Assembly (NCBI GenBank): GCA_021776095.1
Contig: JAJFGO010000015.1
Coordinates: 1 to 64,000, forward strand
Reading direction: 5' to 3'
DNA: 64,000 nt
From: Kiloniellaceae bacterium
GTDB lineage: Bacteria > Pseudomonadota > Alphaproteobacteria > Kiloniellales > J153
Position numbers and translations under genes: made by a program. Of this stretch, positions 1 through 64,000 are shown piece by piece. Within the stretch, counting starts at the first letter, position 1. The number at the start of each line of letters is the position of its first letter. The notes beneath the pieces were generated by a model. It had not been told where the DNA came from, did not search any database, and worked only from the letters and a program-made list of their open reading frames with translations.

Positions 1-486
1 CATGACGTTGTAGTGCGGCATGACCCGCTCGGCGCCGTAGTAGGTGAGGGTGAGCAGGCTGCCGCCGTTCTTCATCAACGGCACGGCGCGCTGCGACACC
101 GCGGTGAAGGAGTAGCAGGAGATATCCAGGCTGCGCACGAAGTTGTCGCGCGAGGTGTTCACGTACTTGCCCTTTAATTCTTCCTTGTCGGAATAGGCGA
201 TGGCGTGGACCAGGAAATCGAGGCCGCCCCATTGTTCCTGAATGGCCGCGAAGACCGCATCGACGCTGGCGTCGTCGGTGACGTCGCAGGGCAGCACGAT
301 GTCGGAGCCAACGGAATCGGCCAGGGGCCGCACACGCTTTTTCAGGGCATCGCCCTGATAGGTGAAGGCCAACTTGGCGCCCTGGGAATGAACCTTGGAG
401 GCGATCCCCCAGGCGATGGACCGCTCGTTGGCGACGCCCATGATCAGGCCGCGCTTGCCCGCCATGAAGCCTTGGTTGTCCGGCAT
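1..486 (-). CDS. fabI: Enoyl-ACP reductase FabI (partial, runs off window), copy 1
   Basis: Reverse-strand MPDNQGFMAGKRGLIMGVANERSIAWGIASKVHSQGAKLAF; ~85% identical to full copy at 47065-47904. Confidence 0.93.
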   Translation of the reverse strand, partial: MPDNQGFMAGKRGLIMGVANERSIAWGIASKVHSQGAKLAFTYQGDALKKRVRPLADSVGSDIVLPCDVTDDASVDAVFAAIQEQWGGLDFLVHAIAYSDKEELKGKYVNTSRDNFVRSLDISCYSFTAVSQRAVPLMKNGGSLLTLTYYGAERVMPHYNVM

Positions 487-653
487 TTACGCCCCCAAAA
501 TGAATTCGCGCCCCCGAGCGAAGGCGGTGCGGCATCCTACACAAATGGATGAGGCGGTCAAAGGGCGCTCGCGGCTTACCCTTCACGGCTTCGCGAGCCC
601 GGCGGCGAGAAATTCGCCCATAAAGCGGCCTGTTTCTGGCATAAACTTTGGTC

Positions 654-1931
654 ATGAACGCAAAGTCCGAAAATCGGGGTTTCGGCCGCTGGCTGGCCTG
701 GCTGAAATTTGTCTTCAAGGCCGGGCGAATCGGCCGCTTCCTGGGTTATGCCGCCGTGCGCTTTCTCAAGGACGGCGGCCCGCGTCAGGCGGCGGGGCTC
801 AGTTATGCCTCGCTCCTGGCCATTGTGCCCCTGATGGCTGTGGGGTTTTCGATTCTGGCAGGTTTTCCGGCCTTTGAGCCCCTGCATATGGAATTGCAGG
901 TCTTTATCTACGAGACCGTGCTCCCGGATGCGGGGCTTGAGATCAGCGATTATCTGATCGCCTTCATCGACAACGCCAAGAAGATGAGCGCCGCCGGCAT
1001 GGCCGGGCTGGCGGTGACCGCGCTATTGCTCATGTCCAATATCAACGGCGCCGTCAATGGCATCTGGCGGGTCGTGGAGCCGCGGCCCCTGGCCGCGCGC
1101 ATGGTGGTTTATTGGACCATCCTGACCCTGGGGCCCCTGTTCATCGGCGCCTCCCTGACGGTCTCCAGCTACGCCTTCGCCGCCGCGCAGTGGTTCGACG
1201 CCACCGCTTTCGGCGGCTTTCTGGCCTTACCCAAGTTGGTTTCGACCCTTTTCTCGGTCCTGGGCTTCGCCCTGATCTACCTGGTGGTGCCGAATCGGCT
1301 CGTCCATCCCGGCCATGCCCTGACCGGGGGGTTGGTGGCGGCGATTTTGTTTGAGCTGCTTAAGGCCGGGTTCGGTCTTTATCTGCGCCGCTTCCCGTCG
1401 TTCCAGTTGGTTTACGGGGCGATCTCGGCGCTGCCTATTTTCCTGGTCTGGATGTATCTCTCCTGGGCGGTCATCCTGTTCGGCGCCCAGGTCGCGGCGG
1501 CCCTGCCGGAATGGCGCGCCTCGCAAGCCAGGGGCCGGCGCAGCGCCGATCCGGGCGCGCGCATGGCCCTGGCGCTTTCTATCCTGGCGCGCTTGCGCGA
1601 TGCCAGTCTGGCCGGCAAGCGGGTGAAGGAGGGACATCTGGGGCGCGGCCTGCCGGCCACCCCCGCCGAGTTGGACGAGACTCTGCGGGCCTTGCGCAAG
1701 GCGGATTTCGTGGAGCGCGGCCGGGGCAGCCGCTGGGTTCTGTGCCGCGACCTGAGCCAGGCCAGTCTGGGCGATTTGATCGCGGCCCTGGATTTGGGCT
1801 TGGCCCCCGGTCAAGGCTGGCACCCGGCCGCCGAAAGCGCGGCCGCGGCCCTGGCCGATGCATCCCAGGCCGGCCAGGGGCGCAGCATCGCGGATGCCCT
1901 GGCGCCAGCGGAGGGTCGGATTTCAGCCTGA
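654..1931 (+). CDS. YihY/virulence factor BrkB family membrane protein, copy 1
   Basis: ORF with GLSYASLLAIVPL, ALTGGLVAAILFELLK, FLVWMYLSWAVILFGAQ typical of YihY family. Confidence 0.9.
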   Translation: MNAKSENRGFGRWLAWLKFVFKAGRIGRFLGYAAVRFLKDGGPRQAAGLSYASLLAIVPLMAVGFSILAGFPAFEPLHMELQVFIYETVLPDAGLEISDYLIAFIDNAKKMSAAGMAGLAVTALLLMSNINGAVNGIWRVVEPRPLAARMVVYWTILTLGPLFIGASLTVSSYAFAAAQWFDATAFGGFLALPKLVSTLFSVLGFALIYLVVPNRLVHPGHALTGGLVAAILFELLKAGFGLYLRRFPSFQLVYGAISALPIFLVWMYLSWAVILFGAQVAAALPEWRASQARGRRSADPGARMALALSILARLRDASLAGKRVKEGHLGRGLPATPAELDETLRALRKADFVERGRGSRWVLCRDLSQASLGDLIAALDLGLAPGQGWHPAAESAAAALADASQAGQGRSIADALAPAEGRISA

Positions 1932-1941
1932 GCAAGCTTCG

Positions 1942-2292
1942 CTAGGCGGTCTCGTCCTCGTCCGCTTTGCCGGTCACTTTCGCCAGTTCCGCGCGCAGTT
2001 GCGTCCGTGATTCCTCCGGCAGGGCCTTGATCGCCTCATTGAGGTCGCTGAGGGCCTTGCGCAGGCTGTAGACCTGATCGAGCAGGCGCAGCACGACCGG
2101 CATGGCCTCGTCGTTGACCTCCAGGTCGCGGTGCAGTTCCGCGATCAGGCGCGCGCGCGCCAAGTCGGCATCGTCGAAGTGATAGACGTCGTCCTGCTTG
2201 ACCGGCATGACCCAGCTGCGCTCGATCCAGACCGTCAGAACGCTGCTCTCAATCTCGATTTCGGCGGCAACTTTTTCGAAGGATATCAGCAT
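1942..2292 (-). CDS. CbpM-like chaperone modulator (MerR-like fold), copy 1
   Basis: ~116 aa, adjacent to and downstream of DnaJ-type CbpA; paralog at 50566. Confidence 0.75.
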   Translation of the reverse strand: MLISFEKVAAEIEIESSVLTVWIERSWVMPVKQDDVYHFDDADLARARLIAELHRDLEVNDEAMPVVLRLLDQVYSLRKALSDLNEAIKALPEESRTQLRAELAKVTGKADEDETA

Positions 2293-2293
2293 C

Positions 2294-3214
2294 TCATGTC
2301 ATCCCGGCTTTACTGCGCGGGTCGTAGTCATGGGTCTTGGCCCAGGTTTCCATGAACGACTTGAGGTCTTCGTCGATCTTATCGGGCAAGACGACCTTCA
2401 ACTTGACGTACTGATCGCCCTTGACCTTGGTCTTGAGGTCCTGGATTCCCTTGCCCTTGAGCCGCAGAGAGGAACCGGTGTTCGACCCCGGGGGGATCTT
2501 CATGGAAACCTTGCCGTGGACCGTCGGCACATGTAGTGCCGCGCCCTGGATCGCTTCTTGAAGCGTTACTGGCAATTCGATGTGTACATTGTTGTCTTTG
2601 CGGACAAAAAATGCATGCGGCTGTATGTGTACCTCGACATAGGCATCGCCTGCCGGCGCGCCGCCCAGACCCGCGCCGCCCTGGCCCTTCATGCGCAGGG
2701 TTTGGCGATCCGCGGTGCCGGCGGGGATGGAGAGGTCCAATACCTTGCCGTCGGAGAGCCGCAGTCGCTTTTTGGTGCCGGCCGCGGCATCGAGAAAATC
2801 GATCGGCGCGGTATAGGAAACGTCCGCCCCCTTGCGCGCCATGGATCGGGTTTCCTTGCGGCCGCCGCTGCCGAAGAGATCGGATATAATGTCTTCGATA
2901 TTAATTCCGGCGCCCTGGCCCGCGGCCCGGTACTTGCTGCCGCCGCCGCGTTGCGCGTATTCGCGGTAGAACCCGCCGGCGCGCTGGGTTTCCTGGCCGC
3001 CGGCATCGATTTCGCCGCTGTCGAAGCGGTTCCGTTTTTTCTGATCGCCAAGAATCGTATTGGCTTGCGAGACTTCCTTGAATTTTTGCTCGATCTTGTC
3101 GTCGCCGGGGTTCAAATCGGGATGCAGCTTTTTGGCAAGCTGCCGGTAGGCCCGCTTGATCTCACCGGCGCTGGCGTCCTTCTTGACGCCCAGAACATCG
3201 TAAGGATTTTTCAT
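2294..3214 (-). CDS. DnaJ/CbpA-like J-domain co-chaperone, copy 1
   Basis: N-terminal J domain MKNPYDVLGVKKDASAGEIKRAYRQLAKKLHPDLNPGD with HPD, C-terminal DnaJ_C. Confidence 0.92.
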   Translation of the reverse strand: MKNPYDVLGVKKDASAGEIKRAYRQLAKKLHPDLNPGDDKIEQKFKEVSQANTILGDQKKRNRFDSGEIDAGGQETQRAGGFYREYAQRGGGSKYRAAGQGAGINIEDIISDLFGSGGRKETRSMARKGADVSYTAPIDFLDAAAGTKKRLRLSDGKVLDLSIPAGTADRQTLRMKGQGGAGLGGAPAGDAYVEVHIQPHAFFVRKDNNVHIELPVTLQEAIQGAALHVPTVHGKVSMKIPPGSNTGSSLRLKGKGIQDLKTKVKGDQYVKLKVVLPDKIDEDLKSFMETWAKTHDYDPRSKAGMT

Positions 3215-3283
3215 ATTCCCCTATGCATACCCACCCCTGGCCGCCCACCGCCGGGCCGCCAGGGTGTTACCAGCCCATCGGGT

Positions 3284-3760
3284 TTACTGGATTTCCCACT
3301 GCCCGTCGGGCTTGCGGCAGGCAACGCCAAAGGCATCTTCCGTCTTGCCGCCGATCACCACCGTTTGCTGGAATTCACGGCAATATTCACCCGAAGACTG
3401 CTTGGTCCCATCGCGGGTCGGGGTAACGGCGCCGTAGTTGCCGGTGTCGGGGTTGCTCCAGGAAATGGTTTGGCCGACCGGGGCCGTGGTCGCCTGAGTG
3501 TAGGCTTGCTGCGCCTTTTGCTCGTCGATCTTGTCTAGGCCACGGCCGATCTCGCTGCCGACCAAGGCGCCGAGCAGAACCCCGGCCGCGGTCGCGGCCA
3601 GCTTGCCGGTGCCGCCGCCAATGGTTGAGCCGGCCCAGCCGCCCAGGGCCGCGCCGCCCAAGCCGCCGAAAACCTGCTTATTGCCGTATTGACCGTTCTG
3701 AGCGCAGGCCGCCGTGAAAGCCATGATCGCGATGGCGGCAAGCAGGGATTTGATTTTCAT
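3284..3760 (-). CDS. 17 kDa surface antigen-like glycine-zipper lipoprotein, copy 1
   Basis: Lipobox-like ..AFTAACAQNG; glycine zipper GGLGGAALGGWAGSTIGGGTGKLAATAAGVLLGALVGSEIGRGLD. Confidence 0.85.
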   Translation of the reverse strand: MKIKSLLAAIAIMAFTAACAQNGQYGNKQVFGGLGGAALGGWAGSTIGGGTGKLAATAAGVLLGALVGSEIGRGLDKIDEQKAQQAYTQATTAPVGQTISWSNPDTGNYGAVTPTRDGTKQSSGEYCREFQQTVVIGGKTEDAFGVACRKPDGQWEIQ

Positions 3761-3898
3761 GGTAAACGCCTTTCCAGAGTTTCAAGCAGCCCGTAAGCAA
3801 CATATATGTAAATCGCTAAAATAGTACGAGAAGTTTTATCGCGATATCCCCAGCCCATCAACGAAGCGTTTGTTGTCATAAAATCAGGACCTTAGGTT

Positions 3899-4492
3899 AT
3901 GCTTTCCAGAGAACCGGCGGCCGATCCCCTAGAGACCTTCCGGCAATGGATGGAAGAGGCCGAATCGAGCGAGCCCAACGATCCCACGGCCGCCGCCCTG
4001 GGAACAGTCGGGGAAGACGGTATGCCCGCGGTCCGCATGATCCTGGTCAAGGCCGTGGATGCCAAGGGTTTCGTTTTTTACACCAATTTCGAAAGCCGCA
4101 AGGGACAACACCTCCTGGCCCAGCCCAAGGCGGCCCTTCTGTTTCACTGGAAGTCCCTGCGCCGCCAGGTCCGGATCGAGGGCGAGGTTCACCGGGTGAG
4201 CGACGGTGAGGCCGACGCCTATTTCGATTCCCGGGCACGAGATAGCCGGATCGGCGCCTGGGCCAGCCAGCAATCGCGCCCCTACAAGGAAAAATTCGAA
4301 CTGGAAAAGCGGATCGCCGAGTTCGGCCTTAAATACGCCCTTGGCGCGATACCCCGTCCGCCCTATTGGTCGGGTTTCCGGGTCGCGCCGCGCCTGATCG
4401 AGTTTTGGAAGGATGGCGCCTTCCGCCTCCATGACCGGCTGGTCTATTACCGCGATGGCGAGGCTTGGCGGACCGAGCGCTTGTATCCCTAG
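3899..4492 (+). CDS. pdxH: Pyridoxamine 5'-phosphate oxidase, copy 1
   Basis: [48 protein letters not shown]...RLYP. Confidence 0.95.
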
Positions 4493-4535
4493 TGGGTACC
4501 ATCTGTTAGATTTTAGCCACTAGGCAGGACATGAC

Positions 4536-5462
4536 GTGAACGATCGAGTCGAGAGCGCGGAGATGCCAAGCGCGCGGGCCGCCCGCCTGATGCGTTGGGC
4601 CAGCTATGCTTCGCTGTCTCTGGCCTTGTTTCTGATCGCGGTCAAGTTCGCGGCTTGGCTGCTGACCGATTCGGTCAGCTTGCTTTCCACCCTGATAGAT
4701 TCGCTGCTCGACGCCGCCGCCTCGCTGATAAATCTGCTTGCGGTTCGCCACGCCTTGACGCCGCCGGATCGCGAGCACCGTTTCGGCCACGGTAAGGCGG
4801 AGCCCCTGGCCGCCCTTGGCCAGTCCGCCTTTATCGCGGGATCGGCGATTTTCATTTTGATCGAGGCCGGGCATAGGTTTTATCAGCCCAAGGACATTCA
4901 GCACGGCGATATCGGTATCGCGGTCATGGTCATGGCGATTGTCTTGACCTTCGCGCTGACCCGTTTCCAACACTATGTGGTCAAGCAGACGGGCTCGCTC
5001 GCGATTCGCGCCGATTCGCTTCACTACATCGGCGATTTACTGATTAACGGGGCGGTCATCGTGGCGATCGTGCTGGCCGCGAAGTTCGGCTGGACCTGGG
5101 CCGACCCCGTCTTCGGCGTGGCCATCGCCGGGTATATCCTGATCACCGCCTGGCGGATCGCGCGCGGCGCCTACGATATGCTGATGGACCGGGAACTGCC
5201 CGATGAAGATCGCCGAAGAATTAGCCGGATCGTCCTGGCGCATCCCGAGGTCATGGCCATGCACGATCTGCGTACCCGCGAGTCCGGCCCCCTGACCTTT
5301 ATTCAGTTTCATATTGAAATGGACGGCGGCTTGACCTTGCTCCGCGCGCACCAAGCGGCGGACGAGGTCGAGGCCTCGATCCGGCAATACTACTCCGGCG
5401 CTGAGATTCTCATCCATCAAGATCCCTTTGGGGTTGAGGAGGCACCGGCCCAAGCGGGTTGA
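4536..5462 (+). CDS. Cation diffusion facilitator (FieF-like), copy 1
   Basis: DSVSLLSTLIDSLLDAAASL, DREHRFGHGKAEPLAAL, HDLRTRESG. Confidence 0.92.
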   Translation: MNDRVESAEMPSARAARLMRWASYASLSLALFLIAVKFAAWLLTDSVSLLSTLIDSLLDAAASLINLLAVRHALTPPDREHRFGHGKAEPLAALGQSAFIAGSAIFILIEAGHRFYQPKDIQHGDIGIAVMVMAIVLTFALTRFQHYVVKQTGSLAIRADSLHYIGDLLINGAVIVAIVLAAKFGWTWADPVFGVAIAGYILITAWRIARGAYDMLMDRELPDEDRRRISRIVLAHPEVMAMHDLRTRESGPLTFIQFHIEMDGGLTLLRAHQAADEVEASIRQYYSGAEILIHQDPFGVEEAPAQAG

Positions 5463-5475
5463 AAGGGCGGTAACC

Positions 5476-5489
5476 TTGACCCAAATCAA
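5476..5489. promoter_or_regulatory. Putative FNR/FixK-type box TTGACCCAAATCAA upstream of uspA
   Basis: Match to TTGAY-N4-RTCAA, ~70 bp upstream of ATG 5557; equivalent in copy 2 at 54260. Confidence 0.7.
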
Positions 5490-5556
5490 TGCCGGATAAG
5501 CACCTTGTTGGCAGGGTGAATAAGCTATTTGCCTGCGGATTATAAGGAGGGCGATC

Positions 5557-6426
5557 ATGACAATCGCGTCTATTCTAGCTATCGTCGACGGTTCCGATTC
5601 CAGCGCCGGGTCTTTGCGGGCGGGGCTGTTGCTGGGCCGGAAATTTTCCTGCCGGGTCGACTTTTTGCATATCGAGCCCGATGTCGTGACCTCGGTTCCC
5701 ATCGTGGGCGAAGGCATGTCCGGGGCCGCGGTGGAACAAATCATGGCCAGTCTTCAAGCCGAAGCGGACGTGCGTTCAAAGGCCGCGCGCGATTTATTTT
5801 ACGCTCAGTGCACGGAGCGGGAATTGTCGCGGGTGCAACCCGATGACGATATCGCGCCGGGGGTGTTCTGCGTTTCCTTTAGGCAGGTCGTGGGGCGCGA
5901 TAGCGAGGAAGTCGTCCGGCGTGGGCGCTTGGCCGACCTTATCGTACTGGCCCGCTCCAAGCAGGACGGCGATGCGGCGGGCGCCGCCGCCTTCGATGCC
6001 GCTTTGTTCGAGTGCGGCCGACCCGTCGTCTTGGTTCCCGCGGACCCGCTGGAGGCTCTCGGCGACACCGTCGCCATTGCCTGGAACCGCACGCGCGAAG
6101 CGGCCCTCGCCGTACACGCCGCCTTGCCGGTTCTGCGCAAGGCCGGCAAGGTCGTCATTCTGACCGCCCGCGAATCCGACGAGTCTCCCGAACCCAGCGA
6201 GCTTGCCCGCACCCTGGGCGGTCATGGCATCGAGGCCAAGACCTGGGCCTTCTCGCCCGGCACGGGATCGATCGGCGATGCCCTCATGCAAGAGGCTGAC
6301 AAGGCGGGGGCCGATCTTCTGATCATGGGGGCCTATGGACACAGCCGGCTGCGCGAAACCGTCCTGGGCGGGGCCACGCGCGATGTACTGGACCACGGCG
6401 TCATACCGGTTATGCTTGTCCACTAG
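5557..6426 (+). CDS. Universal stress protein, two-domain (copy 1, first uspA)
   Basis: LIMGAYGHSRLRETVLGGATRDVL...VPVMLVH-type Usp signature. Confidence 0.9.
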   Translation: MTIASILAIVDGSDSSAGSLRAGLLLGRKFSCRVDFLHIEPDVVTSVPIVGEGMSGAAVEQIMASLQAEADVRSKAARDLFYAQCTERELSRVQPDDDIAPGVFCVSFRQVVGRDSEEVVRRGRLADLIVLARSKQDGDAAGAAAFDAALFECGRPVVLVPADPLEALGDTVAIAWNRTREAALAVHAALPVLRKAGKVVILTARESDESPEPSELARTLGGHGIEAKTWAFSPGTGSIGDALMQEADKAGADLLIMGAYGHSRLRETVLGGATRDVLDHGVIPVMLVH

Positions 6427-6466
6427 TGTGCTATCTTGAGACTGATAACCGTGAAAGAGGATAGGT

Positions 6467-6838
6467 ATGACGCTTAGCAAGATTCGTTTGGAATTGGCCC
6501 GCAACCAGGATTTTCCCGAGGGCAGTTCCGACCACGGTTACGAGGCCGTGATCCCTTTGAACGCCGATGGCCACATCGATGCGGAAGAATGGCGCCATAA
6601 CAAAGCGCGCAGCACGGTTTGGCGTTTCTGGGACGGCGAGCCCGACGAGCGCGGCCATCTGGTCCACCGGCGCGGCGGCACCTGGGCCTTTCACTACGAT
6701 GTTCGCGGCGATTCCGAGGAAGACGAACCGGGCTGGAAGTTCGACACCCACGTCTTCAAGATCGGCGAGTACGTTTCCCTGCGCGAACAGGACGGTGAGT
6801 TGCGTACCTTCCGCGTGGTCTCTGTCCGGCGCGCGTAA
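6467..6838 (+). CDS. Conserved hypothetical protein (~123 aa), copy 1
   Basis: High identity with 55553-55927; conserved LPLNADGHIDAEEWRH and EEDEPGWKFDTHVF. Confidence 0.85.
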   Translation: MTLSKIRLELARNQDFPEGSSDHGYEAVIPLNADGHIDAEEWRHNKARSTVWRFWDGEPDERGHLVHRRGGTWAFHYDVRGDSEEDEPGWKFDTHVFKIGEYVSLREQDGELRTFRVVSVRRA

Positions 6839-6887
6839 GACAGTAGACTAGCGTTGTGCCGGGCGCGGGCAGGAGTACAATCGCGCC

Positions 6888-7628
6888 ATGAGCGGCGAGC
6901 GCAAAACAGTTATCCTAACCGGGGCCAGCCGGGGAATCGGCCACGCCACGGTCCGGCGCTTCAGCGAGGAGGGTTGGCGCGTGATGACCTGTTCGCGCGA
7001 AACCATCCCGGCCGAATGCAAGCGCGATCCGAACTGGACCGACCACATCAGCGCCGATCTTATCCAGCCGGAGGAGGTCGCAATCTTTGTCGAGAAAGCC
7101 AATGCGCTGCTGGGCGGGGCGCCCTTGCATGCCCTGGTCAACAACGCTGCCGTATCGCCCAAGACCGTGTTCAAGGAACGCCTGGGCTGCCTTAACGGCG
7201 ATCTGGATACCTGGCGCGAGGTCTTCGAGTTGAATTTATTCGCGCCGCTCGCGTTGGGGCGCGGTTTCGCGGCCGCGCTTCGGCGCGGACAGGGTTGCGT
7301 CGTCAACATCACCTCGATCGCGGGGCACCGCAACCATCCCTTCGCCGGCTCGGCCTATTCAACCTCCAAGGCGGCCCTATCCGCGCTAACCCGCGAGATG
7401 GCGGTCGAATTCGCGGAATTCGGCGTGCGCGTGAATGCGGTCGCCCCCGGAGAGATCGAGACCGCGATGATCGGCGAGGAATACGAAGCCCTCATTCCGC
7501 GCATCCCCATGGACCGCATGGGCAAACCCGAGGAAGTCGCCGCTGCTGTTTACCAGCTCTGCGCCTCGGATTTCAGTTATGTCACGGGTACCGAAATTTT
7601 CGTGACCGGCGGGCAGCATCTGTACTGA
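6888..7628 (+). CDS. SDR family oxidoreductase, copy 1
   Basis: TGASRGIGHATV, NNAAVSP, SAYSTSKAALSALTREMAVEFA, VTGGQHLY. Confidence 0.93.
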   Translation: MSGERKTVILTGASRGIGHATVRRFSEEGWRVMTCSRETIPAECKRDPNWTDHISADLIQPEEVAIFVEKANALLGGAPLHALVNNAAVSPKTVFKERLGCLNGDLDTWREVFELNLFAPLALGRGFAAALRRGQGCVVNITSIAGHRNHPFAGSAYSTSKAALSALTREMAVEFAEFGVRVNAVAPGEIETAMIGEEYEALIPRIPMDRMGKPEEVAAAVYQLCASDFSYVTGTEIFVTGGQHLY

Positions 7629-7665
7629 ACGTGCCTGCCGCCTAAGACTAACAGAGGAGGACGCT

Positions 7666-8328
7666 ATGACCTTAAAGATAGGCGATACGGCACCGGACTT
7701 CGAAGCCGATACGACGGAAGGTAAGATTCGGTTCCACGACTGGATCGGCGAGTCTTGGTGTGTCTTATTCTCGCACCCCAAAGATTTTACGCCTGTATGC
7801 ACGACCGAGCTTGGCGTTGTGGCGGGGCTCAAATCTGATTTCGATAAACGCAACTGCAAGGTCATCGGTCTCAGCATCGATCCGGTCGAGGATCATGTGC
7901 GCTGGGCGTGCGATATCGAAGAGGTTACTGGCCACGCCGTGAATTATCCGATGGTTGGCGATCCGGAACTCAAGGTTGCCAAGCTCTATGGGATGCTACC
8001 GGCCTCGGCCGGCGATACCTCCCAGGGCCGCACCCCGGCAGATAACCGGACGGTACGTACTGTGATGATCATCGGCCCAGGCAAGGACATCAAGGTCATG
8101 ATTTCTTATCCCATGACTACCGGGCGAAACTTCGACGAAATTCTGCGGGTAATCGATTCCCTGCAGTTGTTCGACAAGCATACGGTGGCGACGCCGGTCA
8201 ATTGGCGCCCGGGCGACGATGTGATTATCCCGCCAACGGTGAGTGACGAGTCCGCCAAGGAAAAGTTTCCTAAGGGTTGGAAGACACTAAAGCCTTATCT
8301 GCGTGTGACCCCCGATCCCAGCGCCTAA
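7666..8328 (+). CDS. 1-Cys peroxiredoxin (Prx6 type), copy 1
   Basis: HPKDFTPVCTTELG active site, C-terminal ...TVATPVNWRPGDDVIIPPTVSDE. Confidence 0.95.
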   Translation: MTLKIGDTAPDFEADTTEGKIRFHDWIGESWCVLFSHPKDFTPVCTTELGVVAGLKSDFDKRNCKVIGLSIDPVEDHVRWACDIEEVTGHAVNYPMVGDPELKVAKLYGMLPASAGDTSQGRTPADNRTVRTVMIIGPGKDIKVMISYPMTTGRNFDEILRVIDSLQLFDKHTVATPVNWRPGDDVIIPPTVSDESAKEKFPKGWKTLKPYLRVTPDPSA

Positions 8329-8377
8329 GGGCGGTGGCGAAGGCGCGATCGACGGGTAGCGGCCAAAGTTAACCGGC

Positions 8378-8914
8378 TCACACGCGCAGATTTTGCAACC
8401 AGGTCACGCTGTCGCGGGTTTGTTTTATGTCGTGATCCAGCCAGCCGCTCAGGTGGCCGTCCGCTTCGCTATAATGGGCCCTTAGCTCGGTCAAGCGCAC
8501 CAGCTGGCGTTCGAACATCTCGGCGATCATTTCGGTTTGCAGCGCGCGGTCCTCGGCCTCAAGCAGGTGCAGGAAACGTATCTTCAGGGTGATAATCAGC
8601 TTGTTGATATCGCTGATGCCCGGACGGACATTGGATTTCAACAGGTGGTCCAATTCCGCCCGCCCGGCCGGGGTTATGCTTAAACTTTCCTGCTCATCCC
8701 CGGCGCCCTCGTTCCCGGCCGCCGCGACCAGGCCTTCGACCTTGAGTAACTCGATCGGGGAAGCCACCAAGTCGAGCGACGGGCCAACCACATGGGTGGT
8801 GAAATGACGCACCTCCGCCGCCAAGGCCGCGTAGGTCATAACGCGGGTATCGAGCAATCCCAGGGCAAGCAGCCGGACGGCTTCTCTGGGCACCAGGGTA
8901 TTGTCTCGATACAT
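8378..8914 (-). CDS. PadR-like winged-helix protein (uncharacterised), copy 1
   Basis: N-terminal wHTH-like, C-terminal helical PadR-like region; paralog at 57705; follows hemA on same strand. Confidence 0.55.
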   Translation of the reverse strand: MYRDNTLVPREAVRLLALGLLDTRVMTYAALAAEVRHFTTHVVGPSLDLVASPIELLKVEGLVAAAGNEGAGDEQESLSITPAGRAELDHLLKSNVRPGISDINKLIITLKIRFLHLLEAEDRALQTEMIAEMFERQLVRLTELRAHYSEADGHLSGWLDHDIKQTRDSVTWLQNLRV

Positions 8915-8981
8915 GCCGCCAATCCTAGACTTCAGACGTTAACGGGCCGTATCTGGAATGTAGGCTTGCCGGGGCGGGAAC

Positions 8982-10193
8982 TCAAGCCGCGCGCTTGAGT
9001 TGCAATTCGGCCCAAATATCGCTCAAGGCCGCGACCAGGGTTTCGAGCTGCGCCCCGGTGTGAACTGGCGAGGGCGTGATACGCAGGCGCTCGGTGCCGC
9101 GCGGGACTGTCGGATAGTTGATCGGCTGCACATAAATGCTATGGCGGTCGAGCAGGATATCCGTGACTTGACGGCACAGGACCGCATCGCCGACCAGAAC
9201 CGGAACGATATGACTCTCGGAGGGCATGACCGGCAGGCCGGCATCGAGCAGGCACCGCTTGGTCTCCGCCGCGCGCGCCTGGTGCTGTTCGCGCTCCACG
9301 GTGCTTTGCTTCAGGTGGCGCACGCTGGCGACGGCGCCGGCGGCCAGGGCCGGGGCCAGGGCGGTGGTGAAGATGAAGCCGGCGGCGAAGCTGCGCACGA
9401 AATCGGTCAAGGCCGCCGAGGCCGCGATGTAGCCGCCCATAACGCCAAAAGCCTTGCCCAGGGTGCCCTCGATCACGTTCAGGCGGTGGGCGACGCCGTC
9501 GCGCTCGGCGATGCCGCCGCCGCGTTGGCCGTACAGGCCCACGGCGTGAACCTCGTCCAGATAGGTCAGGGCGCCGTAACGCTCCGCCACATCGCAAATC
9601 TCGGCGATGGGGGCGACGTCGCCGTCCATGGAATAGACCGATTCGAAGGCGACGATCTTGGGCCGCGCCGGATCGATCCCGGATAGATGCCGCGCCAGGT
9701 CTTCCGGGTCGCTGTGCTTGAAGATGATTTTCTCAGCCCGGCTGTGGCGTATGCCTTCTATCATGGAGGCGTGATTCATTTCGTCCGACAGAACCACGCA
9801 ACCGGTCAGCTTGGACGCCAAGGTCGCCAGGGAGGCCATGTTGGAGACATAGCCCGAGGTGAAGATGAGCGCCGATTCCTTACCGTGCAGATCGGCGAGC
9901 TCACGCTCCAGCAAAACATGATGATGGTTGGTGCCGGAAATGTTGCGGGTGCCGCCGGCGCCGGCGCCGCAATGATCCAGGGCCGCGTGCATGGCCGCCA
10001 GCACCTCCGGGTGCTGGCCCATGCCTAGATAGTCGTTGCCGCACCAAACGGTAACCTCGCCGGTTCCGTTCCCCCGGTAATGGGTCGCGCGCGGAAAGGC
10101 GCCCGCCTGGCGCTCCAATTCCGCGAAGATGCGGTAGTTGCCTTCGTTTTTCAGGCCCTGAAGGGCGGTGGAAAAGAAACGGTCATAATCCAT
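8982..10193 (-). CDS. hemA: 5-aminolevulinate synthase, copy 1
   Basis: [52 protein letters not shown]; start MDYDRFF. Confidence 0.96.
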
Positions 10194-10263
10194 GGCGATG
10201 CCCGATGGTAGCAATTCGAGATTAACAAGTACATGAGGCTAACAAGTGTGGCCGGGCCTCGAT

Positions 10264-10277
10264 TTGATGTATATCAG
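10264..10277. promoter_or_regulatory. Putative FNR/FixK-type box TTGATGTATATCAG upstream of hemA
   Basis: One mismatch from TTGAT-N4-ATCAA; ~77 bp from hemA start; same distance in copy 2. Confidence 0.72.
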
Positions 10278-10282
10278 GTTAT

Positions 10283-11674
10283 TCAGGCCGCCGGCGCCAA
10301 GCCCTCGGCTTTAACCCAGGCTTCCGTTTCCTCAAGCGCTTTACCGAAACGCGATAGCATTTCGCCGATTTGATCCTCGCTGATGATCAAGGGCGGGCAG
10401 AAGGCGACCGAATCCATCAGCGCCCGAACGATCAATCCGTGGTCTTGGGCACGATCGGCCAGGTACGCGCCGACCTTGGCCGCCGGATCGAAAGGTGTTT
10501 TCGCGGCCTTGTCGGCAACCAATTCCACGGCCGCCACCAAGCCGACGCCGCGGACCTCCCCGACCAGGGAAGACTCGGCGAAACGGCGCAGGCCCTTCTG
10601 CAAGACCGGGCCAACGGCGCGAACATGCTCGATGAGATTCCGCTCCTCGTAAATCTTCAGGGTCTCCAAGGCCACCGCGGCCGAGACCGGATGGCCGCTA
10701 TAGGTGTAGCCATGGCCGAAGGTGCCGATCTTGGCGCTATTGTCGGCCAAGCCCTGATAGACCTTGTCGGAGATCATGACGGCGGAGATCGGCAGGTAGG
10801 CGGAACTCAAGGCCTTGGCCACCGACATGATGTCGGGTTTAATCCCGAAGGTCTCGCAGCCGAACATGTTGCCGGTGCGCCCGAAGCCGCAGATTACCTC
10901 GTCGGCGATCAGCAGGATGTCGTACTTCTTGATCACCGCCTGGATTTTTTCCCAGTAGGTTTTCGGTGGGACGATCACGCCGCCGGCGCCCATGACCGGC
11001 TCGCCGATGAAGGCGGCGATCGTATCTGGGCCTTCGTCCTGGATCATCTTGTCCAGCTCCGCCGCCATGCGGGTGGCGAAGTCTTCCTCGCTCTCGCCTT
11101 CTTCGCCAAAGCGGTAGTAGTGGGGGCAGGGGGCGTGCAGGATATTTGCGATCGGCAAGTCGAAATCGCGATGATTGGCGGGCAGGCCGGTCATGCTGGC
11201 GCTGGCCACGGTGACGCCGTGGTAGCCCTTGATCCGGGAGATGATCTTCTTCTTTTCCGGGCGGCCGAGTGCGTTATTGTAATACCAAACCATCTTGACG
11301 ATGGAATCGTTCGCCTCGGAACCGGAGTTGGCGAAAAAGACCTTCGACATGGGGACCGGCGCGATCTCCAACAGGCGCTCGGCCAGATCGACCGCCGGCA
11401 GATCCGATTTTTGCGCGAAGGTGTGGTAGTATGGCAGCTTGCGCATCTGATCCGCCGCCGCCTGGACCAGGCGTTCCTCGCCGAAACCAAGCGAAGCGCA
11501 CCACAGGCCGGCCAAGCCTTCGATATATTCCTTGCCCGCGGTGTCGGTGACGTAAATGCCCTTGCCGCCGGTAATGATAAGCGGCCCTTCCTTTTCCAGC
11601 TTGCGGGCATCGGTATAGCTATGAAGGTGGCTTGCGATATCGCGCGCTTCGGGTGAGTTGGGTCTAACGCTCAT
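10283..11674 (-). CDS. Class III PLP-dependent aminotransferase (omega-aminotransferase like), copy 1
   Basis: ADEVICGFGRTGNMFGCETFGIKPDIMSVAKALSSAYLPISAV; start MSVRPNSPEARD. Confidence 0.93.
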   Translation of the reverse strand: MSVRPNSPEARDIASHLHSYTDARKLEKEGPLIITGGKGIYVTDTAGKEYIEGLAGLWCASLGFGEERLVQAAADQMRKLPYYHTFAQKSDLPAVDLAERLLEIAPVPMSKVFFANSGSEANDSIVKMVWYYNNALGRPEKKKIISRIKGYHGVTVASASMTGLPANHRDFDLPIANILHAPCPHYYRFGEEGESEEDFATRMAAELDKMIQDEGPDTIAAFIGEPVMGAGGVIVPPKTYWEKIQAVIKKYDILLIADEVICGFGRTGNMFGCETFGIKPDIMSVAKALSSAYLPISAVMISDKVYQGLADNSAKIGTFGHGYTYSGHPVSAAVALETLKIYEERNLIEHVRAVGPVLQKGLRRFAESSLVGEVRGVGLVAAVELVADKAAKTPFDPAAKVGAYLADRAQDHGLIVRALMDSVAFCPPLIISEDQIGEMLSRFGKALEETEAWVKAEGLAPAA

Positions 11675-11774
11675 GGCCTGGCTCCAGTTTCGAACAAGGG
11701 TTGTCTGGCTCTCTCCGCGCGAAGATATCACTACTGGGCAGGGGCGGGCAAAGCCGTTTCCCCTGGGCGGCATC

Positions 11775-11788
11775 TTGACCCAAGTCAA
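11775..11788. promoter_or_regulatory. Putative FNR/FixK-type box TTGACCCAAGTCAA in aminotransferase/uspA divergent promoter
   Basis: ~68 bp upstream of uspA ATG at 11850. Confidence 0.7.
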
Positions 11789-11849
11789 TGCCATACGGAC
11801 GCTGGGGTGGCATACTCGCCGGACAATTCGCGGTAATGGAGATATCGGC

Positions 11850-12677
11850 ATGCCTTACAAGAATCTCTTGGTTCAGCTTGACGACCGTAAGTCCTGCACG
11901 GGCCGGGTTACCGCCGCCATCGGCTTGGCCCAGGCCCATTCGGCGCATCTGACAGGCCTTTACGTCGCCGCCGATATAACCATCCCTGGCGGTCTGGTCG
12001 GCGAGGTAACGCCCGAATTCGTGCATATGCTGAAAGAGCGGCGCCAGGATGCCATGGACGGCGCCAAGCAGGGTTTCGACGACATGGTTAGCAAGGGCGG
12101 CTTGAGCGCCGATTGCCGTACCGCCCATGGCTTAGCCGGGCGGATTTCCAGTATCGTCGCCCGGCACGCCCGCTATGCCGATATTGTCCTGCTGGGGCAG
12201 CCGGAAGACGATGGGCACGAGACCGGCGATGTCGAGGACGTGATCATGGCCTCCGGCCGGCCGGCCCTGGTCGTGCCCTATATCGGGGCCCATGAGACCA
12301 TCGGACGCCGCCCCATGATCGCCTGGGATGGCGGGCGCGAAGCGGCGCGCGCGGTCAACGATGCCTTGCCGATGCTGGAAAAGGCCGAAAAGGTCAGGGT
12401 CATCGTCGTTAACCCGGATAGCGGCGATCACGGCCCGGAACCGGGCGCCGACATCGCCTTGCACCTGGCGCGCCATGGTTTGAAGGTGGAGATTCAGCAT
12501 CTCGAAGTCCACGATATGAGCGTCGCCGACTCGATCCTTTCGAGCCTGGCCGACCACGATATCGACCTTCTGGTCATGGGCGCCTACGGCCACTCACGGG
12601 TACGCGAATGGATTCTGGGCGGAACCACGCGGCAGATCTTCGCCCAAATGACCGTGCCGGTGCTTATGTCCCATTGA
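11850..12677 (+). CDS. Universal stress protein, two-domain (copy 1, second uspA)
   Basis: MPYKNLLVQLDDRKSC..., LVMGAYGHSRVREWILGGTTRQIFAQMTVPVLMSH. Confidence 0.92.
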   Translation: MPYKNLLVQLDDRKSCTGRVTAAIGLAQAHSAHLTGLYVAADITIPGGLVGEVTPEFVHMLKERRQDAMDGAKQGFDDMVSKGGLSADCRTAHGLAGRISSIVARHARYADIVLLGQPEDDGHETGDVEDVIMASGRPALVVPYIGAHETIGRRPMIAWDGGREAARAVNDALPMLEKAEKVRVIVVNPDSGDHGPEPGADIALHLARHGLKVEIQHLEVHDMSVADSILSSLADHDIDLLVMGAYGHSRVREWILGGTTRQIFAQMTVPVLMSH

Positions 12678-12739
12678 CGGCTGGCGCCGCCGCGCTAGGC
12701 TAACCCACGTTCAACGGAAAAACGCGGGAGGCCCGGCAC

Positions 12740-13924
12740 ATGCCCATAATCAATCGTATCGCGGAATTTCACGACGAAATGACCGCTTGGCGGCGGGATA
12801 TCCACGCCCACCCGGAAACTGCCTTCGAAGAACACCGCACTTCGGATTTCGTCGCCGAAAAGCTGGCCGAGTGGGGGATCGAGGTCCACCGGGGCCTGGC
12901 CACGACAGGCGTGGTCGGGGTTTTGGACGGTAAAGGCGGCGGTAACGGCCGCGCCATCGGCCTGCGCGCCGATCTGGACGCCCTGCATATCCACGAGTTG
13001 AACGACTTCGATCACCGCTCGCGCAACGACGGCAAGATGCACGCCTGCGGCCACGACGGTCATACGACCATGTTGCTGGGCGCGGCGAAGTACCTGGCGG
13101 AAACGCGCAACTTTTCGGGCCGGGTGTGTTTTATTTTTCAGCCCGCCGAAGAAAATGAAGGCGGCGGCCGGGTCATGGTCGAGGACGGCTTGTTCGAGAA
13201 GTTCCCGGTCCAAACGGTTTACGGCCTGCACAACATACCTGGAAGCCCGGTCGGCAAGATCGGCATGCGCGCCGGGCCGGCCATGGCGTCCTTCGATATT
13301 TTCGAGATCACGGTCACCGGCAAGGGCAGCCACGCCGCCATGCCGCAACAAGGCCACGATCCCGTGGTGGCGGCCTCCCAGATCGTTACCGCCATGCAAT
13401 CCATCGTCAGCCGCCGGGTCGATCCCATGGAGGCTCTGGTGGTCAGCGTGACCCAGTTCCACGCCGGCGATACCTGGAACGTGATCCCGAACCAGGCGGT
13501 GTTGCGCGGCACGGTGCGCTGCTTCAAGCCCGAAATACGCGATTTCGCCGAGTCCGAGATCAGGCATATCGCCGAATCGATATGCGGCGCCTATCGCGCG
13601 ACCCTGGAATACCGCTACGAGCGCCGCTATCCGGCGGTGGTCAATACCGAGCGCGAAACCGGGATCGCCGCGTCCATCGCCGCGCAGATCGTCGGCGAGG
13701 AAAACGTGCGGACCGACGAACCGGCGCTCATGGGCTCCGAGGATTTCGCTTACATGCTGCAGGAAAAGCCGGGTTGCTATATCTGGCTTGGTAACGGCAC
13801 CGAAGGCGGCCCCGGCGGTTGTTCGGTCCACAACCCGCTCTACGATTTCAACGACGACATCTCGGTCCTGGGCGCCAGCTATTGGGCCAAACTGGTCGAA
13901 ACCACCATGCCAAGGGCGGGCTAA
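12740..13924 (+). CDS. M20 family amidohydrolase (hippurate/aminoacylase-like), copy 1
   Basis: MHACGHDGHTTMLLGAAKYL, FIFQPAEENEGGGRVMVEDGLF, MGSEDFAYML. Confidence 0.94.
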   Translation: MPIINRIAEFHDEMTAWRRDIHAHPETAFEEHRTSDFVAEKLAEWGIEVHRGLATTGVVGVLDGKGGGNGRAIGLRADLDALHIHELNDFDHRSRNDGKMHACGHDGHTTMLLGAAKYLAETRNFSGRVCFIFQPAEENEGGGRVMVEDGLFEKFPVQTVYGLHNIPGSPVGKIGMRAGPAMASFDIFEITVTGKGSHAAMPQQGHDPVVAASQIVTAMQSIVSRRVDPMEALVVSVTQFHAGDTWNVIPNQAVLRGTVRCFKPEIRDFAESEIRHIAESICGAYRATLEYRYERRYPAVVNTERETGIAASIAAQIVGEENVRTDEPALMGSEDFAYMLQEKPGCYIWLGNGTEGGPGGCSVHNPLYDFNDDISVLGASYWAKLVETTMPRAG

Positions 13925-13994
13925 GCCGGGCGGCGGTATGCCGTCATACCAGAGTCTTCATAGATTACGGCGCGGGTTCAATTGGAAGTGAATT

Positions 13995-15149
13995 ATGGAG
14001 CCTATCTGGCAAGGTAACAGATCGCGGCGGGTAGTCCGGAGCGCGGCTGCTGGATTTCTCTTGGCCGCCCTGGCTTTGTCCGGCTGTTCCGAGGAGGAGA
14101 CGAAACAAGGCAACAGGCAGGGTCCGGCGCCGAGCGTCGTGGTCTCTCCGGTAACCGAAAGAGAAGTCTCCGGCCGTTTGGAATATGTCGGGCGCGTGCT
14201 GGCCACCAGCCACGTTAATATATTCGCGCGCGTGAAAGGCTTCCTGACCGCGCGTCTATTCGAGGAAGGCGGACAGGTCGCCGCCGGCAGCCTTCTCTTC
14301 AAGATCGACCCTGCTGAATTCGAGACCGAAGTCGCGGCCGCGGCGGCCGATGTCAAGCGCGCGAAGGCCAGTTACGACCTCGCGATGAAGGAATTAGCGC
14401 GGGCACGCAAGTTATCCAAACGCGGAAACATCAGCGAATCAACGCTCGACCAACGGGCCGCCGAGGCGGCGCGCAACGCGGCGGATATAGACGCGGCCCA
14501 GGCCAACTTGACCCGCGCCAAGTTGGATCTCGGATATACACAAGTTACCTCGCCAATCGCGGGGCGCATAGGGCGCGCCTCAATCGATGAGGGCAATCTG
14601 GTCGGACCGGATAGCGGGGCCTTGGCAAGCATCGTCGCCTTGGATCCGATCTACGTGACCTTTGCCGTGAGCGAGCGCGAACTCATTGATTATCGGCAGG
14701 CGAGCGAGCGCGGCGAGGCGCGGATTTACGTGCCCAGTCTACGGCTGCCAAATGGCACGGATTTTGGCCATCAGGGCGAGATCAATTTTGTCGATAACAA
14801 GGTCGATCCTTCGACAGGGACAATTCAGATACGCGCCCTGTTTCCCAATCCCGACGCCTTGCTTTTGCCGGGTGTGTTCGTGACCGTGAACCTGCGTACC
14901 GAAACCACGCGGCGCAAGGTGGTTATTCCCCAGGTCGCGGTTCAGGAGAACCAGACCGGACGCTTTGTTCTGGTGGTTGACCGGGACGACACCGTGGCGC
15001 TTCGTCCCGTGAAAATGGGCCAGCGAACGGGACGGGAATGGATCGTCGAAGACGGACTCGAACCTGGCGAGACGATCATAATCGAGGGCATACAAAAAGC
15101 CCGCCCCGGCGCCAAGGTAAACCCGGTCGCAAGCGCCGGTTCGTCTTAG
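13995..15149 (+). CDS. RND efflux periplasmic adaptor (membrane fusion protein)
   Basis: Lipoprotein-like N-terminus [10 protein letters not shown]; biotinyl-lipoyl/HlyD hairpin; adjacent to RND pump. Confidence 0.92.
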
Positions 15150-15153
15150 TCCG

Positions 15154-18100
15154 ATGTTCAGCGCCTTTTTCATCGACCGGCCGAAGTTCGCCTTCGTGAT
15201 CGCGATACTCATGGTTCTCGCCGGTGCCCTTGCCTTGACGCAAATGCCGGTCGCCGAGTTCCCGGAGGTGACGCCGCCCCAGATCAAGGTCTCCGCCACC
15301 TATCCCGGCGCCAGCGCGGAAGTCGTCGAGCAGTCGGTGGCCACGGCGATCGAGGCGGAAGTCAACGGTATCGAAGACATGATTTATATGTCTTCCAAAA
15401 GCGGGAACGACGGCAGTTACAACCTGACCGTTACCTTCGAAGTTGGTAGCGATGCCGACTTTGCTCAGGTGAACGTCAACAACCGGGTTCAGATCGCGAC
15501 CCCGAAATTGCCCGAAGAGGTGCGGCGTCAGGGTGTGAAGGTGCAGAAGCAGTCGACCTCCATGCTTCTCGTCGCCAGCCTGTTTTCGCCCGAGGAGACT
15601 TACGACGCGGTCTTCCTCTCGAACTATGCGAGCATCAATTTGCGCGATGCCTTGGCGCGCACCCCCGGGGTGGGCGGTGTCGATATTCTGGGCGCCAGGG
15701 ACTACGGCATGCGCATATGGCTGCAGCCGGAGCGCATGAGCGCCCTGTCCTTGACCACCGGCGATATCATCGCCGCGATCCAGGAGCAGAACCTGCAGGT
15801 TTCCGCGGGCGCGGTCGGGCAGCCGCCGGCGCCGAGCGATCAACGGTTTCAATACACCATCCAGGCCAAGGGGCGCCTGAGTAACGCCGGCGAGTTCGAG
15901 CAGATCGTCGTCAGGGCCAAAGAGGACGGATCGATCGTTACCCTGGCGGATGTGGCCAGGATCGAACTGGGCGCGCAATCCTATTCCTGGCTTGGCAAGC
16001 GCAACCGGAAACCGGCGGCCCTGTTGGCGGTCTACCAACTGCCCGATGCTAATGCGCTTGAGGTCGCAACCGCCGTCAAGGCGGAGATGGCGCGCTTGGC
16101 GGAACGTTATCCCGACGACCTCGCCCATGACATCACCTACGACACGACGCTGTTTGTGCAGACCGCCATGGTGGAGGTTCTCACGACCCTCGTTGTGGCG
16201 GTGGTCTTGGTCATTCTCGTGGTTTTCGTATTCTTGCAGGATTGGCGCGCGACCCTGGTGCCAGCCATCGCGATTCCGGTTTCGCTGATCGGCACTTTCG
16301 CGGTTCTTTTCGCGGTTGGTTACGGCCTCAACACGGTCAGCCTCTTCGCGCTTATCTTGGCGATCGGCGTGGTCGTCGACGATGCCATCGTGGTGGTCGA
16401 GAACACCCAACGCCTCATGGGCGAAGGCAAGTCCGCCCGCGACGCGACGCGCCTGTCCATGCGGCAGGTGACGGGCCCGGTGGTCGCGACCACGCTTGTG
16501 CTCTTGGCCGTGTTCATACCCGTCGGCTTGACGCCCGGCCTTACCGGCCAGTTGTACCGGCAATTCGCGGTGACGATTTCGGTTGCCGTCTCCCTGTCCT
16601 CCATCAACGCCTTGACCTTGAGCCCGGCGCTTTGCGCTATGCTTCTGAAGCCACCGCGTGAAGCCGGGCGCGGTGGGCCGTTGGCTCGCTTCGAACGCGC
16701 CTTGGGAGCGACAACAGGCGCTTACACAGCCATCGTTCGGGTTCTAATCCGCCACCTAAAGCCGGTGCTCGCGGCTTTCGTGGGCATGCTGCTGGTGACC
16801 GGCTATTTATTTGAGGCCTTACCCACCGGCTTCGTGCCGTTCGAGGACCGTGGCGCCTTGTTCGTCGATGTGGCGCTGCCCGATGGCGCGGCCCTGAACC
16901 GCACCACGGCGGTCATGAACCGGATCGAAAAAATGGCCGTCGAAATTCCTGGCGTCGAGAGCATCGTCTCCGTCACCGGCTACAGTATTCTCTCCGGCGC
17001 GCAGAGTTCCAACGCCGGCCTGGCGATTTTGGTGCTGGACCCCTGGGACCAACGCGAAGATCCGGCCTTGCAAGTCGGTGCTATCCAGGCGCGATTGCAG
17101 GCGCAACTCTGGGCCATGCCGGAAGCGACCGCCTTTGCCTTCAGCCCGCCGCCGATTCCCGGTTTGGGCAACACCGGCGGGTTCGAATTCATCCTGCAGG
17201 ACCTGGAAGGGCGCACGCCGCGCGATTTGGCCGGCACCATGGGCGGCTTGGTCATCGCCGCCAACGGCGATGAACGCCTGACTCGAGTCTTCAGCACTTA
17301 CCGGGCCGACGCGCCGCAACTTTTCGCCGATGTCGATCGCCGCAAGGCCAAGATTCAAGGGGTCCGGATCGATGATATCTTCGCCACTCTTCAAGCCTTT
17401 ATGGGGTCTTTCTACGTCAACGATTTCAATAAATTCGGCCGCGTCTACCAGGTCATGGTTCAGGCCGAGAGCGACCGTCGCGCGGATCCGGAGGACATCG
17501 GCAGGATATTCGTCCGCAACAAATCGGGTGCGATGATTCCACTTCGCACGCTGATCGATGTCGATCCCATTCTCGGGCCGGAGCGGATCGAGCGCTACAA
17601 CCTGTTTCGCTCGATTAGCATCAACGGCGAAGCCGCGCCCGGAAACAGCTCGGGTCAAGCGATCCAGGCGATGAGCGAACTGGCCCGCGCCAACCTTCCG
17701 GACGGTTACGGTTTCGAGTGGACCGGCATGTCTTACCAGGAGATCAAGGCCGGTGAGATGGGCACCGTCCTCATAGTCCTCTCGATCGTGTTCGTCTATC
17801 TCTTCCTGGTCGCGCAATATGAAAGCTGGACCATACCCTTCGCCATTATCCTGACCGTGCCGGTCGCGGCACTGGGCGCCGTAAGCGGACTGTTGATGGC
17901 CGGATTGCATTTGGATATTTACGCCCAGGTCGGACTGGTCCTCTTGATCGGCTTGGCGAGCAAAAACGCTATTCTGATCGTTGAATTCGCCAAGCAGTTG
18001 CGGGAGGAAGGCAAGTCGATACTAGAAGCTGCGGAACAGGCGGCCCGGCTGCGCTTTCGCGCCGTACTCATGACCGCTTTTTCATTTATTCTGGGCGTCG

Positions 18101-18282
18101 CGCCGCTTGTTATCGCGACCGGGGCGGGCGCGGCCAGCCGGCGCTCGGTGGGTGTCACCGTCTTCGGCGGCATGCTGATCGCCACCCTGCTTGGCACCGT
18201 CCTGATCCCGGTGATGTACGTGATTTTCCAAAAAGCGCGGGAGTGGCGTCAGAGCGCCGGCGCTGCAACGCCCGCGCCCTAA
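15154..18282 (+). CDS. RND multidrug efflux inner-membrane transporter (AcrB/MexB, HAE1)
   Basis: 1042 aa; [57 protein letters not shown]. Confidence 0.96.
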
Positions 18283-20183
18283 CGGGCGCTATCTTCTTCC
18301 ACCGCCGCTTGGGCTTCGATCCAGACAGTCTCGGCCTGGGCGAGAGCGGTTTTGATTTCGCCGAATTCGAGCTGCAGCGCCATCAGTTTTCTGGTCGAAC
18401 CGTTATAGATTTCCGGATCGGCCAGACGTGCCTCCAGCTTCGCCTTCTTTTGATTGAGTTTATCGACTTGGACCTCGGCCGCGCGTACGGCCTGACGCAG
18501 ATGAGACACGGCGGCTCGCGCCTCGGCTTTGGCGCGGCGCTGGTCCTTGCGGTTCACGCGCCCATTGATGTTACTTGCCGCGTCCACCTTCCCGGCCTTG
18601 GAGCGGCTGCGTTCGGCGCGCCGTTCCTCGCGCAGCAGCACACGGTAATCGTCCATGTCGCCGTCATAAGGCTTCACGGCGCCGCCGGAGACCAGCCATA
18701 GGCGGTCCGCCGTCAGTTCGATCACGTGCGGATCGTGGGTGACCAGGATCACGGCGCCTTCGAAATCGTTGATCGCTTGAATCAGGCTTTCGCGCGCGTC
18801 CATATCCAGATGGTTGGTCGGTTCGTCGAGCAACAGGAGTTGCGGGCTGTCGCGGGTAATCAGCGCGAACAGCAGGCGCGCCTTTTCCCCGCCCGATAGG
18901 CGTCCGACCTTCAACATGGCGTGGTCGGCGCCGAAGCCGAAGCGGCCCAAGTGCGAGCGCACCTTGGCGGGCGGCGCGTCCGGCATGGTGCGCGCCATGA
19001 GCGCGAAGGGGGTTTCCTCAAGGTCTAATTCGTCGGCCTGATCCTGGGCGAAATAGCCGACGGTCAATTTAGAGGACTTGGTTAGGCGTCCGGCCAGGGG
19101 TTTCAGACGCCCGGCCAGAAGGCGGCTGAAGGTCGACTTGCCGTTGCCGTTGGCGCCCAGCAGCGCCACCCGGTCGTCCATGTCCAGGCGCAGATTCAGA
19201 TTGCTCAGGACAGGCGTGTCCGGATCGTAGCCCGCGCTCGCGTCCTCCAGGGTCAGAATCGGCGGCGAGAGTTGGATCGGCTTGGGAAAGGTGAAGGAAA
19301 CCGTGCGCTCTTCAATCATCGCCGTGACCGGCCCCATGCGCTCCAACGCCTTGATGCGCGACTGCGCCTGACGCGCCTTGGAGGCTTTGTACCGGAAGCG
19401 GTCGATGAAGGTTTGAATGTGGTGCCGCTCGGCAAGTTGCTTGCTGCGCAAGGCGGCCTGGTGTTCCAGGCGTTCGGCGCGCGTACGCTCGAAGCGGTCG
19501 TAGTTGCCGTTGTAGGCGACGATCTTGCCGCCTTCCAGATGGAGGATGCGCCGGGCCACCCCGTTCAGGAGGTCGCGGTCATGGGACACCACGATCAGCG
19601 TGCCGGGATAGGTCTTGAGGTAGCCTTCGAGCCACAAGACCGCCTCCAGGTCCAGGTGGTTGGTCGGTTCGTCGAGGAGCAGAAGTTCGGGTTCCGTGAA
19701 CAGCAGGGCGGCGAGCGCCACACGCATGCGCCAGCCGCCGGAAAGCTCCGCACAGGGCCGCTTCTGCGTCGCCTCGTCAAAGCCGAGGCCGGCCAGGATA
19801 CGGGCGGCGCGGGCGGGCGCGCTCTCCGCCCCTATGGCCGCCAGGCGCTCGTGTATCTCCGCGATGCGGGCTGGGTCTTGAACTTGCTCAGCCTCGGCCA
19901 GGAGCGCCGCGCGCTCGCTGTCGGCGGCCAGCACCGTGTCGATCAGGCTGGCTGGGCCGCCGGGTGCGTCCTGGGCGATGGTGCCTATCTTCAGGGCGCG
20001 GGGCAGGCCGATATCGCCGCCATCGAGGGCCAAATCCCCCGCGATCAGCTTCAACAGCGTGGTCTTGCCGCTGCCGTTCCGTCCGATCAGGCCGGCGCGT
20101 TCGCCCTTATGTACCGTCACCGTGGCCCGGTCGAAGATAACCCGGCCCCCGGCGCGGTAGAGGATGTCATTGATTTGAAGCAT
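18279..20183 (-). CDS. ABC-F family ATPase (Uup/YheS-like)
   Basis: Two ABC domains, LSGGWRMR / LSGGEKARL, linker between; C-terminal coiled coil. Confidence 0.94.
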
Positions 20184-20285
20184 GGCGGGCCGGGTGATAG
20201 CACGGCCAGGGCGGTGATAGAAAGGCGGGCCTATGGCCAAGACTTGGTATAGCTTCGTCCCAGCGATTTCAGCCTAGGAACCCGG

Positions 20286-20720
20286 ATGACCTTACATAAA
20301 GGAACTTGCCATTGCGGCGGCGTTGGAGTCGCCTACGAAACCGCCGTGCCGCCGGCCGATACCCCGGTGCGGGCTTGTCAGTGCTCGTTTTGCCGCATGC
20401 ACGGCGCCTTGGCGGTCAGCGATCCAAAGGGAAGTCTGGAATTCACCGAGAATCGCGCGGGCGCCCTGCGGTGCTATCGTTTCGCCCTGGGCACCGCCGA
20501 TTTTATTCTCTGCGGTATCTGCGGTGCCTACCTGGGCGCGATTCTGAACGATGAGGCGGGCGGGGGATATGGGATCGTCAATATCCGGGTTCTGGATGAA
20601 CCCGATGCCTTCATACGGGCTCCAGAGCCCAGTGTTTACGATGCCGAGAACGAGTCCGAACGCATCGCCCGGCGGTGCCAGAACTGGACGCCGGTGACGC
20701 GCACTGTTGGTTCCGCTTAG
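20286..20720 (+). CDS. GFA (glutathione-dependent formaldehyde-activating enzyme)-like protein
   Basis: CHCGGV...CQCSFCRMHGA...CGICGAYLG. Confidence 0.88.
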   Translation: MTLHKGTCHCGGVGVAYETAVPPADTPVRACQCSFCRMHGALAVSDPKGSLEFTENRAGALRCYRFALGTADFILCGICGAYLGAILNDEAGGGYGIVNIRVLDEPDAFIRAPEPSVYDAENESERIARRCQNWTPVTRTVGSA

Positions 20721-21436
20721 CCGCCCTTGCGGAGCGGGTGCAGGGCAATCACGCGTGGGCTCTTGCGGCGATAAAGGGCGCGGTCGGCCAGGTACAGCAG
20801 GGCACTGGCTTCGCTGCCCCAGTGATAACCCTCCGAACCGAAGCTGGCGGTCACAGGAATCCGGCGATCGCCCCAGGACACGGCGAGCCCGTTGACCGCC
20901 TTGGCCAGGTGCGCCATGCGCCGCTCCGCCTGGCCGCGCGTGCTGTGGGTCATGAGAACCGCGAATTCGTCGCCGCCAAGGCGGGCGACATAATCACTGC
21001 GGCGGGTCTGAGTTTGCAGCAGATCTGCCACGGCACAAATCACGGCATCGCCAGCCGGGTGGCCATAGCTATCGTTGATGGCCTTGAAGCGGTCCAGGTC
21101 GCACAGCAACAAGACGCCCGATTCGCGGTTGCGCCGGGCCCGCGCCAGGGCCCGGTCGAGCTCCGCGTGGAAGCCCCGCCGGTTGAGCAGGCCGGTCAAC
21201 TCGTCGGTGATCGACAGGCTCTCCAGGTGGCGGATTCTGGCGCGCTGTATGGCCAGGGTCTGCTCAGCGCGCGCCGCCGCCTCCAGGACCGTTTCCAAGA
21301 GCGCCTGAGCGTTTTCTTCAAGTCCATGGGCACCGCCCGCCGCCTGGCGGCGCAGGCGGTCCGCGGCGGCGCAAAGCTGCGGCAACTGGCTGTCGTCGAG
21401 CCGCGCCAGCTCCGCTTCGATCTGTCTCAAGGTCAT
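20717..21436 (-). CDS. GGDEF-domain diguanylate cyclase
   Basis: DELTGLLNRRGF, LCDLDRFKAINDSYGHPAGD, ARLGGDEFAVL. Confidence 0.93.
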   Translation of the reverse strand: MTLRQIEAELARLDDSQLPQLCAAADRLRRQAAGGAHGLEENAQALLETVLEAAARAEQTLAIQRARIRHLESLSITDELTGLLNRRGFHAELDRALARARRNRESGVLLLCDLDRFKAINDSYGHPAGDAVICAVADLLQTQTRRSDYVARLGGDEFAVLMTHSTRGQAERRMAHLAKAVNGLAVSWGDRRIPVTASFGSEGYHWGSEASALLYLADRALYRRKSPRVIALHPLRKGG

Positions 21437-21572
21437 GGGATCGCCGACTCCCGATGGTTAGGCGCTAGGCCATTATCTCCATGGGATACGCAAGCTTCGT
21501 GCCAGCGAAGGTGGCGGAAATTCAGGACTTACGACTTGCCGCCACCCCGGCAAAAGTTGCCGGGCGGCACCA

Positions 21573-22538
21573 TCACACCACCCGGTCGGGTGGATCCTTA
21601 CCGGCGAAGATGGCGTCCAGATTGTCGCAGCACTTGAAACCCATGGCGTTGCGGGTCTCCAGGGTCGCGCTGCCCAGGTGCGGCAGGATGAAGACGTTGT
21701 CGAGGCTTCGGTAGCCGGCATGAATATTAGGTTCGCCCTCGAAGACGTCCAGGCCGGCGGCGGCGAGCTTGCCCGATTTTAAAGCTTCTTGAAGTGCCTC
21801 GTCGTCGACCAGGGCGCCGCGGGCGGTATTCACGACAATGGCGCCGTCGGGCAACAGGGCGATCCGCGCGCGATTCAGGAAACGCTCGGTCGCGGGGGTC
21901 GCCGGGGCGTTCAGGGCCAGGAACTGACTGACCTTGAGCAGGTCTTCGGCGCTCTCGTGGTAGACCGCGCCCTGTTCCAGCCCGGCCTCCAGGCGGTTTC
22001 GATTGTGGTAATGGATTTCCATGTCGAAGCCGCGCGCGCGCCGCGCCACGGCCCGGCCGATCCGGCCCATGCCCAGGATGCCCAGGCGCTTGGCCCCCAG
22101 GTGGACGCCCAGCAGTTGGGTCGGAGTCCAGCCGCTCCAGGCGTCCTGGCGCAACATGCGTTCGCCCTCATAGGCGCGCCGGGCGGCGGCGAGCAACAAC
22201 AGCAGGGTGATATCGGCGGTCGAATCGGTCAGCACCTCGGGGGTGTTGGTGACGATCAAACCGCGCACCTTGGCGGCCTCGAGGTCGATGTGTTCCAGGC
22301 CAACGGAAAAGGTCGCGATCGCGCGCAGGCCGCCGGGCAGGCGGGCGATGACATCGGCGGGAAATTTTTCGGTCGAGCAGCACAGGATCGCGTCGCAGCC
22401 CTGGGCCCTGGCGATCACGTCGTCCGGGCCGAGTTGTTCGTCCGCCTCGTTCAAACGGGCGTCGTAGGACGCGGCGGCGCGCGCCATGACCGCATCGGGT
22501 AATTTTCGCGTGACTAAAACAACAGGCTTCACGGCCAT
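21573..22538 (-). CDS. D-2-hydroxyacid dehydrogenase
   Basis: LGILGMGRIGRAVARRARGF; GAIVVNTARGALVDDEAL; LPHLGSAT. Confidence 0.93.
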   Translation of the reverse strand: MAVKPVVLVTRKLPDAVMARAAASYDARLNEADEQLGPDDVIARAQGCDAILCCSTEKFPADVIARLPGGLRAIATFSVGLEHIDLEAAKVRGLIVTNTPEVLTDSTADITLLLLLAAARRAYEGERMLRQDAWSGWTPTQLLGVHLGAKRLGILGMGRIGRAVARRARGFDMEIHYHNRNRLEAGLEQGAVYHESAEDLLKVSQFLALNAPATPATERFLNRARIALLPDGAIVVNTARGALVDDEALQEALKSGKLAAAGLDVFEGEPNIHAGYRSLDNVFILPHLGSATLETRNAMGFKCCDNLDAIFAGKDPPDRVV

Positions 22539-22620
22539 GGGGTCTCCCAGGTGGTTTGTTTCGGCGCACTGGCGTGCAGTTCCCCACATATCACGAATAT
22601 GGTTAGGCCATGAAAAAAAT

Positions 22621-22646
22621 CGGGCGGCTCAACGTTGAGCCGCCCG
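22621..22646 (-). terminator. Rho-independent terminator for secreted-protein gene
   Basis: Perfect palindrome cgggcggctcaacgttgagccgcccg followed on minus strand by attttttt. Confidence 0.85.
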
Positions 22647-22694
22647 AGGTCTAGGTTAGGACCGTTTATCCGGGGTTAGATGTCTAGTTCCCGC

Positions 22695-23999
22695 TTAGTC
22701 CTTGTGCGTTTGGAAGTTCCCCTTGTCGAGGAAATTCTCCACGAAGAGTACAACATCTCCGTCGCCGTTCTTGATCTCGATTCGCGCCGTATCGTTGACC
22801 CCCGGTTCGCCGGCGTCCACGAGGATGAAGTCGACGGTCGCATCGAAATCGGTGACGCCGCCGGACTTCAGTCTGCCCGTGCCGCTGCCGTTGAAGGTGT
22901 CGAAGGGCGACGACATGGGTGGCTGTTGGATGATGTCGGGATCCTCGGTGCAGTTAGCGGCGGTCAGATCGAGCAGATGGAAGGAATGGCCCTGCCAATT
23001 GATCTGGAAGTTGTTCGGATTGCGCAGGTCGCAGTGAAGTTGCAATCCCTTGGTGATCCTAACGCCATCGATCGTGAAGTTGCTGCCGCCGCCCGTGATC
23101 CGGCCGTCGAGTGTGGGCGGAACATCTTCGCGAAGAGCGATGCCGGCGGCGGACCAGTCTAGTGACGCCGGGAGGTCACCGGTGGCCAGCCGGTCTATCG
23201 ACAAGGCCTGAACGGTCAGCATGGTGGCGCCGGCGGGAACGTTGACGGAGATGTTCACGGTATCCCATTCGCCGCCGTCGTTGCTGCCGAGCAGGTTGTT
23301 CAATGACGTGGTCGTGCCGTCGACGGTGATATCGACCGACGACGGGCGGGGCCTGTTGTCCGCGACGCTATGGAAGAACATGACTAGATCCGCCGTGCGG
23401 TCGGCGGCGCTGGGCGGAAACACGATCGTCTGCGGAACGGTTGTGTCCAGGGGCGGCGCGAAATTGATGAAGGCGAGGTCGTTGCCGTCCCGAATCTGAA
23501 TCTCCGCCGCCGGCGAAACGCCGTCGTCGTATATTGCCAACACGCCGGCGCCGTTGGCGGCACGGCTACAGTTCAGATCGTCCACCAAGAGCGAATTGAC
23601 ACCCTCGGAAACCAGGTTAAGACCGGTTATGTCGGCGCGGAACGTGGCGCCCTGGATATTCGAGAAGAATGTGGTTGGGCCTCCAATTCCGGTCACTGGG
23701 TCGCCGACGATTGGGTTTCCATCGACCGTGATGGCGTTGTCCTGGCCGCCGGGCTCGGCGAAGCAGCCCCAGTAGAGTAGAACCTGTTGGACCGCGCCGG
23801 GCACAACGATATCTATTATGCCAGGCCCGTCCCTTAATCCAGCGCCGGCGCCGACGATTCCGGTGCCGCCCGCGATAGCTATGCTGGGCGGCCCCAAGGT
23901 TTCGGTGCCGTTCGCCCATGCGCCCGTTGCGCCGAGTGCGGCGCCCCCGAGCAGAACCGCTGTTGAAAGGCCGATGTTTCGCATGAATTTCGAATTCAT
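22695..23999 (-). CDS. Secreted protein with DUF3344-like and C-terminal post-COAP-1-like domains
   Basis: Signal peptide MNSKFMRNIGLSTAVLLGGAALGATGAWA; C-terminal GRITGGGSNF...GLQLHCDLRNPNNFQINWQGHSFHL...FTDAGEPG-like pattern. Confidence 0.6.
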   Translation of the reverse strand: MNSKFMRNIGLSTAVLLGGAALGATGAWANGTETLGPPSIAIAGGTGIVGAGAGLRDGPGIIDIVVPGAVQQVLLYWGCFAEPGGQDNAITVDGNPIVGDPVTGIGGPTTFFSNIQGATFRADITGLNLVSEGVNSLLVDDLNCSRAANGAGVLAIYDDGVSPAAEIQIRDGNDLAFINFAPPLDTTVPQTIVFPPSAADRTADLVMFFHSVADNRPRPSSVDITVDGTTTSLNNLLGSNDGGEWDTVNISVNVPAGATMLTVQALSIDRLATGDLPASLDWSAAGIALREDVPPTLDGRITGGGSNFTIDGVRITKGLQLHCDLRNPNNFQINWQGHSFHLLDLTAANCTEDPDIIQQPPMSSPFDTFNGSGTGRLKSGGVTDFDATVDFILVDAGEPGVNDTARIEIKNGDGDVVLFVENFLDKGNFQTHKD

Positions 24000-24503
24000 T
24001 TTTCTCTCCCTGAATTCTCCGTCCGATGAGCCGCCGTCTTGGTGGCCATCTATCCGAGACGGAACCTTCCCTAAGCCGATAGTTTTCACCCGTTTGTGCG
24101 CGGGCAATACTTCAAAACATTAGATCGAAATTGTGGTAAATCGTAGGTAATTTTACTACTATGACTAATGTTCACTGCCAGGAAGAATTAGACAATTTTA
24201 TTTAGTAGCTCATGGCGAGAATTTCACTGAGACGAAGTCAGGCCGCGCAGGTATCGGGCATATTTATGCGGAATTTCATTTTTTATTCGTGACTATCCTT
24301 ATTTTTCTTGGCCTGACTATTTGTTATTGGCCTTTGTTTGGGACACTAATCGTCTCTAGTGTGAAAGTGCTCGCGCTGTGCCGGGCAAAAGGATTCCGCG
24401 CGGGGCGGCCAGCGAAACGGACGTTGCCGCCCCGGCCGTGAATGATAAGCTGCGCCCGGTCAATTCCAAGCCGCGCGCCATGCGGCCGCATCGGGAGCCC
24501 TGC

Positions 24504-25328
24504 ATGTCTCGTGTTTCGCGTCCCACCGCGTGTGCTGTCCTGCTCGCCGGGCTCGTTCTCTCTATCCTCTTGCCGCTTGACGGAGCCTTGGCGGCGCCGG
24601 CGGTCGCGCCGCACCGCGCAGTTTACGAGCTTTCCCTGGCCAAGACAGCGAACGGCGGCGACATCTCCCAGGCCCATGGCAAGCTGGAGTTCGAGTGGGC
24701 CGACGCCTGCGCCAACTGGACCGTGAGCCAGCGCACCCACGTCCGCCTGGCCGGGGCCGAGGGCCGGGTCATAGAGTTCGGATGGAGTCTCAGCTCCCTG
24801 GAGGCCAAGGACGGCAGCCAATACCGCTACATCATCCGCCGCCTCAACGCCGGCCAGCCGCCCGAGCTTGTCCGGGGCCAGGCTGAACTTTCCGGCCCCG
24901 GCCAAGGCGGTTCGGCGACCCGCGGGGACGCCGAGGGCGCGCCCATGGCGCTACCCAAGGGAACCCTGTTTCCGACCGCGCACTCGCTATTTCTACTCGA
25001 TGCGGCGGCGCGCGGTGAAGCGGCCATGGGGCGTGTGATATTCGACGGTTCCGGCGAAGTGGGACTCTTTTTCGTGAACGCGGCCGTGTCGGCGGCCATT
25101 CCGCCCGGTGGGGAGGCGGGGCTGGAGTCGCCCCTGCTGCGCGACCGGAAATCCTGGCGCATGACACTGGCCTATTTCGGCATGGACGAAACGGTCTCCA
25201 AGCCGGAACACGAGCAGAGCTTCCGCCTCTACGCCAATGGCGTGGTCGACGACCTGATCCTCGATTACGGCGACTTCGCCCTGCGCGCGACCTTGACCAG
25301 TTTGGAAGCCGTTCCCGGCGGGTGCTGA
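24504..25328 (+). CDS. EipB-like (DUF1849) cell envelope integrity protein
   Basis: Signal peptide; APHRAVYELSL...ANGGDISQAHGKLEFEWADACANW; C-terminal Cys (PGGC). Confidence 0.7.
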   Translation: MSRVSRPTACAVLLAGLVLSILLPLDGALAAPAVAPHRAVYELSLAKTANGGDISQAHGKLEFEWADACANWTVSQRTHVRLAGAEGRVIEFGWSLSSLEAKDGSQYRYIIRRLNAGQPPELVRGQAELSGPGQGGSATRGDAEGAPMALPKGTLFPTAHSLFLLDAAARGEAAMGRVIFDGSGEVGLFFVNAAVSAAIPPGGEAGLESPLLRDRKSWRMTLAYFGMDETVSKPEHEQSFRLYANGVVDDLILDYGDFALRATLTSLEAVPGGC

Positions 25329-25330
25329 GC

Positions 25331-26458
25331 ATGATCGATTTCGAGCTTGCCGAATTCCAAGCGCGCCTGGAGCGGGCGCAGGCCGCCATGGCGGCGGAAA
25401 AGCTCGATGCCTTGCTCTTTTGCACCGAGGCGGAGGTCCGGTATTTCTCCGGCTTCCGCACGCAGTTTTGGCAAAGCCCGACCCGGCCGTGGTTCCTTAT
25501 CCTGCCGCGTGGCGGGGCGCCGGTCGCGGTGATCCCGCGTATCGGCGCCGATCTCATGGCCAAGACCTGGATCGAGGATATCCGCACTTGGTCCTCGCCG
25601 AACCCGGCAGACGATGGCGTTAGCCTGCTGGCGGCGGCGCTCAAGGGCTATGCGCGGGTCGGTCTTCCCATGGGCGCCGAGACCAGCTTGAGGATGCCGC
25701 TGAGCGATTTTATGACCTTACGCGCTTCCTTCGGCGGCGCGTTTGTCGATTGCACCGCTCTGGTTAAATCCGCGCGCATGGTCAAATCGGCGGCGGAACT
25801 TGCCATACTGCGGAAGATTTGCGGCATTGGCAGCGCCGCTTTCGCGCGCGCGCCGGACATCTTTCATGCCGGGCAGCCTTTGGATCAAGCGTTCCGGGCC
25901 TTTAAGATAGCCCTGTTGCGGGAAGGGGCGGAGGACGTACCTTATCTTGCCGGGGCCGCCGGGCAGGGCGGTTATGGGGACGTGATTTCCCCGCCCTCAA
26001 GCGAAGCGCTTCGTGAAAACGATGTCTTGATGTTGGATACCGGGGCGGTGCTGCGCGGCTATTTTTGCGACTTCGACCGGAATTTCGCCATCGGCCGGGC
26101 GCCGGATGAGGCCAAGTCGGCCTATGATGTTCTTTGGCGCGCGAGCGAGGCGGGATTGGCGGCGGCGCGCGCCGGCGCCACGTGCCGCGATCTCTATCGC
26201 GCCATGCACGATGCTCTTGGCGGCGGCACTTCGGATGTGGGACGCTACGGCCACGGTCTGGGAATGCAACTGACCGAATGGCCGTCGATCTGCGCTTGGG
26301 ACGAGACGGTTCTGCAACCGGGCATGACGATCACCCTGGAGCCGAGTTTAAACATGGCAAGCGGCAAAATGATGGTGCATGAGGAAAACATTCTGATCAC
26401 TGAAGGGGCGCCCCAGCTGTTGAGCGAACGGGCGCCGCCGGAACTGCCGGTGATATAA
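25331..26458 (+). CDS. Xaa-Pro peptidase family (M24) protein
   Basis: VLMLDTGAVLRGYFCDFDRNFAIG; GRYGHGLGMQLTEWPS; GMTITLEPS. Confidence 0.9.
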   Translation: MIDFELAEFQARLERAQAAMAAEKLDALLFCTEAEVRYFSGFRTQFWQSPTRPWFLILPRGGAPVAVIPRIGADLMAKTWIEDIRTWSSPNPADDGVSLLAAALKGYARVGLPMGAETSLRMPLSDFMTLRASFGGAFVDCTALVKSARMVKSAAELAILRKICGIGSAAFARAPDIFHAGQPLDQAFRAFKIALLREGAEDVPYLAGAAGQGGYGDVISPPSSEALRENDVLMLDTGAVLRGYFCDFDRNFAIGRAPDEAKSAYDVLWRASEAGLAAARAGATCRDLYRAMHDALGGGTSDVGRYGHGLGMQLTEWPSICAWDETVLQPGMTITLEPSLNMASGKMMVHEENILITEGAPQLLSERAPPELPVI

Positions 26459-26722
26459 TACCAAGGAGCATTGATAATGACCCATAGAGACGGCTTACCA
26501 AGGTTTTCGGCCAGGAGCGTGCGGCGTGGCGATGCGGGGCATCGCGAGGCGTGCGCGACGCCGTCCGAAAGCCTTGGTAAGCCGCCGTTCCGGTCGCCTG
26601 GGCGGATCGCCGGAGGGCGTCGGAAAGCCTTGACGATGTCCCGCATCGCCTGCGGCTTCCCTCCTGCCCGGCGGGCCGCCTAGGCGATCTCTATGGGTCA
26701 TTATCAACGCTCCTTGGTATTA
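26456..26722. mobile_element. 267-bp MITE-like non-autonomous element with 35-bp terminal inverted repeats
   Basis: taataccaaggagcattgataatgacccatagaga (26456-26490) vs reverse complement of 26688-26722, 34/35 match; terminal TA on both sides; internal stem-loop. Confidence 0.85.
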
Positions 26723-26735
26723 GGATGCTGGCCTG

Positions 26736-27257
26736 TCACTCGCTGGCGGGCAAACGCTTGCCGCCGCGCCAATCCCGCGGCGTCACGAAGGCGCCTTTCC
26801 ACATGCCGCGCTTTTTCGCTTGCGCGTTCTTCTCAAGCCTGAGGTAGCGGGTGGTGATGGCCCGGTCTGCCAGAGCCCAGCCGGTGTAGGCCATGCCCTC
26901 CGAAAGATCGTAGCCCCCGGCCTTGCAGCGGGCTACGTTTCCCGGCGGTTGGGCGTCGCTCACCTTCGCCTGTTCCAGAAGCCGGCAGGCGACCGGGGTG
27001 CCCGCTGTCAGGTCCATGAGGGCGGAGCGCGAGATCTCACCGCAGTCGTAGGCGCGGCCCTTAATGGCGCAGGTTTGTCCCAACTCCGGCGCATCGACGC
27101 CGTGAAGGCGCAGGGTCCGGCCCTTGAGCGAAATCGTGTCGCCGTCGATTATCCTGGCCATGCCCTGTAGTATTTCGCCGCTTCCGGCATGACCGCTTGG
27201 GGCGAAGGCCGCTAGCACTATGGCGGCGCCCAAGACCGGCCCAAGATACCCTCGCAT
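26736..27257 (-). CDS. Thermonuclease (SNase-like) family secreted protein
   Basis: MARIIDGDTISLKGRTLRLHGVDAPELGQTC; KRGMWKGAF. Confidence 0.88.
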   Translation of the reverse strand: MRGYLGPVLGAAIVLAAFAPSGHAGSGEILQGMARIIDGDTISLKGRTLRLHGVDAPELGQTCAIKGRAYDCGEISRSALMDLTAGTPVACRLLEQAKVSDAQPPGNVARCKAGGYDLSEGMAYTGWALADRAITTRYLRLEKNAQAKKRGMWKGAFVTPRDWRGGKRLPASE

Positions 27258-27283
27258 GACTTCTCCAAATACTTAAGGGCGGC

Positions 27284-27610
27284 TTATCGCGCCGCTGTCT
27301 TGGCCGCCGGTTCTTCGTCCGCGCAATAAAGTCGATGCAGAGTACCCAGGATGCTCTCCACCTCGCCGGGGGCGATCGAATAATAGACCGATTGCGCGCT
27401 GCGCCGGGTCTTGACCAGGTCGTCGTGGCGCAGCTTGGCCAGATGTTGGGATAGGGCCGATTGGCTGAGTCCGATCAGGCTGCAAAGCTCGCCGACGGAA
27501 TGCTCGCCATCGGACAGGTGGCAAAGTATCAACAAGCGCCGCTTGTTGCTCATGGCTTTTAGCAATGCCGAGGCTCGCTCGACGGATTTAAGAAAATCGT
27601 CGTTTGGCAT
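27284..27610 (-). CDS. ArsR family regulator, BigR/SqrR-like
   Basis: ALLKAMSNKRRLLILCHLSDGEHSVGELCSLIGLSQSALSQHLAKLR; Cys30 and Cys96. Confidence 0.88.
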   Translation of the reverse strand: MPNDDFLKSVERASALLKAMSNKRRLLILCHLSDGEHSVGELCSLIGLSQSALSQHLAKLRHDDLVKTRRSAQSVYYSIAPGEVESILGTLHRLYCADEEPAAKTAAR

Positions 27611-27675
27611 GGCGCATAGTGTTGTCAGGCGGGGGGCGGGGTCAAGTCTTGGAATTCACCCCACATACCGGGGCA

Positions 27676-30600
27676 TTACTCGCCGGGCGCGGGTTCCGGC
27701 TGCGGCGGCGCCATGGGATCCCGGCGGGACCGGTCATGGGCGCGGGCGGGGTCGTTGCGCCCTTCCAGGGTGCCGACCAGCATGGTCAGCATGGGCGGGA
27801 TCAGCAGCAGGGTCAGCAGTGCCGACATGGCCAGTCCGCCGACCACCACGGAACCTAAACCGCGGTACAGCTCGGACCCGGCGCCGGGGAACAGAACCAG
27901 CGGCAACATGCCGAAGACGCTGGTCAGGGTGGACATGAAGATCGGCCGGATACGGTTCCGGGTCGCTTCGATAATGGCGTCGTGCACCGCCATGGCTTCC
28001 ACGCGCAGGTGATGCAAGGTCTGGTGCACGAGCAGGATCGCGTTGTTAACGACGATGCCGATCAGAATCACGAAACCAAGCAGGGTCAACATATCCAGGG
28101 GCTGAAATACGTAGAGATTCAGGATCGCTAGGCCAGCGACGCCGCCTGCCGCCGCCACAGGGACCGAGAGCAGGATGATCAAGGGATAGATGAAGCTCTC
28201 GAACAGAACCGCCATGACCAGATAGACGATGGCGATGGCGAGCAGCAGCTCGACCACCATGGCGTTCCAAGTTTGGGTCAACTTATCGGCGGTGCCCGAT
28301 AATCCGATCCGTATGCCGGCCGGCAGCCCTTCCTGGCGCAGGGGCGCGATGACATCTTCGCGCAGAGTGTCGAGCGCATCTTCAAGCGCCATGCCCGGCG
28401 CGGGGCGGACTTCCAGGGTCACGGTGCGGAAGCGTTCGCGGTGGCGGATTTCAGTCGGGCCCGCGGTCAGGATTATATCGGCGAGCGAACCGGCGGGCAC
28501 GATTTGGCCATTGGCGGTGACTACCGGCAAATTAGCGATGCCTTGGGTCTGGGTCACGTTCCGCTCGGGCCCCTGAATAACCAAGTCGATACGCTCGCCG
28601 CCCGCAGTCACCTCGGCGATACGCAGACCGTCGTTAAAGGCATCGATGGTTTCGGCCAGTTCGCGGGCGCTGACGCCGTTGTCGTTCAGCCGCGCGCGCT
28701 TGGGGATCGCGCGGACCTCGGGGGCGCCAAGCTCCAGGCCTGGATTGGGGCGAAATTGATTGCCTTCGTCGAGGGGCAGGGCCTGTATGACCTTGTCCGC
28801 CGCCCGCCCGGCGACCGCGAGTATCTCGTCCAAATTCTGACCTGAAATATCGAGCTCGATCTTGCGCCCGCCGCCGATGCCTCGGCCGAAGATCGAAGGT
28901 TGATTGATGAAACCGAAGGTTCCCGGTTCGCGGAACACGGGCTCGCGCAGGACCGGAATCAACTCACCGACCCGTTGCGGATCGACCGAAATCGCGCCCA
29001 GGAAGGTACTCGCACGGGTGGCCACGAAGAAAAAGCGCTCGATCTTCGGCGGCTCCCCCGGTTTCGATTCGCGCCCCGAAACCATGGCCCATTGGGGCTT
29101 AATCTCGCTTTCGATCTGCTCGGCGATTTCGGTCATGGTGGCCAAGTTGTAGCCGGGCGGCGGAATGATAATGCCGAAGACCAGGTTCCGGTTGCCCTCC
29201 GGCAAGTATTCCAGCTTGGGCAGGAAGTGCCAGGTACCCACGGCGGCGGCGAGAGTAATGACCGCGACCACGCTAAAGGCCAGGAAACGGCTGCGCACGA
29301 CCGCCTGAATAAAACCCATGACGGCGGCGATGAAACCGCGCGCCAGATAATCGAGGCCGGGCAGGGCTTGCCGCCGGGGCCGGTTTTCGCCGTCTTTCGT
29401 CCGGCCGAATTCGAACACCTTCTTTGACAGCGCCGGGATCACGGTGATGGAGACCACAAGGGACAAGAGAACAGAGACCGATATGGCGACCGCGATATCG
29501 CGGAACAGCTGGCCGATTTCCAACTTCATAACCAGGATCGGAATGAACACCATGACCGTGGTCAGGGCCGAGACCAGGACCGCGCCCCAGACCTCTTTCG
29601 TGCCCCGGTAGGCGGCTTCTTTTGCGCTTCGTCCCAACTCGCGGTGGCGGTAGATATTTTCCAAAACCACGATGGCCGCATCGACCACCATGCCGACCGC
29701 GAAGGCCAGACCGGCCAGGGAGATGACGTTGATGGAGCGGCCCAAGGCCGCCATGGCCACAAAGGCGCCGATCACCGATACCGGAATCGCGATGGAGATA
29801 ATCAGGGTCGCGCGGGGCGAGCGCAGGAACAGTAAAAGAATTGCGATGGCCAGCGAACCGCCGATGTAGATGTTCTGCTTCACAAGATCGATGGACGAAT
29901 TGATATACACGGTCTCGTCGTAAACCTGTTGCAGGGTCAGGTCGGCCACCGGAAGCGGGCCGTCGTTCAACTCGCGGACCGCCGCGCGGATGCCTTCCAT
30001 GACCTCGATGACATTGGCGCCGGTTTCGCGTAGGGCGTTAAAGGCGATCGAGGCCTTACCCTGCGTGCGTATGGTCGCGGTCGGGTCCGTATAACCGAAG
30101 GCGACTTCGGCCACGTTGCCCAGGGTGACCCGGGCCAGGCCGCCGCCCGTGGCGCTGCCGGAGGTGCGCAGGACCACATCGCGCACCGCGTCCAGGGTGT
30201 TCAGCTCGCCCTCCGTGCGCACGACATAGCGGCGCTTGCCTTCGTCCACGTCGCCGGCGGACATGGAGACATTGGCGGCGCGCAATGAAGCTACGACCTG
30301 GCTCAGCGTCAGGCCGTAGCGGGCCAACAAACGCGGCTCGACGGTAACCTGGATTTCGCGTTCGCTGCCGCCGAATACATTCACCCGGCTGACACCGGCC
30401 ACGCGCTCTATGCGGTCCTTGACTACATCGTTGATAAAATCGCCGAATTCGTGAATCGGGCGCTCGTTGCCCTCGCGCCGGTTGACGATGAACCAGGCGA
30501 TGGGGCTGTCTTCGCTGCCGGCGGTATCCAGGGTCGGTTCGTTGGCTTCGTCCGGGTAGCCGTTAACCCGGTCGAGCCGGTTGGAAACCAGCAGCAAGGC

Positions 30601-30909
30601 GCGGTCCATGTTGGCGCCGATATCGAATTCCAGGGTTAGGCGCGACCGCCCAGGTTCGGCCCGGCCGGTAATCTCCTCCAGGCTTTCCAGGCCCGCCATC
30701 TCTTCTTCTTGCCGGTTGAGGATTTCCCGTTCGATTTCGGCCGGCGCGGCGCCCGGCCAGGTCGTGGTCACGGTTATCACCGGCCGGTCGACATCGGGCG
30801 CCAGTTGGATGGGGATCGCCTGCAAGGCCACGATCCCGAACAGAACCACCATCAAAACCGCGGCGACGACCGCGATGGGCCGCTCTATGGAGAGGCGGAT
30901 CAGGTTCAA
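27676..30909 (-). CDS. RND efflux transporter (HAE1 type)
   Basis: 1077 aa; MNLIRLSIERPIAVVAAVLMVVLFGIVAL; GMVVDAAIVVLENIYRHRE. Confidence 0.95.
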   Translation of the reverse strand: MNLIRLSIERPIAVVAAVLMVVLFGIVALQAIPIQLAPDVDRPVITVTTTWPGAAPAEIEREILNRQEEEMAGLESLEEITGRAEPGRSRLTLEFDIGANMDRALLLVSNRLDRVNGYPDEANEPTLDTAGSEDSPIAWFIVNRREGNERPIHEFGDFINDVVKDRIERVAGVSRVNVFGGSEREIQVTVEPRLLARYGLTLSQVVASLRAANVSMSAGDVDEGKRRYVVRTEGELNTLDAVRDVVLRTSGSATGGGLARVTLGNVAEVAFGYTDPTATIRTQGKASIAFNALRETGANVIEVMEGIRAAVRELNDGPLPVADLTLQQVYDETVYINSSIDLVKQNIYIGGSLAIAILLLFLRSPRATLIISIAIPVSVIGAFVAMAALGRSINVISLAGLAFAVGMVVDAAIVVLENIYRHRELGRSAKEAAYRGTKEVWGAVLVSALTTVMVFIPILVMKLEIGQLFRDIAVAISVSVLLSLVVSITVIPALSKKVFEFGRTKDGENRPRRQALPGLDYLARGFIAAVMGFIQAVVRSRFLAFSVVAVITLAAAVGTWHFLPKLEYLPEGNRNLVFGIIIPPPGYNLATMTEIAEQIESEIKPQWAMVSGRESKPGEPPKIERFFFVATRASTFLGAISVDPQRVGELIPVLREPVFREPGTFGFINQPSIFGRGIGGGRKIELDISGQNLDEILAVAGRAADKVIQALPLDEGNQFRPNPGLELGAPEVRAIPKRARLNDNGVSARELAETIDAFNDGLRIAEVTAGGERIDLVIQGPERNVTQTQGIANLPVVTANGQIVPAGSLADIILTAGPTEIRHRERFRTVTLEVRPAPGMALEDALDTLREDVIAPLRQEGLPAGIRIGLSGTADKLTQTWNAMVVELLLAIAIVYLVMAVLFESFIYPLIILLSVPVAAAGGVAGLAILNLYVFQPLDMLTLLGFVILIGIVVNNAILLVHQTLHHLRVEAMAVHDAIIEATRNRIRPIFMSTLTSVFGMLPLVLFPGAGSELYRGLGSVVVGGLAMSALLTLLLIPPMLTMLVGTLEGRNDPARAHDRSRRDPMAPPQPEPAPGE

Positions 30910-32117
30910 GACGATTCCCCGGCGATTCGCAGCTTGGCGCCCGGCCTTAGGCGTTCGTTACCGCGCACCACGGCTTTGTCGCCGGCGGCCAGGCCTTCGA
31001 TAACCTCGAAGCGGCCGCCGATGGCCGCGCCTAGAACCACCGGCCGGACTTGCGCCTCGCCCTCGGCCGCCACATACACGATGTTCTGGCCAAGCCGGAG
31101 TATGACCGCGTCTTTATGGACCGTCAGAACCTGGCGTGCGGAACCCATGGGAATTTCTATGGTCACCGACTGGTTGTGCGCCAGACTGCGCCGCGTGACG
31201 CCGATGTTGGGGATCAGGCGGACCGTGCGGGTCCGGGTCAGCGGGTTCTCCGATGGCAGAATCGCGCGCACGACGGCGGTGTGCCGGGTGCCGTCGTCCA
31301 GGGCCGCGCCGACCTCGATCCCCGGTTCCAGACCCGCCAGGTTTTGGAACGGCACCTCGACCTCAATCTCCAGCTCCCGGTCCCCGATCATGCGCAGCAT
31401 GGGGTCGCCGCCCTGGACATAGGCGCCGGCCTCGGTCAGGCGCTCGGTCACCACACCCGCGTAGGGCGCCTTGATGAGAGCGTCGCCCAGGTTGATTTCC
31501 GCCAGATCGAGATCGGCCTGGGCGCTGGCGGCGGCGGAGTCCGCTTGGCGCAGCCCGGCCTGGGCGATGGCGACCTGCTGGCGGCTATCGTCGTAGCGCG
31601 CCTGGTTGAAGGCGGCCGATTTGCGTAATCCCTCCATGCGTTTGAAGTCCAGCTTGGCCAATTCGATTTCGGCCAGGGCCTTGCCTCTTTGCGCCCGCGC
31701 CTCGGCCAAGCCGCCGGCGGCGATATCGCGCCGCGCCTTGAGGACGGCGGAGTCGAGTTCGGCCACCACTTGCCCGGCCTCGATCCGGTCGCCGACCTCG
31801 ACCTTGAAGGCCATAACCGGGCCCCCGATTTGGGCCGCGACGATGCCCAATTTTTGCGCGACAATACGCCCCAGTACCGGCACCGACTGGTTCAAGGGCA
31901 CCAGGCGAACCTCGTCCACGCGCACCAAGGATTCGGGCGCCTGGGCCCAAGCCGGGGCCCATATCCCGGCGAGGAATAGCATGGCGGCGGCCAGCGCATG
32001 GCGCCATAAGGATAAGGCGTGGGTGTGGGCGGCCAGGGGAGCCTCCGGGCAATTAAGAGCAAAACTCCCAGAGTATTCTGGGCGCGGACCCTTGAAATAT
32101 GGCGCGCAGTCTAGCAC
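30906..32117 (-). CDS. RND efflux periplasmic adaptor (start uncertain)
   Basis: HlyD-type; GVVTERLTEAGAYVQGGDPMLRM; overlaps RND start by 4 bp. Confidence 0.88.
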   Translation of the reverse strand: MLDCAPYFKGPRPEYSGSFALNCPEAPLAAHTHALSLWRHALAAAMLFLAGIWAPAWAQAPESLVRVDEVRLVPLNQSVPVLGRIVAQKLGIVAAQIGGPVMAFKVEVGDRIEAGQVVAELDSAVLKARRDIAAGGLAEARAQRGKALAEIELAKLDFKRMEGLRKSAAFNQARYDDSRQQVAIAQAGLRQADSAAASAQADLDLAEINLGDALIKAPYAGVVTERLTEAGAYVQGGDPMLRMIGDRELEIEVEVPFQNLAGLEPGIEVGAALDDGTRHTAVVRAILPSENPLTRTRTVRLIPNIGVTRRSLAHNQSVTIEIPMGSARQVLTVHKDAVILRLGQNIVYVAAEGEAQVRPVVLGAAIGGRFEVIEGLAAGDKAVVRGNERLRPGAKLRIAGESS

Positions 32118-32179
32118 AAATCAATGGCCGCAAGGCATTAGCTACCATAGGACCGGAAAGCGCTTTAGGATCGTCGGCA

Positions 32180-33106
32180 ATGACCCTGCTATATACACAT
32201 GGCGCCTGCTTCGGGCACGATCCGGGCGCCGGTCACCCGGAAAGCCCGGTGCGGCTGAAAGCCGTGCTGGATGCCCTGGACGGCCCGGACTTCGCGGTCT
32301 TGGAGCGGCGCGAGGCGCCGGAAGTCACCCGCGAACAATTACTCCGGGTCCATTCCGCCGCTTATATCGACCGGGTGCTCAGCGCGATTCCTGAAGAGGG
32401 CTTCGCCAATCTTGATCCGGACACCATCGCCTCCCCAGGATCGGGGCAGGCGGCCTTGCGGGCGGCGGGCGCGGTTTGCGCCGCCGTCGATGCGGTGGCC
32501 AACGGCGAGGCCGGCAACGCCTTTTGCGCCGTGCGCCCGCCCGGCCACCACGCGGAAGCGGAGCGGGCCATGGGATTTTGCCTCTTCAATAATGTTGCCG
32601 TTGGGGCCCTGCAGGCGCGCGCGGTCCACGGCCTGCAAAAGATCGCCGTGATCGATTTCGACGTTCATCACGGCAATGGCACCCAGGCCATGTTTTGGGA
32701 CAACCGGGAACTGTTCTTTGCCTCGACCCATGAAATGCCGCTCTTTCCCGGCACCGGCGCGCGGGCTGAGCGCGGCCGCTTCGCCAATATCGTCAACGCG
32801 CCCCTGGCCGCCATGGCCGGTTCGGCCGAGTTCCAACAAGCCGCGCGGGGTTTGATCTTTCCCGCACTCATGGATTTCAAGCCGGACTTTATCCTGATCT
32901 CGGCCGGTTTCGATGCCCACGCCGCCGATCCGCTGGCGGACTTGCTCTTTCAAGATCAAGATTATGCTTGGATTACCAGCGAACTAGCGATAATCGCTGA
33001 GCAGGTTTGCGAAGGCCGCCTTGTCTCGACGCTGGAAGGTGGATATGACCTGGATGCGCTGGCGTCGAGCGCCGCCGCCCATGTTCGCGCCTTGATGGTG
33101 GCCTGA
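32180..33106 (+). CDS. Histone deacetylase family protein
   Basis: CFGHDPGAGHPESPVRL; AVRPPGHHAEAERAMGFCLFNNVAVGA; VIDFDVHHGNGTQ. Confidence 0.94.
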   Translation: MTLLYTHGACFGHDPGAGHPESPVRLKAVLDALDGPDFAVLERREAPEVTREQLLRVHSAAYIDRVLSAIPEEGFANLDPDTIASPGSGQAALRAAGAVCAAVDAVANGEAGNAFCAVRPPGHHAEAERAMGFCLFNNVAVGALQARAVHGLQKIAVIDFDVHHGNGTQAMFWDNRELFFASTHEMPLFPGTGARAERGRFANIVNAPLAAMAGSAEFQQAARGLIFPALMDFKPDFILISAGFDAHAADPLADLLFQDQDYAWITSELAIIAEQVCEGRLVSTLEGGYDLDALASSAAAHVRALMVA

Positions 33107-33179
33107 TCCTCATACTTGCCGGGGCGGTGTAAATCCTTACCCTTGGTTTCTAAGAATCGAACAAGTACGAGACGCCGCC

Positions 33180-33434
33180 ATGGCCAAACAAGATCGACAC
33201 GCCGATATCGCCAAAATGAACTTCGAGGATGCCTTGGAGGCCTTGAAGACAATCGTGGCCCGGCTGGAAACCGGCGAGGGAAAGCTGGACGAGGCGGTCG
33301 ATGCCTATGCCCGCGGCGCGAAACTGAAGCAGCATTGCGAGGCGAAACTGCGCGAGGCCCAGGAAAAGATCGAGAAAATCAGTCTAACCGGTCCCGGCGG
33401 CACGCCCGAAACCGAAGCCTTCGATGCCTCTTAG
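33180..33434 (+). CDS. xseB: Exodeoxyribonuclease VII small subunit
   Basis: MNFEDALEALKTIVARLETGEGKLDEAVDAYARGAKLKQHCEAKLREAQEKIEKI. Confidence 0.95.
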   Translation: MAKQDRHADIAKMNFEDALEALKTIVARLETGEGKLDEAVDAYARGAKLKQHCEAKLREAQEKIEKISLTGPGGTPETEAFDAS

Positions 33435-33446
33435 CGTAGGCTTGGC

Positions 33447-34334
33447 GTGAGCGAACTTCGCGATATCCTGGCGCTGCGGGCCGAAGCGGTTACCCGCCGG
33501 CTGGACGTTCTCTTGACAAGCGCCGCCGGATCGCGCGGGCGGGTGATCGCGGCCATGCGCTACAGCGCCCTCGCCGGCGGCAAGCGCTTGCGGCCGTTTC
33601 TGGTCATGGAAAGCGCCAGCCTGTTCGATGTCGATCCCGAACACGCCTTGCAATGCGCTGCGGCGGTCGAGATGATCCATTGTTACAGCCTCATCCACGA
33701 CGACCTGCCGGCCATGGACGACAGCGACCTGCGCCGGGGCCGGGCCACCGCCCACAAGGAATTCGACGAGGCCACGGCCATACTAGCCGGCGACGGCTTG
33801 CTGACCGAGGCCTTCGCGGTTCTGGCCGCGCCACAAAGCCACCCGGACCCCGCGGTCCGGGTCGAGTTGATCGCCGGGTTGGCCGAAGCCTCCGGCGCCG
33901 CCGGCATGGTGGGGGGGCAGATGATCGACATCGCGCCGGATCGCGACGCCCTCGACCTGCCTGGAATTACCAACCTCCAGGCCTTGAAAACCGGCGCCTT
34001 GATCACATTTTCGTGTGAAGCGGGCGCTATTCTCGGCCGCGCGAAGGATTCCGAGCGCCAGGCTCTGCGGTCCTATGCCCGCGACCTGGGCCTGGCTTTT
34101 CAGATTGTCGATGACTTGCTCGATTCCGAAAGCACGCCGGAAGAACTGGGCAAACCGACCGGCCAGGACGCGGCCGCCGGAAAGGCCACCTTCGTCGGCA
34201 TTCTGGGTATCGAGGGCGCCCGCGGCAAGGCGCGGGACCTGGTCAAGTCGGCTTGCGCGCATCTTGCTATTTTTTCGCAAAAGGCGAAGCTTCTGGAGGC
34301 GACCGCCCAATTCGTGTTAGACCGCAAGACGTAA
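33447..34334 (+). CDS. ispA: Farnesyl-diphosphate synthase
   Basis: GGKRLRPFLV, IHDDLPAMDDSDLRRG, QIVDDLLD; GTG start. Confidence 0.94.
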   Translation: MSELRDILALRAEAVTRRLDVLLTSAAGSRGRVIAAMRYSALAGGKRLRPFLVMESASLFDVDPEHALQCAAAVEMIHCYSLIHDDLPAMDDSDLRRGRATAHKEFDEATAILAGDGLLTEAFAVLAAPQSHPDPAVRVELIAGLAEASGAAGMVGGQMIDIAPDRDALDLPGITNLQALKTGALITFSCEAGAILGRAKDSERQALRSYARDLGLAFQIVDDLLDSESTPEELGKPTGQDAAAGKATFVGILGIEGARGKARDLVKSACAHLAIFSQKAKLLEATAQFVLDRKT

Positions 34335-34404
34335 CCCCCGCGATTGAAGCTGGCGCCGTTTCGCCTGGAAGAATAAGAAGCCTTAGCGGAAAGAAGGATG
34401 GCTC

Positions 34405-36336
34405 GTGACCAAGCTAGGACATAACCGTAAAACACCGTTACTCGACGGCGTGGATTTGCCCGCCGACTTGCGCGTCTTGGAAGAAAGCGACCTGCGCCAA
34501 CTGGCCGACGAACTTCGCCAAGAGGTCATCGACGCGGTGTCGGTTACCGGCGGCCACCTGGGCGCCGGGTTGGGCGTGGTCGAGCTGACGGTCGCCCTGC
34601 ACTACGTTTTCGATACCCCCAGCGACAAGCTGATCTGGGATGTCGGTCATCAATGCTATCCGCACAAGATACTGACCGGGCGGCGCGATAAAATCCGCAC
34701 CCTGCGTCAGGGCGGCGGCCTTTCCGGATTCACCAGCCGGAAAGAGAGCGACTACGACCCCTTCGGCGCGGCCCACGCCGCGACATCGATCTCGGCCGGG
34801 CTCGGCTATTCGGTCGGGCGGGATCTGGCGCAGCGGGACAACAGCGTGATCGCGGTCATCGGCGACGGCGCCATGACCGCCGGCATGGCCTATGAGGCCA
34901 TGAACAACGCCGGCGCCATGGATAGCCGCCTGATTGTGATTCTCAACGACAACGATATGTCGATCGCGCCGCCGGTTGGGGCGTTAAGCGCGCATTTGTC
35001 GCAGATCCTTTCTTCTCAGCCTTATCAATCCGTGCGCCATCTGGCCAAGGTGGTGGCCAAGAAGTTTCCGCGCTCGCTCAGCACGGCGGCGAAGCGGGCG
35101 GAAGAATACGCCCGCGGTTTCCTAACCGGCGGAACCTTGTTCGAGGAACTCGGGTTTTTCTATGTCGGCCCGATCGACGGTCATAACCTCGATCACCTGC
35201 TGCCGGTCCTGCGCAACGTGCGCGACAGCGATTACGAAGGCCCGGTTCTGGTCCATGTGGTGACCAAGAAGGGCAAGGGTTACGCCCCGGCCGAATCGGC
35301 CGCCGATAAGTACCACGGCGTCGCCAAGTTCGATGTGGTGACCGGTAAGCAGTCCAAGCCCACGCCCAAGGCGTCCGCTTATCAAAATGTCTTCGCCGCC
35401 GGTTTGATCGCCGAGGCGGAGCATGACGACACCATCGTGGCGGTTAGCGCGGCCATGCCCTCGGGCACCGGGCTTAACCTCTTCGCGGAACGTTTTCCGG
35501 ATCGCTGCTTCGATGTCGGCATCGCCGAGCAACACGGGGTGACTTTCTGCGCCGGGATGGCGTGCGAGGGCATGAAACCCTTCGCGGCGATCTATTCGAC
35601 ATTCCTTCAGCGGGCCTACGATCAGGTTATCCACGATGTCGCCATTCAAAGCCTGCCGGTGCGTTTCGCCATCGACCGGGCCGGCATGGTCGGCGCCGAC
35701 GGCGTGACCCACCAGGGCACCTTCGATATCGCTTATCTCGGCTGCTTGCCGGGTTTCGTGCTTATGGCGCCCTCGGACGAGGTCGAGCTTATGCACATGG
35801 TGGCGACGGCGGTTCAAATCGACGACCGGCCCAGCGCCTTCCGTTATCCGCGCGGCGAATCGACCGGTATCGTCATGCCGGAACGCGGCACGGCCTTAGA
35901 GATCGGTAAAGGCCGGATCTTGCGCGAAGGCACCAAGGTCGCGATCCTATCCTACGGCACGCGCCTGGCCGAGGCCCTGCGCGCCGCCGACGAACTCGGC
36001 GCGCGCGGTCTTTCGACCACGGTCGCGGATGCCCGCTTCGCCAAGCCCCTGGACCACGATCTCGTGCGCCGGCTGGCCAAGGAACACGAAGTCCTGATCA
36101 CCATTGAAGAAGGCTCGGTCGGCGGCTTTGGAACCTTCGTCATGCACGACTTGGCCGCGAATGGCTTGCTCGACAACGGTTTGAAATTCCGGCCTATCGC
36201 GATCCCCGATATGTGGTTCGACCATGATAAGCCCGATCTTCAAGTCGAGGCCGCGGGCCTGAACGCGAAACACATGGTGGCGGCGGCGCTTCAGGCTCTG
36301 GGCCGGGCGCAGATGGAGTCGCCGGCGCGGGCGTGA
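34405..36336 (+). CDS. dxs: 1-deoxy-D-xylulose-5-phosphate synthase
   Basis: [58 protein letters not shown]. Confidence 0.97.
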
Positions 36337-37088
36337 CCGCGAAAGGCTCCCCCAAGCAGCGCGCGGACATCGCGTTAGTCGAACGCGGCTTGGCAGAAAG
36401 CCGCGCCCGGGCTCAGGCGCTGATTATGGCCGGCGCGGTTTTTTCTGGCGAGACGCGCATCGAAAAGGCGGGGCAGGCGGTGACCGCCGGCGCGCCGCTG
36501 GAAGTGCGCGGCGCCGATCATCCCTGGGTCGGACGCGGCGGATTGAAGCTGGTCAAGGCCCTCGCGCATTTCGGAATAGATCCGGCGGGCTTGGTGTGTC
36601 TCGATGTCGGGGCCTCGACCGGCGGCTTCACCGATGTCTTGCTCAGCCATGGCGCGGCCAAGATTTATGCGGTCGACGTGGGCCAAGGACAACTGGCCTG
36701 GAAGTTGCGCCAGGATCCCCGTGTCGCGGTTTTGGAGCGGGTCAATGCCCGCCACCTGACCCGCGATCTCGTGCCCGATCCCATCGGCCTCATTGTCTGC
36801 GATGCCAGTTTTATCGGCCTGGAAACCGTGCTGCCCGCGCCCCTGGCCCTGGCCGCGCCGGGCGCGCGCTTGGTGGCGCTGATCAAGCCGCAGTTCGAGG
36901 TCGGCAAGGACCGGGTCGGCAAGGGCGGTATCGTGCGCGACCCGGCCCTGCATGAAGAAGTATGCCAGCGGATAGAGATCTGGCTGAACGGCCTTAAGGG
37001 CTGGCGTGTGCTGGGTATCGTCGAAAGCCCGATACAGGGCGCCGAGGGAAACAGGGAATTCCTGATCGCCGGCGAGTTGGGGTCTTAG
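36333..37088 (+). CDS. tlyA: TlyA family RNA methyltransferase
   Basis: S4-like N-terminus [47 protein letters not shown]. Confidence 0.93.
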
Positions 37089-37093
37089 ACCCG

Positions 37094-37840
37094 GTGGAGG
37101 CCTTGACCTGGGAAGCCATGGGGCTGGTGGTCGGGGTAGCCTCGGTGGCCGGTTTCGTCTCCGGTTTCGCCGGTTTCGGCACCGCGCTGGTGGCCGCCGG
37201 GCTGTGGCTGAATGTCTTGCCCGCCGCCGTGGTGCCGCCCCTGGTGGCGGTCTGCGCGGCGGCCGCGCAGGCGATCGGCGTTCTGCATGTGCGCCGGGCT
37301 TTCAGGTGGGATCGTGCCTGGCCTTACCTGGCCGGCGCGGCCCTGGGCGTTCCGCTCGGTGTCATGGCCCTGGACCTGGCCTCGCCCAAGGTTCTACTCC
37401 TGGTTGTCGGCGTCTTTCTGATCCTTTACTGCTTGGTTCAGGTCACGGGGCTTGGCCGTTGGCGCGTCGGGCCTTGGGGCGGGCGCAAGGCGGATAGTCT
37501 GGTTGGCCTCGGCGGCGGCGTTCTGGGCGGATTCGCCGGCCTCTCGGGGCCGCTGCCCTTGATATGGTTGCAGTTGCGCGGCGGCGCCTCCGAGGTTCAG
37601 CGCGCGACCTATCAGCCCTTCAATCTGGTGGTCCTGACCGCCGCCAGTCTGGGCATGGCCATGGCGGGGCGCATCGATGGCGAGGTATTGGTGTTCCTGG
37701 CCCTGTGCCTGCCGGCCACGGTCCTGGGCGCCTGGGCCGGCGCGCGCAGTTACCGCTTGGTTGACGAGGCCATGTTCCGGGCCGTGGTTCTTGGCTTGCT
37801 GGGCGTGTCGGGCCTAGCCCTGCTGATCCGTAGCTTTTAG
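37094..37840 (+). CDS. TauE/SafE family sulfite exporter-like membrane protein
   Basis: GFVSGFAGFGTALVAAGLWL; GGFAGLSGPLPLIW. Confidence 0.88.
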   Translation: MEALTWEAMGLVVGVASVAGFVSGFAGFGTALVAAGLWLNVLPAAVVPPLVAVCAAAAQAIGVLHVRRAFRWDRAWPYLAGAALGVPLGVMALDLASPKVLLLVVGVFLILYCLVQVTGLGRWRVGPWGGRKADSLVGLGGGVLGGFAGLSGPLPLIWLQLRGGASEVQRATYQPFNLVVLTAASLGMAMAGRIDGEVLVFLALCLPATVLGAWAGARSYRLVDEAMFRAVVLGLLGVSGLALLIRSF

Positions 37841-39684
37841 CGAAGTTCCTCGACCCCGCGCAGCCTGAGCTCCGCGCCGCGCGGGTCTGAGTTGAGTTCT
37901 TCTAACAAGCTTACCGCCGGTTCCAGAACCTGCACGAGCCGGGCTAGGCCGCGCAGCAGGGCGCCGATGCCGGGCACCTCCAAGGCACCGCCGAGGGCAT
38001 CTTCCAAAAACGCTTTTACCGGGTCGCGCTCCTTGGGGAAGACCCGGACCTGGATCGGCGCTTCGGGGTCCAGGCCGGCGGCCTCGCGCGCCAGGGCGAA
38101 GGCCTTGCGGTAACCGCCCAGGGCGTCGACGAGGCCAAGCTCAAGGGCATCGGCGCCGGTCCAGACCCGCCCCTCGGCGGCACTCAAGACCTGTTCGATC
38201 GGCATGCCGCGGCCCTCGGCGACCTTAGAGGTGAAGTCCGCGTAAACCCGGTCGAGGCTTGCTTGCACCTGGGTCCATTCGGCGGCGGTGAATTTACGGT
38301 TCGGCGACCAGAGGTCGGCGCGCACCCCGGCCTTCACGCCGTCCCACTTGACGCCGAGGCGATCCCATAAACCGGCCAGAACCATCTTGCCGGTGATGAC
38401 GCCGATGGAGCCGGTGATGGTGCCCGGCTGGGCGACAATTGCTTGGGCCGGGGCGGCGACGAAATAACCGCCCGAAGCGGCCACGCCGCCCATGCTGACG
38501 ATAACCGGCACGCCGCCGTCCTGAGCGCGCTTCACTTCGTGCCAAATGGTATCCGAGGCGACATAGGAACCGCCGGGACTATCGACCCGGAACACGATCG
38601 CCTTGACGTCCGGGGCGGCGGCGGCGGCACGGAAGGCGGCGCTTAGGGTATCGGCGCCCATGGACAGGCGGCCGAAGATCGGGTCGTTCTCGCCTCCGTC
38701 CAGGACCACCGGGCCCAAACCGTGTATGAGGGCGAGGGTTTCGCCGCTTGGTTCGGGAACGTCCCGGCGCTGGTCGTAGCCGGACAGGGTCACGAAACTC
38801 TTGCGGCTGCCGTCTAAGATACCGGCGGCCGACAGGGCCGCGTCCTCGGCCGCGTCCAGGTAACCGAGCTTGTCGATCAATCCCGCCGCCAAGGCCCGCT
38901 TGGCATCGAGCGGCGCGGTATCGATCAGGTGCGCGACCGTGTCAGTCGACAGGCCGCGTGCCGAGGCGATGCCCGCCGTGACTTGCTCAAGCGAGGAATC
39001 TAGCAGGCGTTGCAGATTGGCGCGCTGCGGGGCGGGCAGGGCGGTTTCGGTCACGAAGGCGGCGGCGCCTTTATAGGGGCCGCGTTGACCGATTTGCGGT
39101 TCTATCCCGATATCGTCCAGGATGCCGCGCAGGAACGGGCTTTGAAGGCTGAAGCCGGTCAGGCCGACATCGCCGGAGGGTTGCAGCCAAACGTGGCCGA
39201 AGGCGCTGGCCAGGTAGTAATGCTGGGTTCCGTTCCCGGCCTCGCCGAAGGTTTCGGCGAAGGCTATGGCGAACTTACCGCGCGCGCGGAAATCGATCAC
39301 CGCGTCGCGCAATTCCTGGACCGAGGCCAGGCCGGGGGCGCCGCGTCCCAGGCGCACGAACAGGCCTTTTACCCTGGGGTCCGCGCCCGCCGCCTCCAGG
39401 GTGTCGAGCATGTCCCGCAAGACCGTGGCGCGCCCCAAGGATGCGCGCGCCAGGGGGTTGTCCGGCTTGACCTCGATCAGGCCGTCCGCGAGGTCGAAGG
39501 TCAGCACCATGGCTTCGGGCAAGGGATCCTTGCTGGCGCGCAAGGGATCCACCCGTTCCAACAACAGCCAAGCCGAAGCGATCCCCGCCACCATTAAGAA
39601 GCCGAGAGTCGCCAGTACGCCGACGATGCACTTGAGAAAGAAAAGAATTATCCGCATGGCAAGGTCATAGGTGTTCACTTGCAT
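37837..39684 (-). CDS. sppA: Signal peptide peptidase SppA, 67K type
   Basis: KAIVFRVDSPGGSYVASDTIWHEV; VSMGGVAASGGYFVAAPAQAIVAQPGTITGSIGV. Confidence 0.93.
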   Translation of the reverse strand: MQVNTYDLAMRIILFFLKCIVGVLATLGFLMVAGIASAWLLLERVDPLRASKDPLPEAMVLTFDLADGLIEVKPDNPLARASLGRATVLRDMLDTLEAAGADPRVKGLFVRLGRGAPGLASVQELRDAVIDFRARGKFAIAFAETFGEAGNGTQHYYLASAFGHVWLQPSGDVGLTGFSLQSPFLRGILDDIGIEPQIGQRGPYKGAAAFVTETALPAPQRANLQRLLDSSLEQVTAGIASARGLSTDTVAHLIDTAPLDAKRALAAGLIDKLGYLDAAEDAALSAAGILDGSRKSFVTLSGYDQRRDVPEPSGETLALIHGLGPVVLDGGENDPIFGRLSMGADTLSAAFRAAAAAPDVKAIVFRVDSPGGSYVASDTIWHEVKRAQDGGVPVIVSMGGVAASGGYFVAAPAQAIVAQPGTITGSIGVITGKMVLAGLWDRLGVKWDGVKAGVRADLWSPNRKFTAAEWTQVQASLDRVYADFTSKVAEGRGMPIEQVLSAAEGRVWTGADALELGLVDALGGYRKAFALAREAAGLDPEAPIQVRVFPKERDPVKAFLEDALGGALEVPGIGALLRGLARLVQVLEPAVSLLEELNSDPRGAELRLRGVEELR

Positions 39685-39740
39685 TTTGTCGAGCCTTCAT
39701 GGGGCAAGGAAATCGCGTTTTGTATTGCGGTTTCACCAGT

Positions 39741-39821
39741 GCGTCCTTCGACAAGCTCAGGAGGAGGATGATCGCGTGCGGCATAAACAAAGGCTCTCAT
39801 CCTGAGCTTGTCGAAGGACGC
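39741..39821. repeat. REP-like inverted repeat (tcctTCGACAAGCTCAGGA type)
   Basis: gcgtccttcgacaagctcagga ... tcctgagcttgtcgaaggacgc. Confidence 0.85.
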
Positions 39822-39957
39822 AACCGCGCTAATCCAATTCTTCCTAAAGGCGGCGAATGAAAGGCGATAGTTCTGCTTTTAAGGGCCGTGACCAAGTTGA
39901 GAGTCCCAGGTAAAACTTCCACTTAGGAAGCGGCTTTTTTTGAAAAGGAGCTTGAAG

Positions 39958-41265
39958 ATGCGGCGGCGCGCGCGCCCCGGCGGGGGACGGCAACTGGAAG
40001 TCACAATCGAAGGCGTCGGCGCGCGCGGCGACGGCTATGCCAGGCATGAAGGCGCCATGATCTATGTGCCGCTGACCCTGACCGGGGACCGGGTGCGCAT
40101 CCGCGTGACCGGCGCGCGGGCCGGGGGCGCAAAAGGCGAAATCATCGAGCTGCTTAGCGAAGGGCCGGGACGCAGGGAGCCGCCGTGCCCGCATTTCGGC
40201 CCCTGCGGCGGCTGTGCCTTGCAACACATGGACCCGGATGTTTACGGCGCGTGGAAAGACTCGCTTTTGCCGCAAGCCCTGGCCCATCGCGGCCTCGAAG
40301 ATGTGCCTATCGCCCCCCTGGTCCGGATACCGCCGGCCACGCGCCGGCGCGCGGTGCTGGCGGCGGTCCGGCGCGGCAAGCGGGTCTTGCTCGGCTTTCA
40401 CGAACGGCAAAGCCGCGCGGTCGTGGACCTGAGCACATGCCTGCTTCTCACGCCGCGGCTCGATGCCCTGCTGCCGGCCTTGCGCGCGGCCTTGGCCGAG
40501 GTTTTGCCGGAAAATTCCGATGCCGCCGTGACCGTCACCGACACGCAAGAAGGTCCGGATGTTCTGATAACCGCGCCCGGTCAGCCGGGCTTGCGCGCGC
40601 GCGAGGCCTTGACCGGGTTCGCGGAGGCCGCCGATCTGGCGCGCCTGTCCTGGCGCGAGGCGGAGGACGGGGAGGCCCCCGGCCCGGCGGAACCGGTTGT
40701 GGTCCGCCGGCCGCCGCGCCTGCAATTCGGCGCCGTCACGGTCGAGCCGGAGCCGGGCGCCTTCCTGCAACCCAGCGCCGAGGGCCAAGCGGCGCTCACC
40801 GAAGCGGTCCTGGCCTGCCTGCCCGCGCGTTGCGAAAAGATCGCCGAGCTGTATTGCGGCAGCGGTGCCTTCACCTTTCCCATGAGCGAAAAGGCCCGGG
40901 TGCTGGCTGTCGATGGCGCCGGCGAGGCGGTGGCGGCGCTCTGGGCCGCGGCCCGGCGCGCTGACTTGGCCGGGCGGATCGCGGTCGAGGTGCGCGACCT
41001 GGCCCGCGAACCTCTTATGCCCGAGGAACTCACGCCTTACGACGCCGTGGTCTTCGATCCACCGCGCGCCGGGGCGCGGGAACAAGCGCACCAGCTTGCC
41101 GAATCCCAAGTGCCGGTTGTGATCGCGGTATCCTGCAATCCCAATAGTTTCGCCCGCGATGCTCGTATTCTGGTGGACGGTGGATACACCCTAGACGAGG
41201 TAACGCCCCTCGATCAGTTTCCCTGGTCCGGGCACCTGGAATTAGTCGCCAAGTTCACGCGTTAG
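39958..41265 (+). CDS. Class I SAM-dependent RNA methyltransferase (RumA/RlmD-like)
   Basis: TRAM-like N-terminus; CPHFGPCGGCALQHM; ELYCGSGAFTFPM; VFDPPRAGA. Confidence 0.92.
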   Translation: MRRRARPGGGRQLEVTIEGVGARGDGYARHEGAMIYVPLTLTGDRVRIRVTGARAGGAKGEIIELLSEGPGRREPPCPHFGPCGGCALQHMDPDVYGAWKDSLLPQALAHRGLEDVPIAPLVRIPPATRRRAVLAAVRRGKRVLLGFHERQSRAVVDLSTCLLLTPRLDALLPALRAALAEVLPENSDAAVTVTDTQEGPDVLITAPGQPGLRAREALTGFAEAADLARLSWREAEDGEAPGPAEPVVVRRPPRLQFGAVTVEPEPGAFLQPSAEGQAALTEAVLACLPARCEKIAELYCGSGAFTFPMSEKARVLAVDGAGEAVAALWAAARRADLAGRIAVEVRDLAREPLMPEELTPYDAVVFDPPRAGAREQAHQLAESQVPVVIAVSCNPNSFARDARILVDGGYTLDEVTPLDQFPWSGHLELVAKFTR

Positions 41266-41272
41266 AAATTTC

Positions 41273-41311
41273 GGGCCGGCCGCCGGGGAGTGGGGGAGGG
41301 GCGGCCGGCCC
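41273..41311. terminator. Putative bidirectional hairpin between convergent genes
   Basis: 12-bp perfect inverted repeat gggccggccgcc/ggcggccggccc, 15-nt loop; no clear U-tract. Confidence 0.5.
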
Positions 41312-41328
41312 GCGCGCTCGAAGTGAAA

Positions 41329-42066
41329 TCACTCCGGACGCATTTCGCCAATCTGTTTTTCGACCGCCTTGGGGTCGTGAAGCAGGTTGCCGTGAATTTC
41401 GGCCGCCATGGGATCGGGGTAAACGTCCTCCGTCCCCTCGGCTAGGGCCTTGAGGACGGCCTCGGCGATTTGCGCGGGCGGAACTTTCGGGACGTCGAAG
41501 TTCTTGGCCATGTCGGTATCGACCGGGCCAGGGTAAACCCCGATCACCTGCGTGCCCTGGTTGCTCAACTCCGCCCGGAGGCCCTGGGTCATGGAGTGGA
41601 CCGCCGCCTTGGAGGCGCTGTAGGGACCGATGATCGGAAAATTCACATGGGAAGCGATGGAGGCGAGGTTGACGATCGCGCCACCGCCGTTGCGCTTGAG
41701 AAGCGGCGCGAAGGCACGCGACATGGCCAAGGTGCCGAAATAGTTCACGTCCATCTCGCGCCGCGCGCCCTCGAGATCGCCGGTGGCGATGAAGCCGCCA
41801 AAGATCGCGACGCCGGCGTTGTTGATGAGGAGAGTTACGTCACTCGCCAGCGCCGCCGCCGCCCGCACTTGTTCCGGGTCGGTCACGTCGAGTTTCACGG
41901 CCTTGATCCGCCCGCCGCCGCCGGCGACGGTTTCCGCCAGCGTGGCGGTGTCGCGCGCGGCGGCGTAAATTTTTTCGACCCCCGCGTTCCGCAGGGCTTC
42001 CACGAAGGCCTGGCCGATGCCGCGGTTGGCGCCGGTTACCAGGGCGATGGTATCTTTGAGTTCCAT
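41329..42066 (-). CDS. SDR family oxidoreductase
   Basis: ALVTGANRGIGQAFVEAL; NNAGVAIFGGF; YSASKAAVHSM. Confidence 0.93.
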   Translation of the reverse strand: MELKDTIALVTGANRGIGQAFVEALRNAGVEKIYAAARDTATLAETVAGGGGRIKAVKLDVTDPEQVRAAAALASDVTLLINNAGVAIFGGFIATGDLEGARREMDVNYFGTLAMSRAFAPLLKRNGGGAIVNLASIASHVNFPIIGPYSASKAAVHSMTQGLRAELSNQGTQVIGVYPGPVDTDMAKNFDVPKVPPAQIAEAVLKALAEGTEDVYPDPMAAEIHGNLLHDPKAVEKQIGEMRPE

Positions 42067-42091
42067 GATTCGTCTCCAGATATGTTGATAT

Positions 42092-42739
42092 TTAGGTGTT
42101 AACGGCCGGCGGGTTTATCGCCCGCCCCTTTTCATAGGCCCGGACGGTGGCCGGGCGTTCGGCGATGGTGTGGAACCAGCGCTTTATGTTCGGATAATTA
42201 TCCAGGTCCTGATCCAAGCCTTGGTGCGATACCACCCAGGGATAGCTGGCCATGTCGGCGATGGAATAGCCGCCCGCGATATAGTCACGCCCGTTTAGGC
42301 GTTTATCGAGAACGCCGTAGAGCCTTGACGTTTCCTTACGGTAGCGTTCCAAGGCATAGGGAAGTTGTTCCGGCGCCGAGAACTTGAAATGAAAATATTG
42401 TCCGGCCATGGGGCCGAGGCCGCCCATCTGCCAGAACAGCCATTGCAAGGCCTCGTTCCGCCCCACCGGATCGCCGGGCAGGAAGCGCCCGGTCTTGTCG
42501 GCAAGATACAAAAGGATCGCCCCGGATTCGAAGATCGAGATCGGGTCCGTGCCTTCCTTGGGTTCGCGGTCCACAAGCGCTGGAATACGGTTGTTGGGCG
42601 CGATCTTAAGAAACTCGGGCGCGAATTGTTCGTTCTGGCCGAGGTTCACCGGCACTAAGTTGTATGCCGCCTCCACCTCTTCCAGGAACAGAAGCGGCTT
42701 ATAGCCATTGGGCGTGGTCCAAAAATGCAAGTCGATCAT
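42092..42739 (-). CDS. Glutathione S-transferase family protein (YfcG/YghU-like)
   Basis: IDLHFWTTPNGYKPLLFLEEVEAAYNLVPVNLG; NNRIPALVD; FESGAILLYLADK. Confidence 0.92.
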   Translation of the reverse strand: MIDLHFWTTPNGYKPLLFLEEVEAAYNLVPVNLGQNEQFAPEFLKIAPNNRIPALVDREPKEGTDPISIFESGAILLYLADKTGRFLPGDPVGRNEALQWLFWQMGGLGPMAGQYFHFKFSAPEQLPYALERYRKETSRLYGVLDKRLNGRDYIAGGYSIADMASYPWVVSHQGLDQDLDNYPNIKRWFHTIAERPATVRAYEKGRAINPPAVNT

Positions 42740-42810
42740 GCTTGGCCTCCGTTATTCGCGTAACGATTCGGGCGCATCGAGGCTGCTTAAGTTCACCACG
42801 TCCCACCCCG

Positions 42811-42896
42811 CGTCATTGCCGGACTTGATCCGGCAATCCATCGAAGTCCGAGACTCGGATTTTCCATGGACCCACGGGTCAAGCCCGTGGGTGACG
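42811..42896. repeat. REP/BIME-like intergenic palindromic repeat
   Basis: cgtcattgccggacttgatccggcaatcca...tggacccacgggtcaagcccgtgggtgacg; second copy at 46915-46997. Confidence 0.85.
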
Positions 42897-42916
42897 TCTG
42901 AGTAAAGTAGTTTCCC

Positions 42917-43468
42917 TTAAGCGGCGGTCCAGGTTTCCCTGGCGAAGGCCTCGTCCACCGGCGTATCGACCAGGTGATTGGTGTAATTCGACAAGGTCTT
43001 GTAGGTAATGCCGAGAATGACCTCAAGCACTTGGCGGCGGGTGTATCCGGCGCCGATAAAGGCCTGCACTTCGCTTTCATCGGCCCAGCCGCGCTTTTCG
43101 ATCAGGATTTCGACGAAGGCGCGCAGGGCCTGAAGGCGCGCGTCGCTCAAGGGTTGGCGATCGCGCAAGGCCGCGATCGCGTCGTCCGGGGCCTTGTTCA
43201 TTTGGGCGACGACGGTATGCGCCGCCATGCAGTAGGTGCAGCCGTTCGCGGCGCTGACCGCCAGCAGGACCACTTGCCGCTCGACATTGCTCAAGGAGGT
43301 TTTGTTGAAGCTATCGCCGAGGGCGATGTAGGCATCCAGGGCCGCCGGCGCTTCCGCCAAGGCGCCCCAAAGATTGGGCACGAAACCGTAGCGCTTTTTC
43401 CCGGTCTCGAAGACAGGTTTGACTTCCTCCGGGGCGCTCTCCGCCGTGTGGATCGAAAAGATACTCAT
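42917..43468 (-). CDS. Carboxymuconolactone decarboxylase/AhpD-like peroxidase family protein
   Basis: NGCTYCMAAHTVVAQM CxxC motif. Confidence 0.9.
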   Translation of the reverse strand: MSIFSIHTAESAPEEVKPVFETGKKRYGFVPNLWGALAEAPAALDAYIALGDSFNKTSLSNVERQVVLLAVSAANGCTYCMAAHTVVAQMNKAPDDAIAALRDRQPLSDARLQALRAFVEILIEKRGWADESEVQAFIGAGYTRRQVLEVILGITYKTLSNYTNHLVDTPVDEAFARETWTAA

Positions 43469-43501
43469 GTGCGTGGTTCCTTTGTTATGGGAATGAAAAA
43501 A

Positions 43502-44584
43502 TTAAGCGGCGCTCAGACTGGGATAGTCAGTGTAGCCGCGGGCGTCGCCGCCGTAGAAGGTGACGGCATCGGGGGTATTGAGCGGCGCGTCCTGGGCGAA
43601 ACGCGCGGCCAGGTCGGGGTTGGCGAGATACAACTGACCGAAGGCGACCAGGTCGCTTTGGCCGCTGGCCAAGGCCGCGTTCGCCCGCGCCTTGTCGTAA
43701 CCGCCGTTGGCGATATAGAGGCCGGGGAAGTCCTGGGCGAAGGAGGCCCGGTCCAGGCGTCTTGGGTCCGAGCCGTCAAGGGAGGCGCCCTCCACCACAT
43801 GAAGATAGACCAGGCCCAGGCGTCCCAACTCGCGGGCCGCATAGCCGAAGGTCGCTTGCGGGTCCGAGTCCGCCATGGAATTGAAGCCGTTGAGGGGCGA
43901 TAGCCGGGCGCCGACCCGCTCCGCCCCCCAGATATCGATCACGGCTTGCGTGACGTCGCGTAGCAGACGGAAGCGGTTTTCGATCGATCCGCCGTAAGCA
44001 TCGCCGCGTTGGTTGGTGCCGTCGCGCAGGAATTGATCGAGCAGATAGCCGTTGGCGGCGTGGATCTCGACCCCATCGAAACCGGCGGTCAAAGCCTTGG
44101 CCGCGGCCTTGCGGTACTGGGCCACGATGCCCGGAATTTCTTTCGTTTCCAGGGCGCGGGGCGTGATGTATGGCTGCATGCCCTCGTAAGTCACCGCCTC
44201 GCCCTCGGGTTGTATGGCGGAGGGCGCGACGGGCAAGTTGCCCTCGGGCTGCAAGGAAGGATGGGAGATGCGTCCTACATGCCAAAGCTGCAGGAAGATA
44301 TGACCGCCTGCCTTGTGCACGGCGTCGGTCACCCGGCGCCACCCGGCAACCTGGTTATCGCTGTGAATACCGGGGGTGTTGGGATAGCCGACGCCCTGGG
44401 GCGATACCTGGGTCGCCTCGGTGATAATCAAGCCGGCGCCGGCGCGCTGACGGTAGTACTCGACCGCCAAGTCCGTGGGCACCTGGCCGGCGCCGGCGCG
44501 GTTGCGGGTCAGGGGCGCCATGACCAGGCGGTTGCGCAAGGTGTGGGGGCCAAGGGCGATGGGTGAAAAAAGGTCCGTCATCAT
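43502..44584 (-). CDS. Old Yellow Enzyme family alkene reductase (NemA-like)
   Basis: LFSPIALGPHTLRNRLVMAPLTRNRAG; FDGVEIHAANGYLLDQFLRDGTNQRGDAYGGSIENR. Confidence 0.95.
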   Translation of the reverse strand: MMTDLFSPIALGPHTLRNRLVMAPLTRNRAGAGQVPTDLAVEYYRQRAGAGLIITEATQVSPQGVGYPNTPGIHSDNQVAGWRRVTDAVHKAGGHIFLQLWHVGRISHPSLQPEGNLPVAPSAIQPEGEAVTYEGMQPYITPRALETKEIPGIVAQYRKAAAKALTAGFDGVEIHAANGYLLDQFLRDGTNQRGDAYGGSIENRFRLLRDVTQAVIDIWGAERVGARLSPLNGFNSMADSDPQATFGYAARELGRLGLVYLHVVEGASLDGSDPRRLDRASFAQDFPGLYIANGGYDKARANAALASGQSDLVAFGQLYLANPDLAARFAQDAPLNTPDAVTFYGGDARGYTDYPSLSAA

Positions 44585-44615
44585 GTGTCGATTGCTCCTG
44601 TAGGTGCGGTGGTTA

Positions 44616-44631
44616 TGGACCGAACGGTCCA
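44616..44631. promoter_or_regulatory. Putative TetR/NemR-type operator TGGACCGAACGGTCCA upstream of OYE gene
   Basis: 16-bp palindrome; near-identical site at 45635-45650 upstream of tetR. Confidence 0.75.
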
Positions 44632-44676
44632 AATTAAGAGAAACCGTAGCCGGGACACTCCGTCCTGCCGCCGGGT

Positions 44677-45021
44677 TTAAAAAATGCTTAGGTCGAGCTT
44701 GCGGGTGGTGCCCAGCCAGATCGCGCGGTCGCGGTGATCTTCCAAGTCCTGGCCGGTGTTGGGGTGAACGAAAACGGTTAAGCCGTTCCGGTTGAGCGCC
44801 AGCCAGGGCAAGATTTCGACCAGCAGATCCGGGCCGAAGTGGATCTGGTAACTGCCGGTCGGATGGGGGCCGACCGGATTATCGTGCCAGCGCCCGAAGG
44901 CCGCACCGGTGAAGCGGGCCTCGGCCGCCGTACGCAATTGCGCCGCCGCATCCTTTTCCGCCGCGCCGTAATACACATGGGCGTGGTAGTCGGCGACGAT
45001 CTTGGGGTCGAGTTCGGTCAT
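44677..45021 (-). CDS. DOPA 4,5-dioxygenase family protein
   Basis: YHAHVYYGAAEKDAAAQLR; GPHPTGSYQIHF; FVHPNTG. Confidence 0.9.
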   Translation of the reverse strand: MTELDPKIVADYHAHVYYGAAEKDAAAQLRTAAEARFTGAAFGRWHDNPVGPHPTGSYQIHFGPDLLVEILPWLALNRNGLTVFVHPNTGQDLEDHRDRAIWLGTTRKLDLSIF

Positions 45022-45027
45022 AGGACG

Positions 45028-45621
45028 TCAATCCAATACACTGAGGGCGAGGCGCGCGATATCGCGCAAGGCGGTTTTGCCGGGCTTGACCTTGGCCATG
45101 ACCCGCAGGCCGTTGAGGCTGGCGGTCAGGGACCGGGCCAGGGCGCGCGGGTCGTGGTCGCGCGCGATTTCGCCCTGGTCCTGGCCGGTCAGGACCGCGT
45201 CGTGAAAAGCGTTCTCGGTGGCACTCATGCCGGCGCGGATACGCGCCGCGGCGGCTGGATCGCTGGCAGAAATCTCGACCGCGCAATTGCCCAGGTAACA
45301 GCCGCGCTGTCCCTTTGGACTGGCTGCCGAGTCGACCGCCATGGCGAAGATTTCCTCGATGGCCGCGCGGGCGGAACCCAGCGCCTCGCCCCGCGCCCGC
45401 AACTTCCCGGTGAAGCCCGCCAGGACCGTGTCGCTGTAACGGTCCAGGGTGGCGATGAACAACTCGTTCTTGCCGCCGAAGGTATCGTAGAAACTGCTCC
45501 GGCTCAGGCCCATGGCCTCGATCAGGTCGCAGAGGGAGGCGGACTCATAGCCCTTGGCCCAAAACACCTGCATGGCCTGTTCCAAGGCCTGATCCTGATC
45601 GAATTCGCGCGGACGTCCCAT
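45028..45621 (-). CDS. TetR family regulator (NemR/AcrR-like)
   Basis: MGRPREFDQDQALEQAMQVFWAKGYESASLCDLIEAMGLSRSSFYDTFGGK. Confidence 0.93.
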   Translation of the reverse strand: MGRPREFDQDQALEQAMQVFWAKGYESASLCDLIEAMGLSRSSFYDTFGGKNELFIATLDRYSDTVLAGFTGKLRARGEALGSARAAIEEIFAMAVDSAASPKGQRGCYLGNCAVEISASDPAAAARIRAGMSATENAFHDAVLTGQDQGEIARDHDPRALARSLTASLNGLRVMAKVKPGKTALRDIARLALSVLD

Positions 45622-45634
45622 GGAGAGTTAGTTA

Positions 45635-45650
45635 TGGACTGGATGGTCCA
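45635..45650. promoter_or_regulatory. Putative TetR autoregulatory operator TGGACTGGATGGTCCA
   Basis: Same palindrome and flanks (ttatggac...ggtcca) as at 44616. Confidence 0.75.
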
Positions 45651-45692
45651 GAATCAAGAGAGCGCGGAGATTATTTATTTGAGCGAGGCCTT

Positions 45693-45791
45693 CGTCATCC
45701 CGGAAAGCGCCGTCAGGCGCTTATCCGGGATCTTTTGGCGCCTGGGGGAGCCGAAGATCCCGGCTCCCGCTTCCGCTCGGCCGGGATGACG
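45693..45791. repeat. REP-like intergenic element bounded by cgtcatcccgg / ccgggatgacg
   Basis: 11-bp perfect terminal inverted repeats, internal hairpins. Confidence 0.75.
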
Positions 45792-45815
45792 GGGGTAGGC
45801 TTGTCCGCTTGATCC

Positions 45816-46898
45816 CTACCCGCACTGCGCCCGATGGCGCAGTACGTGATCGGCCAGGACGATGGCCATCATGGCTTCGCCGACCGGCACGGCGCGGATG
45901 CCGACGCAGGGGTCGTGGCGGCCCTTGGTGACGATGTCGGTTTCCTGGCCAAAGCGGTCCACAGTTTTGCGCGGGGTCAGGATGGAGCTGGTCGGCTTGA
46001 CCGCGAAGCGCGCCACCACGTCCTGGCCGGTGGAGATGCCGCCCAGGATGCCTCCGGCCTGGTTGGAGAGGAAGGCGATCTTGCCATCCTTCATGCGCAT
46101 CTCGTCGGCGTTGTCCTCGCCGCTGAGGGTGGCGGCCTCTAGCCCGGCGCCGATTTCGACCGACTTGACCGCGTTGATGCTCATCATGGCCTTGGCCAGA
46201 TCGGCGTCGAGCTTGTCGTAAACCGGTTCGCCCAGGCCGGCGGGCACGCCGCTGGCCACGACCTCGATCACCGCGCCGATGGAAGACCCGGCCTTGCGGA
46301 TGCCGTCGAGGTATTTTTCCCAGGCCTTGGCCGCCTTCGCGTCCGGGCACCAAAAGGGGTTGGCCTCGATGGCGTCCCAGTCCCAGGCGTCGCGGTCGAT
46401 CCGGTGCGGCCCCATCTGGACCAGGGCGCCGCGTATACGCACCCCTTCGCCCAGGACATGGTCCAGCACCTTGCGCGCGGCCGCGCCGGCGGCGACCCGC
46501 ATGGCGGTCTCCCGCGCGCTCGACCGCCCGCCGCCGCGGGGGTCGCGCAGGCCGTACTTGGCCCAGTAAGTCATGTCGGCGTGGCCGGGGCGGAACTTAT
46601 CGGCGATATCGCCGTAGTCCTTGGAGCGCACGTCCCGGTTCTCGATGACCAGCGCCAGGGGCGTGCCCGTGGTCTGGCCCTCGAAGACCCCGGATACGAT
46701 CCGGACGGTGTCGGGCTCCTTGCGTTGGGTCGTGTATTTCGATTGACCGGGGCGGCGCTTGTCGAGCCAGACCTGGATATCGGATTCCTTGAGCGCGATC
46801 CCCGGCGGCACGCCGTCGAGCACGCAACCGATTTCCGGCCCGTGGCTTTCGCCCCAGGTGGTGTATCTGAAAGCCTGTCCGAAAGAATTACCGGGCAT
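45816..46898 (-). CDS. aroC: Chorismate synthase
   Basis: [63 protein letters not shown]. Confidence 0.97.
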
Positions 46899-46914
46899 GA
46901 TACCTTCTCTACAT

Positions 46915-46997
46915 CGTCATCGCCGGACTTGATCCGGCAATCCATCGCGGTCCGAGTCTCGCACGTCGATGGACCCTCGGGTCAAGCCCAAGGGTGA
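46915..46997. repeat. REP/BIME-like intergenic repeat (second copy)
   Basis: cgtcatcgccggacttgatccggcaatccatcg...tggaccctcgggtcaagcccaagggtgac. Confidence 0.85.
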
Positions 46998-47064
46998 CAA
47001 AAGACAAAGAGAGTAGACACCGGCAAGATTTTGAAATCGATTCACTCTCTATGGAATCGAAACC

Positions 47065-47904
47065 CTACGACTGCGGCGTGAAGCCGCGCAAGAGTTCCGC
47101 GACTTGCGGGGCGGAGTCGGTCGCCATCATGCCGACGACGTGATAGCCGGAATCGACATGGTGGATCTCGCCGGTCACGCCGCTCGACAAGTCCGATAGC
47201 AGATACATCGCCGCGCCGCCGACCTGATCGATGGTCACGTTGCGTTGCAGGGGCGCGTTGTACTCGTTCCACTTCAGGATGTAGCGGAAGTCGCCGATGC
47301 CCGAGGCCGCGAGGGTCTTGATGGGTCCGGCGGAAATGGCGTTGACGCGGATGTTCTGCGCGCCCAGATCGGCGGCCAGGTAGCGCACGCTCGCCTCCAG
47401 CGCCGCCTTGGCCACGCCCATGACGTTGTAGTGGGGCATGACCCGCTCGGCCCCGTAATAGGTCAAGGTCAAGAGGCTGCCGCCGTCCTTCATCAGCGGC
47501 ACGGCGCGTTGCGCGACGGCGGTGAAGGAGTAACAGGAGATGTCCAGGCTGCGCACGAAGTTGTCGCGCGAAGTGTTCAGGTACTTGCCCTTCAATTCGT
47601 CCTTGTCGGCATAGGCGATGGCATGGACCAGAAAGTCCAGGCTGCCCCATTGGTCCTCGACCGCCTTGAACACGGCGTCGATGCTGGCGTCGTCGGTCAC
47701 ATCACAGGGCATCACGATCTCGGAACCCACCGAGTCTGCCAAGGGCCGGACCCGGCGCTCCAGCGCCTCGCCCTGAAAGGTAAAGGCCAGTTTCGCGCCT
47801 TGAGAGTGCACCTTGGAGGCGATGCCCCAAGCAATCGAGCGATCATTGGCGACGCCCATGATCAGGCCACGCTTGCCCGCCATCAGGCCCTGGTCGTCCG
47901 ACAT
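47065..47904 (-). CDS. fabI: Enoyl-ACP reductase FabI, copy 2
   Basis: MAGKRGLIMGVANDRSIAWGIA; YYGAERVMPHYNVMGVAKAALEASVRYLA. Confidence 0.96.
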   Translation of the reverse strand: MSDDQGLMAGKRGLIMGVANDRSIAWGIASKVHSQGAKLAFTFQGEALERRVRPLADSVGSEIVMPCDVTDDASIDAVFKAVEDQWGSLDFLVHAIAYADKDELKGKYLNTSRDNFVRSLDISCYSFTAVAQRAVPLMKDGGSLLTLTYYGAERVMPHYNVMGVAKAALEASVRYLAADLGAQNIRVNAISAGPIKTLAASGIGDFRYILKWNEYNAPLQRNVTIDQVGGAAMYLLSDLSSGVTGEIHHVDSGYHVVGMMATDSAPQVAELLRGFTPQS

Positions 47905-48052
47905 TCTCGCCCCCAACGGTTTTCCGGCCCGCGATTGGGGACCGTGCGGCATCCTACACAAATGGCAGGGACGGTCAAACGGGTCGCGGAGGCTGACAAA
48001 GGTCTATATTCCCGGCCCGCTCGTGTGGATGTTCAGGTGTTCAAGGTCGAAC

Positions 48053-48769
48053 TTAGCGGCCGTTTCTTTGTGAGTTCCGATCTGCTGCTCTGGCATCAGT
48101 AGCCAAGCCAAACCAATACCTTGCCCGACCTAAGTTGATAGCAACGACAGTCCTAATTGCGTGAGCCCAATATAAACGCCTTGCTGTTCTCGCTCCAAAA
48201 TTCGGCTGCCAGAGGGTACGAAAATCTTCGTCAAGGTCCCCTATCACATGCTCACGATCTCGCTTCGAAAGCCCTGCATGAAGAAGTATCTCAGCTCGTT
48301 TAGGCGGATCATCGTTGCTGACTTCATTGTCAGTAATTTTTCTTATTCTGCCTAGTTTTCTCCAAGAAACCATTAGCGAGAGCACCTTCACTCCGAAGGT
48401 GAAAAAAACCTTTGACGGCAACCACCCCTTTTCTATTAACTCCTTTTCTAGTAATTTCTTTTCTATTAACTTCTTGACTTCTTTTACGCTGTCCTGGATT
48501 TCCTTCTGAATCACTTGCTCCGAAATTTTCTTCTCCTTCTCTCGGAGATCTCGGAATCCAGCTCCAGGGTCTATTATTACACGTTCGCTGAGAATGCCGT
48601 CAGTGGAATGTGTAAGAAAATTTCTAATGTCATAGTGTTCACCTGGTTTTATCTTTTTGGCATTGGTAAAAATCTCCCTTATTAAACTCTGGCTCGACAT
48701 TCCTGTCTTATAAGCTGCGTTTCTTTTGTTCGATTTTTTTGCTTGGGGGTTATGTCTATTTCTTTTCAT
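48053..48769 (-). CDS. Protein with charged coiled-coil N-terminus and permease-prefix-domain-2-like C-terminus
   Basis: PPKRAEILLHAGLSKRDREHVIGDLDEDFRTLW...ARRLYWAHAIRTV; directly downstream of padR. Confidence 0.6.
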   Translation of the reverse strand: MKRNRHNPQAKKSNKRNAAYKTGMSSQSLIREIFTNAKKIKPGEHYDIRNFLTHSTDGILSERVIIDPGAGFRDLREKEKKISEQVIQKEIQDSVKEVKKLIEKKLLEKELIEKGWLPSKVFFTFGVKVLSLMVSWRKLGRIRKITDNEVSNDDPPKRAEILLHAGLSKRDREHVIGDLDEDFRTLWQPNFGARTARRLYWAHAIRTVVAINLGRARYWFGLATDARAADRNSQRNGR

Positions 48770-48776
48770 CTCGGCC

Positions 48777-49109
48777 TCACGCGATACCTGGGGTCGGGAC
48801 TATACCCTGGCGCATTCTATCGACGACCCGTAATGAGCGGTCGAGTGCAACTTGGCCAGGCGCTTCAATTTGATAGTAGCGCTTTGCGCGCCCGCCACGT
48901 TCCGGGGTTGCTTCACCACGGTAGGAGGAAACGAAGCCCTTTCGTTCCATTCGTTCGAGCGTCGTATAGATCGCGCCAACCGATACGTCCCGCATCGCCC
49001 GCTCAGAGATTTCCCGACGAATGGTAACTCCGTAGGCGTTGTTTCGAAGTCTGAGAAGCGCCAGTAACACCATTTGCTCGAATTCCCCGAGATTTGCTCG
49101 CTCAGTCAT
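48777..49109 (-). CDS. PadR family transcriptional regulator
   Basis: LGEFEQMVLLALLRLRNNAYGVTIRREISERAMRDVSVGAIYTTLERMERKGFV. Confidence 0.93.
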   Translation of the reverse strand: MTERANLGEFEQMVLLALLRLRNNAYGVTIRREISERAMRDVSVGAIYTTLERMERKGFVSSYRGEATPERGGRAKRYYQIEAPGQVALDRSLRVVDRMRQGIVPTPGIA

Positions 49110-49227
49110 GTCCGTTGCTCACATCAACTGCTACAATGTAGAAGATATAGCTTGTGCGGCACGGCGATTCAAGACCCACGTAAGCTTTTTGCGCAATTTA
49201 GGAACTTTTCTGACATAAACTTGCGCC

Positions 49228-50553
49228 ATGAACGCCAAGTCCGAATCGCGGGATTTTCGCCGTCTGGTTGCCTGGTTCAAGTTCGTTCTCAAGGCGGGCC
49301 GGATTGGGCGATTTTTGGCTTATGCCGGGCAGCGCTTCCTGGCCGACGGCGGCCCGCGCCAGGCGGCCGGGCTCAGTTATGCCTCGCTGCTCGCCATCGT
49401 GCCCTTGCTGGCGGTCGGGTTATCGTTCCTGGCCGGCTTTCCCGCTTTCGAGCCCTGGCGGGTCGAATTGCAAAACTTCGTCTTCGAAAGTCTGCTGTCC
49501 GACGTGGGTGGCGAAGCCAGTGCGCAACTGGCCAGGTTCATCGAGAACGCCAAGCGTATGACCGCCCCTGGCATGGCCGGCTTGGCGGTGACCGCGCTGC
49601 TGCTCATGTCGAACATCAACGGCGCCATGAACGAGATCTGGCGGGTCGCCGAGCCCCGGCCCGTGGCCGCGCGCCTGGTGGTCTACTGGACCATTCTGAC
49701 CTTGGGCCCCTTGTTCATTGGCGCTTCGCTGTCCTTATCCAGCTATGCCTTCGCCGCGGTGCAATGGTTCGACAGCGCCGCCCTGGGCGGGGGCCTGGGG
49801 CTGACTCGCCTGGCGCCGACCGTGTTCTCGGTTCTGGGCTTCGCCATGATCTATCTGATCGTGCCGAACCGGGCGATCCATCCCGGCCATGCTTTGACCG
49901 GCGGGTTGGTCGCCGCGATCCTGTTCGAGATGCTGAAGTCGGGCTTCGGGCTGTATCTGCGTGAATTCCCGTCCTTTCAGTTGGTCTACGGGGCGGTCTC
50001 GGCGCTGCCGATATTCCTGGTCTGGATGTACCTCTCCTGGGTCGTGATCCTATTCGGCGCCCAGGTCGCCGCCGCCCTGCCGGAATGGCGTGCCTCCCAG
50101 GCACGGGGCAGCCGGATCGCCGATCCGGGTGCGCGGCTGGCGCTGGCCTTAAGCGTCCTGGCCCGCCTGCGCGACGCGAGCCGTAAAGGGGACCTGATCA
50201 AGGAGCGCCGCTTGGGCCGCGGACTGCCGGCGACGCCCGCGGAGCTCGAGCAGACCCTGCGGCACATGCGCAAGGCAACCCTGGTGGAGCGCGGACGCGG
50301 CAGCCGCTGGGTGCTGTGCCGCGATCTGGACGAGGTCACCCTGGGCGACCTGGCCCGGGCCTTGGATTTGGGCCTGATGCCCGGCCGGGGCTGGCACCCG
50401 GCGGCCGAGAGCGCGGTTGCGGAATTGGCCGAAACCCTTGAAACCAGCCAAGCACGCAGTCTGGCGGAGGTCTTGAACGCGGCCGACGCGAGCGAGCCCG
50501 GTGCAAGCGAGCCCGACCCGGCGGTCGCCGCCGGCATCCGAAAGCGGGCCTAA
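49228..50553 (+). CDS. YihY/virulence factor BrkB family protein, copy 2
   Basis: Paralog of 654-1931. Confidence 0.9.
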   Translation: MNAKSESRDFRRLVAWFKFVLKAGRIGRFLAYAGQRFLADGGPRQAAGLSYASLLAIVPLLAVGLSFLAGFPAFEPWRVELQNFVFESLLSDVGGEASAQLARFIENAKRMTAPGMAGLAVTALLLMSNINGAMNEIWRVAEPRPVAARLVVYWTILTLGPLFIGASLSLSSYAFAAVQWFDSAALGGGLGLTRLAPTVFSVLGFAMIYLIVPNRAIHPGHALTGGLVAAILFEMLKSGFGLYLREFPSFQLVYGAVSALPIFLVWMYLSWVVILFGAQVAAALPEWRASQARGSRIADPGARLALALSVLARLRDASRKGDLIKERRLGRGLPATPAELEQTLRHMRKATLVERGRGSRWVLCRDLDEVTLGDLARALDLGLMPGRGWHPAAESAVAELAETLETSQARSLAEVLNAADASEPGASEPDPAVAAGIRKRA

Positions 50554-50565
50554 TATGGTGGGCGG

Positions 50566-50919
50566 TTACGACCCGTCGGGCGGCGCCGGCCGGCCGGTAA
50601 TCGTCGCCAACTCCGCGCGGAGCTGATCGCGCGCGTCCTGGGGCAGGGCCTTGATCGCTTGATTGAGATCCTCCAGGGCCTTGCGCAAGGTGTAAACCTG
50701 GTCCAGCAGGCGCAGCACCACGGGCATGGCCTCGTCGTTGACCTCCAGGTCGCTGTGCAGTTCCGCGATCAGGCGTGCCCGTGCCAGGTCGGCGTCGTCG
50801 AACATATAGGTGCCTTCCTGGTCGATCGGCAGCACCCAGCTTCGCTCAATCCAGACCATCAAGTCTTCTTGGTCGACTTCGATCTCGGCGACCACCTGTT
50901 CGAAAGATATTAACGCCAC
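50566..50919 (-). CDS. CbpM-like chaperone modulator, copy 2
   Basis: Paralog of 1942-2292. Confidence 0.75.
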   Translation of the reverse strand: MALISFEQVVAEIEVDQEDLMVWIERSWVLPIDQEGTYMFDDADLARARLIAELHSDLEVNDEAMPVVLRLLDQVYTLRKALEDLNQAIKALPQDARDQLRAELATITGRPAPPDGS

Positions 50920-50944
50920 GCTGTCGCCTTCCCTTCGCCGCCGT

Positions 50945-51880
50945 TCAGCTCATGCCGGATTTGCGGCGCGGATCGTAACCGTGGGTTTCGGCCCAACCCT
51001 CGACGAAGGTCTTTAGGTCTTCGTCGGGCTTGTCGGGCAGGACCACCTTCAGCTTGACGTACTGGTCGCCCTTGGTCTTGGACTTGCGATCCACGATGCC
51101 CTTGCCTTTGAGGCGCAGGGTGGCGCCGGTGTTGGAGCCGGGCGGTATTTTCATGGAGACCTTGCCGTGCACGGTCGGGATCTGAAGAGTCGCGCCCAGG
51201 ACCGCTTCCTGCAAGGCGATTGGCAACTCCATGTGCACGTCATTGTCCTTGCGGGTGAAAAAGGCGTGGGGCTGGATATGCACCTCCACATAGGCGTCGC
51301 CCGGTGCGCCGCCGTTCGCGCCCGGCCCGCCTTGCCCCTTGAGGCGCAGGGTTTGGCGATCCGCCGTGCCGGCGGGAATCGATAAATCCAGTACCTTGCC
51401 GTCGGACAGGCGCAGGCGCTTCTTGGTTCCGGTCGCCGCGTCCAAGAAATCGATCGGCGCCGTGTAGGAAACGTCGGCGCCTTTGCGCGCGCCGCCCCGG
51501 CCGCGGCCGGCGCCGGTTCTGCGCCCGCCCCCAAAGAGGTCGGAAATGACGTCTTCGATGTTGATCTCGGCGCCGAAATCCGAGGCCCGGTATTTGCTGC
51601 CACCGCCGCCGCCGCGCCGGGCGTGTTCGTGATAGAATCCGCCGGCGCGCTGGGTTTCCTGTCCGCTGGCGTCAATCTCGCCGCGGTCGAAGCGCTTGCG
51701 CTTTTCCGGATCGCCAAGAATCCCGTGGGCCTGCGAGACCTCCTTGAAGTCCTGCTCGACCTTGGAATTGCCGGGGTTCAGGTCCGGGTGCAACTTTTTG
51801 GCCAGCCGCCGATAGGCGCTCTTGATGTCCTCGGCGCTGGCGTCGCGCTTCACGCCCAAAATGTCATATGGGTTCTTCAT
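50945..51880 (-). CDS. DnaJ/CbpA-like co-chaperone, copy 2
   Basis: MKNPYDILGVKRDASAEDIKSAYRRLAKKLHPDLNPG; paralog of 2294-3214. Confidence 0.92.
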   Translation of the reverse strand: MKNPYDILGVKRDASAEDIKSAYRRLAKKLHPDLNPGNSKVEQDFKEVSQAHGILGDPEKRKRFDRGEIDASGQETQRAGGFYHEHARRGGGGGSKYRASDFGAEINIEDVISDLFGGGRRTGAGRGRGGARKGADVSYTAPIDFLDAATGTKKRLRLSDGKVLDLSIPAGTADRQTLRLKGQGGPGANGGAPGDAYVEVHIQPHAFFTRKDNDVHMELPIALQEAVLGATLQIPTVHGKVSMKIPPGSNTGATLRLKGKGIVDRKSKTKGDQYVKLKVVLPDKPDEDLKTFVEGWAETHGYDPRRKSGMS

Positions 51881-52002
51881 GTCGTGCCAAGCATAGACGC
51901 GCCTGCGCCGCCGGTCACGGAATCGAAGCCCGGGCGGCGGCAGTCAGGCGGCGGGGGCGCCGCAATCGGCGCCCCGGACGATAAGATTTCAGGCCGCGAT
52001 GC

Positions 52003-52479
52003 TTATTGGATTTCCCACTGGCCGTCCGGCTGGCGGCAGGCCACACCATAAGCCTGTTCCTGATCGCCGCCGATCACCACCGTCTGCTGAAACTCGCGGC
52101 AGTACTCGTTGCTTCCGGACTTGGTGCCCTCGCGGGTCGGCGTGACCGAGCCGTAGTTTCCGGTATCGGGATTGCTCCAGGCGATGGACTGACCGACCGG
52201 GGCCGTGGTTGCCTGGGTATAGGCGCGCTCCGCCTTCAGCTTGTCGACGTCGTCCAGGCCGCGGCCAATCTCGCTGCCGACCAAAGCGCCAATCAGGACG
52301 CCGGCAGCTGTCGCGGCCAACTGACCCGTGCCGCCACCGATGGTTGAGCCGGCCCAGCCACCCAGCGCCGCGCCGCCCAGGCCGCCGATTGTCTGCTTGG
52401 TGCCGAACTGACCATTCTGCGCGCAGGCGGCGGTCAGCGCCATGATCGCAATGGCGGCAAGCATCGTCTTGAATTTCAT
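52003..52479 (-). CDS. Glycine-zipper surface antigen-like lipoprotein, copy 2
   Basis: MKFKTMLAAIAIMALTAACAQNGQFG; paralog of 3284-3760. Confidence 0.85.
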   Translation of the reverse strand: MKFKTMLAAIAIMALTAACAQNGQFGTKQTIGGLGGAALGGWAGSTIGGGTGQLAATAAGVLIGALVGSEIGRGLDDVDKLKAERAYTQATTAPVGQSIAWSNPDTGNYGSVTPTREGTKSGSNEYCREFQQTVVIGGDQEQAYGVACRQPDGQWEIQ

Positions 52480-52658
52480 GGTAAACGCCTTTCCGAAATT
52501 TTGTGCAATCCGCAAGGAACATATATGTAATTCGGAAGAGTTGTACGAGAAGTTTACTGACGATATCCCCAGGACCTCTTAGGGGCCTGAAATTGCCACG
52601 AATTTTACCCTGGCGAAGCGGCATCTCGTCCGCGCCGCCGGGGAACGGAGCCCGGAGC

Positions 52659-53252
52659 ATGTTTACAGGCGATCCACCGGTCGACCCGATTCAGACCTTT
52701 CAGGACTGGCTGAAAGAGGCAGAATCCAGCGAAATCAACGATCCGACAGCGGTCGCCCTGGGCACGGTCGGAGCAGACGGCATGCCTTCGGTCCGCATGG
52801 TCCTGCTTAAGGGTGTAGACCAGCGGGGTTTCGTTTTCTTCACCAACTTCGAGAGCCGCAAGGGCCAGCATCTGCTGTCCCAACCCATGGCGGCCTTGCT
52901 GTTCCACTGGAAATCCCTGCGCCGCCAGGTCCGAATCGAGGGCCAGGTCCACCAGGTCAGCGAGGCCGAGGCCGATGCCTATTTCGAGAGCCGGCCGCGC
53001 GACAGCCGGATTGGGGCCTGGGCTAGCGATCAATCGCGGCCGCTGCAGGGCCGCTTCGAGTTGGAAAAGCGGGTTGCGGAATTCGGCTTGAAGTACGCGG
53101 TGGGCACGATTCCCAGGCCGCCCCATTGGTCCGGTTTCCGGGTCGAGCCGCGCCTGATCGAGTTCTGGAAAAACGGCGCGTTCCGGCTGCACGACCGGCT
53201 AGTATATCATCGCCAGGACGAGGGGTGGCGGATCGAGCGGCTCTACCCCTAA
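52659..53252 (+). CDS. pdxH: Pyridoxamine 5'-phosphate oxidase, copy 2
   Basis: Paralog of 3899-4492; same 197-aa length from ATG 52659. Confidence 0.95.
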
Positions 53253-53288
53253 GCGGCCGCCCTAGCCGCGTGCGTCGAGGGACGTGAT

Positions 53289-54224
53289 GTGACCGACCAG
53301 GTCAAAACCGCAGTTATGCCAAGCGCCGAGGCCAGCCGCCTGATGCGCCTGGCGACCTACGCCTCGCTCAGCGTCGCCGTGTTCCTGATCGCGGTCAAGT
53401 TCGCGGCCTGGCTGTTTACGGATTCGGTCAGTCTGCTGTCGACCCTGATCGATTCCCTGCTCGATGCGGCCGCTTCGCTGGTCAGCTTGCTCGCGGTCCG
53501 GCATGCCTTGACCCCGCCGGACCGGGAGCATCGTTTCGGCCACGGCAAGGCGGAACCCTTGGCCGCGCTGGGCCAATCGGCCTTTATCGCCGGGTCGGCG
53601 ATCTTCCTGGTGATCCAGGCCGGCTATCGCGCCTTTCATCCCAAGGCGATCGAGCATGCCAACATCGGGATCGCGGTTATGGTCCTGGCGATCGTACTAA
53701 CCTTCGCGCTGACCCGTTTTCAGGCCCATGTGGTGAAACGGACCGGGTCCTTGGTGATCCAGGCGGATTCGCTGCACTACTTTGGCGACCTGCTGATCAA
53801 TGGCGCGGTGATTGTGGCGATCGTGTTGTCGTCCGAGCTTGGATGGAACCTGGCCGATCCGATTTTCGGCATCGCTATCGCCGGCTACATTTTGCTAACC
53901 GCCTTGCGCATCGGGCGTGGCGCCTACGACATGCTGATGGACCGCGAACTGCCGGACGAGGACCGGGAAAGAATTCGCGATACCGTCTTGGCCCACCCCC
54001 TGGTCCTGTCGATGCACGACCTGCGGACCCGGGCTTCCGGCCCGATGACTTTTATCCAGTTGCATATCGAAATGGACGGAGATTTGACGCTCCGCCGCGC
54101 GCATGGCGTGGCCGACGAGGTCGAGAATTTGCTTTGCCAGGTGTTTCCGGGGGCCGAGATCATCATCCATCAGGACCCCTACGAGGGGGCGGCGGCGCCG
54201 GCGCGCGCGGGGGGCATATCCTAG
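53289..54224 (+). CDS. Cation diffusion facilitator, copy 2
   Basis: Paralog of 4536-5462. Confidence 0.92.
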   Translation: MTDQVKTAVMPSAEASRLMRLATYASLSVAVFLIAVKFAAWLFTDSVSLLSTLIDSLLDAAASLVSLLAVRHALTPPDREHRFGHGKAEPLAALGQSAFIAGSAIFLVIQAGYRAFHPKAIEHANIGIAVMVLAIVLTFALTRFQAHVVKRTGSLVIQADSLHYFGDLLINGAVIVAIVLSSELGWNLADPIFGIAIAGYILLTALRIGRGAYDMLMDRELPDEDRERIRDTVLAHPLVLSMHDLRTRASGPMTFIQLHIEMDGDLTLRRAHGVADEVENLLCQVFPGAEIIIHQDPYEGAAAPARAGGIS

Positions 54225-54259
54225 ATGCGACCAATTCCTGTTCCACCAGACAAGCCGTC

Positions 54260-54273
54260 TTGACCCAGGTCAA
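54260..54273. promoter_or_regulatory. Putative FNR/FixK box TTGACCCAGGTCAA upstream of uspA, copy 2
   Basis: ~77 bp upstream of ATG 54343; corresponds to 5476-5489. Confidence 0.72.
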
Positions 54274-54342
54274 TGCCGCTAGGGTACTCTGATGACAGGC
54301 TAAAGGTCGCGGCACAGCCTGCGTGGCGTTTAGGAGGGTATT

Positions 54343-55212
54343 ATGACCATAGCAACCGTTCTGGCCATTCTCGACGGCACGGATTCGAGCGCCGCGGCGC
54401 TGGACGCCGGGCTGCGCCTGGGCCGCAGCTTTGCCGCGCGGGTCGACGTCTTACATGTCGAACCGGATGTGGCGACCTCGGTCCCGATCGTCGGCGAAGG
54501 CATGTCGGGCGCCGCGGTCGAACAAATCCTGCAGAGCCTTCAAGCCGAGGCCGAGGCGCGCGCCAAGACGGCGCGCGAACTCTTCGATGGGCGCTGCGCG
54601 CAAAACAAGCTGTCGCCGGTTGCACCGGATAGCGATATCGCTCCGGGCACATTCAGCGTCTCCTACCGCCACGTGGTCGGCCGGGAGCATGAGGAGGTGG
54701 TGCGGCACGGGCGCTTGAGCGACGTCATCGTGCTGGCCCGCGCGGCGACCGACAACGATGCCGAGGGCTCGGCCGACTTCGATGCCGCCTTGTTCGATAG
54801 CGGCCGGCCGGTGTTACTGGTTCCAGCCGCTCCGCTCACCGCGCTCGGCGAGACCGTGGCCGTGGCCTGGAACCGCTCGCGCGAGGCGGCGCGGGCGATC
54901 GCCTGTGCCTTGCCGGTCTTGATGAAGGCCAAGAAGGTCTTGGTGCTCAGCGCCCGCGAGTCGGACGACGACCCCGAACCCAGTGAGTTGGTGCGCTATC
55001 TGGCCGGCCACGGGATCGAGGCCAAGAGCTGGGCCTTCACGCCCGGCCCCGGATCGACCGGCGACGCCCTACTGCAGGAGGCGCGCAAGGCCGGCGCCGA
55101 CATGCTGGTCATGGGCGCCTACGGGCACAGCCGGCTGCGCGAACTGGTGCTCGGCGGTGCGACCCGGGGCGTACTGAGTCACGGTGCGATCCCGGTGATG
55201 CTCGTTCACTAG
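54343..55212 (+). CDS. Universal stress protein (copy 2, first uspA)
   Basis: Paralog of 5557-6426. Confidence 0.9.
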   Translation: MTIATVLAILDGTDSSAAALDAGLRLGRSFAARVDVLHVEPDVATSVPIVGEGMSGAAVEQILQSLQAEAEARAKTARELFDGRCAQNKLSPVAPDSDIAPGTFSVSYRHVVGREHEEVVRHGRLSDVIVLARAATDNDAEGSADFDAALFDSGRPVLLVPAAPLTALGETVAVAWNRSREAARAIACALPVLMKAKKVLVLSARESDDDPEPSELVRYLAGHGIEAKSWAFTPGPGSTGDALLQEARKAGADMLVMGAYGHSRLRELVLGGATRGVLSHGAIPVMLVH

Positions 55213-55250
55213 GGTATCCCACCCTAGGTTGTTATTCGGAAGGCGCCCTC

Positions 55251-55556
55251 ATGTTGACCGTAGATGACTGCATAGCCCTGAGCGATCTAACCCAGGAGGA
55301 GGTCGACGCGATTTCCGAGCACGAGCATATTCCGGAAATCGTCGCGGCGGAGTATGGTAATTATCTGATCCATACGCCCGACGGGGTGCCGGCGATCAAG
55401 CGTATCATTCTGGACGATATCGAGGCGTCCCGCGCCGCCGGCAATATTCAACACACGCTGGCCCTGCGCGCCGTCCTGCATCACTTCGTCACCACCCATA
55501 CCAGACCGGAAGACATCCTTTGGCGCGGAGATCGAAATAAAAGAGGATCCAGATGA
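55251..55556 (+). CDS. Small conserved-looking hypothetical protein, present only in copy 2
   Basis: 101-aa ORF in the uspA-55553 gap; overlaps next ORF start by 4 bp; no counterpart in 6427-6466. Confidence 0.75.
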   Translation: MLTVDDCIALSDLTQEEVDAISEHEHIPEIVAAEYGNYLIHTPDGVPAIKRIILDDIEASRAAGNIQHTLALRAVLHHFVTTHTRPEDILWRGDRNKRGSR

Positions 55557-55927
55557 CGCTTAGCAGAATTCGATTGGAACTAGGTCGCAATCCGGATTTT
55601 CCCGAGGGCAGTTCATTGCATGGCTACGACGTCGTGCTGCCCTTGAACGCCGATGGTCACATCGACGCCGAGGAATGGCGCCATGCGAAGAGCCGCTGTG
55701 CTGTGCGGCGTTTCTGGGAGGGCGAGCCGGACGAGCGCGGCCATCTGGTGCACCGGCGCGGTGGAACCTGGGCCTTTCATTATGACGTTCGGGGCGATCC
55801 GGAAGAAGACGAGCCGGGCTGGAAGTTCGACACCCATGTCTTCCAGACCGGCGAATACGTCTCCCTGCGCGAGCAGGACGGCGAGCTGCGAACCTTCCGC
55901 GTGGTTTCGGTCCGGCCCGCCCCTTAA
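55553..55927 (+). CDS. Conserved hypothetical protein, copy 2
   Basis: Paralog of 6467-6838. Confidence 0.85.
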   Translation: MTLSRIRLELGRNPDFPEGSSLHGYDVVLPLNADGHIDAEEWRHAKSRCAVRRFWEGEPDERGHLVHRRGGTWAFHYDVRGDPEEDEPGWKFDTHVFQTGEYVSLREQDGELRTFRVVSVRPAP

Positions 55928-56021
55928 GACGCGTTTTCGGCACCGATCTTCCCCAAATCCGCGAAGACCGGCGCCGCATGTCGGGCGTTGTACAGCCGCC
56001 GGTGCGGAGTACAATCGCGCC

Positions 56022-56762
56022 ATGAGCCAATCTCGCAAGACAGTCGTCCTAACCGGTGCCAGTCGGGGCATAGGGCACGCCACGGTCAAGCGTTTCAGCG
56101 ACGAGGGCTGGCGGGTCCTAACCTGTTCGCGCGAATCCATACCGGCGGAATGCAAGCGAGACCCGAATTGGACCGACCACATAACCGTCGATCTGGCGCA
56201 GCCCGAAAGCGTTGCCGATTTCGTCGCCCAAGCGAACGACGCCCTAGGCGAAGCGCCCGTGCATGCGCTGGTCAACAATGCCGCCCTATCGCCCAAGACC
56301 GTCTTCAAGGAACGCCTGGGTTGTCTGAATGGCGATCTGGGAACTTGGCGAGAAGTCTTCGAGTTGAATTTATTCACGCCGCTCGCCCTGGGCCGTGGGT
56401 TTGCCGCCGCGCTGCGCCGCGGCCAAGGCTGCGTGGTCAACATCACCTCGATCGCGGGGCATCAGGCCCATCCCTTCGCCGGTTCCGCGTATTCGACCTC
56501 CAAGGCGGCGCTCTCCGCTCTAACCCGCGAAATGGCGGTCGAATTCGCAGAAATCGGCGTGCGGGTCAACGCGGTGGCCCCGGGTGAGATCGAGACCGAG
56601 ATGATCGGGGAGGAATACGAGGCCCTGATCCCACGTATTCCCATGCACCGCTTGGGTAAGCCGGAGGAGGTCGCCTCGGCGGTTTTTCAACTTTGCGCTG
56701 CGGATTTCGGCTATGTTACCGGGACCGAAATCTTCGTCACCGGCGGGCAGCATCTGTACTAA
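56022..56762 (+). CDS. SDR family oxidoreductase, copy 2
   Basis: Paralog of 6888-7628; same length from ATG 56022. Confidence 0.93.
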   Translation: MSQSRKTVVLTGASRGIGHATVKRFSDEGWRVLTCSRESIPAECKRDPNWTDHITVDLAQPESVADFVAQANDALGEAPVHALVNNAALSPKTVFKERLGCLNGDLGTWREVFELNLFTPLALGRGFAAALRRGQGCVVNITSIAGHQAHPFAGSAYSTSKAALSALTREMAVEFAEIGVRVNAVAPGEIETEMIGEEYEALIPRIPMHRLGKPEEVASAVFQLCAADFGYVTGTEIFVTGGQHLY

Positions 56763-56955
56763 CGGGTAATCTGCGGGCTGCGCGTCGTCACGGACGAAGA
56801 TGTGACGCCGGTCACTGCGGCCTCGAGCGAGACCCTTTATGAAGCGGCCAGACTCGCTGACAGCGCACTGGCCGCCCGGCGAGTCCCCTAGACCTAGACC
56901 GATGGAGCAGGGGGTCGCGGCCGATCAGTCTGATAGCAAACCAGAGGAGGACATT

Positions 56956-57618
56956 ATGAGCCTACGCATTGGCGATATCGCACCTGATTTTAAAGCCGAT
57001 ACGACCGAAGGCCCAATTCAGTTTCACGACTGGATCGGCGATTCCTGGTGCATTCTGTTTTCGCACCCGAAAGACTTCACGCCGGTCTGCACGACCGAAC
57101 TGGGGGCTGTGGGCGGCCTCAAGTCCGCTTTCGAAGCCCGCAACTGTAAGGTCATCGGGCTCAGCGTTGACCCGGTCGAAGATCACGCGCGCTGGGCGCA
57201 TGACATCGAAGAGGTAACCGGTAATACCGTGAACTATCCCCTGATCGGCGATTCGGATCTGAACGTGGCCAAGCTTTACGGCATGCTGCCGGCCTCCGCC
57301 GGCGATAGCTCGCAAGGTCGTACGCCGGCCGACAACCAGACGGTGCGCACCGTTATGATCATTGGCCCCGACAAGGCGATCAAGGCGCTGGTCGCCTATC
57401 CCATGACGACGGGACGAAACTTCGATGAGATCCTGCGGGTCCTGGATTCCCTGCAGCTCTTTATCAAACATACGGTCGCGACGCCGGTTAACTGGCGCCC
57501 AGGGGACGATGTCATCATCCCGCCGACGGTGAGCGACGAGGTGGCCAAGGACAAGTTCCCCAAGGGCTGGAAGACCCTGAAGCCCTATCTGAGGGTAACC
57601 CCCGATCCCAGCGCCTGA
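56956..57618 (+). CDS. 1-Cys peroxiredoxin, copy 2
   Basis: HPKDFTPVCTTELG; paralog of 7666-8328. Confidence 0.95.
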   Translation: MSLRIGDIAPDFKADTTEGPIQFHDWIGDSWCILFSHPKDFTPVCTTELGAVGGLKSAFEARNCKVIGLSVDPVEDHARWAHDIEEVTGNTVNYPLIGDSDLNVAKLYGMLPASAGDSSQGRTPADNQTVRTVMIIGPDKAIKALVAYPMTTGRNFDEILRVLDSLQLFIKHTVATPVNWRPGDDVIIPPTVSDEVAKDKFPKGWKTLKPYLRVTPDPSA

Positions 57619-57652
57619 TCCGCCGGCGCGGCATCGAGAGCGCAACGGCCAA

Positions 57653-57681
57653 GGGGCCCGTCTTGGCGGGCCCCTTTTTTT
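57653..57681 (+). terminator. Rho-independent terminator after peroxiredoxin (copy 2)
   Basis: ggggcccg-tcttgg-cgggcccc followed by ttttttt. Confidence 0.85.
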
Positions 57682-57704
57682 GCGCGATTTGCTGCTTGGG
57701 TGGC

Positions 57705-58250
57705 CTAGCCCATCTTGGCGCGCAGGCCCTCGAACCAGGCGACGCTTTCCTGGGTTTGCACGATCTCGTGATCGAGCCAGTCGTTGAGGTAGCCCGCCGT
57801 GCTGGCGTGATGGGCGCGCAGGCCGCTTAAGCGGACCAGCTGGCGCTGAAACATCTCGGCGATCATCTCGACCTGAAGGTCGCGGTCCTGCGGCTCCAGC
57901 AAGTGCAGGAACCGCATCTTCAGGGTGATGATCAGCTTGTTGATCTCGCTGACCCCAGGCCGGACGTTGGATTTCAGGAGGTGCGCCAATTCGGCCTGTC
58001 CGGCCTCGGTGATGCACAAGGTCTCGTGGGCGTCGTCACCGTCGATCTCGGCGACCGGCGCGACCAGGCCCTCGACCTTGAGAAGCTCGATCGGCGGCGC
58101 AACCAAATCCAGGGATGGGCCGACCACATGGGTCGTGAAGTGCCGGACCTCGGAGGCTAATTCGGCATAGGTGGTCTCGCGGGTGGCCAGAATGCCAAGC
58201 GCCAGGAGCCGGACGGCTTCGCGCGGGACGAGTGTATGATCGCGATACAT
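57705..58250 (-). CDS. PadR-like winged-helix protein, copy 2
   Basis: Paralog of 8378-8914. Confidence 0.55.
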   Translation of the reverse strand: MYRDHTLVPREAVRLLALGILATRETTYAELASEVRHFTTHVVGPSLDLVAPPIELLKVEGLVAPVAEIDGDDAHETLCITEAGQAELAHLLKSNVRPGVSEINKLIITLKMRFLHLLEPQDRDLQVEMIAEMFQRQLVRLSGLRAHHASTAGYLNDWLDHEIVQTQESVAWFEGLRAKMG

Positions 58251-58370
58251 GGCGGCGGAGCTTAAGACCCAAGGGTTAACAGGTTACCCCATCAACTTAG
58301 GGCCGCTCCGGCCGCTTGTCCAGGTGGCGGGCCACTAGGGCCCGTGCCGCAACTGTGACGTTTATGGCTA

Positions 58371-59582
58371 CTAGGCCGCCCGTTTCAGGCGCAACTCGCT
58401 CCAGATCTCGCTCAAGGCCGTGACCAATTGATCGAGCTGCGCGTCGCTGTGGACCGGCGAGGGGGTTAGGCGCAGCCGTTCGGTCCCGCGTGAAACCGTC
58501 GGATAATTGATCGGCTGGACATAGATTCCATAACGCTCGAGCAAGATGTCCGTGACCTGGCGGCACAGCACCGGGTCGCCCACCAGGACCGGGACGATGT
58601 GACTGTCCGATGGCATGACCGGCAGGCCGGCGGCCAGCAGGCGAGCCTTGGTCTCGGCCGCGCGGGCCTGGTGTTGTTCGCGCTCGGCGTTGCTTTGCTT
58701 TAGGTGACGCACGCTGACTAAGGCGCCGGCCGCCAGGGCGGGGGCCAGGGCCGTGGTGAAGATGAATGCCGAGGAAAGGCTGCGCACGAAATCGGTCAAG
58801 GCCGCGGAGGCCGCGATGTAACCGCCCATGACGCCGAAGGCCTTGCCCAGGGTGCCCTCGATGACGGTCAGCCGGTGCGCGACCCCGTCGCGATCGGAGA
58901 TGCCGCCGCCGCGTTGGCCGTAGAGGCCTACCGCGTGGACTTCGTCCAGGTAGGTCATGGCGCCATACTGGTCCGCCACATCGCACAGCTCGGCGATCGG
59001 CGAAATGTCGCCGTCCATGGAATAGACCGATTCGAAGGCGACGATCTTGGGCCGCGCCGGATCGACCTGGGCTAGCTTTTGCGCCAGATCCGCCGGGTCG
59101 TTGTGCTTGAAGATCTGCTTCTCGGCCCGGCTGTGGCGGATGCCTTCGATCATCGAGGCATGGTTCATCTCGTCCGAGAGGACGATGCATTCCGGCAACT
59201 TGGCGGCCAAGGTGGCCAGGGACGCCATGTTGGAGACATAGCCCGAGGTGAAAAGCAGGGCCGATTCCTTGCCGTGCAGGTCGGCCAGCTCGCGCTCCAA
59301 CAGCACGTGGTAATGGTTCGTGCCGGAAATATTGCGGGTGCCGCCGGCGCCGGCGCCGCAGCGGTCCAACGCCGTGTGCATGGCGCCCAGAACTTCCGGG
59401 TGCTGGCCCATGCCGAGGTAGTCGTTGCCGCACCAGACAGTGACGTCCTCGGTGCCCGAGTCGCCATAGCGGGTCGCGCTGGGGAAGGCACCCGCGCGGC
59501 GCTCCAGCTCCGCGAAAATGCGGTAGCGCCCTTCGTCTTTCAGGTTCTGAAGGGTAGCAGAAAAAAAGCGGTCATAATCCAT
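58371..59582 (-). CDS. hemA: 5-aminolevulinate synthase, copy 2
   Basis: Paralog of 8982-10193, ~85% identical by eye. Confidence 0.96.
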
Positions 59583-59652
59583 GGTTGTACCGAGTCGTAG
59601 CCATTCGAGGTTAACAATCTTACCAAATTAACGGGTTTGGCGCCCCCCTGAC

Positions 59653-59666
59653 TTGATATGTATCAG
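59653..59666. promoter_or_regulatory. Putative FNR/FixK box TTGATATGTATCAG upstream of hemA, copy 2
   Basis: Same half-sites and same distance to hemA start as copy 1. Confidence 0.72.
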
Positions 59667-59702
59667 GTCCGATTGGCCGGCCCGGAGGCTCTGTCGCGGC
59701 CT

Positions 59703-61094
59703 TCAGGCAACCGCCGTCAGACCCTCCGCCCGAACCCAATCGGTGGTTTCGTCCAAGGCCTTCTCGAACCGCGAGATCATGTCCCGGATCTGGGCCTCGG
59801 TGATAATCAACGGTGGGCAGAAGGCGATCGAATCCGCCAAGGGCCGGATAATCAGCCCGTGCTCTTGGGCTTGGGCGCCCAAATAGGCGCCGACTTTGCC
59901 CGCGGGATCGAAAGGTTCTTTGGTGGCCTTGTCGGCGACCAGTTCCACCGCCGCCATGAGACCGACGCCGCGCACCTCGCCGACCAAGGGATGGTCGGCA
60001 AACCGGCGCAGGCCGTCCTGTAACGCCGGGGCGACCGCGCGGGTATGACCGACGATATCGCGTTCCTCGTAGATCTTCAGGGTCTCGACCGCCACCGCCG
60101 CCGAGACCGGATGGCCGCTGTAGGTAAAGCCGTGGCCGAAGGTGCCGATCTTGGCGGAGTTTTCGGCGATACCCTGATAGATATCCTCCGACACCATGAC
60201 GCCGGAGATTGGCAGGTAGGCCGAACTCAAGGCCTTGGCGACGGTAATGATGTCCGGCTTGATGCCAAAGGTCTGGCTGCCGAACATGTTGCCGGTCCGC
60301 CCGAAGCCGCAGATCACTTCGTCGGCGATGACCAGAATATCGTACTTCTTGAGCACCTTTTGGATCTTTTCCCAATAAGTGGCGGGTGGCACGATTACGC
60401 CGCCCGCGGCCATGACGGGCTCACCGATGAAAGCGGCCACCGTATCCGGACCTTCGTTTTGAATGAAGGCATCCAATTCGGCCGCCATGCGGGTCGCGAA
60501 GTCCTCCTCGCTCTCGCCCTCGTGCCCGAAGCGATAGTGATGCGGGCAGGGCGCATGAAGGATGTTTGCGATGGGCAGATCGAAATCGCGGTGATTGTTG
60601 GGCAGCCCAGTCAGGCTCGCACTGGCCACCGTCACGCCGTGATAGCCCTTGACCCGGCTAATGATCTTTTTCTTCTCCGGCCGGCCTAGGGCGTTGTTGT
60701 AGTACCAGACCATCTTGATGATGGAATCGTTCGCCTCCGATCCGGAATTGGCGAAGAACACTTTGGACATCTTGACCGGCGCGATCTCCAGCAACTTTTC
60801 CGCCAGTTCGACCGGGGGCAATCCGCCCTTCTGGGCGAATGTGTGATAATACGGCAGCTTGCGCATTTGGTTTGTGGCGGCCTGAACCAGGCGTTCCTCG
60901 CCGAAACCGAGCGAGGCACACCACAGGCCGGCCAGACCCTCGATATATTCCTTACCCGCGGTGTCGTAGACGTGGATGCCCTTGCCCTCTGTAAGGATAA
61001 GCGGCCCGTCGCGTTCCAGCGCGCGCGCGTTGGTATAGCTGTGCAGGTGGCTCGCGATATCGCGCGCTTCGGGCGAGTTGGGGCGGATCGTCAT
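59703..61094 (-). CDS. Class III PLP-dependent aminotransferase, copy 2
   Basis: Paralog of 10283-11674. Confidence 0.93.
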   Translation of the reverse strand: MTIRPNSPEARDIASHLHSYTNARALERDGPLILTEGKGIHVYDTAGKEYIEGLAGLWCASLGFGEERLVQAATNQMRKLPYYHTFAQKGGLPPVELAEKLLEIAPVKMSKVFFANSGSEANDSIIKMVWYYNNALGRPEKKKIISRVKGYHGVTVASASLTGLPNNHRDFDLPIANILHAPCPHHYRFGHEGESEEDFATRMAAELDAFIQNEGPDTVAAFIGEPVMAAGGVIVPPATYWEKIQKVLKKYDILVIADEVICGFGRTGNMFGSQTFGIKPDIITVAKALSSAYLPISGVMVSEDIYQGIAENSAKIGTFGHGFTYSGHPVSAAVAVETLKIYEERDIVGHTRAVAPALQDGLRRFADHPLVGEVRGVGLMAAVELVADKATKEPFDPAGKVGAYLGAQAQEHGLIIRPLADSIAFCPPLIITEAQIRDMISRFEKALDETTDWVRAEGLTAVA

Positions 61095-61228
61095 GACTGG
61101 GCTCCAGATAGTGCTGGTTTTTTGGGCGGGTTCAGCCTCACCTTACTCTCCCAAATGATCCGGGGCCAAGTGGCATCGCGAAACCTTGCGATTCCTGGTG
61201 TTTTTGCTTCTCTTCTGCGGGCGCTTGC

Positions 61229-61242
61229 TTGACCCAGGTCAA
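61229..61242. promoter_or_regulatory. Putative FNR/FixK box TTGACCCAGGTCAA in aminotransferase/uspA divergent promoter, copy 2
   Basis: ~92 bp upstream of ATG 61328; corresponds to 11775-11788. Confidence 0.72.
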
Positions 61243-61327
61243 TGTGACGGCCGGCCAGCGGTGTCACCAATAACAGGAGGAAATTACTCCCACCGGTGCG
61301 CCGCACCGGCATTTTGGAGGTTAACGC

Positions 61328-62164
61328 ATGACCTATAAGAACCTGCTGATTCACCTCGACGACCGTGCGTCCTGCAAGAGCCGGACCGCCGCCGCGATCG
61401 CGCTGGCGCGGTCTCACTCGGCGCACCTGACGGGGCTCTTTGTGGCGGTTGACCCGATCCTGCCCGGCAGCCTCCGCGCCGAGGTCCCGCCAGAGTATTT
61501 GAGCATGCTGGGCGAGCAGCAGGAAGAGGCCATAGAAGCCGGCCGGAAGGCCTTCAACGATATGGTCCGTGCCGCCGATGTGAACACTGAATTCCGCTCG
61601 GTCCGGGTCTCGTCGAGCTCGATCGCGGACGCGGTCGCCTTGCATGCGCGCTATGCCGATCTGGTTCTCTTGGGTCAGCCGGAGAGCGACGTGCGCGGCG
61701 AGTACGAGGCCGGAACCGCCGAGGACGTTATCATGTCGTCCGGCCGTCCGGGCCTGGTGGTGCCATACATCGGCGCCGGCAAGACCATAGGGCGGCGCCC
61801 CATGGTGGCCTGGAACGGTGGGCGCGAGGCCGCGCGCGCAATCAACGACGCCATGCCGATTCTGGAGAACGCCGAGCGGGTCAGCGTGATCGTGGTGAAT
61901 CCGGCATCGGGCGACCACGGTGAGGAACCGGGCGCCGACATCGCCCTGCATTTGGCGCGCCACGGCATAAAGGTCGAAGCACACCATCTGGAAATCCGGG
62001 ACATGAGCGCGGCCGACGCAATTCTGTCTCGTATTGCCGATCAGGATATCGACGTCCTTGTCATGGGGGCTTACGGCCATTCGAGAGTACGCGAATGGGT
62101 TCTGGGCGGTGTCACCCGGCAGATCCTGGCGCAGATGACCGTGCCGGTGCTGATGTCGCACTAG
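61328..62164 (+). CDS. Universal stress protein (copy 2, second uspA)
   Basis: Paralog of 11850-12677. Confidence 0.92.
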   Translation: MTYKNLLIHLDDRASCKSRTAAAIALARSHSAHLTGLFVAVDPILPGSLRAEVPPEYLSMLGEQQEEAIEAGRKAFNDMVRAADVNTEFRSVRVSSSSIADAVALHARYADLVLLGQPESDVRGEYEAGTAEDVIMSSGRPGLVVPYIGAGKTIGRRPMVAWNGGREAARAINDAMPILENAERVSVIVVNPASGDHGEEPGADIALHLARHGIKVEAHHLEIRDMSAADAILSRIADQDIDVLVMGAYGHSRVREWVLGGVTRQILAQMTVPVLMSH

Positions 62165-62320
62165 TGCATGTGTTGATGTCGCGGTAAGGGCCCGGAATCT
62201 CGGCGTTCCAGGCTGCCGTTAGCCTCGACTCCGCAACTCTCTGGCTTCCATTTGATTCCGGAACGGCCGGGCGCTAGGCTTTGCCCAACGTCAATCGGAT
62301 AGCCATCGGAGTTGCCCATC

Positions 62321-63505
62321 ATGCCCGTCGTAAACCGTATCGCCGAATTCCAGGAGGAGATGACCGCCTGGCGCCGCGACATTCACGCCCACCCCGAAAC
62401 CGCCTTCGAGGAAAACCGGACCTCGGATTTCGTCGCCGAAAAACTGGCCGAATGGGGTATCGAGGTGCATCGCGGCATGGCTACCACCGGCGTGGTCGGC
62501 GTGCTGGACGGGCAGAAAGGTGGCAACGGCCGCTCGATCGGCCTGCGTGCGGATCTCGATGCTCTGCACATCCATGAACTCAACGAGTTCGATCACCGCT
62601 CGCGCAATGAAGGCAAGATGCACGCCTGCGGTCACGATGGCCATACGACCATGCTGCTGGGTGCCGCAAAGTACTTGGCCGAGACCCGCAACTTTTCCGG
62701 CCGGGTGTGCTTCATCTTTCAGCCGGCGGAAGAGAACGAGGGCGGTGGCCGGGTCATGGTAGAGGACGGCCTGTTCGAGAAGTTTCCTGTCGAGTCGGTT
62801 TATGGCATGCACAACATGCCCGGAACGCCGGTCGGTAAAGTCGACATGAAGGCCGGTCCGGCCATGGCTTCTTTCGATATCTTCGAGATCACGGTCACCG
62901 GCAAGGGCAGTCACGCCGCCATGCCGCAGCAAGGGCACGATCCCGTCCTAGCGGCCTCGCAGATCGTGACCGCTTTGCAAGGCATCGTCAGCCGCCGGGT
63001 CGATCCCATGGAATCCCTGGTGGTCAGCGTGACCCAGTTCCACGCCGGCGATACCTGGAACGTGATACCGAACCAGGCGGTGTTGCGCGGCACGGTGCGT
63101 TGCTTCAAGCCGGAAGTGCGCGATTTCGTCGAAGCCGAGATCAAGCACATCGCGGAAACCATCGGCGGCGCACATCGCGCGACCTTGGACTATCGTTACG
63201 AGCGCCGCTATCCCGCCCTGGTCAACACCGAGCGGGAGACCGAAATCGCGGCCTCTATCGCGGCCCAAATCGTCGGCGAACAGAATGTCCAGGCGAACGC
63301 GCCGGCGCTCATGGGCTCGGAGGATTTCGCCTACATGCTGCAGGAAAAACCGGGCTGCTACATCTGGCTCGGCAACGGCACCGAGGGCGGCCCCGGCGGT
63401 TGCTCCGTACACAACCCACATTACGACTTCAACGACGATATTTCGGTTCTGGGCGCCAGCTATTGGGCCAAGCTGGTTGAGACCACGATGCCACGGGCGA
63501 ACTGA
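62321..63505 (+). CDS. M20 family amidohydrolase, copy 2
   Basis: Paralog of 12740-13924. Confidence 0.94.
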   Translation: MPVVNRIAEFQEEMTAWRRDIHAHPETAFEENRTSDFVAEKLAEWGIEVHRGMATTGVVGVLDGQKGGNGRSIGLRADLDALHIHELNEFDHRSRNEGKMHACGHDGHTTMLLGAAKYLAETRNFSGRVCFIFQPAEENEGGGRVMVEDGLFEKFPVESVYGMHNMPGTPVGKVDMKAGPAMASFDIFEITVTGKGSHAAMPQQGHDPVLAASQIVTALQGIVSRRVDPMESLVVSVTQFHAGDTWNVIPNQAVLRGTVRCFKPEVRDFVEAEIKHIAETIGGAHRATLDYRYERRYPALVNTERETEIAASIAAQIVGEQNVQANAPALMGSEDFAYMLQEKPGCYIWLGNGTEGGPGGCSVHNPHYDFNDDISVLGASYWAKLVETTMPRAN

Positions 63506-63513
63506 GGTCGAAA

Positions 63514-64000
63514 ATGCCGGCTGGCGATAAAGGCGAGGCTGTTTACAGCGACGACTTTATCGCCAAGCTGGAATTGCTTTGGGGCGAGGGATTCCTCTCA
63601 CCCGGTGGGTCGTCGGAAATCGCCGAGTTGTTTCGCGGCGTCGATCTGACCGGCGCCAGTGTCCTCAATATCGGCAGCGGTCTGGGCACCATGGACCGAA
63701 TTCTGGCACGCGACCATGGGGCGGCGCGGGTCCTTGGCGTCGATATCGAGGCCCAACTGATCGAACGCGCCGGGGCCGCCGCTCAGCGCGAAGGCTTGGC
63801 GGATCGTGTGTCCTTTCAGTTGGTCGCCCCCGGACCGCTGCCCTTTCCAGACAATTGTTTCGATGTGGTAACCAGCAAAGACGCGATCATCTGCATCGAA
63901 GACAAGCGCGCGCTTTACGCGGAGGCCGCGCGGGTTCTGAAACCGAGCGGGCGCTTGATCGTGAGCGACTGGTTGGGCGGTGCGCCGCCGTACTCGGCCG
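63514..64000 (+). CDS. SAM-dependent methyltransferase (partial, runs off window)
   Basis: Open frame MPAGDKGEAVYSDDFIAKLELLWGEGFLSPGGSSEIAELFRGVDLTGASVLNIGSGLGTMDRILARDHGAARVLGVDIE. Confidence 0.88.
   Translation, partial: MPAGDKGEAVYSDDFIAKLELLWGEGFLSPGGSSEIAELFRGVDLTGASVLNIGSGLGTMDRILARDHGAARVLGVDIEAQLIERAGAAAQREGLADRVSFQLVAPGPLPFPDNCFDVVTSKDAIICIEDKRALYAEAARVLKPSGRLIVSDWLGGAPPYSA

Follow-up and report, generated by a model that had tools for sequence, protein, structure and literature searches.

The window, i.e., the whole stretch of 64,000 nucleotides analysed here, begins at the start of a contig of 105,796 bases. It carries two collinear copies of a gene block, the first from window base 1 and the second from 47419, with 73-84% nucleotide identity between them. 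The promoters of fabI and yihY are divergent, and in the second copy only, a two-gene insert sits between them (Table 1). The first gene of the pair encodes a PadR regulator, as had been proposed in a preliminary description of this DNA, and its score against PF03551 is 50.7 bits (cut-off 27). Against padR_acidobact (TIGR03433) it scores 39.4 bits, below the NCBIfam cut-off of 101.8. The second gene encodes a partner protein of 238 aa. This partner had been described as being in an overlapping orientation to PadR, but both genes run in the same direction on the minus strand, with the partner 7 bp downstream of PadR.

Table 1. Features of the two-gene insert and of the adjoining fabI promoter region (window coordinates).
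Feature	Position	Strand	Evidence or remark
fabI promoter-like site, TTGACC-16-TAGGAT	47951..47978	-	Sequence conserved across the family; left intact
Partner, 238 aa, solo prefix-domain protein without TM segments	48053..48769	-	ORF, NF038404 match, hydropathy, homologues of the same layout
Permease prefix domain 2, residues 155-208 of the partner	48146..48307	-	NF038404, 35.8-38.4 bits, cut-off 35
Lys/Glu-rich long helix, residues about 70-113 of the partner	48431..48562	-	Helix predicted at modest confidence; not conserved in relatives
PadR-type repressor, 110 aa, first gene of the pair	48777..49109	-	PF03551, E=1.8e-13
Palindrome CTACATTGTAG, candidate PadR operator, directly downstream of the predicted -10	49131..49141	-	Exact CTACANTGTAG unique in the genome
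Predicted PadR operon promoter, TTGAAT, 17 bp, TATATC	49144..49172	-	Shuffle p about 0.085 (window alone)

Between fabI and yihY, copy 1 has ~170 bp and copy 2 has ~1.3 kb. The short gap (the empty site) is also present in G001, G003, G004, G005, G006, and G007, a comparison that leaves out G002, where yihY was not found, and G008. Since the gap is short in copy 1 and in the relatives, the long gap of copy 2 is an insertion, and the earlier description of a precise insertion confined to that copy was correct. The insert is ~1.2 kb long and runs from roughly 47980-48000 to 49205. Its flanks are conserved on both sides, and neither the fabI promoter-like site nor the conserved sequence before yihY was damaged by it. 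The AT-rich composition noticed earlier is also evident in the GC profile: 47985-49205 has a GC content of 0.479, compared with 0.63 in the window as a whole, and the value falls to 0.394 where the first two thirds of the partner, counted from the N-terminus, are encoded. We did not see a flanking repeat of the transposon-end type at the insert. Horizontal acquisition of the two-gene pair as an insertion is the best explanation.

The duplicated block is at least 20 kb in length (window 1-20613 and contig 47419-72813), and its diverged copies lie ~47 kb apart. It may be an ancient duplication, an import from a related species, or the product of a chimeric contig. The assembly, in 122 contigs with an estimated contamination of 4.44%, is possibly a metagenome bin. 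Contamination or binning could in part be responsible for the large duplicated block, although the insert and its flanks share one contig. The window also holds an 85-bp repeat (42811-42895 and 46915-46998, 86% identity), which is probably a dispersed intergenic repeat.

The partner protein and its prefix domain

The C-terminus of the partner had been likened to a permease prefix domain, and the match is specifically to permease prefix domain 2 (NF038404). The scores are just above the cut-off (35.8 bits with NCBIfam, 38.4 bits in the genome search), and the partner is the sole NF038404 match in its genome. A Pfam search of the partner, a PDB sequence search, and searches of defence and phage family libraries returned no match. 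A fold search of the PDB gave no significant match, either with the model of the full partner or with the domain alone, and a search of a literature library for the permease prefix domain found nothing. AlphaFold predicts three helices in the domain region, with 10-residue blocks at a pLDDT of about 80-90 over the core, and models most of the partner outside this region at low confidence. In a profile comparison, the alphaproteobacterial prefix domains matched those of Bacteroidota and other proteobacteria with a probability of 99.1% (E=1.4e-18).

In proteins named permease prefix domain 2-containing transporters, the domain is N-terminal on a membrane permease. The partner has a different layout: the domain lies near the C-terminus, no TM segment is predicted from hydropathy, and the next gene is fabI rather than a permease. 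With no TM segment predicted, there is no support for the suggested membrane-sensor module. Hydropathy gives a borderline TM segment in only one of eight solo proteins, that of G440, and the C-terminus of the window partner is the least hydrophobic of the set. The prefix domain had further been described as fused to a Lys/Glu-rich coiled coil. A long helix is indeed predicted in that region, but the N-terminal halves of the solo proteins differ between relatives, and the Lys/Glu-rich helix is thus not a conserved part. Within the partner gene, three near-repeats spaced by 15 bp (48428-48475) encode a five-residue repeat of Lys, Glu, Leu, and Ile. We did not find a recognisable domain in the N-terminal "input" region of the window partner.

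Solo pairs and the wider PadR family

The module of PadR and a solo prefix-domain protein is a recurring type, and is not unique to the window genome. A survey of the order found the NF038404 domain only in the window genome (G000) and in G007, and a survey of the class, a sample with one genome per species, found it in 5/387 genomes. All matches of the two surveys lie in ORFs of 181-248 codons that carry the domain at the C-terminus and have a PadR gene directly upstream. A search of the class sample with PadR itself showed that the close relatives (at least 38% identity) all precede a prefix-domain-type protein, which is solo in G422, G120, G300, and G064 and a multi-TM fusion in G203 and G236. 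The partner in G064 was assigned by eye, as it has no match to NF038404 or another family model, and the prefix-domain match in G236 was likewise made by eye. A PadR gene followed by a solo prefix-domain protein is therefore known from seven genomes of different genera, from distantly related members of the Alphaproteobacteria (the window genome, G007, G440, G422, G120, G300, and G064, one of them called by inspection).

The solo pairs sit at unrelated loci with different flanking genes. No third conserved gene recurs beside them, and no conserved permease gene was found near the solo relatives that were read. Because no permease follows in these relatives and the solo layout recurs, the partner is not a frameshifted permease, and the earlier view of a pair that stands alone is upheld. 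A search of genome contigs with the full-length partner found no relative. A six-row alignment of the domain was too poorly conserved throughout to serve as a query, and a search with a three-row alignment returned two loci only, the same as those already known in G007 and G440. Plasmids and phages were searched for the partner, and viral contigs for the domain, with no result. The solo protein of G300 (L008 1426-1962) has an N-terminus that is weakly zinc-ribbon-like, which suggests different input halves in different members. In G473, nearly the whole of a 72-aa ORF (L022 1450-1668) is prefix domain (43.2 bits); no PadR gene was found near it in the available stretch, which stops at the contig end.

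Elsewhere, close PadR relatives precede prefix domains that are fused to FtsX permeases, to a MotA/ExbB-like protein, or to other multi-TM proteins. PadRs up to 54% identical to the window PadR are encoded on Bacteroidota plasmids, where they precede large ABC permeases, and prefix domain 2 is N-terminal in all four of the plasmid permeases read. In a tree of 27 PadRs, those linked to prefix domain 2 form one group whatever the layout of the partner (support 93/87, 100% of bootstrap trees), although many inner branches are weakly supported and the proteins themselves are short. The linkage requires a single change on this tree, and DUF1700-linked and background PadRs fall outside the group. 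In the proteobacterium G553 (L024 985-1716), PadR is followed by a fusion of prefix domain 2 with a MotA/TolQ/ExbB-like membrane protein, an unusual output for the domain. On the Anabaena cylindrica plasmid pANACY.02 (L054 3920-4967), PadR precedes a 217-aa hypothetical protein that is hydrophobic over an N-terminal stretch and vaguely prefix-domain-like at its C-terminus, although the model does not detect it.

Promoter, candidate operator and proposed regulation

The promoter predicted for the PadR operon is by itself not significant against shuffles (Table 1); the same layout in G007 has a shuffle p of 0.005. The palindrome just downstream is a candidate operator. The 4.98 Mb genome contains a single exact CTACANTGTAG, located at the predicted PadR promoter. 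G064 and G203 also have the exact motif at their PadR promoters, and G007 has it there with one mismatch. The copy in G203 is the only exact one in that genome, and in G064 one exact copy, at PadR, is among the matches listed. Exact CTACANTGTAG is absent from the PadR promoters of G120, G300, G422, G440, and G236, of which those of G300 and G440 have other palindromes in a comparable position. Being palindromic does not by itself set the window promoter apart (145/300 shuffles were as good), so the case for an operator rests on the shared motif. Palindromes with one mismatch are not enriched genome-wide (16, versus 37 for the reversed control).

From the gene pair, its domain, its recurrence, and the palindrome, we infer a self-repressing PadR with a cytosolic prefix-domain partner that would relay a signal to it, much as in HAAS-PadR dyads (probability roughly 0.6). 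The PadR dimer would repress the promoter of its own operon by binding CTACATTGTAG at the transcription start, as suggested by where the site lies, by its uniqueness, and by the fact that some relatives conserve it. The C-terminal prefix domain 2 of the partner would be the docking and signalling domain for this class of PadR, a role to which the consistent gene coupling and the co-grouping of the PadRs point. The variable N-terminal part would determine the cytosolic input, and in the presence of that input PadR would be released or reshaped by the prefix domain and the operon derepressed. In relatives, the same PadR-prefix pair is wired to other membrane proteins or to FtsX permeases; the window pair lacks such an output, which would leave a closed self-regulating pair. 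A bolder reading, which we hold only tentatively, is that solo pairs are mobile, self-contained signalling units of one operon each, with one operator in the genome and a cytosolic sensor half that can be exchanged. Not being attached to a transporter, such a unit would amount to a minimal two-protein switch with itself as the sole target.

The small size, AT-richness, and probable autoregulation of the pair, its patchy distribution at unrelated insertion sites, and the lack of a third conserved gene would also suit a toxin-antitoxin-like or selfish pair, with the partner as an active protein that PadR restrains while repressing the operon. In G007, the pair adjoins two genes that by eye resemble a HigB/HigA-type toxin-antitoxin pair (L025 2412-3133). 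We nevertheless consider this unlikely, for the shared domain is a transporter prefix and not a known toxin fold, the partner is without a defence or phage family match, and PadR groups with the PadRs of transporter operons. Somewhat less likely again is a detached prefix domain that would act, in trans, on a membrane transporter with its gene at another locus. The N-terminal position of the domain in large Bacteroidota permeases would fit such a role, but with no other NF038404 domain in the genome there is no obvious partner permease of that class, and solo relatives lack a conserved permease gene nearby. Decay of a PadR-permease operon after loss of the permease is largely refuted. In its favour, the partner stop lies only ~50 bp from the fabI flank, the domain score is low, and the C-terminus is the least hydrophobic of the set; against this, the solo layout occurs across genera, in seven genomes, where the reading frames are intact and the domain is preceded by a long N-terminal extension. 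Least probable of all is that the insertion matters mainly by read-through from the PadR promoter into fabI, which would place fatty-acid synthesis under PadR: PadR, the partner, and fabI share the minus strand, on which we found no terminator-like site where the partner gene ends, but fabI keeps its own promoter-like site and the pair precedes unrelated genes elsewhere.

The value of a self-repressing PadR with a relay partner is that the pair separates the regulatory prefix domain from its namesake transporter, which makes the role of the domain testable. It is easy to express each of the components, namely the soluble 238-aa partner, the 110-aa repressor, and the one palindrome. Should the pair bind, the "prefix" of many PadR-linked permeases would be explained as a PadR docking and signalling domain.

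Comparison with known systems

The window pair shares with the prefix domain 2 transporters (PadR and ABC/FtsX-type permeases of Bacteroidota) the same domain and the same PadR lineage directly upstream. It differs from them in that its domain is C-terminal rather than N-terminal, and in having a variable N-terminus in place of a permease or any TM segment.

HAAS-PadR dyads have been proposed as an alternative to two-component systems, in which the helical HAAS domain would relay the signal of a fused sensor to a stand-alone PadR (PMC11237479). The window pair likewise couples a helical domain, with a predicted three-helix layout, to a stand-alone PadR. However, the window partner has no Pfam match to the HAAS families DUF1700, DUF1129, or DUF1048, helix 3 of its domain lacks the GxP motif of the kinked three-helix HAAS layout, and its PadR falls in a group separate from the DUF1700-linked PadRs. 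The prefix domain 2 profile scores 20.7 against that of DUF1700 (150 shuffles gave 9.6 +/- 2.1, with a maximum of 17.1), a similarity between sequence profiles that is suggestive. As this similarity is only suggestive and the GxP motif is absent, we do not file prefix domain 2 as a HAAS domain.

Control of the own operon is known from HAAS-PadR members of Listeria, where LstR and LltR mainly regulate the operons that encode them (PMC6624303), and is what we propose for the window pair. The LltR (Lmo0599) operon is a close parallel, in that a PadR mainly controlling its own operon is accompanied by a partner with a helical domain (PMC6624303). The LltR partner is a multi-spanning DUF1700 membrane protein, followed by a DUF4097 gene, whereas the window partner is soluble.
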